Origin: Desulfobacterales bacterium
GTDB taxonomy: Bacteria; Desulfobacterota; Desulfobacteria; Desulfobacterales; JAAELO01
Length of the DNA stretch: 64,000 nt
Direction: 5' to 3'
NCBI GenBank assembly: GCA_024226555.1
Contig: JAAELO010000198.1
Location: 1 to 64,000 of the forward strand
The position numbers and the translations under genes were made by a program. Shown here one piece after another: positions 1-64,000 of the stretch (position 1 is its first letter; each line of letters opens with the position of its first letter). The notes beneath the pieces were generated by a model. That model did no database searches. It was not told the origin of the DNA and worked only from the letters and a program-made list of their open reading frames with translations.

Positions 1-2
1 CA

Positions 3-132
3 GGGAACCTCTAATAATTAGAATATTTGATGAAAAACAAGGCATAACAAAAAATAACGGGTTGATTTTACTACAGTTTTATTTTTGATATAACGATGTG
101 TTTCGCAAAAAGATCAGTTATTAGAGGTTCCC
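3..132. repeat. Terminal-inverted-repeat element, copy 1 (complete)
   Basis: A 130-bp element with perfect 15-bp inverted ends, GGGAACCTCTAATAA at 3-17 and TTATTAGAGGTTCCC at 118-132. It has no coding capacity. It matches the copy at 31447-31575 almost throughout (about nine substitutions and one indel by eye) and, in inverted orientation, the copy at 763-891. Size, inverted ends and lack of an ORF fit a MITE-like non-autonomous element. I see no clear target-site duplication. Confidence 0.85.
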
Positions 133-762
133 TCCATATATAAAACCAATAGATTCTATCAGAGAGTTAAAATTGTTCTGATTTTAGAATTAAAAACCTT
201 TTCAATAGGATCAATTTCACATCCTTATGTCAACTCATAATATAAAAATGTTATTGTTTTAATGGTTTTCTGAATCAAATATATGAAAGATAAATAGCAG
301 TCATAGTCAATAAGAAAACACTCCACAACCCTGTCTTTAGGGGCGCGTCAAGACATTCACTATAAATAGCTTCAAAAAAACACCTCTTTTTTAACCTGTT
401 AAAACTTTATCATTCTGCGTAATTCGATTGATCCCAACTTCAATTATTTCCTGAAACTTTTCCTTTATCGTTTTTAACCGTTAATACATGAAACTATTAT
501 TGGCTTGATCGGATCAGGAATTGTACCAAGGTCTTTCAATTCAACATCTTCCTGCTTTTGGAGCGCCAGCATTACTTCTTTCTGAAGAATGGCAAAATCT
601 ACTCTACCCTGTAATTTTTTAAGGGTATCTCTAACAACCTCTTTTACTACCAAATATAGTCAAATTTTAGTATAAGGCTTTTTCAATCAAAAACAACTTT
701 TCATACCAAGATGTCACCCTTTTTTATGTAGCAAAGGACATGGGTTAAATCATTTGACCTTA
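133..762. other. Mostly non-coding stretch between two repeat copies
   Basis: About 630 bases without an intact gene. The only coding-like signal is the short minus-strand open stretch at 474-659, listed separately. The rest is AT-rich, with short homopolymer runs and no convincing start codon with a ribosome binding site. Confidence 0.5.
474..659 (-). pseudogene. Possible 3' remnant of an unidentified gene
   Basis: An open stretch of about 60 codons on the minus strand, ending at a TAA at 474-476. Its translation has protein-like composition (segments such as VDFAILQKEVMLALQKQ and LKDLGTIPDPIKPII), but there is no credible start or ribosome binding site, and an in-frame stop lies just upstream. 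It sits between two copies of the inverted-repeat element. It may be the C-terminal end of a decayed gene. I do not recognise the family, and chance is a real alternative. Confidence 0.25.
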
Positions 763-891
763 GGGAATCTCTAATAACTGTTCTTTTGGCAAAATACTTT
801 GTTATTTCCAAAAAAAACTGTAATAAAATCGGCTCGTTATTTTTTGAAATGGCTTGTATTTTATCCAAAATTCTAATTATTAGAGGTTCCC
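763..891. repeat. Terminal-inverted-repeat element, copy 2 (complete, inverted)
   Basis: A 129-bp element with ends GGGAATCTCTAATAA (763-777) and TTATTAGAGGTTCCC (877-891). The reverse complement aligns along its length with copy 1, including an internal ATTTTATTACAGTTTT-like core. The ends differ at one position, where the left T pairs with the right G (a G-U wobble if transcribed). It lies just downstream of the YigZ-family gene stop at 910. Confidence 0.8.
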
Positions 892-909
892 ATTAATCAA
901 TTACAAAAA

Positions 910-1515
910 TTATAAGTTTTCTGTGAGTTGTATTCTGCCTGATGTTATATTTTTTACGGTATTTTCAAAACTTACTTTATCCTGTTTTGGAAGTTCAATT
1001 TCAAGACATACTTCAGCTTCAAATTTTTCATTAATAATCTTTGCATCATAGGATTCGATGATCCTTTTTACAGCAGTTAGGTTTGCATAATCTAAAACAG
1101 CGGTTATAAAGATTGTATCTCTTTTTACTTTTGTGAGTAATTTACTTAGAGTATTCTTTACAGAACCTGAATAGGCCCTTACAAGGCCACCGGTTCCAAG
1201 CTTTGTTCCTCCGAAGTATCTTGTTACAACTACTGCTATTTCACCAATATCAGAGTGGAGAAGAACATTTAAAATGGGTTTTCCAGCTGTTCCGTGTGGC
1301 TCTCCATCATCGTTCATACCTATTTTGTTGGTATCTCCCGGTGGGCCTGCAACATATGCCCAGCAATTGTGAGATGCATCTGAAAACTCGTTTTTCATTT
1401 CAGCGATAAAGGTTTTTGCTTCTTTTTCTGTTGGTGCATGAATAACGGTCGTAATAAACCTGCTTCGTTTTATAGTTTCTTCATATCTGTATGAGTTTTC
1501 TGGAATTTTGTACAT
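910..1515 (-). CDS. yigZ: YigZ/IMPACT family protein
   Basis: A 201-residue protein of the UPF0029/Impact (YigZ, YvyE) family. The N-terminal half carries the family signature DDGEPHGTAGKPIL at residues 69-82 followed by RYFGGTKLGTGGLVRAY at about 99-115. The C-terminal half resembles the DUF1949 ferredoxin-like domain. Bacterial members have been linked to translation control through their similarity to eukaryotic IMPACT, but the biochemical role is unsettled. An ATG at 1560 would add 15 residues overlapping a repeat fragment; the family N-terminus (MYKIPENSYRYEE) supports 1515. The gene stands alone between repeat copies, so it is probably monocistronic. Confidence 0.9.
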   Translation of the reverse strand: MYKIPENSYRYEETIKRSRFITTVIHAPTEKEAKTFIAEMKNEFSDASHNCWAYVAGPPGDTNKIGMNDDGEPHGTAGKPILNVLLHSDIGEIAVVVTRYFGGTKLGTGGLVRAYSGSVKNTLSKLLTKVKRDTIFITAVLDYANLTAVKRIIESYDAKIINEKFEAEVCLEIELPKQDKVSFENTVKNITSGRIQLTENL

Positions 1516-1527
1516 TTTAAATTTATG

Positions 1528-1542
1528 TGAACCTCTAATAAT
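1528..1542. repeat. Inverted-repeat element, end fragment
   Basis: GTGAACCTCTAATAA matches the element terminus apart from the second base. It lies 12 bp upstream of the yigZ start, so one element end may supply part of that promoter or 5' UTR. No partner end is recognisable nearby. Confidence 0.5.
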
Positions 1543-1661
1543 GGTAAAGACAAGGGTCAAAAACTCCGTTGTAGCTTTCCCAAATTCATAAAATTTTATC
1601 TCCGGTGAGTTGGTAGGGTATTAATTTCACCCTATTCAACTTTTTTAAATTTTTACTTAAA

Positions 1662-1732
1662 GGGAATCTATAATAAATGTTCTTTTAAACAAATACTGCG
1701 TTTTTCAAAAAAGGAATTACCTTTAAACCAGA
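1662..1732. repeat. Inverted-repeat element, truncated copy
   Basis: It starts with GGGAATCTATAATAA and continues with a sequence like the left part of copy 2 (TGTTCTTTT, then a run ending in AAAAAA). It stops where the next copy begins, and its right end is missing. This gives a head-to-tail pair with the copy at 1733-1895. Confidence 0.6.
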
Positions 1733-1895
1733 GGGAATCTATAATAATTGCTCTTTTTGAGAAAAACTTCGTTATTACCCCAAAAAAACTGTTGTAAAAT
1801 CAGCTCGTTATTTTTTGTCATGCAGAGATTTTATAAAACTAAAAGCTTTTATAAACACTATATTTGAATCAAAACTCCAATTATTTGAGGTTTCC
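1733..1895. repeat. Inverted-repeat element, longer variant
   Basis: A 163-bp copy with a left end GGGAATCTATAATAA and a degenerate right end TTATTTGAGGTTTCC. Relative to the short copies it carries an extra internal module with the hairpin TTTATAAAA...TTTTATAAA around 1831-1856. The same module occurs at 5443-5542 and, inverted, at 26871-27058. It lies immediately downstream of the hydrolase gene stop. Confidence 0.7.
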
Positions 1896-1908
1896 TTAAC
1901 CTGACCAG

Positions 1909-2682
1909 TTAAGCAGGCATGAGTTCCTTTAGGAAATCACTAATTGCAATATTAACTTCTTCCGGTTTTTCAACCGGAGACATGTGCCCGGAACCTTTAA
2001 TACTAACATGAAAAGAGTTATCGACAGCATCTGCAATAAAAGTACCATATTTTGGAGGTGAGAGTTTATCTTCTTCTGCGGTTAGCACTAAAACTGGAAC
2101 CTTAACTTCATTTAATCTTTCCATAACATCAAAAGAGTTACATGCTATAAAATCATTATAAACAACTTCAGGATTCATTGAACGAAGATCATCAACCACA
2201 TATTTTAGTTTTGACTTTTCAGTTTTTTCAGAAATAGCAACCATATCAAAAGTATCGGCATACCCCTGAAAATCATCTCTGATCATATCAAAAATCATCC
2301 CCATTACTTTTAATTTAGCCCCGGTATTTATTACTATTCCAGCTTTGTAGTTCTCTTTTCCATCTAAAAGGAGTTGCTGAGTTATTGCTCCTCCCATGCT
2401 CAAGCCGCATATAACAGGAGATTTCATGTTTAAATCTTTTACAAATTGATCAACTACTTCTGCATAATCTGAAATTTTATCATTGCCCTGTTCTGTACTC
2501 CTTCCATGTCCCGGAAGATCAATAGCTACAATATTAAAATCATCGCTCAAAGATTGTATCTGGTATTTCCAGAAGATTGATGAGCTACCTGCACCGTGGA
2601 TAAAGATGAGAGTTGATTTTTCCTGAGAAAGTGGCCATGTACCTGTTAGAAATGTAATTCCATTAATACTTCTTTCAATCAT
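1909..2682 (-). CDS. Alpha/beta hydrolase
   Basis: A 257-residue alpha/beta-hydrolase fold protein. Visible elements are the oxyanion-loop HG at residues 29-30, the nucleophile elbow GLSMGG with Ser95, a likely acidic residue near 207 in a TAEEDKL context, and His233 in a GHMSPVEKP context, giving a complete Ser-Asp-His triad. The substrate cannot be read from the sequence. The start at 2682 is chosen because AAGGAG lies six bases upstream; the longer frame overlaps the preceding ArsR gene. It is the second gene of a two-gene unit, 28 bp downstream of the ArsR-type regulator, which probably controls it. Confidence 0.85.
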   Translation of the reverse strand: MIERSINGITFLTGTWPLSQEKSTLIFIHGAGSSSIFWKYQIQSLSDDFNIVAIDLPGHGRSTEQGNDKISDYAEVVDQFVKDLNMKSPVICGLSMGGAITQQLLLDGKENYKAGIVINTGAKLKVMGMIFDMIRDDFQGYADTFDMVAISEKTEKSKLKYVVDDLRSMNPEVVYNDFIACNSFDVMERLNEVKVPVLVLTAEEDKLSPPKYGTFIADAVDNSFHVSIKGSGHMSPVEKPEEVNIAISDFLKELMPA

Positions 2683-2710
2683 GTCTGCTCCTTGTTTTAG
2701 TTTAGGAAAC

Positions 2711-3064
2711 CTAAGATCCGCACGAATTATTATATTTGCAATCCTCACATGAATAATCATGAGGACACTTTTCAAAAGCTTTTAGGAAGAGTTGATCTAT
2801 CTCTTTTTTATACTCATACAGATTTTCTGCATCAACCGAATAGAAAACCCTGAATCCTTTTTTATTCTCTTTTAGAATACCAATATTTTTGAGATTTTTA
2901 ATATGTTGAGATGTGGCAGGTTGGGATATTTTCAATATTTCAGCAATATCTGTCACACATAATGTTTCATCCATATTTGAGGCAAGCATTTTAATTATCT
3001 TTAGCCTGTTCATATCCCCTAAAGCTTTAAAAACCTCGGATAGCATACTCATTCTGTTTTTCAT
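2711..3064 (-). CDS. ArsR-family transcriptional regulator with C-terminal cysteine cluster
   Basis: A 117-residue winged-helix repressor of the ArsR/SmtB family. The recognition helix region is ISQPATSQHIKNLKNIGIL (about residues 46-64), followed by a wing. The protein ends in a cysteine-rich tail with Cys100, Cys106, Cys109 and Cys115 (CPHDYSCEDCKYNNSC), which could bind zinc or an iron-sulfur cluster; Cys36 is an additional candidate. The start at 3064 has AAGGAG six bases upstream, while an earlier ATG at 3091 lacks one. It lies directly ahead of the alpha/beta hydrolase and probably represses this operon in response to a metal or redox signal. The ligand is inference. Confidence 0.85.
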   Translation of the reverse strand: MKNRMSMLSEVFKALGDMNRLKIIKMLASNMDETLCVTDIAEILKISQPATSQHIKNLKNIGILKENKKGFRVFYSVDAENLYEYKKEIDQLFLKAFEKCPHDYSCEDCKYNNSCGS

Positions 3065-3081
3065 CTTGTACTCCTTAGCGC

Positions 3082-3118
3082 ATATATTCATAAGTCTATA
3101 ACTATATACCTATGAACA
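3082..3118 (-). promoter_or_regulatory. Candidate ArsR operator/promoter
   Basis: An imperfect inverted repeat, ATATTCATA ... TATGAACAT, lies just upstream of the ArsR-type gene. AT-rich TATA-like hexamers sit between the arms. Position and AT-rich dyad symmetry fit autoregulation by an ArsR protein. No experimental motif was matched. Confidence 0.4.
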
Positions 3119-3230
3119 TGTCAACAAAATTCTCTCTATGTTTAATGTTCCTATCGTTCTCTAAACATAAAGTTTATCGCCAAAGGTCTGAAATGATATC
3201 GTAATAAATGACAAATATTAGTTATGACAA

Positions 3231-3819
3231 TCAAGATATAATATGACTAAAGAAGAGGCTATCTATATTTATCCCTGTAAAACTTTGGTGAGAGCCGGTA
3301 TTTTTTAAAAAAATTCTACTAAATGTACTGCTGTCCTCATAACTAACATCATAGATAATTTCTTCGAAAGTTTTCAAACCCTTTTCAAGATGTTTTTTTG
3401 CATTTTCAATTCTTACTCTCTGGAGATATTTCATTGGCGAATCTCCTGATTGGGAAACTGTCCATCCATAAGAAGAGCCCTTGCGGTTTGGTATGCAACC
3501 TCTTTTCCTGCATATTTAGCAACAAGATATAATGCAAGACCTCCTCCTGCATTAGCTCCACCTGAGCAAAAGAGATCTGTTTCATCTGTAATAAGTTTTT
3601 CTGGTTTTAGAATAACTTCAGGATATCGCCTGATAGAGTCATTAACAAAACCAATGAGTTGTAGCCGTTTTGTTGTTTAATAGACCTGTTCTGCAAGTTA
3701 AAAGGAACCTGTGCAAATACTGGCAATATCAGCACCTTTTTCATAGGCATCCATTAACCATGGGAATAGCAAATGTTGAAAGAGGCTCCTTCAGGTATTA
3801 AAACTGTAATTTTTCTCAT
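3231..3819 (-). pseudogene. Decayed GlxA-type AraC-family regulator
   Basis: Reading the minus strand in shifting frames reconstructs a regulator with an N-terminal DJ-1/PfpI domain and a C-terminal AraC helix-turn-helix. The start MRKITVLIPEGASFN (3819) is followed by a deletion. Then come ADIASICTGSF, a frameshifted NNKTATTHW, RRYPEVILKPEKLITDE, FCSGGANAGGGLALYL and AYQTARALLMDGQ. After another deletion, GDSPMKYLQRVRIENAKKHLE and a second HTH segment follow, with the tail frameshifted. In-frame stops, at least two frameshifts and missing central sequence mark it as non-functional. The 67-codon open stretch at 3231-3434 is only its C-terminal piece. Confidence 0.8.
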
Positions 3820-3947
3820 AATTATCTCATTTCTTTTTTCATGACGCATATCAACATTTTATAGTCGTATATGCCACTTCCAAAATAAAATTACAAGGTT
3901 TAATATGGAATCAAAATTAAGAACAAATAAAATAAAAGGAGAATAAA

Positions 3948-4475
3948 ATGTCATTATTACAAACTGTTAAACCTGAAAATGCTGAGGGAAAAGTTAAGGA
4001 AGCATACGATTATTTTAATGGAATGGCGGGAATGATTCCACTGCCAATCCAAATGGTCAGCACAAGTCCTGATATACTCACAAATCTGATTGATACTGTG
4101 AAATATTATGTGAACGAATCCAATCTTAGTACATCATTTCTTGCCCACATAAGGCTTTTTATATCAATAGATGAGGACTACACCTATTGTATCAATCTTA
4201 ACCAGGAACTTTTAAAGGGCATGTGTGAATATGATGATGGTAGCATTGATGCTTTGTTGAATGATGTAAATAACGCTCTTCTTGAGAAAAAGGAGATTGA
4301 ACTTCTTAAATTTGTTATTAAAGCGGTTTCAGATCCGGCAACAACTGAAAAATCTGATATTGTAAACCTTAATAAAGCTGGCTGGACTGACAAAGATATA
4401 TATGAAGCAGTGAACGAAGGATTGCTGATGTTAACCCGTGGAATCGCATTCAAAGCTTTTAAGATGGCAGAATAA
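3948..4475 (+). CDS. Carboxymuconolactone decarboxylase/AhpD-like protein
   Basis: A 175-residue mostly helical protein resembling the CMD/AhpD-like superfamily. The N-terminal motif VKPENAEGKVKEAYDYF and the segment MIPLPIQMVSTSPDIL are typical of that group. The canonical AhpD CxxC pair is not present: the corresponding region reads DYTYCINLNQELLKGMC, with two widely spaced cysteines, so peroxidase-type thiol chemistry is doubtful. The start has AAAGGAG seven bases upstream. The gene is monocistronic and converges with the MaoC-like gene. Confidence 0.65.
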   Translation: MSLLQTVKPENAEGKVKEAYDYFNGMAGMIPLPIQMVSTSPDILTNLIDTVKYYVNESNLSTSFLAHIRLFISIDEDYTYCINLNQELLKGMCEYDDGSIDALLNDVNNALLEKKEIELLKFVIKAVSDPATTEKSDIVNLNKAGWTDKDIYEAVNEGLLMLTRGIAFKAFKMAE

Positions 4476-4488
4476 GAAACAAGATTAG

Positions 4489-4515
4489 AAAAAACTGGGG
4501 ATCAATAAGATCCCC
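4489..4515 (-). terminator. Intrinsic terminator between convergent genes
   Basis: A 7-bp stem GGGGATC/GATCCCC with a 5-base loop lies at 4497-4515. Read on the minus strand it is followed by AGTTTTTT, so it best terminates the MaoC-like gene that stops at 4522. It may also slow plus-strand transcription from the gene ending at 4475. Confidence 0.7.
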
Positions 4516-4521
4516 TATAGT

Positions 4522-5388
4522 TCAGATTCTTTCAAGCTTACCACTTATACAAGGTCTTTCGTTCCCCTCACAGTAGAGATCAAACCGGTTGCTATTTTCT
4601 TCAAACAAGTTTTTTTGAGTTAATTCACTATTAAAGTAAACCGGACCTTTAAAAAAGAGATCCAGTTTCAGTGGACCATCACCTGATATTTCAGGTAATG
4701 ATTCTATACATTTTGAACTAACAAGAACAGGTTGGGCAAAATCTCTCTTAAAACCTAACTTTCTTGCATATCTTTTACTATAGTGTATACCATTACTATC
4801 CCCCATGATTCTTGCAAAACCTAATCGATTTTTAGCAGGTAAAAACCATTTTTTTAGAATTTCGGCATCTGGGATTTCTTCAAGCTTGTGGGGCTTATAA
4901 TTTTGATCTGCACCTTCTTTTTTTTCGGGTATAAAAAGAGTTGACCTGTTTTCCCAAACTGTTTCCCCATTAGATTCAATCTGTGAATCTATATAAAACT
5001 CCATACCGTTTTTAATATAATTCTTACCATTGCTTCTACTTCTGATCAGAAGTTTTGCATTCTTTTCAATATCCTTGTAGGTTGTAGTAGTATTCCGAAT
5101 GGTCAACATTTTAAACATAGGTACTCGAATCTCTTTTTGACTTATCAAAAAGAGATTAAGGGGATACATCATTGTGAACGGGTATAATATGTTGAGAGAA
5201 TTTTTTTTCTGAAGATTACAGATCTTATTAAACTTATCTATATATTTATTATTTAATTTAATATCCTTCCACTCAACCTCAATATCATCTATCTCACCTG
5301 CTCTTTTGAGCCTGTGTTTTTTTGTTTTATATGCTTTTAATAAGGTTCTTAAAGAGGATGGCCTGTTTGATACAATCATTTTTTTCAT
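4522..5388 (-). CDS. MaoC-like acyl dehydratase (hot-dog fold)
   Basis: A 288-residue protein with a double hot-dog look. The C-terminal half contains ARIMGDSNGIHYSKRYARKLGF and then FAQPVLVSS, matching the MaoC/hydratase-2 pattern (A-x2-GD-x2-PIH with catalytic Asp and His). The N-terminal half (MMYPLNLFLISQKEIRVPMF) resembles the degenerate first hot-dog of acyl dehydratases. It probably hydrates or binds enoyl thioesters. The start at 5388 is preferred because GAGG precedes it at good spacing; an upstream in-frame ATG at 5424 lies inside the putative operator. It is probably repressed by the MarR protein encoded upstream. Confidence 0.75.
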   Translation of the reverse strand: MKKMIVSNRPSSLRTLLKAYKTKKHRLKRAGEIDDIEVEWKDIKLNNKYIDKFNKICNLQKKNSLNILYPFTMMYPLNLFLISQKEIRVPMFKMLTIRNTTTTYKDIEKNAKLLIRSRSNGKNYIKNGMEFYIDSQIESNGETVWENRSTLFIPEKKEGADQNYKPHKLEEIPDAEILKKWFLPAKNRLGFARIMGDSNGIHYSKRYARKLGFKRDFAQPVLVSSKCIESLPEISGDGPLKLDLFFKGPVYFNSELTQKNLFEENSNRFDLYCEGNERPCISGKLERI

Positions 5389-5415
5389 TGTTTTTTCCTC
5401 GTAAAAATTAATTTT

Positions 5416-5429
5416 GTTCGACATCGAAC
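5416..5429. promoter_or_regulatory. Putative MarR operator upstream of the MaoC-like gene
   Basis: GTTCGACATCGAAC has perfect 6-bp dyad arms (GTTCGA/TCGAAC) around a 2-base centre. A near-identical site (one mismatch) lies directly upstream of the MarR gene at 5984-5997. Their shared presence suggests one regulator binds both. Confidence 0.6.
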
Positions 5430-5442
5430 TAATATGATATAT

Positions 5443-5542
5443 AACCTCTCATAATTGTCCTTTGATTGAAGTGCAGAGATTTTATAAAACTAAAAGCTTT
5501 TATAAACGTTGCACTTCAATCAAAATCCAAATTATTAGAGGC
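5443..5542. repeat. Inverted-repeat element with nested long hairpin
   Basis: A 100-bp copy whose left end is degenerate (ACCTCTCATAATT) and whose right end reads AATTATTAGAGGCT. Inside is a perfect 15-bp inverted pair, TTTGATTGAAGTGCA and TGCACTTCAATCAAA. These flank the GAGATTTTATAAAACT module with its own TTTATAAAA/TTTTATAAA stem. It sits between the MarR gene and the MaoC-like gene and could form a large hairpin in a shared transcript. Confidence 0.7.
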
Positions 5543-5973
5543 TACATGATATTACTGTTTATTTTCCTGAGAAGCTTAGCAAGGTGCAGTCTGTCTTCAA
5601 CTCCCATATCCTGATACACCTTATCTATCAAACGCTTTGAGATACTTTTTAAATCCCCGCCAATACTTTTACCCTTAGCAGTCAGAGATATTATGAATGA
5701 TCTTTTATCATTCACATCCTTTCTCTTATCAATAAAACCTAATTTTATAAGCTTTTCAATAAGAGTTGTTACAGTAGATTTTTTACGATCGATAAGCTTT
5801 GCAATATCTTTCATTGAAAGCTCTTTATGAGAAAAAAGAACATATAAAATATCACCATGAATAGGAAGAAGCCCTTTAATATTATGATTCTTAAGTTCAG
5901 CAATAATAAATTTGTGAGCTTTATCCCTGATCTGTGAAATTGTATATATTATTAATTCTGTTTCATTAAGCAT
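5542..5973 (-). CDS. MarR-family transcriptional regulator
   Basis: A 143-residue winged helix-turn-helix protein. The MarR core spans roughly residues 35-110, with the recognition helix in DIAKLIDRKKSTVTTLIEKLIKLGFI and the wing DVNDKRSFIISLTAKG. N- and C-terminal helices would form the dimer interface. A near-palindromic operator lies just upstream of its start (5984-5997), and a matching site lies ahead of the MaoC-like gene downstream. That suggests autorepression and control of that acyl-modifying gene, perhaps in response to a fatty acyl or aromatic ligand. The ligand is inference. Its last codons run into a copy of the inverted-repeat element. Confidence 0.88.
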   Translation of the reverse strand: MLNETELIIYTISQIRDKAHKFIIAELKNHNIKGLLPIHGDILYVLFSHKELSMKDIAKLIDRKKSTVTTLIEKLIKLGFIDKRKDVNDKRSFIISLTAKGKSIGGDLKSISKRLIDKVYQDMGVEDRLHLAKLLRKINSNIM

Positions 5974-5983
5974 AATTCATATT

Positions 5984-5997
5984 GTACGACATCGAAC
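5984..5997. promoter_or_regulatory. Putative MarR autoregulatory operator
   Basis: GTACGACATCGAAC lies 11 bp upstream of the MarR start codon and matches the site at 5416-5429 in 13 of 14 positions. The dyad has one mismatch between arms. Confidence 0.6.
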
Positions 5998-6220
5998 TAT
6001 ATGTCAAATATTTTTCTATTAAAAATGGTCTCTTTACAATTCTTAATATTTGTTTAACTATATTTAATAAAGTGTCTATATGATTAATAATCATACTTTT
6101 ATTGAGATTTATATTGCTCAAAGACAAAGTCACTTACTTGCATTTATTCTTCAAATAGTAATAATAAATTTAAAAGGCGGATATTAGAAATTCCCTTGAA
6201 CTCAAACTTACGAGAAAAAA

Positions 6221-6823
6221 ATGAAACTTAAAAACCTGATATTTATTTTGCTTTTTATTATTCCTGTCTCCTCCTATGGAGGGACTAAAGTTCTGTTTTT
6301 AGGAGATTCTATATCCGCAGGACAAGGTGTTGAAAAAGAGGAAGCCTATCCATCACTAATAGATGAAATACTTAAAACAAAAGGTTACAATGTCAAAGTT
6401 ATAAATGGCAGCATTAGTGGATCTACAACCGCAAGTGCCTTATCAAGGCTGAAATGGTTTAAAAGAGCCAAAATTGATATACTGGTTCTTGCACTTGGTG
6501 CAAACGACGGGCTTAGAGGTTTACCCGTCATTAAAATGAAGGAGAACCTTGATAAGACAATTCTTTACGCCCAAAAGAGTGGAATGAAAATTATATTGGC
6601 AGGCATGATGATACCACCCAACTACGGTAAGTCTTATACAAAAAGCTTTAAAAAAGTTTATATAGATCTTGCAAAAAAATACAGTGTTGTTTTTATCCCG
6701 TTTTTACTTGAGGGAGTTGGAGGAAACCCTGAACTTAATCAGGCTGATGGTATACACCCAAACAGAACGGGACAAAAGATAATAGCAAAGCACGTTCTTA
6801 AATATATATTGGAGCAACTATGA
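6221..6823 (+). CDS. tesA: SGNH/GDSL lipolytic enzyme, TesA-like
   Basis: A 200-residue secreted esterase/thioesterase of the SGNH family. A hydrophobic signal peptide covers residues 1-20. The blocks are GDS (Ser30), a Gly-containing block II, GAND (Asn95), and DGIHP with Asp176 and His179, giving a complete triad and oxyanion set. It resembles E. coli TesA (acyl-CoA thioesterase I/lysophospholipase L1). Its stop overlaps the start of the ABC ATPase gene by four bases (ATGA), so the two are translationally coupled; the neighbourhood matches the widespread tesA-ybbA-ybbP grouping. No strong ribosome binding site is visible before this start. Confidence 0.88.
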   Translation: MKLKNLIFILLFIIPVSSYGGTKVLFLGDSISAGQGVEKEEAYPSLIDEILKTKGYNVKVINGSISGSTTASALSRLKWFKRAKIDILVLALGANDGLRGLPVIKMKENLDKTILYAQKSGMKIILAGMMIPPNYGKSYTKSFKKVYIDLAKKYSVVFIPFLLEGVGGNPELNQADGIHPNRTGQKIIAKHVLKYILEQL

Positions 6824-7482
6824 TTTTAAATGTTAAAAATGTAAGTAAATCCTATCCTCAACCAGAGAGAGGAAATCTTCAGGTACTGACTGATTGCAGC
6901 TTCGGAATTAGTAAAGGTGAAACAACTGCCATTACAGGACAATCCGGGAGTGGCAAAACAACACTTCTTTCTCTTATTGCCGGACTGGACAGTCCTGACA
7001 GCGGATCTGTAATTTTAGACGGAACAGATATTAATGGGATGAGTGAGGATAAACTTGCACGGTTCAGGGCCAGAAAAACAGGGATGATTTTCCAGCAGTT
7101 TCATCTTATGCCACATTTAACGGCTGAAGAGAATGTAAAACTTCCAATTGAGATATTAAAATCAGATAGAATTGAGGAAAAGGCTCTTAGTATACTTGAA
7201 AAAGTAGGATTAACAGACAGAAAAGACCATATGCCAGGGCAGTTAAGTGGTGGCGAATGTCAAAGAGTAGCCATCGCAAGAGCTCTTGTGGTTGAACCGA
7301 AAGTTCTGTTAGCAGATGAACCAACCGGAAATCTTGATGTTAAAACCGGTGATATAGTAGCAGATCTTCTATTTGATCTTGTGGATTCATCAAATATGAC
7401 TCTTGTGGTTGTAACCCATAATCCTGATTTAGCTTCCCGTTGCGAACGCGAGCTTACACTTGCCAAAGGAAAGCTTGTATGA
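6820..7482 (+). CDS. ybbA: ABC transporter ATPase, LolD/YbbA type
   Basis: A 220-residue ABC ATPase of the MacB/LolD/YbbA group. Walker A is GQSGSGKTT at residues 40-48, the Q-loop is FQQFH at 91-95, the signature LSGGE is at 142-146, Walker B is VLLADEP at 162-168 with catalytic Glu167, and the H-switch is His200. All key residues are intact. It overlaps both the upstream TesA-like gene and the downstream permease by ATGA, so the three form an operon. With the YbbP-type permease it probably acts as a mechanotransmission-type or lipid/lipoprotein-handling exporter at the inner membrane. The substrate is unknown. Confidence 0.9.
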   Translation: MILNVKNVSKSYPQPERGNLQVLTDCSFGISKGETTAITGQSGSGKTTLLSLIAGLDSPDSGSVILDGTDINGMSEDKLARFRARKTGMIFQQFHLMPHLTAEENVKLPIEILKSDRIEEKALSILEKVGLTDRKDHMPGQLSGGECQRVAIARALVVEPKVLLADEPTGNLDVKTGDIVADLLFDLVDSSNMTLVVVTHNPDLASRCERELTLAKGKLV

Positions 7483-10028
7483 AACTTTTTTTAAGACTTG
7501 CTATAAAAGAGATCTTTAAAAACAGAAAGTTTAGTTTTTTCTTTATTCTGAACATGTCCATTGGACTTACCGGATTTATTGCCATAAACTCCTTTTCCTC
7601 CTCCTTTAACAAATACATGGAGAATAACTTAAGGGAGATTTTAACCGCTGACTTCATGATAATGTCCAGCCGCCCGTTAACAGCTGAAGAGAATAAAATA
7701 ACAGAAGAGATACTGGGTAAAAACAGGAAAGAATCAAGGCAAACAGTCTTTTACTCTATGGTTAAGGGGAAAAACAGTTCAAAACTTGCTCAAATATTAG
7801 CCATCGATGAGAATTTTCCCCTTTATGGCAAATTCCATGTGGATAGTAATAACTCATCGACGATTAATTCCACGATTCAAAAAACTCCATTTGCCCTTTC
7901 TGAAAAGGACCTTGCCACCTCTTTTGGTCTTAAAAGAGGGGAGTCAATTCAAATAGGAAGTAAACATTTTAAACTTAATAACTACATAATAGACAGTGAT
8001 AAAGCTGTAACTTCTATCGAATTTGCCCCTAAAATATTTATTGGTTTAGACCAGTTAAAAGGAACCGGACTAATTAAATATGGAAGCAGAGTCAGGTATA
8101 TCAGATACTACATGTTCCCCGATGGAACTGATATAAAAAAAATTACAGATAAACTAAAGAAAAAATATGAAAATTTTTACAATGAAGAGTCGGAGATAAG
8201 GATTTTTGACAGTAGTAGTGTAAACAGAAGACTAAGCAGAATTATAGATAATTTTGCGGGCTATCTGGGACTCATAGCTATTGGCGCTCTTTTTCTTGCA
8301 GGAATAGCCACGGCATACCTTTTCAGGGGATATCTGAACCTGAAGCTTAAAGAGATATCGATACTTATGAGCATTGGCGCGACAAGGTTTGAAGCATGTT
8401 TTCTTTTCTTTGGGCAGCTTTTCTTCCTGGGCTTTTTAGCTTCACTTCTATCCATTCTGTTCACTGCTTTTATACTGCCTGTTTTCCCGGTTATTCTTAA
8501 AGGTATTATTCCAACAGGTTTAAACATCTCTATTAATACAACGAGTACGATTACAGCATTGACCATGGGAACAGCAGGAGCTATGATCTTCTGCCTCCCA
8601 GTTATTGCACGAGTCTACAATGTAAAACCATTAACTCTTCTTCGTGAACTTAAAAACTCGAATGGATCTGTTAAGCACAAAGTCATGACTGGCCTTGGCT
8701 TTCTACCAGCTTTTATACTTTTTCTGATTCTATCAACCATACTTACAGATTCAATTTTAAAAGGTTCTGTTTTTACCATAGGCTTTCTACTGATAATGGT
8801 TATTTTTGGGTTATTTGGCTGGATGATTTTTAATGGATGTAAATATCTTTCAAAAAAATCCGGTGTAATTTTAAAGATAGCATTCAGGAATCTCTACAGA
8901 AACAAACTATCTTCAATATCCTGCTTTGTAACGATCTCAATGGGTGTTTTTCTTATTAACATGATTCCTCAGATTCAGCATGGTATACAGGAGGAGATAG
9001 AAAGACCGGAAGGACTTAAAATCCCTGTATTTTTCCTTATAGATGTTCAGGAGGAACAACTAAATCCAGTAAAGGATTTTATTAAAGAACAAAACCATAA
9101 TCTTTCAAATATATCTCCAATTGTTATCGGTAGAATTACTTCCATAAATGGTGAAGGTTTTTACAAGCGAAGAAAGAAGATGGACCAGAAAAGCCGCAGA
9201 AGATATAGGCGCCTTGAATATAATTTCTCCACAAGGGATGAGCTTGGTAATTCTGAAAACATTGTTGAAGGAATCCCTCTGACCAAAGATAAATGGGATT
9301 TTGAGAGCAATAAACCCTTTGAAATTTCCCTTGCAAAATCTTTTGCTGATAACAATAAGATTAAGATAGGGGACATCATGAGTTTTGATATTCAGGGGAT
9401 GCCCCTTACCGGAAAAGTAGTAAACTTTAGAAAAGTTCGCTGGAACAGTTTCCAACCAAACTTCTATATGCTACTTCAAAAAGGAGTTCTAGATGATGCT
9501 CCAAAGACCTATCTTGCATCCATTTCTGCCATCAAAGTATCGGAAAGACAGAAACTAAAGAATATGATATTTGATAATTTTTCCAATATCTCAGTAATAG
9601 ATGTCACAAAAACCATTGAACAGATCCTGAGAATAACAGACAAATTATCACTATCAATAAAGTTTATGGCATATCTGGCCATTTTAGCAGGACTTGTTTC
9701 AATCTACTCCATAGCAAGACACGAAGCAAAAAAACATGAGAAAGAGATTAATCTCTTGAAAATTCTGGGTTCAGGGTTTAACGATATCAGAAAAATTACA
9801 TCATTCGAGTTTGGGTTTATTGGCCTTACAGCATCTGTATTCGCAATAATAATAAGTTTCATCTTCTCCTATGGAGTATCATTCTACTTCTTCGACCGAT
9901 TGTGGTCATTCCAATGGGAATATGGCGTTTTTATAGTTATTGTCACAACCCTTATCTGTATTTTAACAGCACTCTTTGCAACAGACAGGGTTATTCGGAA
10001 AAAAGCTATAATACTTTTAGGGAGCTGA
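7479..10028 (+). CDS. ybbP: ABC transporter permease, YbbP/FtsX type
   Basis: An 849-residue inner-membrane permease with an N-terminal transmembrane helix (about residues 15-35), a large periplasmic domain, and a first FtsX module of three helices. A central pair of helices and a second periplasmic domain follow, then a C-terminal FtsX module. This duplicated layout and length match the E. coli YbbP family. The start at 7479 overlaps the ATPase stop (ATGA) and gives a conventional start MKLFLRLAIKE; the longer frame from 7440 lies inside the ATPase gene. It is expected to pair with the YbbA-like ATPase. The neighbouring TesA-like gene suggests a role tied to lipid or acyl-group handling in the envelope. 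Confidence 0.88.
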   Translation: MKLFLRLAIKEIFKNRKFSFFFILNMSIGLTGFIAINSFSSSFNKYMENNLREILTADFMIMSSRPLTAEENKITEEILGKNRKESRQTVFYSMVKGKNSSKLAQILAIDENFPLYGKFHVDSNNSSTINSTIQKTPFALSEKDLATSFGLKRGESIQIGSKHFKLNNYIIDSDKAVTSIEFAPKIFIGLDQLKGTGLIKYGSRVRYIRYYMFPDGTDIKKITDKLKKKYENFYNEESEIRIFDSSSVNRRLSRIIDNFAGYLGLIAIGALFLAGIATAYLFRGYLNLKLKEISILMSIGATRFEACFLFFGQLFFLGFLASLLSILFTAFILPVFPVILKGIIPTGLNISINTTSTITALTMGTAGAMIFCLPVIARVYNVKPLTLLRELKNSNGSVKHKVMTGLGFLPAFILFLILSTILTDSILKGSVFTIGFLLIMVIFGLFGWMIFNGCKYLSKKSGVILKIAFRNLYRNKLSSISCFVTISMGVFLINMIPQIQHGIQEEIERPEGLKIPVFFLIDVQEEQLNPVKDFIKEQNHNLSNISPIVIGRITSINGEGFYKRRKKMDQKSRRRYRRLEYNFSTRDELGNSENIVEGIPLTKDKWDFESNKPFEISLAKSFADNNKIKIGDIMSFDIQGMPLTGKVVNFRKVRWNSFQPNFYMLLQKGVLDDAPKTYLASISAIKVSERQKLKNMIFDNFSNISVIDVTKTIEQILRITDKLSLSIKFMAYLAILAGLVSIYSIARHEAKKHEKEINLLKILGSGFNDIRKITSFEFGFIGLTASVFAIIISFIFSYGVSFYFFDRLWSFQWEYGVFIVIVTTLICILTALFATDRVIRKKAIILLGS

Positions 10029-10076
10029 TTATTTAAAAAAAAACCTAGACCAATAAAAATAACATTTAACAGGATC

Positions 10077-10940
10077 ATGAAAATATATCAATACGACGCT
10101 TTTTCAGAACGACCAAACAGGGGAAACCCTGCCGGGGTTGTTTTAGATGCCGACCATCTCACAGAAACAGAAATGCAGAATATTGCACATATTGTAGGTT
10201 TCAATGAAACAGCTTTTATCATCCCTTCAAAAAAAGCCGATATCCAAATTCGCTACTTCACACCTGGTCATGAGATGGATCTGTGTGGACACGGCACCGT
10301 TGCCTCACTCATAGCCCTTTATGAACAAAAAGGAATCTTAGATATAAACAGTGTGGAAACAAAAGCCGGTATTATTAATGCCAGAATAAATCAGCAAGGT
10401 TCTAACGTTAGTGTAAAGATGCAACAAATTCCTGCAAAGTTTATTCAATTTGAAGATAGCGCAGATGAACTTGCATATGTTTTGGAAATAGAAAAGAATG
10501 AAATCGAAGATAAATGGCCCATAGTTTATGGAAGCACTGGTATCTGGACACTTATAGTCCCCATCAAAAAACTAAGTTCCATTAATAAGATGTCTCCAAA
10601 AACAGAGGAATTCCCAAAAGTTCTTAGTCAGATCCCCCGCTCATCTATTCATCCCTTTTGTTTAGAGACCTATAACCAAAATGTACATATGCATGGTAGA
10701 CATTTTTCATCACCATTTTCAGGAACCATTGAAGATCCGGTCACAGGTACAGCTTCAGGAGTAATGGGAGCATATCACATAAACAATATTGAAAAGGTAA
10801 ATACAAACGCCCTGTTCATTGAGCAGGGTCAGGAGATAGGAAGAGATGGTTTTGTTAAAGTAAATGTGGTAAAAACCAATGATATTATTGAAGTAGAAAT
10901 AGAAGGAAAAGGTGTGTTTGTTAAAGAGATAACAGTTTAA
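10077..10940 (+). CDS. PhzF-family isomerase/epimerase
   Basis: A 287-residue two-domain protein of the PhzF family (diaminopimelate-epimerase fold). The motifs are MKIYQYDAFS...GNPAGVVL at the N-terminus, GFNETAF with the family catalytic Glu44, DLCGHGT at about residues 74-80, and EDPVTGTASG in the second domain. Members catalyse isomerisation or epimerisation of varied small molecules. A phenazine role is unlikely because no other phz genes are present. An AGGA precedes the start at short spacing. The gene lies 48 bp after the YbbP-like gene and just ahead of a GNAT gene. Confidence 0.88.
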   Translation: MKIYQYDAFSERPNRGNPAGVVLDADHLTETEMQNIAHIVGFNETAFIIPSKKADIQIRYFTPGHEMDLCGHGTVASLIALYEQKGILDINSVETKAGIINARINQQGSNVSVKMQQIPAKFIQFEDSADELAYVLEIEKNEIEDKWPIVYGSTGIWTLIVPIKKLSSINKMSPKTEEFPKVLSQIPRSSIHPFCLETYNQNVHMHGRHFSSPFSGTIEDPVTGTASGVMGAYHINNIEKVNTNALFIEQGQEIGRDGFVKVNVVKTNDIIEVEIEGKGVFVKEITV

Positions 10941-10951
10941 GAGAGACAATA

Positions 10952-11371
10952 ATGCAGCAAATTAGAGAAGCAATTGAAAAAGACTTTGGTGATATAAACT
11001 CACTAATTAATGACTTAGGATATACTGCCCCCTCAGAAGAAGCTGAGAAAAGACTTTCCAGGATCATGGAATCAAACCTTGATAAACTATGGATTTTTGA
11101 AGATGATAATCAAATTAAAGGGTGGATACATCTTTTCATAACCAATAGAGTATCATCTTCTTCATTTGCAGAAATTGGTGGTCTGGTTGTAGCAAAAAAC
11201 TATCGAAGAAAAAAAGCAGGAAAGCATTTAGTAGAGAAAGCGATGGAGTGGGCTGAAACAAAAGGCCTTAAAATCCGGGTGAGGTGTAATATAAAGAGAG
11301 ATGAAACCCACACCTTTTATAAATCACTGGGATTTTCAACAAAAAAATCACAGCATCTTTTTGAGATCTAA
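10952..11371 (+). CDS. GNAT-family N-acetyltransferase
   Basis: A 139-residue GNAT acetyltransferase. The acetyl-CoA binding motif A is VVAKNYRRKKAGKHLVEKA (about residues 84-102), matching V-x-x-x-R/Q-x-x-G/A. The C-terminal strand-helix around HTFYKSLGFSTK is typical motif B. The substrate is not predictable. It begins 11 bp after the PhzF gene, so the two are probably cotranscribed. Confidence 0.85.
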   Translation: MQQIREAIEKDFGDINSLINDLGYTAPSEEAEKRLSRIMESNLDKLWIFEDDNQIKGWIHLFITNRVSSSSFAEIGGLVVAKNYRRKKAGKHLVEKAMEWAETKGLKIRVRCNIKRDETHTFYKSLGFSTKKSQHLFEI

Positions 11372-11405
11372 GAGGTGCTGATTAAATAATGTAGTAGAGG
11401 ATGAT

Positions 11406-12176
11406 ATGATTCAGGGTTTTATTAAAGACAAAATCAAAGAGGTTATCATTGCAAGCATGCTGTTTATTCTGTCCATGCCTTTCTTTATTGCTGTAATGAC
11501 ACCCCATAGAGATGTTTCGTATCACTTTTTTAATGGGAAACCATCTGTTCTTTCTACAAGTAATATTCAAAACAACTCATTTATTACTACCAAAAGAAAA
11601 ATAAACCTAAAATCAATAGTACTAAATACTAATTTTCTTAAAACCAATCTCAATAGTTTAAATTTCAGATTGGAGGGATTACCTCAAACATTAGTCTTTC
11701 ATCTCCACAAAGGTCCCCTTTTTAAGAAGATAAAAAAATTATATAAAAGCTCTTTGGTAAATACTGTTGCAAATAAAACCCAAAAAAACAGGTTCGATGA
11801 TTCTGAAAGAAGTAAAAATGTATTCGATCTCCTGTCAAACACAGATCATATATTTAAAGGGCGCATATATTCATCAGATAATTTCCTTGAACCATTTGCA
11901 AATTTCTACAATGGAGATGATGCGGATATATCCGGCTACTACTATGAGATAGGAGAAAAATTTGAAGGCAGAGCCTCAATTGAAAACTTTTTTGCTGGCT
12001 TAGCAGGAGAAAAGGTTAGTAAAAATAAGTATTACCTCGTTAATATTAATGAAACTCCTTCTCTTGATAATTTCTTTGAAACATTTGCAATAATCTTCAT
12101 AGTAATTCCAACCATTGCAATAATCATTTTTATAGTTCTCGTTATGAGGAGCTCTGGCAAGAAAACCAAGTTATAA
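11406..12176 (+). CDS. Membrane-anchored protein of unknown function
   Basis: A 256-residue protein with one hydrophobic segment near the N-terminus (about residues 12-32) and another near the C-terminus (about 228-248, rich in Ile and Val). A large, lysine-rich, probably periplasmic middle region separates them. The arrangement suggests both ends are in the inner membrane. I do not recognise a family. GAGG lies at good spacing before the ATG at 11406. It follows the GNAT gene by 34 bp and may share its transcript. Confidence 0.65.
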   Translation: MIQGFIKDKIKEVIIASMLFILSMPFFIAVMTPHRDVSYHFFNGKPSVLSTSNIQNNSFITTKRKINLKSIVLNTNFLKTNLNSLNFRLEGLPQTLVFHLHKGPLFKKIKKLYKSSLVNTVANKTQKNRFDDSERSKNVFDLLSNTDHIFKGRIYSSDNFLEPFANFYNGDDADISGYYYEIGEKFEGRASIENFFAGLAGEKVSKNKYYLVNINETPSLDNFFETFAIIFIVIPTIAIIIFIVLVMRSSGKKTKL

Positions 12177-12284
12177 ACAAGAAATAACTGGTGTAAACCT
12201 GGATCTAAACAGATTTATTTCTCCTTAATAGGTGTTTTATTTGCTTCCACATTGTATTCATTGCTTTCAAAACCTTCCAACATG

Positions 12285-12314
12285 TTTATAAAAATTCTAA
12301 TTATTAGAGGTTCA
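12285..12314. repeat. Inverted-repeat element, right-end fragment
   Basis: AAAATTCTAATTATTAGAGG followed by TTC matches the right end of copy 2 (868-889). The left end and body are not recognisable, so this is a solo end or a heavily decayed copy. Confidence 0.6.
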
Positions 12315-12456
12315 TTGACTAACTTCTAATTTTTGTTGAGTATAGTATACCGCAAAGATTTATTATTAACAGTAATTTCTACAGTACATCTATTGCAATT
12401 AACACAAAGTTATACACTCTGAATAGGTTAGCCAAAATAACAGATTAAGGAAGATC

Positions 12457-12508
12457 CTGATCAAATCTTAAGTTTAACTCTTCAACGGGCAAGTAAAGAT
12501 TTGATCAG
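12457..12508. repeat. Perfect 13-bp inverted repeat with 26-base spacer
   Basis: CTGATCAAATCTT (12457-12469) and AAGATTTGATCAG (12496-12508) are exact reverse complements. They lie between two convergent genes. No T-run follows either arm closely, so intrinsic termination is not clearly supported. Confidence 0.6.
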
Positions 12509-12578
12509 CCTTCTAACATTAGCAATAGGAGATAACCAAAATAGGTTTGGATTACATGATAAATAGTCAAATTATACA

Positions 12579-13418
12579 TTACTTTTGCTTCTCAGCATAT
12601 TCCACAGCATCGGGATGGGATTTCAAAAGCCACCAGAGTCCTCCACCCAGTATTTTATTCAGAGGTGCGTACATAGGATATTCATACATATCTTTACTGG
12701 CCATTTCTGCTGTTTTCTTTTTTGTCTTTAGAAGCCTGGTCTTTTTTATCCGTTCCTGATCGATACAACCATACCAGAACAAACCTCCTTTTTCCGGTGC
12801 CAACTGCACCCATTTGCACCCCGGAGTTCCGCAGTTTTCCACAGTGGGAAAGTCTTTATTAGCAAGCATGACAGAGGTTATTTTTCCGGGAGCTATTTTC
12901 TTTTCAAATGATTTGATCTCCTTTTTATGCAGCTGCTGTAGTTCAGTAGTATACGTTTTTTCGTTCAATGATTTTAGAAAAAACGGAGGTACAAAAACCT
13001 GGTTTCCCATTTTTGATAAATTAAAGGGTTCAACGTGAATAATCACAGGTGCAAGCCCCGCACGAAAAAAAATCAACTCAAAGGTTAGATGCTTAATCGC
13101 CGGAGTAGCATAAAGGGAGCTGATCGTAGCAATTGCACCAATAGCGCGAAAATCATAAAAATTGATATCGCCTGTAGTTAGTGTATAGTCACCATTCTTA
13201 TCAACTTCGGTCCACATCGGCATACACCGGGGAGATGTTTCAGTTCCACCTATAAAGTTTAGTATCACCCGAATAGGCCCCTTGTGATCAAGCCGGATCA
13301 CCCTCCCACTGATAGTAAAAGAAGCCGTTTGTCTTTCTGGTAAGATAAGACAACTGCTTAACCATGGTAACAATACCATAAGAATTAGAACATTAAAGAT
13401 GATGCGTTTATTTGTCAT
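12579..13418 (-). CDS. Putative lipoprotein with beta-sandwich domain
   Basis: A 279-residue protein with a lipoprotein signal peptide: a hydrophobic stretch, then LSSC with the lipidated Cys at residue 23. Residues about 34-120 (FTISGRVIRLDHKGPIRVILN... NGDYTLTTGDINFYDF) look like a carboxypeptidase-regulatory-like beta-sandwich, in which an inner-layer pattern G-D-Y-x-L is common. The remainder is unrecognised and ends in a basic, charged tail. It lies downstream of the periplasmic binding protein gene by 20 bp, so the two are probably cotranscribed. Confidence 0.65.
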   Translation of the reverse strand: MTNKRIIFNVLILMVLLPWLSSCLILPERQTASFTISGRVIRLDHKGPIRVILNFIGGTETSPRCMPMWTEVDKNGDYTLTTGDINFYDFRAIGAIATISSLYATPAIKHLTFELIFFRAGLAPVIIHVEPFNLSKMGNQVFVPPFFLKSLNEKTYTTELQQLHKKEIKSFEKKIAPGKITSVMLANKDFPTVENCGTPGCKWVQLAPEKGGLFWYGCIDQERIKKTRLLKTKKKTAEMASKDMYEYPMYAPLNKILGGGLWWLLKSHPDAVEYAEKQK

Positions 13419-13438
13419 AATTTATACATCCACTAATA

Positions 13439-14335
13439 TCATGAACTTACATTATTTTTGAAAATCATTTTTGAAATTTTTTTCAAATAAACATCTTTAT
13501 AGAGTTTTCTGTATAGTTTTTTGTTAGACATCCATTGTTCCCAGATATTGCGATATCCCTTCTTAGGAACTTCCCTAATAAGAATTTGATTTATATCATT
13601 AATAACTTTTTTCCCCCACTCGTTTTTTGTACATACAATATAACTCATTAAATAAGGCTTTGTTTCTTTAAGAGGAAGAAAAATCAATCCTTCTGCTTTT
13701 TTGGGTGACCAGAACTTCTTAACCAGATATTGAAGTTCCCAGTCATATCCCAGAATATAATCCACACGATCATATATTAGCATCCCAACTAACCCATTAG
13801 TCAAATCACCAGCAATTCTATTGTAGATATTGCGACTTCCTTTGTATTTTTCTAAAACTGTATCGATTTGGTCCCCAAATTTCCTATCACTGGTAACTCC
13901 TAAAATTAGTTCTTTATCCTTCAGAGTGTCATTAAGTGAAATTTCAGGAGAATCACTGAATCTATGCAAGCTGCTCTTTTTTGTTATGATTCCGTTTGCC
14001 ATGATAAAACTTGCAGGTATGGCAGAAAAATACATATATTTTTCCCTATCAGGTGTTTTGAATGTCGCACAATCACAAATTTTTTCTTTATTTTTCATCA
14101 TATAGCGAAATCTTGTTACATTTGTTCTGATTTTCCGATGATTATATCCGGTCAGTTTTTTTTTGAGTAAATTCTGAATTAATTGAGCACCACCGGTTCC
14201 TTTATAGGTACCTTTCACAATCCATACCGGAGGAAAATCATTTTCAATCCATGTTATGGTATCTTTTTCCTGTGAAAACAGATGAAATGGGAGAATAAAA
14301 AGCCAGATGATTGTTAGAATTATTTTTTTTTTCAT
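13439..14335 (-). CDS. Periplasmic solute-binding-like protein, TIGR02285 type
   Basis: A 298-residue protein with a cleavable signal peptide (residues 1-21, ending LFSQ). The start of the mature protein, TITWIENDFPPVWI, followed by GTGGAQLIQNLL, is characteristic of TIGR02285-like proteins related to family 3 extracellular solute-binding proteins. It would act in the periplasm as a binding or sensory protein. No transporter permease or ATPase is adjacent, which argues for a sensory or accessory role. It is the first gene of a pair with the lipoprotein downstream. Confidence 0.75.
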   Translation of the reverse strand: MKKKIILTIIWLFILPFHLFSQEKDTITWIENDFPPVWIVKGTYKGTGGAQLIQNLLKKKLTGYNHRKIRTNVTRFRYMMKNKEKICDCATFKTPDREKYMYFSAIPASFIMANGIITKKSSLHRFSDSPEISLNDTLKDKELILGVTSDRKFGDQIDTVLEKYKGSRNIYNRIAGDLTNGLVGMLIYDRVDYILGYDWELQYLVKKFWSPKKAEGLIFLPLKETKPYLMSYIVCTKNEWGKKVINDINQILIREVPKKGYRNIWEQWMSNKKLYRKLYKDVYLKKISKMIFKNNVSS

Positions 14336-14423
14336 GGGGATGAAAGCCTCGTGTTAGAAATATTATGCTTTTGACGAACATAGTAACCTGTAGATATTAC
14401 CACATTTTAAATATGAGATCTAT

Positions 14424-14440
14424 GGAAACCTCTAAATTAT
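14424..14440. repeat. Inverted-repeat element, degenerate left-end fragment
   Basis: GGAAACCTCTAAATTAT resembles the element terminus with two changes. No partner end is visible; the nearby sequence belongs to a decayed gene. Confidence 0.35.
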
Positions 14441-14518
14441 AAATTCGGAATTCCTGGCTATTAAATCAGCGAGAATGTAGACGTATTAACGGGAATTTAA
14501 CGAGAATTAATCAATTTG

Positions 14519-15005
14519 TTATCTAATCCCAACTGATAATAAAAACATAAAAGGACCAATTTCACGAGTAGCAACACCATCTCGCCATTTCCCAGAATTG
14601 TTCAGGTTGTCTCCAATGTACAAACCACTTGAATTTTTCTTAGGTGTGGTATGTGAAACTTATTAGTTTTTTAATTTCTCCACCAATAATACCAGATTGT
14701 TTTTTTATCAAATACCTTCCAGGCAGCATCTGTACCTTAGGCTTAGGCATTACATAATACCAACCCTTTTCATACACCGAGTATTTCATCAGGCACTTTC
14801 ATTCCAGATCTGAGGAATCTCTTATTTTAGCAATTAATTTATACATAGATAATTTTTCAGGGCTTACTTCTGACCATATAATCACGATACAAAATATCGT
14901 ATGATCCATTAGGCCTTGTTAAAATCTCTTGTGCGCCCCCTGTGTCAGGATAGTTGAAATAAAAAAAAGTACACATATGGATGTTAACAGAAGTTTTTTC
15001 ATTTT
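14519..15005 (-). pseudogene. Decayed gene for a secreted protein
   Basis: The minus strand starts with a plausible signal peptide (MKKLLLTSICVLFFYF) near 15005 and continues to RPNGSYDILYRDYMVRSKP before a stop. Further pieces follow in other frames: KYSVYEKGWYYVMPKPKVQ, MLPGRYLIKKQSGIIGGEI, and finally SSGLYIGDNLNNSGKWRDGV with a C-terminus PFMFLLSVGIR and a stop at 14519. At least two frameshifts break it. The family is not recognised. The glycine-rich repeat-like strands and the hydrophobic C-terminal end could be from a small surface or outer-membrane protein. Confidence 0.65.
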
Positions 15006-15046
15006 TTGCTTTACTTCCTAATCATCTGGTTCTTCAGTTATAACAT

Positions 15047-15061
15047 GGGAACCTCTAATAA
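15047..15061. repeat. Inverted-repeat element, solo left end
   Basis: A perfect GGGAACCTCTAATAA terminus without a matching right end within about 150 bp. It lies three bases beyond the stop codon of the small open reading frame at 15065-15166. Confidence 0.6.
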
Positions 15062-15064
15062 CTT

Positions 15065-15166
15065 TTAATCCTTTTTTGCTATAATTTTGACTACAAAGAT
15101 AATTCCAAGGATTATTAATCCAATAACAACAGGTACTGCTATAACTGTCAACCCTAATCCAAGCAA
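15065..15166 (-). CDS. Small single-pass membrane peptide (33 residues)
   Basis: A short frame starting with TTG at 15166 and ending at 15065. GGAG lies seven bases upstream, at ideal spacing. The peptide is almost entirely hydrophobic (LGLTVIAVPVVIGLIILGII) with a basic tail KIIAKKD, so a single transmembrane helix with a cytoplasmic positive end is likely. It resembles small membrane-stress peptides or oxidase/secretion-associated micropeptides in form only. No family is recognised. It sits between a decayed gene and degraded repeats. Confidence 0.45.
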   Translation of the reverse strand: MLGLGLTVIAVPVVIGLIILGIIFVVKIIAKKD

Positions 15167-15257
15167 TTATTTACTCCTTTCATGAAATTAACTTTAATTC
15201 TTTTCTTTATTTATAATAAAAAAATTACCATAAAAAATTAGATGATTCAATTGGTTC

Positions 15258-15390
15258 AGTTTAGAAAACCTAATAACTATAATCTTGATTAAAACTTTTA
15301 TAAAATCTACAAAAGAATAACGAAATGATTCGTTTATAAAAAGCTTTTATTTTATAAAGTTTACAGATATTTTTTTAACATAACGAAGTA
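15258..15390. repeat. Inverted-repeat element, degraded copy
   Basis: AAAACCTAATAACTATAAT at the left is followed by TCTTGATTAAAACTTTTATA and a central AATAACGAAATGATTCGTTTA that matches the core of the 26871-27058 copy. The right end ends in AACATAACGAAGTAA without the TTATTAGAGG terminus. It abuts the strong hairpin at 15388-15424. Confidence 0.5.
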
Positions 15391-15424
15391 ATTGGGTAGG
15401 TATTTTTTTTACCTACCCAATTAC
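15388..15424. terminator. Strong hairpin downstream of the six-gene operon
   Basis: Perfect 15-bp arms GTAATTGGGTAGGTA / TACCTACCCAATTAC surround a 7-T loop (A-rich on the minus strand). It lies 22 bp past the last operon gene (stop at 15446) and would block or protect the 3' end of the minus-strand transcript. There is no clear T-run after the stem on the minus strand, so a stabilising or processing role is possible. Confidence 0.6.
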
Positions 15425-15445
15425 TGTTTTCAGACTGTAACTCGA

Positions 15446-16652
15446 TTAGCTATTAACTTCTTCGGGGGTTGACCATAAATTATTTTCTACCAAACTTCCT
15501 GTTGTCACCATTTTTAGCATTTCATCAATTAACAAAATGTAATCATCTGTTAATTGCTGATTCGGATCTGCTGTAATTGCCTTTTCAGCAATTTTTCCAC
15601 AATATTCGCATTCTTCACCACATAGAGTTTGATCGCAACTGTTTTTTTTCTTTCTAAAGTGTTCCAAAAAACCATCCAGCTTGCGATTATCAATGTATAT
15701 ATTGGGTGCAGGAGTACTAACAGTTGCTTTCATTATTTCCCACTCTTCTTCAGACCAGTGTTTAATCCGATGTAGTGAATCTTCTGGAATACTCATAGCA
15801 ATAGGGCTTATGATATCTCCCAGATTACCCTCATACTTTCTTTCACTATAAGCTTTTACTGACCTCATCCCCCATTCACTTGGTAAGTGCCTTGCACTGA
15901 TCTTAATACTGTCGATCCCAATCTCTTCATAATATTTAACATCTTCAGGTCTTACAAATCTTGCCTTTATTATCTCCTTGTGATCAAGAACTCTATGTTT
16001 TATACACTTCATTACGCAATAGTCTATATATCTTCCTCCAAACTGATCATCTTTTTTACTTCCATGGGATTGCATATTATAATGATATGCCCGATAAGGA
16101 CAATGAAACAAACAATCTTCATTAGCAAGGATTTCAAGCTTTATTGGAGTAGCTTTTCGCATAGCTTCCAGCAATTTGAAATCACGATTATTATCAATTC
16201 CAATGCAGATTTCACCAACTCCAAGATGCTCAGTAAAGTATTTGACACTATGAACGGAACCGATCTGGTTAATTACAGAAGCTTTTACTCTAACTCCTGG
16301 AAGTTTCGTCTTTACCATTTCAATCAACGAAGGAATTGTAACAGCTACAGAATCAACACCAATGTCACCTATTAGTTCCAATTCTTCCATAATACTATTA
16401 ATTTTGGTTGGATCAAACTCCTTATTTCCAAAACAGGAAGCATTAAGGGTATAGCAAAAATCCATACCCAATCGATGGTACTTCTTCAATATATTCTTTT
16501 GCACTTTCCGGGGTTAGCTCTGGTAAAACAATGGATCCCCGACCACTTCCCATTGCTGACCAGCGAAAAGAGCCAAACATTTCAGTTACTCCCAGTTTCG
16601 AATAATGTGACAAGTACTCTTTTTCCTATTTAGTTCCGACTGATATTCTCAT
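15446..16652 (-). pseudogene. U32 peptidase-family protein, broken by stop and frameshift
   Basis: The reconstructed protein starts at 16652 with GGAG eight bases upstream (MRISVGT). Codon 9 is TAG (16626-16628), then EKEYLSHYSKLGVTEMFGS and GSGRGSIVLPELTPESAKEYI follow. An extra base near 16487 shifts the frame into KKYHRLGMDFCYTLNASCFGN. From there it is open to 15446 (352 codons from a GTG at 16504). The U32 family includes the oxygen-independent hydroxylases UbiU/UbiV, which hold a 4Fe-4S cluster on four Cys; here CLFHC and YCVMKC supply four candidates. It is the last gene of the operon led by the acyl ligase fusion. The truncated frame may still be translated, but it lacks the conserved N-terminus. 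Confidence 0.75.
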
Positions 16653-16680
16653 CTATATCTCCAGTTTTAAACATAAATTT

Positions 16681-17103
16681 TTAAGTATGTTTTAGCCCTC
16701 TGAAATAACCAAATGTGCAAACCATAAAGGCTCCCAATAATAACAGGTCTCCAATTCCATCCAGAAAAAGGATATTTAATGTTCCAAAAATTCCAGCCAT
16801 TGCGATTCCAATAATCGCTGAAACACCTGAAATATTTTTGATTTTCTCGCTCAGTTTGATGTCAGGCCAGATATGACCAAGAAATATAACTAAAAATGAA
16901 AACGAGATTCCGTGGGAGTGCACTGTTGAGTTCCACTTCCAATCTCTCCATGTTTGCCAGTAATTTACTAAATCACCCTTTTTGGCAAACCGCAACATGA
17001 TCTCTGCGTATGATTCATGGATTATACCATGGTAGAGTCCAGTCAGACACCACAGAATAATCCAGATAAGTCCGAACAAAATAAGATACTTTTTCATTTT
17101 CAT
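16681..17103 (-). CDS. Small integral membrane protein
   Basis: A 140-residue protein with about four hydrophobic segments (roughly residues 5-25, 60-80, 92-112 and 115-135). A charged loop, FAKKGDLVNYWQTWRDWKWNS, precedes STVHSHGISFSF. Histidines cluster around the second helix (HSHG ... GHIW), which could bind heme or metal, but no family is recognised. AAGGA lies at good spacing before the start. It is the fifth gene of the operon, 30 bp from its upstream neighbour and 28 bp before the U32 gene. Confidence 0.7.
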   Translation of the reverse strand: MKMKKYLILFGLIWIILWCLTGLYHGIIHESYAEIMLRFAKKGDLVNYWQTWRDWKWNSTVHSHGISFSFLVIFLGHIWPDIKLSEKIKNISGVSAIIGIAMAGIFGTLNILFLDGIGDLLLLGAFMVCTFGYFRGLKHT

Positions 17104-17133
17104 ATTATTTTCCTTTATTTTTTTTACTTCTTT

Positions 17134-18027
17134 CTATTTAGGTTTAAGTGCTGCCAGTTTTTTATATATTGACAGCATGATTCGATATTGAAAATCAGGA
17201 GACAACGGTCTGGATGTCAAGCTTGCCCAAAGCTTTGGAAAAATACCATAAACGATATCCGCATAAAGTTCTTTCACAGAAAAAAATGATGATTTTAATA
17301 CTTCTTTACGATTAGCAGTTGTCTTCAGCATATCTTTAATTCTACGGTTGTCTGTCACATGTCCCATCAAACCGGCACCTATAACATCAACATCCTTTAA
17401 TTGCTCCCAAACAGGTGAGGCAAGAAAATCCTCAATATTTACACTTCCTTTCCCCCAATCACTTGGAATGTTTAAAATATCTGTATCTACACTTATATAG
17501 GTTGGTTTTTCTTTCGAAAGAATACCATTTGGCAGTGGTCGGGAGATATCTGAATGAAACTGCATTTTTCCTGAATGCTGGAGTTTTTGATCAAATAATG
17601 GAATTCTGGTTTCATCATCACAACCACACATGATTACAGAATCAATCAACCCATTTTGTACAGCAAAAGAAACCCAGTTTCCACATGTAAGTATTCCATC
17701 ATTTTCCCGGTACTCCTGCGCATCCATATGATGATCAAACAATATTAACTGAACAGGTTTCTGTAATTCTTTGGTCAGTTTATATAACTTTGCTATTTCC
17801 AAATGGTGAAAATTTGATGAACCGGCAATAAGGAAAAAGTGAGATTTAAGAGAATCAACCAATTCTTCAACTTTTTGCCAATGGCAGAGCAAATTCAAAG
17901 ACTCCATCCCATCCAATTCAAATAAATGACAACTTTCATGAGATGCTTCTTTAGTGTAATATTTCTGCATCATCTGGTCTGTCATTAATATTGTGGCGTC
18001 TGATATTATATTCACTGTTCCATCCAT
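17134..18027 (-). CDS. Arginase-fold (ureohydrolase-like) protein with altered metal site
   Basis: A 297-residue protein resembling the arginase/agmatinase/deacetylase-like superfamily. The second metal motif is FDHHMDAQ (Asp98, His99, His100, Asp102) where arginases have DAHxD. The third is SVDTDIL (Asp181, Asp183) where they have SxDxDxxDP. The first motif, GGDHS in active enzymes, is replaced by AGSSNFHH around residues 69-75. CGNW at 115-118 is also typical of the superfamily. It may hydrolyse a C-N bond in the lipid made by this operon, or have lost activity; both are inference. Its ribosome binding site is weak (GGA adjacent to the ATG). Confidence 0.65.
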   Translation of the reverse strand: MDGTVNIISDATILMTDQMMQKYYTKEASHESCHLFELDGMESLNLLCHWQKVEELVDSLKSHFFLIAGSSNFHHLEIAKLYKLTKELQKPVQLILFDHHMDAQEYRENDGILTCGNWVSFAVQNGLIDSVIMCGCDDETRIPLFDQKLQHSGKMQFHSDISRPLPNGILSKEKPTYISVDTDILNIPSDWGKGSVNIEDFLASPVWEQLKDVDVIGAGLMGHVTDNRRIKDMLKTTANRKEVLKSSFFSVKELYADIVYGIFPKLWASLTSRPLSPDFQYRIMLSIYKKLAALKPK

Positions 18028-18064
18028 TCCAAATAGTTAGCAATATAAACTGTGTTTCCTCGTG

Positions 18065-18421
18065 TTAAAGCCACACACAATAGGATATAAATACAATTAC
18101 TCCAACACTTGACCAGTATTTAAAGAGACGATCACCCATAAGTTCAAAAGATGGCAAACTAACCAGATAATCGAACAAAAACATTCCGGTTAACAGAAAG
18201 GCTAATTCACGATACCAAATCGCATCAATCACAAGTCCTATCAAAACAGCAAGCCATCCAATCGAAAGCATTAAATCGGCAATACCATACATATGTAGTA
18301 CTTTGGGAACCAGTCCCATTTTTTTAGCATCCATTTTTTCAATAAACACCCTGTAAAAAGCATGTGCAAATCCCAAGATGCCAAAAACAGGAACACAGTA
18401 TTTAAATATTAAAACAAGCAT
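18065..18421 (-). CDS. Small integral membrane protein
   Basis: A 118-residue protein with about four predicted transmembrane segments, starting almost at the N-terminus (MLVLIFKYCVPVFGILGFAH). Polar loops contain EKMDAKKMG and HMYGIAD. No family is recognised. GAGGA precedes the start at good spacing. It is the third gene of the operon, 11 bp after the Old Yellow Enzyme gene, and could anchor or transport the operon product. Confidence 0.7.
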   Translation of the reverse strand: MLVLIFKYCVPVFGILGFAHAFYRVFIEKMDAKKMGLVPKVLHMYGIADLMLSIGWLAVLIGLVIDAIWYRELAFLLTGMFLFDYLVSLPSFELMGDRLFKYWSSVGVIVFISYCVWL

Positions 18422-18432
18422 ATTTTTTTCCT

Positions 18433-19710
18433 CTAATTTTGGTGAGCTAGCATTATATCTTTCTGTCTTTTTATATCTTCATTATAGCATTCAACAGGCA
18501 TAGAGCCCCACCTTGCAATACAGCCATTACAAAAATCACAGTCAGGACCAGGCTTGTCTTCTATTAAATTCTTATACAAATATGGATCAGAAATCATTGC
18601 TCGCCCAACAGATACGGCATCACATAATCCTTCTTGTATGGCGCTTTCAATCTTCGGTTTTGTTTGAAATCCTCCGACACAAATAACAGGGATAGAAAGG
18701 TTTTTCTTAAACTCAACAGCGTACTTAAGGTTAAATCCCTCCTGATAAGATCTTAGCCTATTTAATACTTTTGAGATCGGATATTTAAAGAGTTCCAGTC
18801 CATAACGTCTAAATGGTTTAACCTGATGCCCAAATCCCTCATTAAGAAAAGAGTGAAAATAAGTATCGAATTTGCCACGAATCATTGGGAAACCAGATTC
18901 ATAGTGACCAACTGTTATTTCAATTCCATCCATACCTTCTTCCTGAAGAATTCTGGCAATTTCAAGCATCTGGCTAATACCTAAACCATTGCGGGCAAAA
19001 AGTTTATCATCCCCATTAAGTTTAATAATTAACGGAAAATCCGGCCCAACTCTTTCACGAATCCCATGATAGGATTCCAGTAAAAAGCGCATTCGATTCT
19101 TAAAATTTCCTCCATATTCATCTGTGCGACGGTTAGTATATGGTGTTAGAAATTGATTGATCAAATATCCATGACCGCCATGAAGTTGAAGCCCGTCAAA
19201 ATCTGCTGCCTGACAGTATTCAGCCGCGGATGCAAAAGATTCGGTTATCTCCTTTATTTCATCATGCCTTAGAGCACGTGGTTTGGTTCCCATTAACTTT
19301 TCAGTCACATTAGATGCAGAGACCGCTGAATCAAGTCCCATTGCTTCTGGAACAATTTGACGACCACAGTGGTTGATCTGACCAAAAATTTTCGCTTTTC
19401 CTGCGTGAACAAGATCTGCCAAGCGTTTTAATCCTGGTATTTTGTCTTTGTTGTCAACCCCGGTCATTTTGTAGGAAGATTTACCGGTGGCTGAGGTGTA
19501 TAAATTGCCACTCATTATTAACGGGGTGCCTGCGTCTACGATTGGTTCGTAGAACTCAAGCAACTCGTCAGTCACAAACCCATCTTCTGTTGCCTTGGTT
19601 TCTGCTGTGGCGGTTTTAAATACACGACCTGCAATTTCTAATCCCCCTATTTTCATAGGTTTTTCTATTATACTTTGACTCTCTTCGATATTTTGAACCA
19701 TAGAATTCAT
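18433..19710 (-). CDS. Old Yellow Enzyme family oxidoreductase with cysteine cluster
   Basis: A 425-residue FMN-dependent TIM-barrel protein of the NADH:flavin oxidoreductase (OYE) family. Recognisable parts are the N-terminal KIGGLEIAGRVFKT, GQINHCGRQ, DGLQLHGGHGYLINQFLTPYTNRRTDEYGG, and VGRAMISDP near the phosphate-binding end. A C-terminal cluster Cys391-x2-Cys394-x2-Cys397-x10-Cys408 resembles the 4Fe-4S ligands of 2,4-dienoyl-CoA reductase-type members, but the FAD/NAD domain of those enzymes is absent. It would reduce an activated double bond. It is the second operon gene, 23 bp after the acyl ligase fusion, so the substrate may be an enone made by that enzyme. Confidence 0.85.
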   Translation of the reverse strand: MNSMVQNIEESQSIIEKPMKIGGLEIAGRVFKTATAETKATEDGFVTDELLEFYEPIVDAGTPLIMSGNLYTSATGKSSYKMTGVDNKDKIPGLKRLADLVHAGKAKIFGQINHCGRQIVPEAMGLDSAVSASNVTEKLMGTKPRALRHDEIKEITESFASAAEYCQAADFDGLQLHGGHGYLINQFLTPYTNRRTDEYGGNFKNRMRFLLESYHGIRERVGPDFPLIIKLNGDDKLFARNGLGISQMLEIARILQEEGMDGIEITVGHYESGFPMIRGKFDTYFHSFLNEGFGHQVKPFRRYGLELFKYPISKVLNRLRSYQEGFNLKYAVEFKKNLSIPVICVGGFQTKPKIESAIQEGLCDAVSVGRAMISDPYLYKNLIEDKPGPDCDFCNGCIARWGSMPVECYNEDIKRQKDIMLAHQN

Positions 19711-19733
19711 AATTCCTTTTCCAGAATAAAAAT

Positions 19734-22700
19734 TTATAAAAGAATCTGATCCTTAATTCTTTCAAGAACATTAATAACTTTATCGATCTCTTCATCTGTA
19801 TTCAACGCAGTTACAGTAAACCGCAGACCGCCACGATTAAGAGGAACGGCCGGAAATACTCCAGGTGTTAAAAGCAATCCTTCTGTTTGGGCCATATCAA
19901 TTGCTTCCAAAGTATTTTCCATATCCCCGATAACCACATAAATAATTGGAAAAAAATGACTATTATCCACCTCAAACCCCAGATTTTTTGCACCTATTAC
20001 CAGTTTTTCACTCAGGCGAAATATTGTACTTCGCAATGCATCGCCTTCGCTTTCATTAACTTTGAGCCCAGAAAGCCCACTTGCTAAAGTTGCAACTGGA
20101 ACAGGTCCTGAAAAAATATAGGTAGATGCCATTTGAAATTTTTCACGCATCTCATCATTCAAACATGTTACAAAAGCGGCATGGGATGAATATGCTTTTG
20201 AAAGACCCGCGATATAAATAATATGATCTTCCACGTAATCCATATCAAAGTGCCTAACGATGCCGTTTCCTTTATAACCAAAAGGTCTCTCTTCTGATGG
20301 AGATTCACCAATAAGACCGAATCCATGGGCATCATCAACGTAAAGATATGCATTATATTTTTTAGCCAACTCTGAATAAACCGGCAGATCAAGATATTTA
20401 ACGGACATGGAGTAAACACCGTCAACAGCGATGATAATTGGAAATTTATCCTGAAACCGTTTCAGTTGTTTTTCAAGATCATTAGGGTCTGCATGTTTGC
20501 AACGTACAAATGTGATTCCCCGATACGCAGCAAGTTCACAGGCTTCCTGAATAGTATTATGTGCTGAAGTATCGGCTATTATAACTCCATTTGGTGCTGC
20601 AAGAATCGGAAGTATCCCAAAATTCAGCATGGCTATATTAGGAAACAACAATGTGGATGGTGCGCCGATTAATTTTGCAATCTCCTGTTCCAGCTTAAGA
20701 TAGGGAGCGGGTGAAGCGACTGCACGGGTCCAACTAGGATGAACTCCCCATTCATCAATCATAGGGGATATAGATTTCATAATATCAGGGTGATAATCAA
20801 AACCAAGGTAGTTACAGGATGCAAAATCCATATATTCTTTATCTTCGATTTTTACTCTTCTCAATTCCTGTTTGGTCACTTCGCAATTTCGTTTGATAAT
20901 AGAATATTTTTCAAAAAAAGGGTATTTTTCAAGAGCTTCCAGATCTATAGTACCCAATGAGCGAATCGATTTATCACTATCATCAGCACTTAAACCTTCA
21001 TTTCTCAAACCAGATAAAATATCATCACATATAGAGAACTCTTCTGGATAATATGATGCTAAAAATATGGATGCTAACTCAATAGTATTACATTCCATCA
21101 TGGACTCAATTGCTATATCTATGCTGAATAATCTATTTAAATTTGAGATAAGCTCAACTAAAGTGATTGAATCAAATTCAAAATCATCCATATCTGTTTC
21201 AAATTCTTTTAATGGTATTTTGGTAATATGTGAGAGAATTGTGACCATAACCATTTGAATTTTTTGTTCCAATGAAAGGGAGCTTAAAATAACAGAATTT
21301 GAATTGGGATCAATTTTATCTCTTTTCCATAAATAAGTTACATTCAATTGACTGGAGAGAAATCCTTTCTTACAAAGATGTCTCTGGATCTTTCCACTGG
21401 TTGTTTTAGAAATACTACCAGCTTTAATAAATACGATTTGGGATATTTGGAATCCATGTTGTTTAATTACTTCACGATGAATTATGTCACCAATGTGTTC
21501 TAATTCTTCTACAGAAACAATACCTTTTTTGACTTCCTGAACTACAATCAAAGCTTCTGTTTCCAGAGAAAAAACAGCATTACAACCATCTCTAAGCGAA
21601 GCATGCATTTTTTCTATGGTTTGCTCTATATCCTGTGGATAGATATTCTGACCACGAAAAATAATTAAGTCTTTGAATCTGCCTGCAAAATATAAATGAT
21701 CGTCAATCACAAATCCCAAATCGCCTGTTCTCAAATATGGTCCATCATCAGTGTTTTTTATATATGCCTGGAACGTTTCTTCTGTTTCCAGCGATTTATC
21801 CCAATAACCCTTTGCCACGCTGCGACTTTTAGACCAAATTTCGCCAATTTCATTTGAAGAACATTGTTCTAAAGTAAATGGATCTGCAATGTTAATTTCT
21901 GTATCCGGGGCAATTTTGCCAATACTCACAAATGATTGGGAATTCGGATTTGTTTTATCAACTTTCTTTACTTTCCCTTTGGATATCTCCTTCCTGTCTA
22001 AATAAATGATCGGTTTTTCTTCCCCGACTCTGGAACAGGATATTGCTAACGTTGATTCAGCTTGCCCATAACATGGGAAGTGGGCTTGAGGATCAAATCC
22101 ACTTTCTTTAAAATAGCGTGAGAAGCGTAAAAGAGTATTCTCCCGTATAGGTTCTGCTCCATTTGATGCGATCTTCCAATGACTCAAATCCAGATCTTTT
22201 TTCTGGGATTCGCTTATTCTCTTGACGCAAAGATCATATCCAAAATTAGGAGATGCACTAATAGTAGCCTTTGTCTTTGAAATCAAATTTAACCATCTAA
22301 ACGGATTCTGAAGAAAATCCATGGGAGAAAAGAGGTAAATCTCACCGCCACAATACAAGCTTCCAAAAATTGTTCCAATCAACCCCATGTCATGATAAAA
22401 GGGAAGCCATGATACAAGTACTGATTCATTGGTTGTTTCAAAGCATTTATGAAGAATTTCCATATTATGTATTAGATTTTCATGTGTAAGAACTACTCCT
22501 TTTGGATCAGATGTTGACCCTGAAGTATATTGTAACATTGCTACCGTTTGCCCTTCTATTTCAAGGGGCTGGTAATGCTCTTTCCACATTTCAAGATTAT
22601 CATCTGTTGTTAACCATGTCTGTTCAGATTTGTACGATCCCCAATCACCCTCCTGAAAAACTGATTTTATTGGATCTTCCATGGATTTAACTGTAAGAAA

Positions 22701-23087
22701 TAATTCAATATTTGAATCAGTAACAACTCCCTTGAAACGATTAAAAAGTCGCGATGTAAGTGGTGGATATGCCGGAACTGCGATGACACCCGCGTAAAAA
22801 CAACCAAATAAAGCACTGATATATTCCAGTCCAGGGTTATATAGCAACAATGCGCGCTTTCCCGTTGCCTTCAATGCGATCAATCTTCCTGCAATAGCTT
22901 TGGCTTTTGACTCCAACTCTGCATAACTTAACTGGATATCACGCTCTGTTCCATCTTCAGACCATGAGGTAAAATGATACGCTGCTTTATTCTTATATAG
23001 ATGAGATTGCTTATTCAGCAAATCAACCAATGTTGATGTCTTTTGGGAAGTCAAATGGTAAGGGAAATTCATTGCTCTCTCTAACAT
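19734..23087 (-). CDS. Fatty acyl-AMP ligase - ACP - alpha-oxoamine synthase fusion
   Basis: An 1117-residue three-module enzyme. Residues about 10-590 are a fatty acyl-AMP ligase: QYTSGSTSDPKG for ATP binding, SWLPFYHDMGLIG typical of the FAAL class, and YLRTGDLGF. Residues about 610-700 are an acyl carrier domain with the phosphopantetheine serine at 640 (FEFDSITL). Residues about 735-1117 are a PLP-dependent alpha-oxoamine synthase like 8-amino-7-oxononanoate synthase or serine palmitoyltransferase, with VDDAHGFGLIG and the PLP lysine at 964 (GLSKAY). It should activate a fatty acid, load it on its own carrier and condense it decarboxylatively with an amino acid to an alpha-aminoketone; the amino acid and chain length are unknown. 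The start at 23087 has GGAG six bases upstream. It is the first gene of a tight six-gene operon. Confidence 0.88.
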   Translation of the reverse strand: MLERAMNFPYHLTSQKTSTLVDLLNKQSHLYKNKAAYHFTSWSEDGTERDIQLSYAELESKAKAIAGRLIALKATGKRALLLYNPGLEYISALFGCFYAGVIAVPAYPPLTSRLFNRFKGVVTDSNIELFLTVKSMEDPIKSVFQEGDWGSYKSEQTWLTTDDNLEMWKEHYQPLEIEGQTVAMLQYTSGSTSDPKGVVLTHENLIHNMEILHKCFETTNESVLVSWLPFYHDMGLIGTIFGSLYCGGEIYLFSPMDFLQNPFRWLNLISKTKATISASPNFGYDLCVKRISESQKKDLDLSHWKIASNGAEPIRENTLLRFSRYFKESGFDPQAHFPCYGQAESTLAISCSRVGEEKPIIYLDRKEISKGKVKKVDKTNPNSQSFVSIGKIAPDTEINIADPFTLEQCSSNEIGEIWSKSRSVAKGYWDKSLETEETFQAYIKNTDDGPYLRTGDLGFVIDDHLYFAGRFKDLIIFRGQNIYPQDIEQTIEKMHASLRDGCNAVFSLETEALIVVQEVKKGIVSVEELEHIGDIIHREVIKQHGFQISQIVFIKAGSISKTTSGKIQRHLCKKGFLSSQLNVTYLWKRDKIDPNSNSVILSSLSLEQKIQMVMVTILSHITKIPLKEFETDMDDFEFDSITLVELISNLNRLFSIDIAIESMMECNTIELASIFLASYYPEEFSICDDILSGLRNEGLSADDSDKSIRSLGTIDLEALEKYPFFEKYSIIKRNCEVTKQELRRVKIEDKEYMDFASCNYLGFDYHPDIMKSISPMIDEWGVHPSWTRAVASPAPYLKLEQEIAKLIGAPSTLLFPNIAMLNFGILPILAAPNGVIIADTSAHNTIQEACELAAYRGITFVRCKHADPNDLEKQLKRFQDKFPIIIAVDGVYSMSVKYLDLPVYSELAKKYNAYLYVDDAHGFGLIGESPSEERPFGYKGNGIVRHFDMDYVEDHIIYIAGLSKAYSSHAAFVTCLNDEMREKFQMASTYIFSGPVPVATLASGLSGLKVNESEGDALRSTIFRLSEKLVIGAKNLGFEVDNSHFFPIIYVVIGDMENTLEAIDMAQTEGLLLTPGVFPAVPLNRGGLRFTVTALNTDEEIDKVINVLERIKDQILL

Positions 23088-23131
23088 ATAGTTCTCCTTC
23101 TGTTGCGGAAATATGTGATAGTAAAACAAAG

Positions 23132-23143
23132 TTACTTAAGTAA
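23132..23143. promoter_or_regulatory. Palindromic operator candidate upstream of the acyl ligase operon
   Basis: TTACTTAAGTAA is a perfect 12-bp palindrome 45 bp upstream of the operon's first start codon. The core ACTTAAGTAAAA recurs at about 26089-26100. Position and symmetry suggest a repressor or activator site; no regulator is assigned. Confidence 0.35.
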
Positions 23144-23939
23144 AACTTCAAATGCAAGGCGTTAAAATTTAATCAGTCATGAAAACATACGTTTTTAGTA
23201 CGTCGAATGTCTAATTATGCTCTGCAACACCGCAGATTTTTTTTTACAAAACCATCAATCAACATCCGATTCTATGTTTTTAGAACTACTGGAACAACTA
23301 CTTAATTAGAATCGGTTCAATTACACCATTAGTGATCTATAGCTCACCATTATAATTATTTGTTAGTTTTTACTAACATACAATTTTATTAATCATACAA
23401 TTCAATTGTTTAAATACTTTTTTAATACTATTAAGTCTGTCTTGGTTTGATACTGTAAAACTATTACTGAGATGTAATATTTATTTATAAAACATTTTAT
23501 TACTTTTTTATAAATTATTTTATACTAATTATTTAGTGATTCTGAATATAATATATTATCTAAAGACAATACTTCATAATTAACAAAAACATCTTTGTCA
23601 ATCATTTTTTGTTTCTATACTTAATATATTAACTATTATAAAACTGTCCCTAATATTTGTATTATAGTTGTTGTATTATAGTTTTTACACCGTTATTCTT
23701 TATATTATTCATATTTTTAATTTTAACCTATAGATGTTTTTATTAAAACACAAAACAGCAATATATTAATTCTTTATGCCGCTGTTCATATATTGAATTT
23801 AATTCATATTGCAACATATACATTCCATATAAATAATCACGAAGCATTTTAAACAATTAAACTTCGTAAAGAGATATGATTTATAAGATGAAGGGACAAT
23901 TCTTAGGAGTATTTTTTAAATCTATCTTTTTTTAAAGGT

Positions 23940-23970
23940 GGGACGGAGAAGAAAAAAACGTCTCCATCCC
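23940..23970 (-). terminator. Hairpin downstream of the radical SAM gene
   Basis: GGGACGGAGA and TCTCCATCCC form a stem with one mismatch around an A-rich loop. It lies about 120 bp beyond the radical SAM stop codon on the minus strand. It is followed there by ACCTTTAAAAAAAG, so the T-run is weak. It is probably the 3' end of that transcript. Confidence 0.5.
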
Positions 23971-24007
23971 GAAGGTAAGAGTTCACAGATACCACCTTAG
24001 ACATACA

Positions 24008-24070
24008 TTAAAACTTAAGACCAAATAAGAGGGTGTAGTGCTATTGATTAAAACGCAATATGTAACCCGA
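24008..24070 (-). pseudogene. Possible outer-membrane beta-barrel C-terminal remnant
   Basis: Just after the radical SAM gene the minus strand reads TEFISGYILRFNQ, a TAG, then HYTLLFGLKF and a stop. Alternating aromatic residues and a terminal Phe are typical of the last strand of an outer-membrane beta-barrel protein. Only about 25 codons remain and one stop interrupts them, so this is a weak call. Confidence 0.25.
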
Positions 24071-24092
24071 AATAAATTCAGTTTACATATGC

Positions 24093-25580
24093 TCAGGCAT
24101 TCTCAAGAAGATCTTTATTCTTGTAGTCAAATATAAATCGCTTAACAAAACCCATACCCATAAGATTCTGTAATCTCTTAAAAACCATATGGATGATAAA
24201 TGGATTTTGATTCATTCTTAAGATCATGTTAATTATCTTTGTTGTACTTATGAGAAAGGGCGAGGGGCCTCTCATTCCAAGCAAGTAATAATTTGGATGT
24301 ATCAACGCTGCACGCATGGCAAGATATCTCATTCTTTCCATGCTTATGCCTTCCGGGGTATAACTTGCTGGAAACAGGTAGTTATCCCTCGGATAAAAAC
24401 TATTTTTAAGTTCTATCATCTCTGAGATAGGAGTTTTGTGATAGATTCTTATACCGACTGCTATTGAAACCATATCGCGCATAGATGATGCTTTTTTTAT
24501 TGTGTCCAGTGTTTCTATTACAGTCTCTTCAGTTTCTCCAGGTGCACCAAGCAACAATGACCAGACCATTGTTATTTTCGCTTTTCTAAGCAATTTTGCT
24601 GCTCTGAAGATATCCGCCTTAGTAAAATTCTTTCCCAAACCTTTTAGCGTTGTATCGGAACCTGCTTCGGCGCACATTATAACATACTCTATCTTAAACT
24701 CTTTCAAGAGGTCTACAAACTCCTGATCAACTCCTGCGGGACTTATTTCCATTGCAGTTAGTTTCAGCTTCATCTTTTTATCAGCTATTGCCCTGAGAAC
24801 ATCCTTGGCATGGGATAAAGGAAGGTTGAAAATACTGTCCATTACTCCTATATGGTTTATTCCGGTTTCTTTTACAAGATGTTCTATTTCATCTGCTACA
24901 TACTGTGGGTCTCGTATCCTGTACTTAGTACCTTCTATCCTGTTATATGTGCAATATGTACATTTGAGTGCACATCCACGTTTTGTTTGTATCTGAAGGG
25001 GAGTTGTCAGTTTTTTGTAACCATTAACATCCACATATTTATAAGGCTTTGCAAAGGGCAATGAATTAATATCCATAACGAACATCGGAGGATTGTCTTC
25101 CACAATATCATCTCCATCCCTCATAATCAGACCTTCCATTCCGTCCATTGGAATTTTACTCTCAATTCTCTTGAGAAATTCAACGATCGCAGCCTCACCA
25201 TCTCCACGTATAGCAAATTTAAGATCAAAATAGGATAACATTTCAGGGCCATTTATACCAACTGCCGGCCCTCCAATAACAATTGTTCCTGAGAACATTT
25301 TTTTTAATGGGTCAATGATATCCTTTTTTATCGGCTCAAGCAAAAATTCAGGATTTATTACAGATGCATTGTCCAGATTTCGTATGGTTATACCGATGAC
25401 TTCAGGACCATACTCTTTTATTATGTCTGACATATCGCTAACACAAGATTTTGAAAAAAAAAGATCAAGTGCCTTAACATCATGCCCGGCATCCTCAATC
25501 GCAGTGGCCACACAGCACATTCCGAATGGAATAGCAGGAATCTCTCTGAATCGATTGGAGTTAAGCATTAATACTTTCAT
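24093..25580 (-). CDS. B12-binding-domain radical SAM protein
   Basis: A 495-residue protein of the cobalamin-binding radical SAM class. Residues about 1-140 form a Rossmann-like B12-binding domain (PFGMCCVATAIEDAGHDVKALDL, then IVIGGPAVG). Radical SAM follows with the cluster motif Cys203-x3-Cys207-x2-Cys210 (RGCALKCTYC), then LLLGAPGETEET. Members of this class carry out methylations, ring contractions or other radical chemistry in natural-product and lipid pathways. The start at 25580 is preferred because GGGGGA lies at good spacing; a longer frame from 25670 has no such site. It lies alone, about 1 kb upstream of the acyl ligase operon on the same strand, so a functional link is possible but unproven. 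Confidence 0.85.
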   Translation of the reverse strand: MKVLMLNSNRFREIPAIPFGMCCVATAIEDAGHDVKALDLFFSKSCVSDMSDIIKEYGPEVIGITIRNLDNASVINPEFLLEPIKKDIIDPLKKMFSGTIVIGGPAVGINGPEMLSYFDLKFAIRGDGEAAIVEFLKRIESKIPMDGMEGLIMRDGDDIVEDNPPMFVMDINSLPFAKPYKYVDVNGYKKLTTPLQIQTKRGCALKCTYCTYNRIEGTKYRIRDPQYVADEIEHLVKETGINHIGVMDSIFNLPLSHAKDVLRAIADKKMKLKLTAMEISPAGVDQEFVDLLKEFKIEYVIMCAEAGSDTTLKGLGKNFTKADIFRAAKLLRKAKITMVWSLLLGAPGETEETVIETLDTIKKASSMRDMVSIAVGIRIYHKTPISEMIELKNSFYPRDNYLFPASYTPEGISMERMRYLAMRAALIHPNYYLLGMRGPSPFLISTTKIINMILRMNQNPFIIHMVFKRLQNLMGMGFVKRFIFDYKNKDLLENA

Positions 25581-26163
25581 ATTTATCCCCCATCTGTTTT
25601 TCTTTTCACACCTGACATCACATTGATGTAAGCTGTGGGTTAAATCAACAAATTCACTATATCGAATCAAAGACTTCTGACTCTTCCAGATTTCATATGT
25701 ATAAAAAAAGTGGATTCTATATGTGAAACATCATTATTATAAGATTACAACTCAGATACGTGCTTATGTTTTTATTGATATTGAATATAACTTCAACATA
25801 GAATATTTTCAAGAATTATTTAATTATTTTTACGGTATATTAAATTCAAAATTTGTTTTTAATTATAAAAATTGCTTATTAATAATCGGTTTTTAGCTCA
25901 TTAACAATTTTAATTAAATTAACTATGTTGTAATTAGTTTTAGAATAGCAATCTGTTTTAGGGGCGGGTTATAATAATTGATTGATTAACTGGAAAAGTC
26001 TTTAGAATTGAAGCTTCATAACTAACTATCAATAATTTTTTTTTCTTAAATGATTTATAGAAGTTTCATTTTTTTCTAAAACCCACTTAAGTAAAAACTT
26101 TTTTTAGACATTTCGCAAAACAAATCCTCTTCATAGAATAATTAAAACAATTAAAAAGAAAAT
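25581..26163. other. AT-rich gene-free region upstream of the radical SAM gene
   Basis: About 580 bases with no open frame of note. It contains ACTTAAGTAAAA at about 26089-26100, shared with the region upstream of the acyl ligase operon (23132-23143). Nothing else stands out. Confidence 0.5.
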
Positions 26164-26766
26164 TTATGTTTTTAAAAAACCCCTTGCATCAGTTGCAAGT
26201 ATAGCTTCTGCTTCTTCCATAGACTCAACAGTATAAAGCTGATATTCCATTTCTCTTTCTTCAAAAATAGCTTTTAATGGTTTTGTGTCTTTGTTTACTA
26301 CGAGAATTATTCTTCCTATACCAACCTGTTTAAAGTTGTACATAACTTTTTTCATATGGAAGATGACTCTTCTTGTAAATATTTTATCAAGTTTCGTGAA
26401 ATCAAATATTGTATCAAAACCACTTCTGATATTAGCAAAAACAGTAAGAATTGAATTGGTTGCAAGCTTAGTACTAACTGTATCAAAAACTCCTGCAAAA
26501 TCATTTTTGAGAAGGTTTCTGTCTTCATCAACTTCAGTTAACCATTTTGCATTTCCTCTTTTACCCTCTCTTTTTCCTGGAGGGGTCTTTTTAAGCTGAC
26601 TCTTTAGGTGGTTAATCCTTTTTTTAAGATCATTGACCTCATTTTCAACCTTTAGAATTTCCCGGCAAAGGAAAGGAGTTGCCGCAAGCGCAATCTGAAC
26701 CTCTTCAACACCAACAACAGACTTTGATTTGTATTTTGATATCAGCTCTTCACGGGATAAATCCAT
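26164..26766 (-). CDS. Coiled-coil protein with STAS/SpoIIAA-like C-terminal domain
   Basis: A 200-residue protein. Residues about 35-60 form a short coiled coil (VENEVNDLKKRINHLKSQLKK), followed by a basic linker. Residues about 80-200 look like a STAS/SpoIIAA-like alpha/beta domain: FDTIFDFTKLDKIFTRR, then GIGRIILVVNKDT and a C-terminal SMEEAEAILATD. That pattern matches the common ending of anti-anti-sigma-like proteins. AGAGG precedes the start at good spacing. It stands alone; no sigma or kinase partner is adjacent. Function is not assigned. Confidence 0.6.
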   Translation of the reverse strand: MDLSREELISKYKSKSVVGVEEVQIALAATPFLCREILKVENEVNDLKKRINHLKSQLKKTPPGKREGKRGNAKWLTEVDEDRNLLKNDFAGVFDTVSTKLATNSILTVFANIRSGFDTIFDFTKLDKIFTRRVIFHMKKVMYNFKQVGIGRIILVVNKDTKPLKAIFEEREMEYQLYTVESMEEAEAILATDARGFLKT

Positions 26767-26870
26767 TAATAGCCTCTTATTAAAAATTATCTGAATAAGG
26801 ATAAAATATAATTATTTTATCCTTTATTTTCTTTATTTACAATTGTTTTATAATTGGAATAGTCTCTAAG

Positions 26871-27058
26871 GAACCTCTATTAATTAGAATTTTGATTGAA
26901 ATACAACGTTTATAAAAGCTTTCAGTTTTATAAAATCTCTGCATAGGAAAAAATAACGAGCTGATTCGCTTATAAAAAAAGCTTTTATTTTATAAACATA
27001 CAACATTTTTTTTCGAAATAACGCTGTAGTTCGATCAAATGGCAGTTATTAGAGGTTC
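26871..27058. repeat. Terminal-inverted-repeat element, long copy
   Basis: A 188-bp copy with ends GAACCTCTATTAATTAGAAT (26871) and AGTTATTAGAGGTTC (to 27058). The inner part carries AACGTTTATAAAAGCTTT and AGTTTTATAAAATCTCTGCA, the inverse of the module in the copies at 1733 and 5443, and a second TTTATAAA/AAGCTTTT hairpin. It separates the STAS-like gene from hisHF and lies just beyond the hisHF stop. Confidence 0.75.
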
Positions 27059-27071
27059 ACTTTTATTAAAT

Positions 27072-28649
27072 TTAAGACTTTGTTCTGATTTCAACTTTGT
27101 CTTTTAAATGATCCTTAACAGCTTCCACTGGAACCTCTCTTCTATGGAAAATACCTGCAGCAAGTGCTGCTTCTGCATCTGTTTTTTCGAAAACTTCAGC
27201 AAAATGCTCAACTGAACCAGCTCCACTTGATGCAATAACAGGTATAGTTACAACATTTCTAACAGCTGAAATTAACTCGCAATCAAATCCACTGTTTGTT
27301 CCATCCTTATCAATGCAGTTTAGAAGAATTTCACCAGCTCCAAGCTCTTCACAGGCTTTTGAAAATGTAATTGCATCCAACTCACGCCCTTCTCGTCCAC
27401 CTTTAATAGTGCATTGATACCAACAATATTCTTCACCAGAAGGACCTTTTTGATCAGTTTTAATTACCACATGAGCTGTCTCATTTTTTTCTTTAACATA
27501 AACCCTTTTTGGATCTACAGATATGACAACAGCCTGATTTCCATAAACTTTAGAGATAACTTCAATGGAGCTTTTGCCTGTTTTAATTCCGGTTTTAAGA
27601 TATTCCTCAACAATAAGAACTGCATCACTTCCAATTGATATCTTATCAGCACCTGATCTGAAATATTCTGAGGCAACTTCAAGAGCAGTATATTTTTTAC
27701 CGTTTTTATCTGTAAAATCCCTGATTCCACCTCCGATTGTAAGTGGAACAAAAACATTTGCTGAGGTTTTCTTTAAAACATCAATCATTGGCATATCTTC
27801 AAGGGGAAAATCTCTAAAACCTGTTATATTAAGAAACGTTATCTCATCCGAACCTTCTTTATAATATCTTTCAGCTAATTCTACAGGTTTCCCAAGGTTT
27901 CGTACATCACCCTCTTCACGTACATCATACTGATCACCTTTTGTTACGACCAAATCACCATTATCATTTGACCGAACATCAAGACAGGCTATTATTCGTT
28001 TAGCAATTCTGGTTTTATCCGTACTGATTTCAGGTATATTTGATTCTTTTTGTTCAACAAAATTTTTGAGAAGCTTAAGTCCATTTTCGCCACTTTTTTC
28101 AGGGTGAAACTGGGTTGCAATAACATTTCCTTTTTCAATACTACTTGTATATTCATAACCATAGTTTGTTGTTGTAAGAACATCCTTATCATCAATCGGA
28201 TTTACATGATAAGAGTGAACAAAATAAAATTTTTCCTGCCCCCGAAAATTACTGAAAAATCCGGATTTTTTCTTTATGTTAACTCCATTCCATCCAATTT
28301 GTGGGACAGAATGATCAACATTGAATTTTGTAACAGATCCTTTTATAAAGCCAAGCCCTTCATATATCTCATTAGATTCTTCACTCTTTTCAAAAAGAGC
28401 ATGTAAGCCAAGGCATATCCCTAAAAATTGTTTATTTTCATTTAGATAATCTCTTAATGGATCAACATAGTTCTTTTCATTAAGAATTTTGATCATATTT
28501 CCAAAACTGCCAACACCAGGGAACACAAGTTTTTCTGCTGATAAAATATCATCTGGGCTATTGACAATTTTTACTTTTTCCCCAATATATTCAAGAGCAT
28601 TTACAACACTCCGAACATTTCCAGCCCCATAATCAAGTAAAGTTATCAT
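27072..28649 (-). CDS. hisHF: Fused imidazole glycerol phosphate synthase (HisH-HisF), eukaryotic-like
   Basis: A 525-residue bifunctional enzyme of histidine biosynthesis. Residues 1-205 are the class I glutamine amidotransferase HisH: PGVGSFG at 44-50, nucleophile Cys79 in GICLGLH, and His182 and Glu184 in FHPEKSG. Residues about 218-525 are the HisF cyclase barrel: the start ACLDV with Asp224, and ISVDPK with Asp379 in the place of the second catalytic Asp. In most bacteria these are two genes. Fusion, length and the phrases VRNLGKPVELAERYY and ISVDPKRVYV resemble the HIS7 proteins of fungi and plants. No other his genes are adjacent. AAGG precedes the ATG at good spacing. Confidence 0.92.
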   Translation of the reverse strand: MITLLDYGAGNVRSVVNALEYIGEKVKIVNSPDDILSAEKLVFPGVGSFGNMIKILNEKNYVDPLRDYLNENKQFLGICLGLHALFEKSEESNEIYEGLGFIKGSVTKFNVDHSVPQIGWNGVNIKKKSGFFSNFRGQEKFYFVHSYHVNPIDDKDVLTTTNYGYEYTSSIEKGNVIATQFHPEKSGENGLKLLKNFVEQKESNIPEISTDKTRIAKRIIACLDVRSNDNGDLVVTKGDQYDVREEGDVRNLGKPVELAERYYKEGSDEITFLNITGFRDFPLEDMPMIDVLKKTSANVFVPLTIGGGIRDFTDKNGKKYTALEVASEYFRSGADKISIGSDAVLIVEEYLKTGIKTGKSSIEVISKVYGNQAVVISVDPKRVYVKEKNETAHVVIKTDQKGPSGEEYCWYQCTIKGGREGRELDAITFSKACEELGAGEILLNCIDKDGTNSGFDCELISAVRNVVTIPVIASSGAGSVEHFAEVFEKTDAEAALAAGIFHRREVPVEAVKDHLKDKVEIRTKS

Positions 28650-28872
28650 TTTTGACCTTATATTTTGGTAGTTTCTTTTGTAAAAATATATTTTTTAAGC
28701 TTTTGCACAAATCTATTGGAAATCTAAAGAGAGCAATATTACATTTGATTTCAACTTTTTACAATATGCAATTTCGAATTAAATATAATTATTAAATGAA
28801 AACATTGTTTAATCAAATAGCTGATGCTAAAATTGTATCCCAAAAATCATAATTCAAATTAAATACAATTCT

Positions 28873-29892
28873 ATGGATAATCTTGATAATATATTAGAAC
28901 TTATAAAGTTCAATGAAAAGACTGCACTGAAATTTAATAAGGTTGAAACTAAAATCCTTTCTATTTTAAATTTTAAAGATTTTTTTGAGGTACTTTTAAC
29001 AGATATAATTATAAGTTTTCAGATCCCTTTTGTCTGGCTAACTGTTATTGAAGAAACAGATTTTTCTGAAATGCTTGATAATATTGAATCTAAACTTGTT
29101 AAGAATCACTTGAAACTTATAAAAAAAGATGATTTCTATCAATACATAAAAGATAAAACTAAACCCCTTCTTATTAATGATGGTCTCAAAAAATATAGTA
29201 AGTTTATCCAGAAAGACATACTTAAACCTGTTAAATCTATAGCTATAGCTCCTATTTCTATAGATGGAAAACTGATAGGAAGTTTAAATCAGGGAGATAT
29301 ATCTGTTTCAAGATTTCAACCGGGAATTGATACATCACTCTTAGAGCAGTTAACTCTTAAAGTCTCACTTTGTCTTTCAAATGTTACCGCCCATGAAAAA
29401 TTAAAGTTCCTGGCTTATCATGATCCGTTAACAGGACTTTTAAACAGAAGGATTATGGAGACAGCTCTTAAAAGAGAGTTTGAACGGACAAAAAGGTACA
29501 ATAGCCCTCTTTCAGTTATTTTTTCAGATCTTGATAATTTTAAAATTATAAATGACAAGTATGGACATGATATTGGCGACAAAATTCTAATATTTATTGC
29601 TGATAGCTTAAAAGGTAATAGTAGGAGTACAGAGATTGTATCTCGTTTTGCCGGCGATGAATTTGTCATTATTCTTCCTGAAACAGACCTGAAAGCTGCA
29701 AAATATTATGTGCAGCGTGCTGAAGATTTCTTTAAAACAACTCCTCTAAAGATAGGTAATGAAAAACTATTTATATCTCTTAGTTTTGGGATTGCCTCAA
29801 CAGATTCTGATGAAGCATCGGATGCATTGGCTCTTTTAAAAATAGCTGATGAGGATCTTTACGTTGTTAAAAAAGAGAAGAAAAATATATAA
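28873..29892 (+). CDS. Diguanylate cyclase with N-terminal GAF/DUF484-like sensor
   Basis: A 339-residue protein. Residues about 1-165 look like a GAF/DUF484-type sensory domain, and residues about 175-335 form a GGDEF domain (HDPLTGLLNRR). The active-site signature reads AGDEF at 260-264 instead of GGDEF; the first Gly-to-Ala change is tolerated in some cyclases. The inhibitory I-site reads RSTE (251-254) instead of RxxD, so product feedback may be weak. There is no signal peptide or membrane helix, so it is cytoplasmic. No clear ribosome binding site precedes the ATG. Confidence 0.85.
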   Translation: MDNLDNILELIKFNEKTALKFNKVETKILSILNFKDFFEVLLTDIIISFQIPFVWLTVIEETDFSEMLDNIESKLVKNHLKLIKKDDFYQYIKDKTKPLLINDGLKKYSKFIQKDILKPVKSIAIAPISIDGKLIGSLNQGDISVSRFQPGIDTSLLEQLTLKVSLCLSNVTAHEKLKFLAYHDPLTGLLNRRIMETALKREFERTKRYNSPLSVIFSDLDNFKIINDKYGHDIGDKILIFIADSLKGNSRSTEIVSRFAGDEFVIILPETDLKAAKYYVQRAEDFFKTTPLKIGNEKLFISLSFGIASTDSDEASDALALLKIADEDLYVVKKEKKNI

Positions 29893-30162
29893 ACCAAGCT
29901 TAATTAAGAGAATATAGGTTATTATTATGAAAAAAAGCATATTAGTTTGTTAGATTATACAGTAAGGGATTCATTTACAAAAACCAGAAAAATACTTCAA
30001 AATCGATATCCAAAAATTAAAGCTAAGATTGTGAAATCCTTGATTACTAAGACCTCAAATTTCCAATTTCAAAAGGTTCCTTCTACGTCCGATAAGACTG
30101 TACCATCTCAACCAGAAGCATTTACAGATAAGTATTCGTGTCCAACATCCATCTTTTACTAT

Positions 30163-30375
30163 TTAATAAATTGATATCATTATAAGAATATGGACATGGT
30201 CATTTGTATATTTTGCTCAACTAACTCACATTTTAATTCCTCCGAAAAAGATCTTACGCAGTGGTTTACTTCATCCGCTACTTTACCTGTCAAAATCTTT
30301 AATCTATATTTTGGAACCCAAACAATATGATATTGGCATCTCCATAATGTGTGATAGCTTTTTAAAACGACTCAT
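30163..30375 (-). pseudogene. IS200/IS605-family transposase (TnpA) remnant
   Basis: The minus strand reads KSYHTLWRCQYHIVWVPKYR and then LKILTGKVADEVNHCVRSF, the classical start of the small Y1 transposase TnpA. After a frameshift comes DHVHILIMISIY and a stop; DHVH carries the HUH metal-binding histidines. The catalytic tyrosine domain is gone and the reading frame is broken, with an in-frame stop also after a possible ATG at 30375. It is a dead fragment of a single-strand-transposing element. Confidence 0.75.
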
Positions 30376-30490
30376 GTGTTACTTCTTTTTATTGATATCG
30401 TGGGGACGATCCAATATAAGGGGTAGCATAGAGTCGTTCATACGGTAAATCCTCTGAGCTCTGACCATACCCGGATGGCATGGTTCTTTA
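30376..30490. mobile_element. Probable end region of the decayed IS200-type element
   Basis: The 115 bases upstream of the TnpA remnant contain ACCATACCCGGATGGCATGG followed by T, an imperfect hairpin (ACCAT/ATGGT arms). Subterminal hairpins are expected at IS200/IS605 ends. The exact boundary cannot be set without an intact relative. Confidence 0.35.
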
Positions 30491-30542
30491 TATTAGAATA
30501 AAAGGCTACGTATCTCTGAACAATTTATTTTTTTAATGAATC

Positions 30543-31433
30543 TTAAGATCCTGTAACTTTCTGACTTGCAAGTTTAACTTTTATCAGGAACCAGGGGGCA
30601 ATAGCAGTCATATATAAACCCACTATAAAAGCCTGTACAATATTTACAGTTAAATTATCTGGTATGAAATTATTAACAGCAAGACTCATACCCTTTCTCA
30701 ACACAACCAATCCTAAAACGCCAATAAATCCGGCTATAACCTGTCTCAGTATTTTTGAATGTTTCTGATAATGAATTCCCTTTTGATCAATAATAACCCC
30801 AACACAAAATCCAACAAGAATTGTTCCGAATCCATAATAAACATTTGGTGTTTTTCCTGGCCAGGTGATAAAAATATTCACCTCTACTGCTATCAATATT
30901 AAAAGCTGGCAAACAGGAGGGATTGTTTTTAACCATTTAAAACGATCTGTTTTTAGAAAATAGAGTAAGATCAGTGTTACAAAACCTAATGCTATTCCAC
31001 CAAGTATATCCTCAACATCATGAACGCCCAGGTATAAACGACTAAAACATATACCAGCAAAAATAACTGAACAGAGTATCCATGACCATTTTTGTCTAAT
31101 TTCCCAGGCAATAAACATCCAGAGCACAGTTGCTATTTGAGCATGTCCACTTGGAAATCCCCATGAATCTCCAACCATAGGATCAAGTTGATATATCGGG
31201 TCCGGACGAGGATCTTGAAATAAATCTTTCAACCATGCATTTAACAACGCAGAAAGAATGAGCAGAAGCCCTATTTGCATAAACATTTTTTTATCAAGAA
31301 TCCAAAATCCAACGGGTAAAAATATTAACAGAAAAGAACTATATCCTAAAAATGTAAACCCTTCAAAAATCATTGTCAACAAATCTGATCTCAATACAAT
31401 TACCCACTCCATATTATGTAAAAAAGCTTCCAT
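30543..31433 (-). CDS. PAP2-family membrane phosphatase
   Basis: A 296-residue integral membrane protein with about eight transmembrane segments. The type 2 phosphatidic acid phosphatase motifs are complete: KDLFQDPRP (Lys69, Arg76), PSGH (Ser95-Gly-His97), and SRLYLGVHDVED with Arg132, His138 and Asp142. It probably dephosphorylates a lipid phosphate such as phosphatidate, phosphatidylglycerol phosphate or undecaprenyl pyrophosphate; which one is not clear. TTTGGAG precedes the start. A complete repeat element lies immediately upstream of the start. Confidence 0.88.
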   Translation of the reverse strand: MEAFLHNMEWVIVLRSDLLTMIFEGFTFLGYSSFLLIFLPVGFWILDKKMFMQIGLLLILSALLNAWLKDLFQDPRPDPIYQLDPMVGDSWGFPSGHAQIATVLWMFIAWEIRQKWSWILCSVIFAGICFSRLYLGVHDVEDILGGIALGFVTLILLYFLKTDRFKWLKTIPPVCQLLILIAVEVNIFITWPGKTPNVYYGFGTILVGFCVGVIIDQKGIHYQKHSKILRQVIAGFIGVLGLVVLRKGMSLAVNNFIPDNLTVNIVQAFIVGLYMTAIAPWFLIKVKLASQKVTGS

Positions 31434-31446
31434 ATCATCTCCAAAA

Positions 31447-31575
31447 GGGAATCTCTAATAATTAGAATTTTTGATGAAAAACAAGGCGTAACTAAAAACA
31501 ACGGTTGATTTTACTACAGTTTTATTTTTGTCATAACGTTGTGTTTCGCAAAAAGATCAGTTATTAGAGATTCCC
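31447..31575. repeat. Terminal-inverted-repeat element, copy with compensatory ends
   Basis: A 129-bp near-twin of copy 1 (3-132). Its ends read GGGAATCTCTAATAA and TTATTAGAGATTCCC: relative to copy 1 both ends changed at the same position (C to T on the left, G to A on the right), so perfect pairing is kept. It lies directly upstream of the PAP2 gene start, with AAAA on both flanks. Confidence 0.85.
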
Positions 31576-31718
31576 AAAAGTTAGTATTTAATAATTATTG
31601 CTGAATCTTTTTTTAAAATTAATTGCTTTCTGCAAAGGCTAAATAGTGAAAAGTTGATTTAAACCACATGGACAGATTGAGCAACAGTCAAAATTTTCCA
31701 GTTTCATTGTCATAACAC

Positions 31719-32495
31719 TTAATTCTTTTCCATAGCCTTCTGAGATATCTTTAATAAAATTTTTCTTGGAAGAAAAGGAACTACCCAGTTTAGTACGAAT
31801 CCAAGTTTTTTCTCATTAATTTTCAGGAGATCTCCTTTCACCATTGCTTCATATCCACATATGGCCGCAGATTTTGCGGTTGTTGCATTATCCCATAGTT
31901 TAACACCTTCTAATCCACCAGCAGTAACAAAACCTGTGGCAACTGGACCTGGACAAAATACTGTTGACGTAACATTCGACCCTATCAGTTCCTGTGCTAT
32001 CGCCTGTGAAAATGAAACAATAAATCCTTTGGTCGCATAGTATACCGCCTGAAGAGGACCTGGTAAAAAACCTGCTGTTGATGCAACATGTAAAATTTTT
32101 CCATAATTCCTATTTACCATCCCCTGCAAATACAGATGTGTCAGATTAACAAGAGAAACCATATTAACTTGCATCATAGCTTGATCTTTAATCAAATCTC
32201 TCTCATGAAATTTTCCATGCCCTCCAAAACCTGCATTATTAATAAGTATATCAATTTGTATTCCTGCAGATTCAGTGATAGCAAAAATTTTCATTGCTGA
32301 ATCAGCTTTAGAAAGGTCTGATTCAATAACTGTAACTTTTATATTATAATTGCTTTCAAGTTCAGACTTTAATTCATGGAGTTTGTCTATACTTCGTGCA
32401 ACCATAACTATATTCCCACCCTTTGAAGCGTGATACCTTGCCATTTCCTCTCCAATTCCACCTGATGCACCAGTAATCAGCGAAGTGTTAATCAT
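31719..32495 (-). CDS. Short-chain dehydrogenase/reductase
   Basis: A 258-residue classical SDR. TGASGGIG (8-15) binds the NAD(P) cofactor, NNAG lies at 86-89, and the catalytic Ser139, Tyr152 and Lys156 (YYATK) are present. Its C-terminal part, with PGPVATGF and a basic tail, resembles DltE/YqjQ-like SDRs. The substrate is unknown. AGGAG precedes the ATG. It stands alone between the repeat element and the long non-coding gap before the ribosomal block. Confidence 0.88.
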   Translation of the reverse strand: MINTSLITGASGGIGEEMARYHASKGGNIVMVARSIDKLHELKSELESNYNIKVTVIESDLSKADSAMKIFAITESAGIQIDILINNAGFGGHGKFHERDLIKDQAMMQVNMVSLVNLTHLYLQGMVNRNYGKILHVASTAGFLPGPLQAVYYATKGFIVSFSQAIAQELIGSNVTSTVFCPGPVATGFVTAGGLEGVKLWDNATTAKSAAICGYEAMVKGDLLKINEKKLGFVLNWVVPFLPRKILLKISQKAMEKN

Positions 32496-33002
32496 AATAT
32501 TCTCCTAATAATTATTCATTTTTATATATGAATTTCACGATTCTTATTTGTTCAGAAACCATCATTTGGTTCCTTTTACAAATAAGATAGTATGAAGGAT
32601 TGAATAATTGAGCTATAGCAATCTATGCCATAAAACATGCAGATAATGCCTCTTTTGTATAATAAAATCACTATTGAATTACAAATCAAAAGATCATCTG
32701 AAAAACATTAATTACCTTTTAATTGGGGTTTGATACTTTTTTATTATACAAAAAGTCTGTAACTTACTTATGGTGTGGATTTGTTAATGTTTTGCATGCA
32801 ATTTAGTTATTATGAGAAAAATTACGAGGCGATTATTCACAGTTCTTTTTGAATAACGCAGGGCAGTTATGGATTCCTTATGATCTGATCTGAAAGAATA
32901 ATACCTTAAGATAAACTTATTAGTAATATTAGTTTTGATAGAGAGTTCATAAGAATTAATAGTTTCTTTGTCTCTATGAATCTAATTAAAAGGTACTAAA
33001 AC
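32496..33002. other. Gene-free region between the SDR gene and the ribosomal block
   Basis: About 500 AT-rich bases without a gene. A degraded copy of the inverted-repeat element seems to lie at 32812-32878 (AGTTATTATGAG ... CAGTTATGGATTCC). Nothing else is recognisable until the terminator at 33003-33039. Confidence 0.5.
32812..32878. repeat. Inverted-repeat element, heavily degraded copy
   Basis: TTATTATGAGAAAAATTACG, then GAGGCGATTATTCACAG and TTCTTTTTGAATAACG, echo the ACGAGCTGATTTTATTACAG core, and the sequence ends with GGGCAGTTATGGATTCC. The ends are too changed for certainty. Confidence 0.3.
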
Positions 33003-33039
33003 AAAAAAAGCTTTGTAATATTTTAATATTACAAAGCTT
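33003..33039 (-). terminator. Terminator of the ribosomal protein block
   Basis: Perfect 15-bp arms AAGCTTTGTAATATT / AATATTACAAAGCTT with a 2-base loop. On the minus strand they are followed by a T-run (TTTTTTT, from the A-run at 33003-33009). It lies 25 bp beyond the rplQ stop and ends the long operon. Confidence 0.9.
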
Positions 33040-33063
33040 CTTTAAGCAATTTAATGCCTATTT

Positions 33064-33465
33064 TTACTCTTCAGTTTTAGCTTCTTTTGCTGGTGTTGCT
33101 TCCTGAACTACAGGAGCAATGATTTCAATAATAGACACAGGTGCAGCATCACCTTTTCTGAAACCTACTTTAGTAATTCTTGTATATCCACCATTTCTAT
33201 CGCTAAATCGATCACCAACTTCATTAAAAAGTTTATGAACAACTGCTTTTTCTCTAATTACAGCTAAAGCCTGGCGTCTTGCATGAAGATCTCCTCTTTT
33301 AGCAAGAGTAATCATTCTATCCGCCCATTTTCTTAGCTCTTTAGCTTTTACATCTGTTGTTTTAATGCTGTTATGCTTAAACAAAGATGTAACCATATTT
33401 TTGAACATAGCCTCTTTATGAGAAGATGTTCTTCCTAACTTTACTCCACCTTTTCTATGACGCAT
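33064..33465 (-). CDS. rplQ: 50S ribosomal protein L17
   Basis: A 133-residue L17, recognised by the start [24 protein letters not shown] and the central [22 protein letters not shown]17 binds 23S rRNA near the exit tunnel. A C-terminal tail rich in Ala, Glu and Lys (PAKEAKTEE) extends it beyond the minimal length. It is the last gene of the block, six bases after rpoA, which is the usual pairing, and is followed by the strong terminator. Confidence 0.97.
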
Positions 33466-33471
33466 GAGTCT

Positions 33472-34491
33472 CTACTCCTCTTCCTCAGCTGTTTCTTCTA
33501 ATGGCACAAATCCTTCGAGTTTCATTCCAAGGGATAAGCCCATCTCTGTAAGAACTTCTTTTATCTCATTAAGTGATTTTCGCCCAAAGTTCTTTGTTTT
33601 TAGCATTTCAGCTTCGGTTCGCTGTACAAGTTGATAGATTTTAACAATATCAGCATTTTTAAGACAATTTGCACTTCTTACTGATAGTTCGAGCTCTTCA
33701 ACATTCCTGTATAGGTTATCATTAAACTCTTTTTTAGGTTGAGCACTTGTTTCTACTTCTTTAGCGGGCTCTATATCTTCATCAAAATTTATGAAGATTG
33801 TTAGTTGCTCTTTTATAATTTTTGAAGCATATGCAATTGCATCTTCTGGCCTAAGACTTCCGTCAGTCCAGACCTCAAGTGTCATTTTATCATAATCAGT
33901 TTTTTGACCGACCCTTGAGTTAGAAACAGTATAATTAACTTTCCTGATTGGTGAAAAAATTGAGTCTATTGAAATAGTTCCTACAGGAGCTTCTTCATCT
34001 TTATTTTCAGCTGCAAGATTATAACCTTTACCCACTTTTACAACCATTTCCATTTGAAGTTTTGCACCTTCATTCATGGTTGCTATCACTTTATCAGGAT
34101 TTAGAACTTCAACTTTACCATTTGCAGATACAATATCTGCGGCAGTCACTGTTCTTGCTCCCTCTAAATCAATGTATATTTTTTGGGGCTCAGGATCATC
34201 AATCTTAAGACGTATCTCTTTTAAATTAAGAATTATTTCAGATACATCTTCAAGCACATTTGGAACCACACTAAATTCGTGCAAAACTGTATCAAATTTT
34301 ACAGAAACAATAGCTGCTCCATGTAAGGATGAAAGTATTGTTCTTCTAAGTGCATTTCCTATTGTTGTTCCGAATCCTCTTTCAAGAGGTTCACAAACAA
34401 ACTTACCATAAGAGTCTGTACTTGTAACCTGAACTTTTTCTGGCTTTATAGATTCTTGCCAGTTCATATATATGAGTTCATTAGATGACAT
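33472..34491 (-). CDS. rpoA: RNA polymerase alpha subunit
   Basis: A 339-residue alpha subunit. The N-terminal domain (to about 235) has [20 protein letters not shown] for dimerisation and assembly. An acidic linker is followed by the C-terminal domain (about 265-325), with [17 protein letters not shown] and [15 protein letters not shown], the helix-hairpin-helix that contacts DNA and activators. It is in its usual position between rpsD and rplQ. Confidence 0.98.
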
Positions 34492-34559
34492 ATTTTAATC
34501 TCCAGAGTTATTCTCTATGAAATCGATTTCAAAACCGAATTCAAGTTATCGACTGTAAG

Positions 34560-35186
34560 TTATTTTGAATAAAGCTCAACAATCAATTGTTCTTGGATTG
34601 GCATTGTGATGTCTTCACGTTCTGGTAAACTCTTAACAAATCCCTTGAATTGATCTTTTTCAATTTCAAGCCATTTTGGTAGTCCTCTCCTAACAACTGC
34701 ATCTAGAGAGTCATTAATGGTTTGGATTTTCCTGCTTTTTTCTTTTATCTCTATAACATCATCTTTGCTTACAATGTAAGATGGAATATTAACTTTTGTT
34801 CCATTTACAGTGAAATGATTATGCTTTACAAAGTGACGTCCCTGAGTTCTTGAATTTGTGAAACCTAAACGGTAAACAACATTATCAAGTCTTAACTCAA
34901 GGTTTGTTAAAAGGTTAGTACCTGTAATACCTTTTTTCCTATCAGCTTTTTTGAAAGTAAGCTTGAACTGCTGTTCAGAAAGTCCGTAAATTCTTTTTAC
35001 TTTCTGCTTCTCTCTAAGCTGAATACCATAATCTGAATGCTTCATCCGTCTCTGACCATGTTGGCCAGGTGCAAATGATCTTCTGTCAAAACTACATTTG
35101 TCAGAAAAGCATCTATCACCCTTCAGAAACAACTTAATATTTTCTCGTCTGCAAAGTCTGCAAACAGGTCCTCTATATCTTGCCAC
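34560..35186 (-). CDS. rpsD: 30S ribosomal protein S4 (zinc-type)
   Basis: A 208-residue S4. The start [21 protein letters not shown] plus CFSDKC supplies four cysteines, so this is the zinc-binding form. The S4 RNA-binding domain follows ([30 protein letters not shown]). S4 nucleates 30S assembly at the 5' domain of 16S rRNA and in some bacteria represses the alpha operon. It sits between rpsK and rpoA. Confidence 0.98.
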
Positions 35187-35218
35187 TTTTCCCCCTTACA
35201 ATTTACTTAAAAATGTAA

Positions 35219-35608
35219 TTATACACGTCTTCTCTTTGGAGGTCTGCAACCATTGTGCGGATTCGCAGTAACGTCTTTAATTAATAATATTGTAAAACCT
35301 GCTGCCTGTAACGCTCTTAGAGCGGCTTCTCTTCCTGCTCCAGGTCCTTTTACATAAACTTCAACAGATTTCATTCCATGGTCCATTGCTTTTTTAGCAG
35401 CATCTTCAGCTGAAAGCTGAGCTGCAAACGGTGTGCTTTTTCTGGAACCTTTAAATCCCTGCATACCTGAGCTAGACCATGAAATTACGTTGCCCGCTTT
35501 GTCTGCAATTGTAACAATAGTATTGTTAAAAGTAGACTGAATATGAACAACTCCGCTTGATATATTTTTTTTGACCTTTTTCTTGGTACGAGTTTTACTT
35601 TTTGCCAT
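35219..35608 (-). CDS. rpsK: 30S ribosomal protein S11
   Basis: A 129-residue S11, identified by [33 protein letters not shown] and the basic C-terminus [11 protein letters not shown]. It lies in the platform of the 30S subunit. Standard alpha-operon order, between rpsM and rpsD. Confidence 0.98.
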
Positions 35609-35630
35609 AACTCAACCATTCTCCTGTCTA

Positions 35631-35996
35631 CTATTTCTTTTTAACTGCAGCTCTTCTTGGGCCTTTACGTGTACGAGCATTAGTACTCGTTCTTTGTCCA
35701 CGAACCGGAAGAGATCTTCTATGTCTTAGTCCTCTGTAGCAACCAAGATCCATCAGTCTTTTTATATTCATAGAAACTTCTGAACGAAGTTCACCTTCAA
35801 CTTTAAAATCATTATTAACCAAAGTACGTATACTGTTGATCTCATCATCACTGAGATCTTCAGTATTTAAGTTTGGATCAATAGATAGCTTTGAAAGTAT
35901 TTGTTGGGCTGATGTTAACCCTATTCCATAAATATAAGTAAGCGATATTTCAATACGCTTTCTTTTAGGTAAATCTACACCTGAAATTCTTGCCAA
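35631..35996 (-). CDS. rpsM: 30S ribosomal protein S13
   Basis: A 121-residue S13. [25 protein letters not shown] and the C-terminal [14 protein letters not shown] are diagnostic. S13 sits in the 30S head and forms intersubunit bridges with L5. It is 12 bp after rpmJ in the usual alpha-operon order. Confidence 0.98.
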
Positions 35997-36008
35997 ACTC
36001 CTATCCTC

Positions 36009-36122
36009 CTATCCCTGCCTCTGTTTGTGTCTCTTATTTTCACAGATAACCCTAATCACGCCTTTTCTGCGAATTACCTTACACTTGATACACATTTTTT
36101 TTACTGAAGCTCTGACCTTCAT
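36009..36122 (-). CDS. rpmJ: 50S ribosomal protein L36 (zinc-type)
   Basis: A 37-residue L36. It reads [20 protein letters not shown], then [17 protein letters not shown]. The three Cys and one His (C-x2-C ... C-x4-H) bind zinc, as in the non-paralogous, zinc-containing form. The coding frame is short but has GGAG at good spacing and the normal neighbours infA and rpsM. Confidence 0.97.
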
Positions 36123-36150
36123 CTGGACTCCTCAATACAAGTATAAAACT

Positions 36151-36369
36151 TTATTTTGATCTATAGGTAATTCTACCACGGGTTAGATCATATGGTGTTA
36201 ATTCCAAAGTAACAGTATCACCTGGCAAAATCTTTATAAAATGCATGCGCATCTTTCCTGAAATATGGGCAAGAACTTCATGTCCATTTTCAAGTTTTAC
36301 TTTAAACATTGCATTTGGAAGAGTTTCAAGTACTTCACCCTGAACCTTTATAGGTTCTTCTTTTGCCAT
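36151..36369 (-). CDS. infA: Translation initiation factor IF-1
   Basis: A 72-residue IF-1 with the S1-like OB fold ([20 protein letters not shown] ... [24 protein letters not shown]). The start at 36369 has a GGGGGG ribosome binding site and gives [11 protein letters not shown], the family N-terminus; a longer frame to 36426 is not supported. It lies between secY and rpmJ; adk and map, which often separate them, are absent here. Confidence 0.96.
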
Positions 36370-36489
36370 TGTTTCCCCCCGTTTATTACCTATTTTATTT
36401 AGCAGAAACCATAAAAAACCATTCAAATTAACACAAAAATATTTATTTGTCTATATCTGATTTCTAACTTTATTTATAAATACAAGGAT

Positions 36490-37752
36490 TTATTTTTTCA
36501 AAAATCCTTCATAGTTTCTGGACATCATGTGTGACTCAATTTGACCTATTGTATCCATTGCAACTCCGATAACAATAAGAAGAGCGGTTCCACCGAAATA
36601 GAAAGGAACCCCTAATTTTGCATTCATAAACTGAGGAAGCACACAAACTGCCGAAACATAAATTGCTCCAATAACAGTGATCCTTGTAAGAACCCTGTCT
36701 ATATATTCTGCAGTTCTTTTACCTGGTCTTATCCCAGGAATAAAACCACCATTTTTCTTCATATTATCAGCAACATCATCAGTTTTAAAAGTTACTGCAG
36801 TATAAAAAAAGCAGAAAAATATAATAAATGTAACATAAATTACATTATATGTAATTGCAGTTGGTTGCAGATATTCCTGAACAACTTTTAAAGCTGCTAT
36901 ATCAACAAAGTTTGCGAGCGTTGCCGGAAACATTATTATTGAAGATGCAAAAATTGGTGGAATAACACCAGATGTATTCAGTTTTAAAGGTAGATGTGAA
37001 CTCTGACCTCCAAACATCTTTCTTCCAACAACTCTTTTTGCGTATTGAACAGGTATTTTTCTTTGGGCTGTCTCAAAAAATATAATTAGCGCTATAACAG
37101 CAACCATTAGAACTACTACAATAACAAACTCAAATACCTCAAGGGTTCCTTCAGATAAAAAGTCAAATGTATCCACAGCACCTGAAGGCATCCTTGCAAC
37201 AATACCAGCAAATATAATAAGTGAGATACCGTTTCCGATTCCTCTCTCTGTAATCTGCTCACCTAACCACATAATAAATGCGGTTCCAGCTGTTAGAGTT
37301 ATTACTGTTACTATTCTGAAAGACCATCCCGGATCTATAACAACTCCAGCACCTTCAAGTCCAACAGCAATTCCAAATCCCTGTATAATACTTAAAACAA
37401 CAGTACCATATCTTGTATATTGGGTTATTTTCTTTCTTCCCTGTTCTCCCTCTTTTGAAAGTCTTTCAAGATTTGGCTCCACAACCGTTAAAAGTTGTAA
37501 AATAATAGAAGCACTAATATATGGCATGATTCCAAGTGCAAATACAGAGAAGCGCTCAAGGGCTCCACCTGTAAACATTGCAAACATGCCAACTATTGTA
37601 CCTTGAAATCTCTCAAAAAATGTTGCAAGAGATACCGGATCTATACCGGGAGTTGGAACAAAAACACCTATTCTGTATACAAACAAAAGAGCCAAAGTAA
37701 TAAAAATCTTTTTCTTTAGCTCCGGGAGATTCATCATATTTTGGAGACTCAT
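36490..37752 (-). CDS. secY: Protein translocase subunit SecY
   Basis: A 420-residue SecY with ten predicted transmembrane segments. Diagnostic parts are [13 protein letters not shown] near helix 1, [13 protein letters not shown], and [14 protein letters not shown]. It is the channel subunit of SecYEG in the inner membrane; SecE is encoded at 60817. It lies in the normal spc-operon position, four bp after rplO. Confidence 0.97.
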
Positions 37753-37756
37753 ATAA

Positions 37757-38194
37757 TTATGCCTCTATTGTTCCGCCAGCTTTTGTAATCTTCTCTTTGG
37801 CAGTTTCACTGATTTTACAAGATTTAATAGTAAGAGCTATATCAATATCTCCTTCACCAAGAAGTTTGATACCATCATATCTGCCTTTAACAAGACCTGC
37901 TTTAACAAGAGCAAGTTCATCAACAACGGCTCCACTCTCAAAACGAGAAAGATCCTTAACATTTATAATGGAATATCTCTTCTTGAAGATATTCGTAAAT
38001 CCTCTTTTAGGAAGTCTTCTATGTATAGGCATCTGGCCACCTTCGTATCCAGGTCTAGTACCTCCACCTGATCTACTATTTTGACCATTATATCCCCTAC
38101 CAGCAGTTGTTCCCTGACCTGAAGCAACACCACGACCTATTCTTTTTCGTGCTTTTGTTGAACCAGGCGCTGGAGATAATTCATAAAGTTTCAT
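37757..38194 (-). CDS. rplO: 50S ribosomal protein L15
   Basis: A 145-residue L15. The glycine-rich N-terminal extension [18 protein letters not shown] and the segment [20 protein letters not shown] are diagnostic. It penetrates the 50S core. Its start is directly adjacent to the rpmD stop. Confidence 0.97.
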
Positions 38195-38377
38195 TTAAAT
38201 ATCCTCAACTTTTACAAGATGCTTTACTTTTTGAACCATTCCCCTGATAGATGGAGTATCTTCAAGTTCAACAGTTCTGTTTATTTTAGTAAGATTCATC
38301 CCGCGTAAGATTTTTCGATGTTTTTCAGGTCTGCCAATCATGCTTCTAACCAGCTGTATTTTTATCTTTGAAGCCAT
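38195..38377 (-). CDS. rpmD: 50S ribosomal protein L30
   Basis: A 60-residue L30 ([36 protein letters not shown]). Short bacterial form. It lies between rpsE and rplO in the standard spc order. Confidence 0.96.
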
Positions 38378-38397
38378 CTTATTTCCTCTTACCTATG

Positions 38398-38892
38398 CTA
38401 TAATTCATCAACACTTAGACCGCGTCTTTTAGCAACACTTTCCAAGCTTTGTTGTTGTATCAAACCATCGACTGTCGCTTTAATAACATTATGAGGGTTG
38501 TTTGTACCCATACATTTTGTTAGAATGTTTTTAACTCCAACAGCTTCCAATACAGCTCTAACAGCACCACCAGCAATAAGTCCTGTACCTTCAGACGCAG
38601 GTTTTAAAAGTACTTTACCAGCACCGTATCTACCTATAGTCTTGAATGGAATAGTTCCTTCAGAAAGGCTAACTTTAACCATGTTTTTCTTGGCTTTTTC
38701 GATACCTTTTCTAATAGCTTCAGGAACTTCACCTGCTTTTCCGAGCCCATACCCAATTTGTCCTTCACCATCACCGACAACTACAATTGCGCTAAAGCTG
38801 AACCTACGTCCACCCTTTACAACTTTTGCAACCCGGTTAATATGAACAACCTTGTCAACTAACTTATTATCATCCGCTTCGTTTTTGAACAA
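38398..38892 (-). CDS. rpsE: 30S ribosomal protein S5
   Basis: A 164-residue S5. The double-stranded RNA-binding-like domain carries [21 protein letters not shown] and [15 protein letters not shown]. The second domain has [19 protein letters not shown]5 takes part in mRNA entry and decoding accuracy. Confidence 0.97.
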
Positions 38893-38911
38893 GGGAATGC
38901 CTCCTTAATAT

Positions 38912-39277
38912 TTAAAAATCTAGACCAGCTTCTCTTGCACCATCAGACAAAGACTTGATTCGTCCGTGATATAGAAAACCACTTCTGTCAAAAACTATCT
39001 TTTTGCAACCCTTTTCGATAGCTCTTTCTGCAACAAGTTTTCCAACCATATTAGCTTTTCCAAGTTTTCCTTTAACTTCATCACCGAATGTCAGTTCTTT
39101 ATCCATTGTTGATGCAGCGGCTATAGTTGATGAATCTTCATCGTTAATAAGTTGTGCATAAATATGTTTAGAACTTCTGAAAACAGACAATCTTGGCTGA
39201 CTTGCTGTGCCTCTGATCTTTTTTCGAATTCTTATTTTCTTTTTTAATCTAGTCACTTTTCTAGACTGAGAACCCAT
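38912..39277 (-). CDS. rplR: 50S ribosomal protein L18
   Basis: A 121-residue L18 ([41 protein letters not shown]). It binds 5S rRNA and forms the central protuberance with L5 and L25. Normal position between rplF and rpsE. Confidence 0.97.
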
Positions 39278-39313
39278 TTTTGTATCCTCTTATATTATCT
39301 TTACAGAATTAGG

Positions 39314-39850
39314 TTAAGCTGCTGCTGTTTTACCAGCTTTTCTCTGAATAATTTCTTCAGTGTACTTAATACCTTTACCTTTATAAGGCTCAGGAGGTCT
39401 AAGTTCTCTGATTCGAGCTGCAGTTTGGCCAATTAGTTGTTTATCAATGCCTGAAAGTTTAATTTTTGTTTTTTCAACGTCAGCAGTTATACCTTCAGGA
39501 AGATCAAATTCAACTGGATTGGAATATCCAATATTTAAAATAATCTTCTTTCCACTAAGTTCAGCTCTGTATCCAATTCCGTTTATATCAAGACTTCTTT
39601 CAAAACCTTTTGAAACACCATTAACCATATTGTTTATTAGTGCTCTTGTAAGTCCCTGAAAAGCGCCTTCTTTTTTATTTAAACCAAGTGTAACAACATT
39701 GATAACATCGTCAGCAATTTTAATATCAATTGCCGCATGAACAGTGTGAGTTAATGTTCCTTTCTCACCTGTTACCGTCACCAATTTGTCTGTATATGAT
39801 ACCTTTGTATTATTTGGTATCTGAATCGGTTTATTTCCTATTCGAGACAT
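39314..39850 (-). CDS. rplF: 50S ribosomal protein L6
   Basis: A 178-residue L6 with duplicated domains. The start MSRIGNKPIQIP and the C-terminal ARIRELRPPEPYKGKGIKY are diagnostic. It lies at the base of the stalk near the factor-binding region. Confidence 0.98.
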   Translation of the reverse strand: MSRIGNKPIQIPNNTKVSYTDKLVTVTGEKGTLTHTVHAAIDIKIADDVINVVTLGLNKKEGAFQGLTRALINNMVNGVSKGFERSLDINGIGYRAELSGKKIILNIGYSNPVEFDLPEGITADVEKTKIKLSGIDKQLIGQTAARIRELRPPEPYKGKGIKYTEEIIQRKAGKTAAA

Positions 39851-39859
39851 AATTTCTCC

Positions 39860-40258
39860 TTACCAAATATTGCAAAGGATTTCACCACCAAGATTTTTCA
39901 ATCTTGCTTCCTTATCTGTCATCAAACCATTTGATGTAGACAGGATGGCAACTCCCATACCGTTTAATACTTTTGTGACTTCTTTACTTTTAGTGTAAAC
40001 CCTTCTACTTGGTTTACTAACTCTTTCAATTCCGAAAATTGCGTGGGTTTTTTCTTCATCATACTTAAGATAAACTCTTAAAACACCCTGTTTTCCATCC
40101 TGAACGAATTTATAATTTTTAATAAATCCGCTGGACTTTAAAACTTTAGCAATTTCAACCTTTAACTTTGAACCTGGAATATCAACATTGCTGAAATGTG
40201 CTTTTCCTGCATTTCTGATTCTAGTCAGCATATCAGCAATTGGATCACTCATTGACAT
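39860..40258 (-). CDS. rpsH: 30S ribosomal protein S8
   Basis: A 132-residue S8 (DPIADMLTRIRNAGKAHF and the C-terminal GVAILSTSNGLMTDKEA). S8 binds helix 21 of 16S rRNA and, in E. coli, represses the spc operon. The unusually long gap of 132 bp before it (from rpsN) is the longest within the S10-spc-alpha part. Confidence 0.97.
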   Translation of the reverse strand: MSMSDPIADMLTRIRNAGKAHFSNVDIPGSKLKVEIAKVLKSSGFIKNYKFVQDGKQGVLRVYLKYDEEKTHAIFGIERVSKPSRRVYTKSKEVTKVLNGMGVAILSTSNGLMTDKEARLKNLGGEILCNIW

Positions 40259-40390
40259 TTGTTATCTCCATACAGCTTTTAAAAGTTAATGCTGTTAATT
40301 TCTGGAACAAGACTTATTATAACTGAACTTCACATTCCCACTGTAAGAAGAATGTAGGTATTCAATTAATTCCTGTTCTCTTACCATTGC
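40259..40390 (-). other. Unusually long spacer between rpsN and rpsH
   Basis: Neighbouring gene gaps are mostly under 40 bp; this one is 132 bp and non-coding. It contains a short possible hairpin, ACATTC ... GAATGT on the transcribed strand. It could hold a regulatory or processing site, for example for S8 autoregulation, but no consensus is matched. Confidence 0.35.
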
Positions 40391-40576
40391 CTACCAGCTT
40401 GATTTTGTTACTCCTGGAAGCTTACCATGAGAAGCAAGACTCCTGAAACAAATTCTGCAAATTCCAAATTTTCTTATAAAAGCTCTTGGTCGTCCACAAA
40501 TTGGACATCTGTTATAACCACGAACTTTGAATTTTGGCGTCTTTTTCGATTTTACTATTAGAGATTTTTTTGCCAA
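40391..40576 (-). CDS. rpsN: 30S ribosomal protein S14 type Z (zinc)
   Basis: A 61-residue S14 of the short zinc-binding class. [20 protein letters not shown] supplies four cysteines, followed by [18 protein letters not shown]. The long zinc-free form is absent here. It lies between rplE and rpsH. Confidence 0.97.
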
Positions 40577-40600
40577 ACCTTCCTCCTTTTGAACTCCTAT

Positions 40601-41140
40601 TTAGTTACGAAATGGCATTCCTAAAAGTTTTAGAAGTTCTTTGCCTTCCTCATCACTATTGGCAGATGTTACAACGGTAATGTTCAAGCCTTTGATTTTA
40701 TCGATTTTATCATAATCAATCTCTGGAAATATAATCTGTTCTTTAATTCCTAAAGTATAATTTCCATGTCCATCAAATGCTTTTCCTGACACACCCCTGA
40801 AATCTCTAACACGTGGTAAGGAGATGTTCACAAGCTTAGTTAAAAAATCCCACATTTTTTCACGTCTCAAAGTTACCATACAACCAATTGGCATTCCTTC
40901 TCGAAGTTTAAATGCCGCAATGGATTTTTTAGCTCTAGTAATAACAGGTTGTTGACCTGTTATACTTGCAATCTCTAAAACCGCAGAATCTATGAGTTTT
41001 CCGTTATGGATAGCTTCTCCAAGACCCATGTTTATTGTAACTTTTTCGATTTTAGGAACCTGCATAACATTTGAATATTTAAAATGTTCTTTAAGCTTGG
41101 GAACAATTTCTTCTTTATATAGTGCTTTTAAATCAGTCAT
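40601..41140 (-). CDS. rplE: 50S ribosomal protein L5
   Basis: A 179-residue L5. The start with [24 protein letters not shown] and the C-terminal [21 protein letters not shown]-like ending ([16 protein letters not shown]) are typical. It binds 5S rRNA and contacts S13. Confidence 0.97.
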
Positions 41141-41159
41141 TTATTTATAACCCTCGTCC

Positions 41160-41492
41160 CTATGCAATCGTTTCATTACATTTTACACAGATGCGAACTT
41201 TTTTCCCATCTTCAATTTTCTTGACTCTAACTCTTGTTGCAGTAGGAGTATCACATTTATCACACATAAGCATTACATTTGATATGCTAAGAGGAGCTTC
41301 TTTATCAACGATTCCTCCTTGCTGATTTGCCATGCTTGGCTTTGTATGTGCTTTTACAATGTTGATATTCTCAACAACAACTTTACCGGTTTTTTTGACA
41401 ATTTTTAAGACTTTTCCAATCTTTCCTTTGTCCTTACCGGCAAGAATCTTCACCTTATCATCTTTTTTTATTCGAGATCCTATATTTGACAT
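41160..41492 (-). CDS. rplX: 50S ribosomal protein L24 with zinc-ribbon-like tail
   Basis: A 110-residue L24 with a KOW motif (KDDKVKILAGKDKGKIGKV). The C-terminal half carries Cys pairs CDKC and CVKC around a GKKVRI strand, so this is a form that may bind zinc. L24 initiates 50S assembly. It lies between rplN and rplE. Confidence 0.96.
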   Translation of the reverse strand: MSNIGSRIKKDDKVKILAGKDKGKIGKVLKIVKKTGKVVVENINIVKAHTKPSMANQQGGIVDKEAPLSISNVMLMCDKCDTPTATRVRVKKIEDGKKVRICVKCNETIA

Positions 41493-41515
41493 TATAACTC
41501 TCCAGAGGGTTAATC

Positions 41516-41884
41516 CTATAAAACCTCAGGTGCAAGGGATATTATTTTCATATATCTCTTAGCTCTCAGTTCTCTTGCTACAGGGCCGAAGATTCTGGTT
41601 CCAACAGGTTCTTTATTCTGATTTATAAGAACAGCTGAGTTGTCATCAAATCTTATAAGTGAACCATCAGGTCTTCTAATCTCTTTTTTAGTCCTGACAA
41701 TCACTGCCTTTGTAACATCACCCTTTTTTACTTTTGAATTTGGTATTGCTTCTTTTACAGAAACGACAATTATATCTCCAACAGAAGCATATCTTCTGTG
41801 GGATCCGCCAAGAACTTTAATGCAATAAACTTCTTTAGCTCCTGAATTATCTGCAACATTTAATCTACTTTCTGATTGAATCAT
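41516..41884 (-). CDS. rplN: 50S ribosomal protein L14
   Basis: A 122-residue L14 ([32 protein letters not shown]). It lies at the subunit interface near the factor-binding site. Standard position after rpsQ. Confidence 0.98.
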
Positions 41885-41900
41885 TTTTATTTCCCTTTAA

Positions 41901-42158
41901 TCAAAGAGCTTTCTCAATTATTCTTGAGACACGAAATTTCTTATTTTTACTTAAAGGTTTAGATTCTGTAATCAGTACCTTATCTCCGATTTGACATGAA
42001 TTGTCTTTATCATGAGCAGCGTACTTTGCATGTCTTCTTACATATTTTTTATAAAGAGAATGCTTTACGAATCTTTCAACCAGTACAGTTACCGTTTTTT
42101 CCATTTTATCCGAAACAACAGTACCTGTTAATTGTCTTCTCATTCCTCGTTTATCCAT
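41901..42158 (-). CDS. rpsQ: 30S ribosomal protein S17
   Basis: An 85-residue S17 with an OB fold (GTVVSDKMEKTVTVLVERF, KKYVRRHAKYAAHD). It binds the 5' domain of 16S rRNA early in assembly. Confidence 0.97.
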   Translation of the reverse strand: MDKRGMRRQLTGTVVSDKMEKTVTVLVERFVKHSLYKKYVRRHAKYAAHDKDNSCQIGDKVLITESKPLSKNKKFRVSRIIEKAL

Positions 42159-42162
42159 GGCA

Positions 42163-42345
42163 TTAACTATCTCTTAAAATTGTTTTTAGTCTTGCTATGT
42201 CTTTTCTAACCTTCTTCAACATAGAAGTATTGTCAAGTTGCCCAAAACTATTCTGAAATCTTAGGTTTAGCGACTCTTCTTTAAGGTCATTAACTTTAGC
42301 AGCCATTTCTTCAGGAGACATCTCTTTTATCTCTTTAACTTTCAT
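42163..42345 (-). CDS. rpmC: 50S ribosomal protein L29
   Basis: A 60-residue L29, two antiparallel helices ([40 protein letters not shown]). Its start codon overlaps the rplP stop by one base, so the two are translationally coupled. Confidence 0.96.
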   Translation of the reverse strand: MKVKEIKEMSPEEMAAKVNDLKEESLNLRFQNSFGQLDNTSMLKKVRKDIARLKTILRDS

Positions 42346-42758
42346 TAGACCTGCTCCCTTTCAATAAATCTGGTTTTAATAGAAAGTTTATGAGAAGCTA
42401 ATCGAAGAGCTTCTTTTGCAAGATCTCTTGGAACACCTTCCATCTCATATAAAATTCTACCAGGCTTAATAACTGCTACCCATGAATCAGTGGCACCTTT
42501 ACCCTTACCCATTCTAACTTCTGCAGGCTTCTTTGTTGTTGGTTTATCTGGAAAAAAACGAATCCACATTTTACCAACACGCTTTACGTGTCTTGTCATA
42601 GCAACACGAGCAGCTTCTATCTCTCTTGCACTGATATGCCCACATTCAACCGCCTGAAGTCCGAAATCACCAAAGTTCAGAGAAGCTCCGCCTTTGGCTT
42701 TTCCCTTCATTCTTCCTCGTTGTCTTTTTCGAAATTTTAATTTCTTTGGACTTAACAT
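42345..42758 (-). CDS. rplP: 50S ribosomal protein L16
   Basis: A 137-residue L16 ([39 protein letters not shown]). It lies near the A-site tRNA elbow on the 50S subunit. Confidence 0.98.
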
Positions 42759-42770
42759 TTACCTTGCTCC

Positions 42771-43427
42771 CTATTGACTTTTCCCAAGGTATTTCTGATC
42801 TTTATTCAGGACTTCACCTTTGAAAATAAATACTTTTACTCCGATTTTACCGTATGTGGTATCGGCTTCAAAAAATCCGTAATCGATATCTGCTCTCATT
42901 GTATGAAGCGGAACTCTTCCTTCTCTGTACCACTCAGTACGTGCCATTTCTGCACCACCAAGTCTACCTGCACAAATAATCTTAATTCCTTGTGCTCCAA
43001 ATCTCATTGATGAAGAGACACATCTTTTCATAGCACGTCTAAAAGCAACTCTTCTGTTCAATTGCAATGCTACATTTTCAGCAACAAGTTGAGCGTCTAC
43101 TTCCGGTCTCTTTATTTCCTGAATATCAATCATAACTTCTTGAGATATCATTTTAGTAAGGTCTTTTTTCAGTTGAGCAATCTCTACACCTTTTTTTCCA
43201 ATAATAATACCTGGACGGGCTGTAAAAATTCTAATGCGTACTCTTTTTGATGACCTTTCAATCTCAATCTTGGAAACACCTGCATGGAAGAGCCTTTTCT
43301 TCAGAAATTTTCTAATTTCGAAATCCTGTAGTACGTAATCAGAGTAGTTCTTGTCGGCGTACCAACGAGACTCCCATGTTTTTACAATACCCAATCTAAG
43401 ACTTATTGGATTTACTTTCTGACCCAA
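42771..43427 (-). CDS. rpsC: 30S ribosomal protein S3
   Basis: A 218-residue S3 with a KH domain ([20 protein letters not shown]) and a C-terminal domain ([20 protein letters not shown]). It lies at the mRNA entry site of the 30S head. Confidence 0.98.
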
Positions 43428-43443
43428 GGTTGTTCCTCCTTCT

Positions 43444-43782
43444 TTAAACCGCTTCGTCTACCAAAACGACTGTTATATGACTACTTTTTTTCAGGATACG
43501 TGCGCCACGTCCTCTGGCTCTTGCTCTAAATCTTTTTAAAGTTGGCCCCTGATCAACAATCACATTTTTTACTATTAAAGTATCTACATCAAGTTCATTA
43601 TTATTGTCAGCATTTGCAACGGCAGATCTCATAACCTTTTCGACGAGTCCAGCTGCTTTCTGAGGCATAAACTTGAGAGTGTTTAAACTAAACTCTACAG
43701 GCTTGCCTTTAATTGCGCCAACTATCTTTCTGACTTTCTGAGGTGAAATGCGCACATGTTTCGCTACAGCTTTAACCTCCAT
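43444..43782 (-). CDS. rplV: 50S ribosomal protein L22
   Basis: A 112-residue L22 ([20 protein letters not shown], then the loop-bearing [20 protein letters not shown]). The extended loop lines the exit tunnel. Normal position between rpsS and rpsC. Confidence 0.97.
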
Positions 43783-43803
43783 CTTGATAATCCCTTTTCT
43801 TTA

Positions 43804-44085
43804 TTACTTCTTCATTTTAGATTTTTTATCGCCTGCATGACCATAGAAGGTTCGTGTAGGAGAAAATTCACCAAGTTTATGACCAACCATGTTTTCAGAT
43901 ACAAAAACAGGAACAAACTTTCTTCCATTATGAACCGCAAGAGTTATGCTGACCATTTCAGGTATAATAGTTGATCTTCGTGACCATGTCTTAATTACTT
44001 TGTTGGACCTTGCTTCGCTTGCCTGTAAAACTTTTTTTACAAGCTTACTACACACGTAAGGCCCTTTTTTTAACGAGCGAGGCAT
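43804..44085 (-). CDS. rpsS: 30S ribosomal protein S19
   Basis: A 93-residue S19 ([39 protein letters not shown]). It lies in the 30S head with S13. Confidence 0.98.
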
Positions 44086-44097
44086 ATTATCTCCTGC

Positions 44098-44925
44098 TTA
44101 TTTTTTTCTACGTTTAACAATAAATTTGTCAGTAGCTCTGTTCTTACGTGTTCTGAATCCTTTGGATGGTAATCCCCATGGAGAACATGGATGTCTACCA
44201 CCTGATGAACGTCCTTCACCACCACCCATTGGGTGATCAACAGGGTTCATAGCCACACCACGAACACTTGGTCTTCTTCCAAGCCATCTGCTTCTACCGG
44301 CTTTACCAAGAACAACATTTTCATGCTTGGTATTACCAACACGTCCTATAGTCGCTTTACACTTCAACAGAATCAGTCTAACTTCTCCAGATGGAAGCTT
44401 AACCTGAGCGTACCTCTTCTCCTTAGCCATAAGCTGAGCAAAAGTACCGGCACTTCTAACAATCTGTCCACCATTACCGGTTCTCAATTCGATGTTATGA
44501 ATTTGAGTTCCGAGAGGTATGTTTTCCAATGGAAGCGCATTTCCAGGTTTAATATCCGCATTGGCACCTGTTTCAATTTGATCTCCAACTTTGATTCCAA
44601 CAGGAGCAAGAATGTATCTCTTTTCTCCATCAGCATAGTGAAGAAGGGCAATACGAGCAGATCTGTTAGGATCATACTCAATTGTTGCTACCTTTGCAGG
44701 GATACCGTCTTTATCTCTTCTGAAGTCTATAACTCTATAGTGTCTTCTATGTCCACCACCTCTGTGCCTGGTGGTTATTCTACCGTTGACATTACGTCCA
44801 CCGGATTTACTCAGTTTTCTTAAAAGATTTTTTTCAGGAACATCTGTGGTAATTTCCTCAAAATCAAAATACTCTTGAAAACGTCTTCCCGGTGATGTCG
44901 GTTTAGTTTTTCTAATTCCCATCAT
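44098..44925 (-). CDS. rplB: 50S ribosomal protein L2
   Basis: A 275-residue L2. The start ([14 protein letters not shown]; the first Met at 44925 is followed by a second) and the C-terminal [20 protein letters not shown] are diagnostic; the conserved His in that loop is near the peptidyl transferase centre. Confidence 0.98.
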
Positions 44926-44936
44926 TAGCTCCTGGT

Positions 44937-45224
44937 TTAAACACCTTCAAAGAAATCTATTTTTTCGCCTGGCATCAATTTTACAATTGCTTTTTTCCAG
45001 TCTTTTTTCTTACCAGCAATTCTTCCGCGTTGAGTACGTTTACCTTTGACCTGCATAGTTCTAACGCTTTCAACTTTAACTTTGAAAATCTCTTCAATGG
45101 AGTCTTTTATCTGGATTCTGTTTGCAGTTTTTAAAACTTCAAATGAAACCATATTATAAAGCTCTTGCTGAACATTTGTTTTTTCAGTATTTAGAGGTTT
45201 TCTTATGATGTCATATGGATTCAT
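44937..45224 (-). CDS. rplW: 50S ribosomal protein L23
   Basis: A 95-residue L23 ([39 protein letters not shown]). It is the docking site for trigger factor and SRP at the tunnel exit. Its start overlaps the rplD stop by four bases. Confidence 0.97.
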
Positions 45225-45841
45225 GATAATCTCCCTTCGATATTTTTAACCGAAGACTCGATAAGTATCAGGTTATCATATCTCAATATATCATAAACGT
45301 TCAAGCCATCAGAATTTAAGACTTTAGCACATTGTACATTTCTTGACGAAAGAATAAGATTTTTATCATCATCATCACAAACAATTAAAGTTTTCTTTAC
45401 ATCCAAAGCTTTAATAACTTCATTAAACTTTTTTGTTTTGATCTCATCAAGCCCAAAACTATCAACGACAATGAGCTGCTCATTTTGCAACTTGCTGCTT
45501 AAAGCCATCTTAAGTGCTAATTTTCTAACTTTTTTATTGATTTTAAAATCCCAGGATTTCTGCTGAGGTCCAAAAACAACTCCGCCACCTTTTCTCAAAG
45601 GTGATTTAACACTTCCAGCCCTGGCATTACCAGTACCCTTCTGCCTGAATAACTTCTTAGTGCTTCCACTTACATCAGCCCTGTTTTTTACGGAAGCTGT
45701 TCCGGAGCGCTTTCTTGCAAGTTGCATTTTAACAACCTGATGCAGCACACTTCCTTTTACTGTGATATTAAAAATGCTATCCTGAAGATCAACCTCTGAG
45801 ATCTTATCTCCATTTGCATTCTGTACACTTACAACAGCCAT
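45221..45841 (-). CDS. rplD: 50S ribosomal protein L4
   Basis: A 206-residue L4. The basic tunnel loop reads TKKLFRQKGTGNARAGSVKSP and is followed by GVVFGPQQKSWDFKINKKVR. The start at 45841 (MAVVSVQN) has GGGGA at good spacing; a longer frame starts at 45853. In E. coli L4 represses its own operon; no comparable leader is visible here. Confidence 0.96.
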   Translation of the reverse strand: MAVVSVQNANGDKISEVDLQDSIFNITVKGSVLHQVVKMQLARKRSGTASVKNRADVSGSTKKLFRQKGTGNARAGSVKSPLRKGGGVVFGPQQKSWDFKINKKVRKLALKMALSSKLQNEQLIVVDSFGLDEIKTKKFNEVIKALDVKKTLIVCDDDDKNLILSSRNVQCAKVLNSDGLNVYDILRYDNLILIESSVKNIEGRLS

Positions 45842-45900
45842 TTTATTCCCCACGTTAAAACCTGATAATTGTTTTAACAGTTTGAATTCATATTCTTTAA

Positions 45901-46530
45901 CTAGATCTTATTAATCTGAATAAGACCTTCTTTAGACCCAGGGACCGCACCCCTTACAAGAATAACATTATCTTCGGGTCTGATATCGATTATTTCTAAA
46001 TTTTTAACGGATACTTTATCTACTCCGTAATGACCTGGTAATTTCTTACCTTTAAATACTTTCGCAGGCCATGCACTACAACCTATTGATCCAGGTATAC
46101 GGTGACTTCTACTACCGTGAGTTTTACGACCACCGCCGAAACCGTGTCTTTTTATAACTCCGGCAAAACCTCTACCTTTTGAAGTTCCAGTTACAGAAAC
46201 AATATCCCCAACATTAAAAATATCAAGTGAGATTATTTGCCCTGCTTCAAAATCTTCAGGTTTTTCTACCTTAAACTCTTTTAGGAATCTGAAATTTTTA
46301 CCACCAGATTTTTCAAAGTGACCTTTTTCAGGTTTGTTTGAGTGCTTATCTTTCTTCTCTTGGTAACCAAGCTGAAGAGCACTATAACCGTCTGTCTCTT
46401 TTGATTTAACCTGAGTAACTGCACATGGACCGACCTGAAGCACTGTTACAGGTACATATTTTCCATCAGGTGAAAAAATTCCCGACATTCCCAGTTTTTT
46501 TCCAATTAATCCTCTACACATGGTAGTCAC
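45901..46530 (-). CDS. rplC: 50S ribosomal protein L3
   Basis: A 209-residue L3 ([29 protein letters not shown]-like [18 protein letters not shown]). The start is a GTG at 46530, with AGGA four bases ahead; an ATG three codons later (46521) is an alternative with a poorer spacing. It is between rpsJ and rplD as usual. Confidence 0.95.
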
Positions 46531-46541
46531 AATTTCCTAAG

Positions 46542-46847
46542 CTACAGTTTTATCTCCACATCAACGCCAGGAGAAAGATCCAGCTTCATAAGTGCATCAA
46601 CAGTTTGCTGGGTTGGCTCTAAAATATCCAACAGGCGTTTGTGGGTTCTGATTTCAAATTGCTCTCTCGACTTTTTGTCAACATGTGGTGATCTCAAAAC
46701 ACAAAATTTATTAATTCTGGTCGGAAGCGGAATAGGTCCTACAATTTTCGCTCCGGTTTTTTTTGTTGTTTCGACAATATCCAGTGCTGACTGATCGAGA
46801 AGCTTATGATCATACGCTCTAAGTCTAATTCTAATTTTGGTATTCAT
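46542..46847 (-). CDS. rpsJ: 30S ribosomal protein S10
   Basis: A 101-residue S10 ([39 protein letters not shown]). It also serves as NusE in transcription antitermination. It follows tuf by 26 bp, joining the str and S10 blocks. Confidence 0.98.
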
Positions 46848-46873
46848 TGATAATTTACTCTGACTTTGGAATA

Positions 46874-48067
46874 TTATTCAATTATTTCGCCAACAACGCC
46901 AGCACCAACAGTTTTACCACCTTCTCTAATTGCAAAACGAAGTTCTTTTTCCATTGCAATTGGAGCGATTAGCTCAGCTGTAATAGTGATGTTATCACCA
47001 GGCATTATCATTTCAACACCTTCTGGTAAATTCAATATACCTGTTACGTCTGTCGTTCTAAAAAAGAACTGAGGTCTGTAACCTGTAAAGAATGGCGTAT
47101 GTCTCCCACCTTCTTCTTTACTAAGAACATAAATTTCAGCAGAGAATTTAGTATGAGGTGTAATAGATCCAGGCTTGGCAACAACCTGTCCACGCTCAAC
47201 CTCTTCTCTCTTTGTTCCCCTGATAAGAAGCCCAACATTATCTCCAGCACGACCTTCGTCAAGAAGCTTTCTGAACATCTCAACACCAGTACACACTGTC
47301 TTTGTTGTTTCCTTGATACCAACAATCTCTACATCTTCACCAACTTTGATGATTCCTCTTTCAACACGGCCAGTAACAACTGTACCACGACCTGAAATAC
47401 TGAAAACATCTTCGATTGGCATTAGGAAAGTTTTGTCCGTATCACGAACTGGTTCTGCGATGAAAGAATCACATGCATCCATCAATTCGAAAATTGGTTT
47501 AGCATCATCACTTGTAGCATCATCAGATTCAAGCGCTTTAAGGGCACTTCCTCTGATAATTGGAGTGTCATCTCCTGGGAACTCATATTTATCAAGTAGT
47601 TCCTGAAGTTCCATCTCAACAAGTTCAATTAGTTCTTCATCATCAACCATATCACACTTGTTTAGAAACACAACAATAGCTGGAACACCAACCTGACGAG
47701 CAAGAAGAATATGTTCTCTTGTCTGAGGCATTGGTCCATCATCAGCACTTACAACAAGAATTGCACCGTCCATCTGAGCTGCACCAGTAATCATGTTCTT
47801 GATATAGTCAGCGTGACCGGGACAATCTACGTGTGCGTAGTGTCTGTTGTCTGTTTCATATTCAACGTGTGCCGTTGCAATAGTAATCCCACGTTCTTTT
47901 TCTTCAGGTGCTTTGTCAATCTCATCGAAAGCTATTGCCTGGCCACCACTTTTTAATGAGAGCTGTTTTGTTATCGCAGCTGTCAAAGTAGTTTTACCAT
48001 GATCAATGTGACCAACTGTACCGATATTGACGTGAGGTTTACTTCTATCAAATTTTTCCTTGGACAT
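46874..48067 (-). CDS. tuf: Elongation factor Tu, copy 1
   Basis: A 397-residue EF-Tu GTPase, with the P-loop [21 protein letters not shown] and NKCDMVDD. It delivers aminoacyl-tRNA to the ribosome. It differs from the second copy (61485-62678) at only two or so residues in the variable segment ([11 protein letters not shown] versus [11 protein letters not shown]) while many synonymous sites differ. fusA, which usually lies between rpsG and tuf, is not here; the 89-bp gap has an imperfect hairpin around 48099-48127. Confidence 0.98.
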
Positions 48068-48156
48068 TTTGTCCTCCCTTACCTTATTAAAAATACAAAC
48101 TTATTCCCTATTAAAAAGAGAATAAGTATAATAAATTTACAATTTGTTAAATAATC

Positions 48157-48627
48157 TTACCATCTATAATGAGCAAAAGCTTTGTTTGCATCTGCCATTT
48201 TATGGGTGTCTTCTCTCTTTTTAACTGATGCGCCTCTGTTATTGAATGCATCAACAAATTCAGATGCAAGCTTTTGAGCCATGCTCTTTTCAGAACGCTT
48301 TTTTGAGTAAGCTATTAACCATCTCATTGCAAGTGCTTGTCGTCTTGCTTGTCTGATCTCAGTTGGAACCTGATAAGTAGATCCACCTACTCTTCGGGAT
48401 TTAACTTCAACCTGAGGCATCACATTTTCCATCGCTTTTTCAAAAACTTCAAGAGGGTTATCCTGTGTTTTTTCTTTAACAAGATCAAGTGATGTATAAA
48501 CAATTTTCTCAGCGGTACTTCTTTTACCGTCACTCATTATGCTTTTAATAAACTTTGTAACTAGTTTACTGTTAAACTTTGGATCAGGTATTACCTCTCT
48601 TTGAGGGACTTCTCTTCTTCTAGGCAT
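48157..48627 (-). CDS. rpsG: 30S ribosomal protein S7
   Basis: A 156-residue S7 ([49 protein letters not shown]). It lies in the 30S head and contacts E-site tRNA. It is followed by tuf rather than fusA. Confidence 0.98.
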
Positions 48628-48657
48628 AATATATCGTTACTCTCTAATTAATTAAAA

Positions 48658-49029
48658 TTATTTAGGTTTCTTAACTCCGTATTTGGAGCGACCCTGTTTC
48701 CTATCTTCTACACCTAATGTATCCAAGGTACCTCTAACGACATGGTAACGCACACCAGGTAAATCTTTCACTCTTCCACCACGTATTAAAACTACTGAGT
48801 GTTCCTGAAGGTTATGGCCCATACCAGGGATGTAAGCAGTCACTTCCATACCCGAGGTTAATCTTACTCTGGCAACTTTTCTTAATGCCGAATTAGGTTT
48901 TTTGGGAGTTGAAGTGTATACACGAGTGCAAACTCCCCTTCTTTGTGGACAACCTTTAAGGGCAGGAGTGTTTGTTTTCTTAACACTGCGTTTCCGTCCC
49001 TTTCTTACCAACTGGTTAATAGTAGGCAT
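48658..49029 (-). CDS. rpsL: 30S ribosomal protein S12
   Basis: A 123-residue S12 ([42 protein letters not shown]). Lys residues in the KPNSAL and PGVRYH loops are the classic streptomycin-related sites. The start at 49029 fits the AAGGAG spacing better than the TTG three codons earlier. Confidence 0.98.
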
Positions 49030-49189
49030 TCTTTTCAAACTCCTTTAATTAAATCTAATCTTCACCTAATGACAAATCACAGAATAATATAACGAGGCAT
49101 TTTCTATGTCAAGTTTAATTTAAAAACTGCACAAATGTCCTGATAGATTTAAGCTTAAAAAATAATCTGTTAACAAATACAAATAATAA

Positions 49190-49220
49190 CGAACAGCCCT
49201 TAAAATTGAGGGACTGTTCG
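49190..49220 (-). terminator. Terminator after rpoC
   Basis: A hairpin with CGAACAG/CTGTTCG arms, extended by CCCT/AGGG with one mismatch, lies 26 bp past the rpoC stop. On the minus strand it is followed by TTATTATTTG. It separates the rpoBC transcript from the str operon. Confidence 0.75.
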
Positions 49221-49245
49221 TATAATCTGCTGCTATAATCTGTTA

Positions 49246-52200
49246 TTAAAATTCGTTCGCAACATTTTCAACTTCTGCAGATTCCTGAACATTAATCTGG
49301 AATTTTCTGTATGTTTTAACACCAGTTCCTGCAGGAATTAATCGTCCCATAATAACATTTTCTTTTAAACCGCGTAGGTCATCTTTCTTTCCCCGGATAC
49401 TTGCTTCAGTAAGAACTTTGGTGGTTTCCTGGAAAGATGCGGCTGAGATAAAACTGTCAGTACTTAGTGATGCTTTAGTGATACCAAGAATCAGAGGTTC
49501 ACCAACGGCAGGTTCTCCACCCTTCTCAACAACAGCCTGGTTAACCTCAGCAAATCTGGTTCTGTCAACCTGTTCATCAACTATAAAATCAGTATCTCCA
49601 ACTTCAATAATATTAACACGTCTCATCATCTGACGAACAATAACTTCTATGTGTTTATCATTGATTCGTACACCCTGAAGCCTGTAAACCTGTTGAACTT
49701 CATCAACAAGATAACTGGCAAGAGCAACTTCACCTTTAATGTTAAGTATATCCTGAGGATTTGCAGATCCACCGATAAGTTTCTCACCGGCCCTAACAAA
49801 GTCACCCTCAAAAACATTAAGATGACGACCTTTTGGTATAAGGTACTCTTTCTTGTCACCAACTCCAACAGGAGTTACTGTAACTTTTTGTTTACCTTTG
49901 GTTCCTTTGGAGATCGAAATATATCCATCAATTTCACTAAGTACAGATGTCTCTTTAGGTTTTCTAATTTCAAAAAGCTCTGCAACTCTTGGAAGACCAC
50001 CGGTAATATCTTTGGTTTTTGTTGTAGCTCTTGGAAGCTTAGCTATAACATCACCAGCTCTAACTTCGTCACCCTCTTCAACCAGAAGAATAGCTTCATT
50101 AGGAAGAGGATATCTTGCAAGTCCACCTGATGATGGAAGAAGTGCAGTTTTGTTTGCATCATCTTTAATGGAAATTCTTGGTCTAACGTCTGCAGATTTT
50201 CCTTCAGTGATTGTTCTACTTGATTTACCAGTAACAGGGTCAAGTTTTTCATGCATCGTCTGGCCTAAAATAATATCTCCAAACTTAACTCTTCCTGAAA
50301 CCTCTGTAAGGATCGGAACCGTGAAGGGGTCCCATGATGCAAGTATATCACCAGGAGCTACCTTTGCTCCATCTTCAACATTAAGCTGAGCTCCGTAAAT
50401 CACAGAGTTTTTCTCAAGTTCACGACCTGTTTCACCTAAAATTACGAACTCACCACCTCGTCTGTTCATAACAACCTGCAAACCTTCTGCAGTGGTAACA
50501 ATATTAAGGTCATCAACAAATTTTACACTTCCGGAAACCCTTGACTTAATCTCTGCAACCTCAACCTTTCTACTTGCTGTACCACCAATATGAAAAGTAC
50601 GCATGGTAAGCTGGGTTCCAGGTTCACCGATTGATTGGGCTGATAAAATACCAATAGCCTGGCCTATCTCGACAGTTGTACCATGGGAAAGATCTCTACC
50701 ATAGCATTTTGCACATACACCAAACTTTGTTTTACATGTTAGAACTGATCTTATCTTAACCTTTGAAACACCGGCACTCTCAACCTTATCCAGATAATAT
50801 TCATCAATCTCTGTATTAGATGGTACAATTATTTCATCGGTAAAAGGGTCAAGAATATCTTCAAGGGTAACACGCCCAAGAATTCTCTCACCAATTCTCT
50901 GAATAACTTCACCACCTTCGGTAAGAGCTTCAACCTCAATACCCATCATTGTTCCACAATCATCTTCAAGAACAACACAGTCCTGAGCAACATCAGCAAG
51001 TCTCCTGGTAAGATATCCAGAGTTTGCAGTTTTTAGTGCAGTATCGGCAAGACCCTTACGGGCACCGTGAGTTGAGATGAAATACTGAAGAACTGTCAAT
51101 CCCTCTCTAAAGTTAGCGGTAATAGGTCTTTCAATGATTTCACCGGATGGTTTCGCCATCAAACCACGCATACCAGCCAGCTGTCTCATCTGATCCTTAC
51201 TACCCCTTGCTCCGGAGTCTGCCATCATAAAGATTGGGTTAAGTTTATCATCATATTTATTAAGAAGCCTTATATCATCTGAAGTTTCTTCAGCTTGTTT
51301 TGTAAGAGGCGGTTGTTTCATCGTATCCATCATGGAATTAGCTATATCATCTGTTGATTTTGCCCAGATATCTACAACTTTATTGTATTTCTCACCCTGA
51401 GTGATAAGACCTTCTGTATACTGTTTATTAATCTCATTAACTTTATTTTCTGAGTTATCGATAATATCCCATTTATTTTCCGGGATAATCATAGCATCGA
51501 TAGATATGGACAAACCACCTTCAGTAGAAGCCTTGTAACCGATATCTTTTAACTTATCAGCGAGAATTACAGTAGCTTTAGGTCCAATATTTCTGTATGC
51601 ATAGTCGATTAATTGCCTGCAACCACTTTTATCAAGCAACTTGTTGATCATCTCAAATTCGATCTCAGTTTTTGAATCAAGCATTTTGAAAATAAAGTAT
51701 GAATTTCCAGAAGCTACAATTTCACTAACTTCGTCTGTTCCAAGTTTGAAAACTCTCTCAGCAACTTTCTCATCACAATCAAAGATCTTCTTAAAATCTG
51801 TTTGCTTAAGTTTACCAATTAAGCCATCATTTTCTCTCGCTCTTGTTTTTGAATGCTCATGAATAAGATCTATAAAATCTGCACCCTCATCAAGTTCCTT
51901 CAAAATCTGCTTTGAAAGTTTTTTACTTGAAACCTTAATATGACGAAGATTTGCTATCAGATCATGTGGTATTATATCCCAAAGGAAAACTCTACCAACT
52001 GTTGTATCAACTTTTACACCATTTAATCTGACAAATATTTTAGCATGGATTGGTATTTTTCCAGCATCATAAGCATTTCTAACTTCAGCAGGACTAGAAA
52101 AATAACTTCCTTCTCCTGGGCAACCTTCTACTATTCTTGTCATGTAGTAGATACCAAGTACTATATCCTGAGTTGGAACAATAATTGGTTGTCCGTTTGC

Positions 52201-53679
52201 AGGAGATAGAATGTTGTTACTTGCAAGCATTATAACTCTTGCTTCTACCTGAGCTTCAATTGTAAGAGGAAGGTGAACAGCCATCTGGTCACCATCAAAA
52301 TCGGCATTGAAGGCTGTACAAACAAGTGGGTGAAGCTGTATGGCTTTTCCTTCAATAAGAACAGGCTCAAATGCCTGAATACCTAATCTGTGAAGGGTTG
52401 GTGCTCTGTTTAGCATAACAGGGTACTCTTTAACAACCTTATCAAGCGTATCCCAAACTTCAGGAGTTTGCTTCTCAACCATTTTTTTAGCACTTTTTAC
52501 AGTTGAGACATAACCATCTTTTTCAAGACCATGATAAATAAAAGGTTTAAAAAGTTCCAAAGCGATTTTTTTAGGTAGACCACACTGGTGAAGTCTTAAA
52601 CCAGGACCAACTGTAATAACAGTACGTCCTGAATAGTCAACACGTTTACCCAGCAGGTTTTGTCTGAATCGACCCTGCTTACCTTTAAGAGTGTCACTCA
52701 AGGATTTAAGAGGTCTTTTATTTGTTCCGGTAACAACTCTACCATGTCTACCATTGTCGAAAAGAACATCAACAGATTCCTGAAGCATTCTTTTTTCATT
52801 TCTAACAATAATATCCGGAGCTTTTAGTTCTACCAGTCTGTTTAATCTGTTATTTCTGTTAATAACTCTTCTGTAAAGATCATTTAGATCAGATGTAGCA
52901 AAACGACCTCCCTCAAGAGGAACAAGAGGTCTTAGATCCGGAGGAAGAACAGGTACAACTGACATGATCATCCATATAGGATCAATCCCAGAATTTTTAA
53001 AAGCATCAACAATTTTAACCCTTTTAGAGAGTTTTAACCTTTTTGCAAGGGAGTTTGTAGCTTTTATTTCATCTCTAAGATCATTATATATTTCTGTAAG
53101 ATTCAGCTCTTCAAGAAGCATTTTAACTGCTTCAGCACCAATTCCTGCAACAAATGTATCCCCATATAGCTCCATGGCTTCATGGTACTTCTCATCTGAA
53201 AGTAATTGGTACTTCTGAAGGGGTGTCTCTTTTGGATCAACTACAATATAGCTGTCGAAGTAAAGAACCTTCTCCATATTTTTAAGTGTAATATCAAGAA
53301 GATTACCTATTTTACTTGGAAGGCTTTTTAAAAACCAAATATGAGCAACAGGTGTACTTAGTTCGATGTGAGCCATTCTCTCTCGTCTAACTTTAGACTG
53401 AATAACTTCAACACCGCACTTCTCACAAATAACACCTCTGTGTTTCATACGTTTGTATTTACCACAATTACATTCATAATCCTTTGTAGGACCAAATATC
53501 TTGGCGCAGAAAAGTCCGTCACGCTCAGGTTTAAATGTTCTGTAGTTAATGGTTTCAGGTTTTTTTATTTCACCATTTGACCATTGTCTTATTTGTTCCG
53601 GAGATGCAAGTGAAATAGTTACACTCTCATAAAGCTTGGGATCAACCGGTTTGGCGAAGAAATCGTATATAGTTTCCAA
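49246..53679 (-). CDS. rpoC: RNA polymerase beta' subunit
   Basis: A 1477-residue beta' subunit. The zinc-binding N-terminus ([19 protein letters not shown]), the rudder/switch region, and the catalytic [14 protein letters not shown] are all present, as is the bridge-helix/trigger-loop section ([16 protein letters not shown]). A start at TTG 53679 is preferred because AAGGAG precedes it at proper spacing; the reading frame is open to an earlier TTG at 53703, which would overlap rpoB. The rpoC ribosome binding site overlaps the rpoB stop region. Confidence 0.97.
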
Positions 53680-53689
53680 TACCTTCTCC

Positions 53690-56600
53690 TTAATTTCCTT
53701 CAATAAGGTTCATATCTAATCCGAGGCTTTGCAGTTCTTTCATTAAAACTCTGAAAGATTCTGGTAAACCTGGCTCTAGTACAGTCTGACCCTTAACAAT
53801 TTTTTCATACATTCTTGTTCTACCAGTCATATCATCAGATTTAACAGTGATGAATTCCTGAAGTGCATGTGCTGCACCGTATGCTTCCATTGCCCAGACT
53901 TCCATTTCTCCCAGACGCTGCCCTCCAAACTGCGCCTTACCACCAAGTGGCTGTTGCGTAACAAGTGAATATGGCCCAATAGATCTTGCATGTATTTTGT
54001 CATCAACCAAGTGGTGTAGTTTCAACATATACATGGCACCAACTGTAATTCTACCATCAAATCTCTCTCCTGTTTGACCATTAAAAAGTGTGGCCTGACC
54101 GGTCTGACATACACCAGCCTCTTCAAGAAGAGCTTTGATATCACTTTCACTTGCACCATCAAAAACAGGTGTCGCAACATGAACACCTTCTTTATAGTTC
54201 CCAGCAAATTTATAAAGTTCGTCATCTTCAAGTGTATCAATATGCTTAACTTCATCAGCATCTTTGAAGACAACTTTTAGTTTTTTCCTTAATTCATCTT
54301 TTTTCTGTTGATCAATCAAATCTTCAATTTGGGAACCAAGAGCTTTTGCTGCCCGGCCCAAATGTATTTCAAGAATCTGTCCAACATTCATACGGGAAGG
54401 TACACCAAGTGGGTTTAAAACCATATCAACAGGTGTTCCATCTTTAAAATAAGGAAGGTCTTCCTGAGGCAGAAGCCTTGAAACAACACCTTTATTTCCG
54501 TGCCTTCCTGCCATCTTATCACCAACAGATAGTATACGTTTCATAGCAACATATACTTTGATCATTTTTATAACACCAGGAGGAAGATCATCTCCTTTTT
54601 CATATCTTGCAACCTGCTTTTCAAAATGATTTCGTACATTTGCAACTAAATGTCTATACTTATCAAGCAGTTCATGAATATGTTCTGTTGCTTCAGAGTC
54701 ATCTAACACTATTCCCTCTAAGGCTGCCACAGAAACATTTTCTGCAAAACTTTCTGTGATTTTAGTTCCTTCGGGTAAGATGACACTCTTATCTTTTTTC
54801 AGGTCTGAGCTACATGTATTTCCAATAAGATGCTTCTTTAATCTTTCCCTAACAGACTCTTCGATGATTTTAATTTCATCATCCCTGTTATTTTCAAGAT
54901 TTTCTATCTCAAGATCTTCAATTGAACGTGTTCTTTCATCTTTCTCAACACCACGTCTTATGAAAACCTTTGCATCAACAACAACTCCTTCAACTCCTGG
55001 AGGAACTCTTAAAGATGTATCTTTAACGTCTCCTGCTTTTTCACCAAATATGGCTCTCAAAAGCTTCTCTTCAGGTGATAGCTGAGTCTCTCCTTTTGGA
55101 GCTATTTTACCAACAAGAATATCACCATGTTTTACCTCAGCACCAAGCCTAATGATACCGCTTTCATCAAGATCTTTCAGTGCTTCTTCACCAACATTTG
55201 GTATATCTCGTGTAACTTCTTCTTTACCTAACTTTGTGTCCCTTGCGACAACTTCAAACTCTTCGATATGGACAGAAGTATAAACACCATCACGTACAAG
55301 TTGCTCACTTACAAGGATTGAATCCTCATAGTTGTAACCACCCCATGGCATGAAGGCAACTGTAACATTCTTACCAAGAGCAAGTTCACCTTTTTCAGTT
55401 GAAGGACCATCTGCTATAACTTCTCCAGCTTTTACAAATTGACCAACTTTAACGATTGGTCTTTGGTTAAAGCAAGTATTTTGATTAGACCTTACAAATT
55501 TTTGAAGTTTGTAAATTCGAACGGGATTTTCTTCCTCATCCAGTTCATGTCTTATGATAATTTTTGATGCATTAACTTCAACAACAATACCATCTTTTTC
55601 AGCAACAATTGTAACTCCTGAGTCCCTTGCAACAATGCTCTCTATTCCGGTTCCAACAAGCGGAGATCTGGTTTGTGTAAGTGGAACACCCTGACGCATC
55701 ATGTTTGAGCCCATTAGAGCCCTGTTAGCATCATCGTTTTCAAGGAATGGAATAAGTGAAGCTGAAACACTAACAAGCTGATTTGGAGAAATATCCATTA
55801 ACTGAATTTTTTCTTTTTCAGCCATCTCAAGCTCTCCCTCAACGTGGGAGGTTACCATCTCATTTACGTACTCACCTTTCTCTGTTAAAGGTGCGTTAGC
55901 CTGAGCGATATAAAGTCCTTTTTCTTCGAAAGCGCTTAACATCTTTATATCTTTTGTTACTTTGCCCTCCTCAACTTTCCTGTAAGGAGTTTCAATAAAA
56001 CCAAAATCATTAACTCTTGCAAATGTACATAGGGAAACAATCAAACCAATATTTGGTCCTTCAGGTGTTTCAATAGGACAAATTCTTCCATAGTGTGAAG
56101 AGTGAACATCACGAACTTCAAAACCAGCTCTTTCTCTTGTTAAACCACCGGGCCCAAGAGCACTAAGTCTTCTTTTGTGAGTTGTTTCAGAAAGCGGATT
56201 AGTTTGATCCATAAACTGAGACAACTGACTTGTACCAAAAAACTCTTTAACAATTGCAGATACCGGCTTAGGATTAACAAGGTCATGGGGCATAAGAGCA
56301 TCAACTTCCTGCATACTCATTCGCTCTTTTATTGCTCGCTCCATTCTTACAAGACCGATTCTGTATTGATTTTCAAGAAGTTCCCCAACTGCTCTTACTC
56401 TTCTGTTACCAAGATGATCAATATCATCAACTACTCCCTGTGTATCTCTTAAATTAACAAGGGTTTTTGCTGTAAGAACAATATCTTCTTTTCTCAGTGT
56501 TAAAACATCAATAACAGTTTTTGCACCGAGTCTGTGATTCATTTTCATTCGGCCAACACCTGAAAGATCGTAATATGCAGTTTTAAAGAACATATTGTCG

Positions 56601-57772
56601 ATAAAATCCTGAGCAACTTCTGGTGTTGCAGGATTTCCAGGTCTTAATCTTTTATATATTTCAATTAAAGCTTCTTCTTTTGTATCGATCTTATCTGAAA
56701 CAAGTGTTTTTCTAATGGAGTCAGAACTGAAAGATTCATCAACATATAATAATTCGAAACTCTCAATATTATTATTTGTTAATTTTTCAAAAACCTCTTC
56801 ATCAAAAAGTTCACCTGGTTTTACAAGAGCCTCTCCATTTGCTTCGATAACTGAGGCGAAACCTCTTCCAAAAATATCTTCCTGTTTAATAGGATAGTGC
56901 TCAAGTTCAGTAGCTATAAATTGCTTGATTGCTTTTTTTGTAAAAAGTCTTCCGGATTTAACGATTGTTTCACCAGTTTTAGGATCTACAATGTCATAAC
57001 TTGCTCTTCGACCTTTCATGAATTTTTCATTAAATACTTTGAAAAGGCCGCTATCTTTTACGATAACTTTCTCTTTCTCATAAAAATAGTTCAAAAGGTC
57101 TTCGTTATTATAACCAAATGCTTTGAATAAGATTGTTACAGGGAATTTTCTTCTCCTGTCAATTTTTATATTAACGATGTCTTTTGGATCAATCTCCATA
57201 TCGATCCAGGATCCACGAACAGGAATAATCCTTGCGGAGTATATTATTTTTCCGCTTGAGTGTGTTTTGCCTTTATCATGGTCAAAAAACACACCGGATG
57301 ATCTGTGAAGCTGACTTACGACAACTCTTTCAGTTCCGTTAATGATAAAAGTTCCTCTTCCGGTCATTAATGGAATTGTTCCGAAGTAAATTTCCTGTTC
57401 TTTAATATCTCTGATATTAGAGGTTCCAGCATCACGATCCACATCAAAAACCATTAATCTAACTCTGATTTTCAAGGATATCTCGTAAGTCATACCTCTG
57501 TGAGTACACTCTTCCTCAGTATGTTTTATCTCTCCAAAATCATAAGATACAAAATCAAGTGAGGCGCTCCCTGTGAAGTCTTTAATAGGAAATACAGACT
57601 TAAAAACAGACTGTAACCCTATGTCCTTTCTCTTTTCTGGAGGGACATTCCTTTGTAGTAAACGATTGTATGAATCCTTCTGCATACCTATAAGATTTGG
57701 TATGTCAGCGATCATATGTTTCCCACCGAACTTCTTCCTTAAGCGTTTGAACGATAAAGGGTTTTCGGACAT
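53690..57772 (-). CDS. rpoB: RNA polymerase beta subunit
   Basis: A 1360-residue beta subunit. It contains the rifampicin-site region ([26 protein letters not shown] in two parts), a conserved [19 protein letters not shown] and the C-terminal [19 protein letters not shown]-like segment ([20 protein letters not shown]). It is followed by rpoC at once. Confidence 0.98.
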
Positions 57773-57812
57773 AGCATCTCCAAATTTTTTATTAAACTAT
57801 AAACAGAATCAG

Positions 57813-57851
57813 CGGAAATAAATGGTGACAAACGACACCATTTATGTTCCG
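57813..57851 (-). promoter_or_regulatory. Processing/attenuation hairpin between rplL and rpoB
   Basis: On the minus strand CGGAACATAAATGGTG pairs with CACCATTTATTTCCG around an 8-base loop (one mismatch/bulge). No T-run follows. In E. coli the same position has an attenuator and an RNase III site that sets the ratio of ribosomal proteins to polymerase; a similar role is inferred here. Confidence 0.6.
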
Positions 57852-57886
57852 CAATCAGTAACAATAAATCTAAAACTTATTTTTTA

Positions 57887-58270
57887 TTATTTTAATTCTA
57901 CTTGAGCACCCGCTTCTTCAAGTTGAGCCTGAACTTTTTCAGCTTCTTCTTTTGCAACACCTTCTTTAATTGCCTTTGGAGCCTCATCTACAAGAGCTTT
58001 TGCTTCTTTTAGACCAAGACCTGTTATTGCTCTAACTTCTTTAATTACAGCAATCTTTTTATCTCCAGCAGAAAGTAAAACAACGTCAAATTCAGTTTGT
58101 TCAGCAGCAGCAGCTCCACCGTCAGCAGCAGGCATAGCTCCACCCATTACTACAGGAGCAGCAGCAGAAACACCAAATTTTTCTTCCATCTCTTTAACAA
58201 GTTCTGAAAGTTCCAGAACAGACATATTTGCTACAAATTCAATTACATCATCTTTAGTAATATCAGCCAT
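57887..58270 (-). CDS. rplL: 50S ribosomal protein L7/L12
   Basis: A 127-residue L7/L12: N-terminal dimerisation domain ([20 protein letters not shown]), an Ala/Gly-rich hinge ([21 protein letters not shown] in part), and the factor-binding C-terminal domain ([20 protein letters not shown]). It forms the mobile stalk on L10. The start at 58270 gives the conserved [13 protein letters not shown] lies a little far upstream. Confidence 0.97.
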
Positions 58271-58335
58271 TTTCTCTTTTTCCTCCATATGGAAAGCGAT
58301 TTTATCGCGTTTTTTCAAAAATTAAATATTTTTAG

Positions 58336-58857
58336 CTAAGCTGCTTCTTTCTCATCTTTAATATTGGAAAGAACATTAACAAAGCCAGTTGGTACTGCAT
58401 TAAGTACCCTTACAAATGAAGTCGGAACTGCATTCATTACAGAAAGAACCTGTCCAAGCAGAGCTTCTCTCGATGGTAATGAAGATAGAGCTTTTATCTC
58501 AGCTTCATTAATAACTTTACCGTTCATCGCTGCAGCTTTTATTTCAAGCTTTGGATTGTCTTTTGCAAATTCAGTCAATATTTTTGCAGGAGCTACCGGA
58601 TCATCGTAGCTCATCACTACAGCTGTGGGTCCTTTATAATATTCATTTAAAACAGTGTAATCCGTATCCTCGGATGCACGCTTTAAGAGAGTATTTTTAA
58701 CAACCTTCATCTCAACTTCAGCTTTTCTAAGCTCTGCTCTTAATGCTGAAACATCAGAAACATTCAACCCTTTATAATCTACTGTGAAAACTATCTGGGA
58801 TTTCCCAAGTAGTTCATGCATATCAGCAACTAAATCTTTTTTATTTGCTAAATTCAT
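58336..58857 (-). CDS. rplJ: 50S ribosomal protein L10
   Basis: A 173-residue L10 (LANKKDLVADMHELLGKSQ, VVKNTLLKRASEDTDY, GPTAVVMSYDDPVAPAK). It anchors the L7/L12 stalk. The start at 58857 has GGAGG at good spacing. It lies downstream of an L10 leader RNA. Confidence 0.96.
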   Translation of the reverse strand: MNLANKKDLVADMHELLGKSQIVFTVDYKGLNVSDVSALRAELRKAEVEMKVVKNTLLKRASEDTDYTVLNEYYKGPTAVVMSYDDPVAPAKILTEFAKDNPKLEIKAAAMNGKVINEAEIKALSSLPSREALLGQVLSVMNAVPTSFVRVLNAVPTGFVNVLSNIKDEKEAA

Positions 58858-58996
58858 ACTAAACACCTCCTTCCCGTTTAAAAATACGGAGGTACCAACA
58901 AATCACACCAAAACAAAAATATTATCTGTCTCGGTAGGCCGGCAACGCCGTTTAAACACAATTTTAAGTGAACCTACTGTCTTTAACAGTATCAAT
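58858..58996 (-). ncRNA. L10 leader (autoregulatory 5' UTR)
   Basis: On the minus strand the leader includes AGACAGTAGGTTC (about 58972-58986) and, after a short hairpin, GGCCTACCGAGACAGA (58924-58940). The TAGGT and CCTACCGAG pair is the core of the ribosomal protein L10 leader that L10-L12 binds. This sits directly before rplJ as expected. Boundaries are approximate. Confidence 0.65.
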
Positions 58997-59035
58997 TAAA
59001 TTATATTCTTAAAATACTAAAAGTATTATTTTAAG

Positions 59036-59115
59036 CTAACTCTTTAGTTTAATTTTTAAACTAACTCTCTTTAGTTTAATTTTTAAACTAACTCTCTTTA
59101 GTTTAACTTTTTAAA
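59036..59115. repeat. Three tandem hairpin-forming repeats after rplA
   Basis: Three near-identical units of about 25-28 bp (consensus CTAACTCTCTTTAGTTTAA, then TTTTTAAA) follow one another at 59036-59060, 59061-59087 and 59088-59115. Each carries AGTTTAA/TTAAACT dyads. The last copy overlaps the rplA stop codon and last codons. They are probably recently duplicated and could affect transcript stability between rplA and rplJ. Confidence 0.8.
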
Positions 59116-59801
59116 CTAACTGGATCTATTCTAAAACCAGGACCCATAGTTGAAGTTAAAGTAAGGCTTTTAACATATATACCTTTACTTGATGCTGGCT
59201 TCAATTTATAGATCATATCTATAAAAGCCGTCGCATTTTCAACTAATTTTTCAACTCCAAATGAAACTTTACCAACAGAAACATGTATAATCCCTGTTTT
59301 TTCAACTCTGAAATCGATTTTCCCTGATTTTAATTCGGCAATAGCTTTTTCAACATCAAAAGTAACTGTACCAGTTTTTGCATTTGGCATCAAGCCTCTT
59401 GGTCCTAAAGCACGACCAATTTTTCCAACTGTTCCCATCATATCGGGCGTTGCAATAGCTTTATCAAATTCAAACCATCCGCCTTTGATTTTTTCAACAA
59501 GATCATCGTTACCAACGTAATCTGCTCCAGCGTCAAGAGCTTCTTTCTCTTTTTCACCCTTTGCAAACACAAGCACACGAACATCTTTACCAGTACCATT
59601 TGGTAATATAACAGTACCTCGTACCATCTGGTCAGCATGTCTTGGGTCTACACCAAGTCGCATAGCTACATCAACGCCTTCATCAAATTTTACAAATGAT
59701 GATTTTACAACTTTGTCGACAGCTTCGTTAAGGTCAATTTTAAGACCTTTTCCAACATGCTCTTCAACTGCCTTTAAATATTTTTTACCATGCTTAGGCA
59801 T
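59103..59801 (-). CDS. rplA: 50S ribosomal protein L1
   Basis: A 232-residue L1 ([65 protein letters not shown]). It forms the L1 stalk and in many bacteria represses the L11 operon. Its last codons lie inside a tandem repeat. Confidence 0.98.
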
Positions 59802-59823
59802 TTAACTTTCTAGCTCCCTTAAA

Positions 59824-60246
59824 TTATTTGACTTCTATTCCCATGCTTCTCGCTGTACCTGCAATAATCTTTACAGCTGCGTCAATATCATTGGCATTCA
59901 GGTCTTCCATTTTAAGATTTGCAATTTCAACAACCTGATCGCGTGTAACTTTTCCTACTTTTATTTTTTTAGGATCACCAGAACCTTTTGCAAGTTTTGC
60001 AGCCTTCAGTATTAGAACAGACGCAGGAGGAGTTTTTGTAACAAAAGTAAAAGATCTGTCTTGATAGACTGATATAACAGCAGGAATAATCATACCTGCA
60101 TCATTTTGAGTTCTGGCATTAAAAGCTTTGCAAAAGTCCATAATATTAACACCATGTTGACCAAGTGCCGGCCCAATTGGTGGCGAAGGATTTGCTTTAC
60201 CTGCCTGTACCTGAAGTTTAATTTGAGCAATAACTTTTTTTGCCAT
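59824..60246 (-). CDS. rplK: 50S ribosomal protein L11
   Basis: A 140-residue L11 ([39 protein letters not shown]). It supports the GTPase-associated centre and binds the thiostrepton region of 23S rRNA. Confidence 0.98.
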
Positions 60247-60273
60247 TTTTAAAATTTACTCCTAAAATATATA

Positions 60274-60804
60274 CTATAATTTTGTAACCTGAACAAAGTC
60301 CAGTTCAACTGGTGTTGCACGACCAAATATACTTACCAGAACTTTGATCTTACCTTTTTCAGGATTAACCTCTTCAACAGAACCATTAAAGTTCGAGAAA
60401 GGTCCATCAATAACCCTAACGTCGTCACCAGGTTCAAAATAAAATTTTGGTTGGGGTTTCTCTTTACCAACCTTCATTCTTTCTAAAATTTTCTCAGCTT
60501 CTTTATCAGTAATCGGGGTTGCTTTATCTTTGCTCCCAAGAAAACCTGTAACCTTGGCTGTGCTGTTTACAATGTGCCAAGTATTATCATTTAGTTCCAT
60601 CCTCATAAGAATGTATCCAGGATAAAATTTTCTTGAAGACTCTTTCTTTTCACCCTTAACAAGCTCAACTACCTGTTCTGTTGGAACAACTATCTCATCG
60701 AACTTATCTTTATAAGGAGAAGCTTCAATTCTTTCTTCTAAAGAAACCTTTACCTTATTTTCAAATCCGGAATATACATGGACCACATACCATCTGTATG
60801 CCAC
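60274..60804 (-). CDS. nusG: Transcription antitermination protein NusG
   Basis: A 176-residue NusG with the NGN domain ([36 protein letters not shown]) and a C-terminal KOW ([21 protein letters not shown]). It couples transcription to Rho or ribosomes. It is 12 bp after secE. Confidence 0.97.
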
Positions 60805-60816
60805 TTTTCCATCCCC

Positions 60817-61146
60817 TTATTGATTAAGAACCAGCTTGATTAAACTTGATAATCCAAAATCCACCAAACCTAAAAATATTGAGATAATTATAACAAGTAT
60901 AATTACAACAATAGTTGATTGAATTGTCTGTTTACGAGAAGGCCATGCTACTTTTTTAAATTCAATCTTTACCTCTTTAAAAAACTGCTGTGTTTTTGTA
61001 ATAAAATTATCTGGTTTTGCAGCCTTTGCCTTCAAAGTAGGTTTGGATTTTCCAGAAAGCGATTCCGTATTGTTTTCAGCTGTACTCGCACCTACACGTT
61101 TTTTCTTTTTTTGCTGAAGTGTTTTTTTTCGCTGTATCCTGGCCAT
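60817..61146 (-). CDS. secE: Preprotein translocase subunit SecE with basic extension
   Basis: A 109-residue SecE. The C-terminal half holds FFKEVKIEFKKVAWPSRKQT and a single transmembrane helix (STIVVIILVIIISIFLGLVDF). About 45 extra N-terminal residues, rich in Lys and Arg, precede it. It is the essential small subunit of SecYEG. It lies next to nusG and tRNA-Trp. Confidence 0.95.
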   Translation of the reverse strand: MARIQRKKTLQQKKKKRVGASTAENNTESLSGKSKPTLKAKAAKPDNFITKTQQFFKEVKIEFKKVAWPSRKQTIQSTIVVIILVIIISIFLGLVDFGLSSLIKLVLNQ

Positions 61147-61202
61147 TTTACTCCCATGGTAACTTAATGATAAATAAAATTATCACTTAATAAAAATTTA
61201 AT

Positions 61203-61278
61203 TGGCAGGCCAGGAGGGATTCGAACCCGCAACCCTCGGTTTTGGAGACCGATGCTCTACCGTTGGAGCTACTGACCT
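61203..61278 (-). tRNA. tRNA-Trp (CCA)
   Basis: A cloverleaf with seven paired acceptor positions (AGGTCAG/CTGGCCT), anticodon loop CTCCAAA giving CCA, a TTCGAAT T-loop, and an encoded 3' CCA. It lies between secE and rpmG, a common bacterial arrangement. Confidence 0.95.
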
Positions 61279-61317
61279 GCATACCGGGGAATATACCCCG
61301 GTTTATTATATTAACAC

Positions 61318-61467
61318 CTACTTGGTTTCTCTGTGTGGCAAATGCTTTTTACAAAATCTGCAATACTTTTTAAACTCAAGTTTATCAGGTGTAGTTCTTT
61401 TATTCTTTGTTGTTGTGTAATTTCTCCTCTTACATTCTGTACATGCAAGAGTTACTATTGTTCTCAC
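61318..61467 (-). CDS. rpmG: 50S ribosomal protein L33 (zinc-type)
   Basis: A 49-residue L33 that starts with [23 protein letters not shown], then a C-terminal segment [14 protein letters not shown]. Two CxxC pairs make it the zinc-binding form. AAGGAG lies eight bases before the GTG. It sits between tuf and tRNA-Trp. Confidence 0.96.
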
Positions 61468-61484
61468 CAGAGGGACTCCTTGTG

Positions 61485-62678
61485 TTACTCGATTATTTCA
61501 CCAACAACACCAGCTCCAACAGTTTTACCACCTTCTCTGATTGCAAAACGAAGTTCTTTTTCCATTGCAATTGGAGCTATTAGTTCAGCTGTAATAGTGA
61601 TGTTATCACCAGGCATTATCATCTCAACGCCTTCTGGCAAGTTTAATATACCTGTTACGTCAGTTGTTCTAAAAAAGAACTGAGGTCTGTAACCTGTAAA
61701 GAACGGTGTATGTCTTCCACCTTCCTCTTTACTAAGAACATAAATTTCAGCAGAGAATTTTGTATGAGGTGTAATTGATCCAGGCTTAGCAACAACCTGT
61801 CCACGCTCAACCTCTTCTCTCTTTGTTCCCCTGATAAGAAGACCAACATTATCTCCAGCACGACCTTCATCAAGAAGCTTTCTGAACATCTCAACACCAG
61901 TACATACTGTTTTTGTTGTTTCCTTGATACCAACAATCTCAACATCTTCACCAACTTTGATGATTCCTCTTTCAACACGGCCGGTAACAACTGTACCACG
62001 ACCTGAAATACTGAAAACATCTTCGATTGGCATTAGGAAAGTTTTGTCTGTATCACGAACGGGTTCAGCAATGAAAGAATCACAAGCATCCATCAATTCG
62101 AAAATTGGCTTAGCAGCATCACTTCCCGCATCATCAGATTCAAGAGCTTTAAGAGCACTTCCTCTGATAATTGGAGTGTCATCTCCTGGAAACTCATATT
62201 TATCAAGTAGTTCCTGAAGTTCCATCTCAACAAGTTCAATTAGTTCTTCATCATCAACCATGTCACACTTGTTTAGAAACACAACGATAGCTGGAACCCC
62301 AACCTGACGAGCAAGAAGAATATGTTCTCTTGTCTGAGGCATAGGTCCATCATCAGCACTTACAACAAGAATTGCACCGTCCATCTGAGCTGCACCAGTA
62401 ATCATGTTCTTGATATAATCAGCGTGACCAGGGCAATCAACGTGTGCGTAATGTCTGTTGTCAGTTTCGTATTCAACGTGTGCAGTTGCTATTGTAATTC
62501 CACGTTCTTTCTCTTCAGGTGCTTTGTCAATCTCATCGAAAGCTATTGCCTGTCCACCGCTCTTCAAGGAAAGCTGTTTTGTGATTGCAGCTGTCAATGT
62601 AGTTTTACCATGGTCAATGTGACCAACTGTACCGATGTTGACGTGGGGTTTACTTCTATCAAATTTTTCCTTGGACAT
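61485..62678 (-). CDS. tuf: Elongation factor Tu, copy 2
   Basis: A 397-residue EF-Tu nearly identical to copy 1 (46874-48067), apart from the [11 protein letters not shown] segment. The GTPase motifs are intact. It is 17 bp before rpmG on the transcript and downstream of four tRNA genes, resembling the E. coli tufB context. Near-identical proteins with many synonymous differences suggest strong selection or partial gene conversion. Confidence 0.98.
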
Positions 62679-62767
62679 CTTGCCCTCCCAACTTCAATTT
62701 TTTATCTAAATTCTTACTTTAACTCTTACTAATGTTCTCAAGCTCATAAATCTTAATCAAAAACAGA

Positions 62768-62844
62768 TGGAGCCCACGAACGGAATCGAACCGTTGAGCC
62801 TCTTCCTTACCAAGGAAGCGCTCTACCAACTGAGCTACGTGGGC
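62768..62844 (-). tRNA. tRNA-Thr (GGT)
   Basis: A cloverleaf with acceptor GCCCACG/CGTGGGC, anticodon loop TTGGTAA giving GGT, T-loop TTCGATT, and encoded CCA. It is the fourth tRNA of the cluster and is directly upstream of tuf. Confidence 0.95.
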
Positions 62845-62876
62845 ACAATAAAATCAATAATGATTTCATATATAAA

Positions 62877-62952
<76 letters not shown>

Positions 62953-63028
62953 ATGCTTACGTAGGCAGTCATGTAGTTAAATCGATCTAATTTCAAATTA
63001 GATCTCCTACATAAGACCTCCATTTTTG

Positions 63029-63113
63029 TGGTGGTGGGGGGAGGATTTGAACCTCCGAAGGCGTTGCCGTCAGATTTACAGTCTGATCCCTTTGACCACT
63101 CGGGAACCCCACC
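63029..63113 (-). tRNA. tRNA-Tyr (GTA)
   Basis: An 85-base class II tRNA with a long variable arm. The acceptor is GGTGGGG/CCCCACC, the anticodon loop CTGTAAA gives GTA, the T-loop is TTCAAAT, and CCA is encoded. Second tRNA of the cluster. Confidence 0.95.
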
Positions 63114-63121
63114 AATTGTGC

Positions 63122-63197
63122 TGGAGCCGATACCCCGAATCGAACGGAGGACATTCTCATTACAAGTGAGATGCTCTACCAACTGAGCTATATCGGC
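63122..63197 (-). tRNA. tRNA-Thr (TGT)
   Basis: Acceptor GCCGATA/TATCGGC, anticodon loop CTTGTAA giving TGT, T-loop TTCGATT, and encoded CCA. It is the first tRNA of the cluster; Thr(TGT)-Tyr-Gly-Thr(GGT)-tuf matches the E. coli thrU-tyrU-glyT-thrT-tufB order. Confidence 0.95.
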
Positions 63198-63399
63198 CCT
63201 AAAACCACGTAACAAATATATCTGCTATATGGAAACTCCTTTTTGTATCATCATACTTTCCAATATTCAACTATTTTTTTCAAAAATATTTTTTTATTTA
63301 TTTTTTATGGATTATTAAATTGTTTTATACGCATATAACTGATTATATACAATGAATCACAATAATGACTCCAAAGGCTTTCCAAAAAAAAGAGGAAAA

Positions 63400-64000
63400 A
63401 TGAACATTGTAAAAAACGGAAAAGTTAATTTCGGTTTATTTGATACCCCTGTTGAGATAAATTTACAAGATTACGATTTAAAGTCTCCTTTTGGAAAAAA
63501 AATAAGGGGTTTTAAAAACAGACTTAATCAATTTCATTTTACAGGAATATCTGGCAAAAGGTTCATGATTGGTATTGCTGTTGTTGACCTTAAATTGATT
63601 TCAAATGGTTTTATCCACATCTATGATAGAAAAAAAAATATATCATACGAAAGTTCAAAGATTTTTTTTCCATCTAAAAAAAGCCGTTTCATAAAAACAG
63701 ATCCGGAAAATACTTTTAGCAAATTTAAGTTTGGAAAACTAAATATAGAAATTGAAGGTAAAAATATTTTAGCTGAAAGCTCCAATATTAAAATTGATCT
63801 AAAATTAGGAGCTTCCCAAAATCCAGTAAGATTGTGTAGTAGAACTGGATATAGTGGCTTGACATATACACAAAAGGAGCTTCCTCTTAAAATTGACAAG
63901 GGTGAATTAATAATAGGATCGGATCAATACAATTTAAGTTCACCTGATCATATGGCAATTTCTGACTGGACCTGTGGATATATGAGACGGAATACATTCT
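63400..64000 (+). CDS. DUF2804 family protein (partial, runs off the window)
   Basis: At least 200 residues, open to the window edge. Visible parts match the DUF2804 family: NGKVNFGLFDTPVEINLQDYD, SPFGKKIRG, FHFTGISGKRFMIGIAVVDL, and near the edge DWTCGYMRRNTF. Function of this family is not known to me. The start at 63400 has GAGG four bases upstream; an in-frame ATG 16 codons earlier (63352) has no such site. It diverges from the tRNA-tuf block, so the 200-bp gap holds both promoters. Confidence 0.7.
   Translation, partial: MNIVKNGKVNFGLFDTPVEINLQDYDLKSPFGKKIRGFKNRLNQFHFTGISGKRFMIGIAVVDLKLISNGFIHIYDRKKNISYESSKIFFPSKKSRFIKTDPENTFSKFKFGKLNIEIEGKNILAESSNIKIDLKLGASQNPVRLCSRTGYSGLTYTQKELPLKIDKGELIIGSDQYNLSSPDHMAISDWTCGYMRRNTF

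Follow-up and report, generated by a model that had tools for sequence, protein, structure and literature searches.

The Desulfobacterales contig analyzed here, from an anaerobic bacterium resembling sulfate reducers, carries a minus-strand operon whose first gene encodes, in a single polypeptide (P0001), a fatty acyl-AMP ligase (FAAL), an acyl carrier protein (ACP), and an alpha-oxoamine synthase (AOS). Judged from alignment, family models, and phylogeny, this AOS belongs to an undescribed subfamily and the protein is a new variant of the FAAL-ACP-AOS fusion. In the reading that we favor, with a probability of roughly 0.45, the operon is expressed as a single transcript and directs the synthesis of a signal-like small molecule derived from a fatty alpha-aminoketone; the chemistry after the condensation is what we infer from the remaining genes. 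A signal-like amphiphile appears more likely than a bulk membrane lipid because, in Actinomycetota, AOSs of this subfamily are encoded beside a dedicated membrane sensor.

Organization of the Operon

Five co-directional genes occupy positions 16681–23087 on the minus strand of the window (the whole stretch of 64,000 nucleotides that was analyzed), with gaps of 23, 11, 37, and 30 bp, and a U32-family gene follows as the sixth, the six together covering 15446–23087. A terminator-like hairpin 3′ of the U32 gene (fold z = −6.1) closes the unit. The preliminary description of this DNA had given all six genes gaps of 11–37 bp, which holds for the first five but not for the U32 open frame, located 176 bp from the preceding gene. 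P0001 starts at the ATG at 23087, preceded by AGAAGGAGAACT, and a purine-rich, ribosome-binding-like sequence is found before four of the five genes, the situation at the arginase-fold gene being ambiguous. Because its genes are close and co-directional, mostly contain Pfam domains, and end in a hairpin after the last gene, the unit is a real operon, beyond what chance would produce. The features are as follows:

19734–23087, minus strand: FAAL-ACP-AOS fusion P0001, 1117 aa (Pfam domain order; FAAL models among the best NCBIfam matches)
21339–23039, minus strand: fatty acyl-AMP ligase domain, residues 17–583 (Pfam, NCBIfam, FAAL-type PDB relatives)
21078–21245, minus strand: acyl carrier domain with Asp-Ser attachment site, FDSITL (PF00550, E 2.8e-9)
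19743–20876, minus strand: alpha-oxoamine synthase domain, assigned to an undescribed subfamily with HPSWTRAVASP motif and GNGIVRH insert (alignment, models, tree)
18433–19710, minus strand: Old Yellow Enzyme (OYE; P0002), FadH-like, 425 aa (PF00724; relatives at 58–60% in two genomes of the same order)
18065–18421, minus strand: small membrane (TM) protein P0003, 118 aa, no family (sequence; no Pfam match)
17134–18027, minus strand: divergent arginase-fold protein P0004, 297 aa (PF00491, 26.1 bits; metal-site motifs DHHMD and SVDTD)
16681–17103, minus strand: small membrane (TM) protein P0005, 140 aa, HSH motif, no family (sequence; no Pfam match)
15446–16652, minus strand: U32-family gene, disrupted as assembled (PF01136; homology to relatives divided between two frames)
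15387–15425, minus strand: terminator-like hairpin, 16-bp stem (fold computation)

The Pfam matches comprise AMP-binding, AMP-dom_DIP2-like, PP-binding, and Aminotran_1_2, in this order along P0001, and Oxidored_FMN, Arginase, and Peptidase_U32 in the other genes; they bear out the identities first proposed (acyl ligase-ACP-AOS fusion, OYE, arginase-fold protein, U32 protein), the Arginase match being weak.

The Fusion Protein and Its AOS Domain

Two FAAL models cover the adenylation domain of P0001 (PRK05850, 417 bits; FadD32, 376 bits), both under their exact-family cut-offs, and its best relatives in the PDB are FAAL-type; over its whole length, the domain can be classified as a fatty acyl-AMP ligase. 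Alignment of the AOS domain with BioF, KBL, HemA, and serine palmitoyltransferase (SPT) revealed conservation of the PLP lysine, the Asp and His of DDAH, and the stacking His, consistent with membership of the alpha-oxoamine synthase superfamily. It also deviates from these enzymes: the His of LH..LE is replaced by Tyr, HPSWTRAVASP stands where a GSR loop is usual, and GNGIVRH lies within an insertion. The domain scored below every curated NCBIfam AOS cut-off tested (BioF, KBL, SPT, ALAS, and CqsA). Assignment to BioF, KBL, or ALAS was rejected on 201, 157, and 125 bits against cut-offs of 426, 460, and 339, respectively; assignment to SPT, on 113–171 bits against 500–670 and a position outside the SPT groups of the tree; and assignment to the CqsA/LqsA autoinducer synthases, on 106 bits against 428 for NF005526. 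To our knowledge, no member of this AOS subfamily has been characterized as to substrate or product.

The domains strongly suggest that the FAAL would adenylate a free fatty acid and load the acyl group onto the fused ACP. The PLP domain would then condense it with an amino acid, with loss of CO2, to give an alpha-aminoketone. Such a product had been predicted in the preliminary description, and the domain order and conserved PLP residues, both features of the sequence, support it.

Phylogeny and Distribution of the AOS

We placed the operon AOS in a maximum-likelihood tree with E. coli BioF, KBL, and HemA, the E. coli and Bacteroides SPTs, and a sulfonolipid-type AOS from Legionella lytica. 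It grouped with L208 and L209, both from Actinomycetota, at 100/96, with support of 99/97 for a wider Actinomycetota group, and was separate from all of these references. Because it clustered with none of the SPT, BioF, KBL, ALAS, or sulfonolipid-type enzymes used (PigH was not included), the AOS passes the tree comparison with known pathways that had been suggested for it. The L. lytica AOS was found beside phosphosulfolactate genes, and L208 is the same fusion, from Actinomycetota genome G1293, as L216.

Relatives of the AOS at E < 1e-40 were detected in 26 of the 246 Actinomycetota genomes, 23 of them at 36–49% identity. The L216 protein has the same FAAL-ACP-AOS order as P0001, with 41% identity in the FAAL and 48% in the AOS, and shares the HPSWTRAVASP and GNGIVRH motifs; however, its gene is divergently oriented to a hybrid histidine kinase gene and has no nearby OYE, arginase-fold, or U32 genes. 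Relatives above 33% were not found in 398 Pseudomonadota (a search made without a positive control), 197 other genomes of the host's own phylum (where none exceeded 32%), or 150 Myxococcota genomes. This distribution is likely the result of transfer between phyla, to which we assign no direction, or of loss elsewhere.

A Sensor Encoded beside the AOS in Actinomycetota

By profile search, a multi-TM sensor domain was found within 5 kb of the AOS, mostly at ~100 bp, in 22 of the 23 Actinomycetota genomes with an AOS at least 36% identical; as many of them may be closely related to one another, the 22 are not 22 independent events. The L216 fusion is divergently oriented to a kinase with HisKA-HATPase-REC-REC-Hpt domains, the AOS adjoins a GGDEF-EAL protein in seven other loci, and a kinase-like protein takes this place in L219. 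The sensor region, which is multi-TM and without Pfam match, corresponds to the N-terminal 320 residues; identity between that of the L216 kinase and the others, GGDEF-EAL versions included, is ~38–45%, and mean column identity over seven is 59%. The exchange of output domains (kinase or GGDEF-EAL) behind one sensor argues for AOS and sensor forming a functional pair. Best sensor matches in AOS-bearing genomes range from 6e-85 to 2e-161, whereas among 11 genomes without AOS, six had weaker matches only (E no better than 3.5e-59), and the sensor was absent from three Actinomycetota genomes with a 32% AOS. Among the loci examined, MFS exporter genes are near the AOS in four and SDR genes in three.

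The sensor profile had no match in the Desulfobacterales host genome, and the nearest regulator in the window, a GGDEF protein at 28873–29892, was rejected as a counterpart, its match being confined to the GGDEF domain. Because the host genome lacks a sensor, the signaling reading of the operon is one of kinship only, and the compound may be sensed in the host by another receptor or by a neighbor, or be used otherwise. The CqsA/CqsS and LqsA/LqsS systems, in which the synthase is encoded with its sensor, have been assigned to gamma-proteobacteria of aquatic habitats and to certain other proteobacteria (PMC3376566). They resemble the present case in that a PLP-dependent synthase of the AOS family would couple an amino acid with an acyl thioester and, in Actinomycetota, in that the subfamily AOS lies beside a membrane sensor, of the kinase type in two loci. 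However, the AOS scores far below the CqsA model, a fused FAAL-ACP would supply the acyl group in two cases, and the Actinomycetota sensor domain, which matches no family in Pfam, has GGDEF-EAL as its usual fusion partner. We rejected the operon itself as a CqsA/CqsS-like system, a pairing found in 22 of the 23 Actinomycetota genomes but without a sensor match in the host. It is possible, if rather doubtful, that the AOS represents a novel class of synthases for fatty aminoketone signals, sometimes FAAL-ACP-fused, whose multi-TM sensor would feed a phosphorelay or c-di-GMP, the operon being an anaerobe's tailored, receptor-less version.

Either a membrane lipid or an exported signal had been suggested as the product at the outset; the AOS-sensor pairing in Actinomycetota indirectly supports the signal, and we found no support for the lipid. 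It is unlikely that the fusion makes a sphinganine- or 1-deoxysphinganine-like base for later incorporation into a membrane lipid, although a FAAL-type ligase, an ACP, and an SPT normally carry out the first steps toward sphingolipids in E. coli B and Caulobacter (PMC9386255), a comparable set exists in L124, and sphingolipid production has been proposed for Black Sea Desulfobacterota (PMC11334938). In the AasR-AcpR-SPT system of Caulobacter and E. coli B, as would be the case in P0001, the AOS is supplied by a dedicated ACP, itself charged by an acyl-ACP synthetase, but three genes are involved rather than one polypeptide and the AOS is of another clade. Moreover, the operon AOS falls outside the SPT groups, far under the SPT cut-offs, and the operon contains neither ceramide reductase nor acyltransferase or DAG kinase genes. 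A second OYE-ACP-AOS set, in a UbiA-OYE-ACP-AOS-DAGK-ThiL cluster identified by inspection elsewhere in the host genome, looks more lipid-like.

Predicted Tailoring Proteins

The OYE carries a CX2CX2CX10C pattern near its C-terminal end, which probably binds an Fe-S cluster in a FadH-like manner. The FMN barrel and the four cysteines point to a FadH-type enzyme, except that FadH has C-terminal FAD/NAD domains that are lacking in the operon protein. CqsA forms with SAM an enaminone that is converted and reduced later (PMC3376566). By analogy, the OYE could reduce an activated C=C, for instance that of an enaminone-type intermediate. The arginase-fold protein P0004, which only just exceeds the Pfam cut-off of 22 bits, keeps the DHHMD and SVDTD motifs, and a counterpart of arginase His141 was not evident by eye; it may hydrolyze a C-N bond. 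Predicted structure models of P0005 (pLDDT 60) and P0004 (pLDDT 38) were of too low confidence for a fold search, and P0003 and P0005 had no match in Pfam, plasmids, or the PDB.

OYE and amidine/amide hydrolase genes near an AOS would also fit a route to a cyclized natural product of the pyrrole, pyrazine, or piperideine kind, in which P0004 would release a second amine for ring closure with the ketone, and AOS domains are present in the polyketide synthase (PKS) lines of other bacteria (L184 and L185). We nevertheless consider this route improbable: the operon encodes neither a PKS nor an oxidase, and it has a single carrier protein; the guanidine chemistry of P0004 is a guess from the fold, made on a weak Arginase match.

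For the fatty aminoketone signal, a further step would be the O2-independent addition of a hydroxyl by the U32 protein, hydroxylation being known in this family (PMC11574389), at a time when its gene was whole. The present open frame (15446–16504) has a GTG start, and from ~16477 onward it aligns with four U32 relatives belonging to the same order; their N-terminal parts match 16652–16480 in a different frame (E 8e-6 to 4e-3), which begins with an ATG at 16652 and has an in-frame TAG as codon 9 (16626–16628). Because the homology of the relatives crosses both this TAG and the frame change near 16480, the gene is, by sequence comparison, disrupted as assembled. These lesions may represent real decay or assembly errors, the 7.7-Mb host genome being a draft of 904 contigs. 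The cysteine pattern (CX3CX31C and a C-terminal CX4CX3CX2C), common to the four relatives, also deviates from the CX6CX15CX3C motif of U32 oxidases (PMC11574389), and we rejected the protein, with its broken frame, as a standard member. It shares the cysteine-rich Peptidase_U32 TIM-barrel family with UbiU/UbiV, TrhP, and RlhA but differs from them in this variant pattern and in the disruption of its gene. Of the tailoring initially predicted, the step assigned to U32 is doubtful, given the disruption of its gene as assembled.

Conservation of the Gene Set

We found no second example of the six-gene set in the genomes sampled. None of 95 further genomes from the order yielded the fusion, the other adenylation-ACP-AOS fusions encoded there being ~28% identical, and a short-peptide-pattern scan of 84,980 species gave as best full-length relative, among the 80 loci listed, a planctomycete fusion at 32% (L041), without the operon. 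Like the Desulfobacterales-type fusions L038 and L039, L041 has the adenylation-ACP-AOS order, but these proteins are ~25–32% identical to P0001, their AOSs belong to other clades, and their neighbors are UbiA-, DAGK-, and ThiL-like or unrelated. Searches of 290 other genomes from the class and a further 394 from the phylum did not recover the arginase-fold gene (two weak matches, 26–27%), and P0004 had no relative above ~32% in these samples, plasmids, or viral contigs. The OYE was rejected as a marker of a conserved operon, its two relatives at 58–60% lying, one beside a TetR-type gene and the other within a run named by inspection as LuxE-LuxC-OYE; same-order U32 relatives either neighbor a LuxC-like gene or belong to a U32-methyltransferase-type III PKS run (two genomes; names by inspection), and relatives of the OYE, arginase-fold, and U32 genes are absent from the Actinomycetota AOS loci examined. 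The idea of a neighborhood conserved across genomes therefore has to be abandoned, as OYE, U32, and AOS relatives occur apart. In the literature available to us, a search on FAAL or OYE in combination with oxoamine synthase found no described pathway with this gene set.

Given the broken U32 gene, the operon may be decaying or affected by assembly errors, but that it was recently acquired and now has no function is quite improbable, for although the samples of the order, class, and phylum held no second example and its U32 gene bears two lesions, the other five genes are intact, including a 1117-codon frame, and draft-assembly errors could account for the lesions.

If the reading as a fatty aminoketone-derived signal is true, this AOS would add a new synthase subfamily to the few known makers of alpha-ketone signals, and the operon would be a case, in an anaerobe, of such a compound being tailored by an OYE and, in the past, by a U32 protein. 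It would also imply a synthase-sensor pair in Actinomycetota, a phylum outside the described alpha-hydroxyketone systems, and this pair is the most valuable lead of the analysis.

Other Gene Clusters Related to the Operon

Upstream of the operon, at a distance of about 1 kb and on the same strand, lies a gene for a B12-binding radical SAM protein (24093-25670, minus strand), which is a neighbor and not necessarily a member. The same genome also carries a second set of Old Yellow Enzyme (OYE), ACP, and alpha-oxoamine synthase (AOS) genes (L160:17-5663), accompanied by UbiA-like, DAGK-like, and ThiL/PurM-like genes. In two genomes of the same order (loci L038 and L039), an adenylation-ACP-AOS fusion heads a run that continues with genes of UbiA-like, DAGK-like, and ThiL-like type and a methyltransferase gene; this run is another conserved AOS cluster, distinct from that of the window. 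The window OYE shares 58% identity with an OYE encoded directly after LuxE-like and LuxC-like genes (L156:8068-12508).

U32 genes recur in other settings. Two genomes contain a run of U32, methyltransferase, and type III PKS genes (L176:7430-10558 and L177:140-3310); by analogy with the srs alkylquinone operon, the U32 protein could be the O2-free hydroxylase. Elsewhere, a LuxC-like gene precedes a tandem U32 pair, and genes for a radical SAM protein and an FAD oxidoreductase complete the run (L175:6458-11593).

On a Legionella lytica plasmid (L123:7878-12749), possibly a sulfonolipid locus, an AOS gene adjoins one whose product, annotated as phosphosulfolactate synthase, also matches the FAAL part of the window's fusion protein (P0001); a 2-phosphosulfolactate phosphatase is likewise encoded there. 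In Actinomycetota (loci L216, L218-L223, L226, and L227), the AOS gene adjoins that of an unclassified multi-TM sensor with a fused histidine kinase or GGDEF-EAL output, in some cases accompanied by an MFS or SDR gene, and the two are candidates for a signal synthase-sensor pair.
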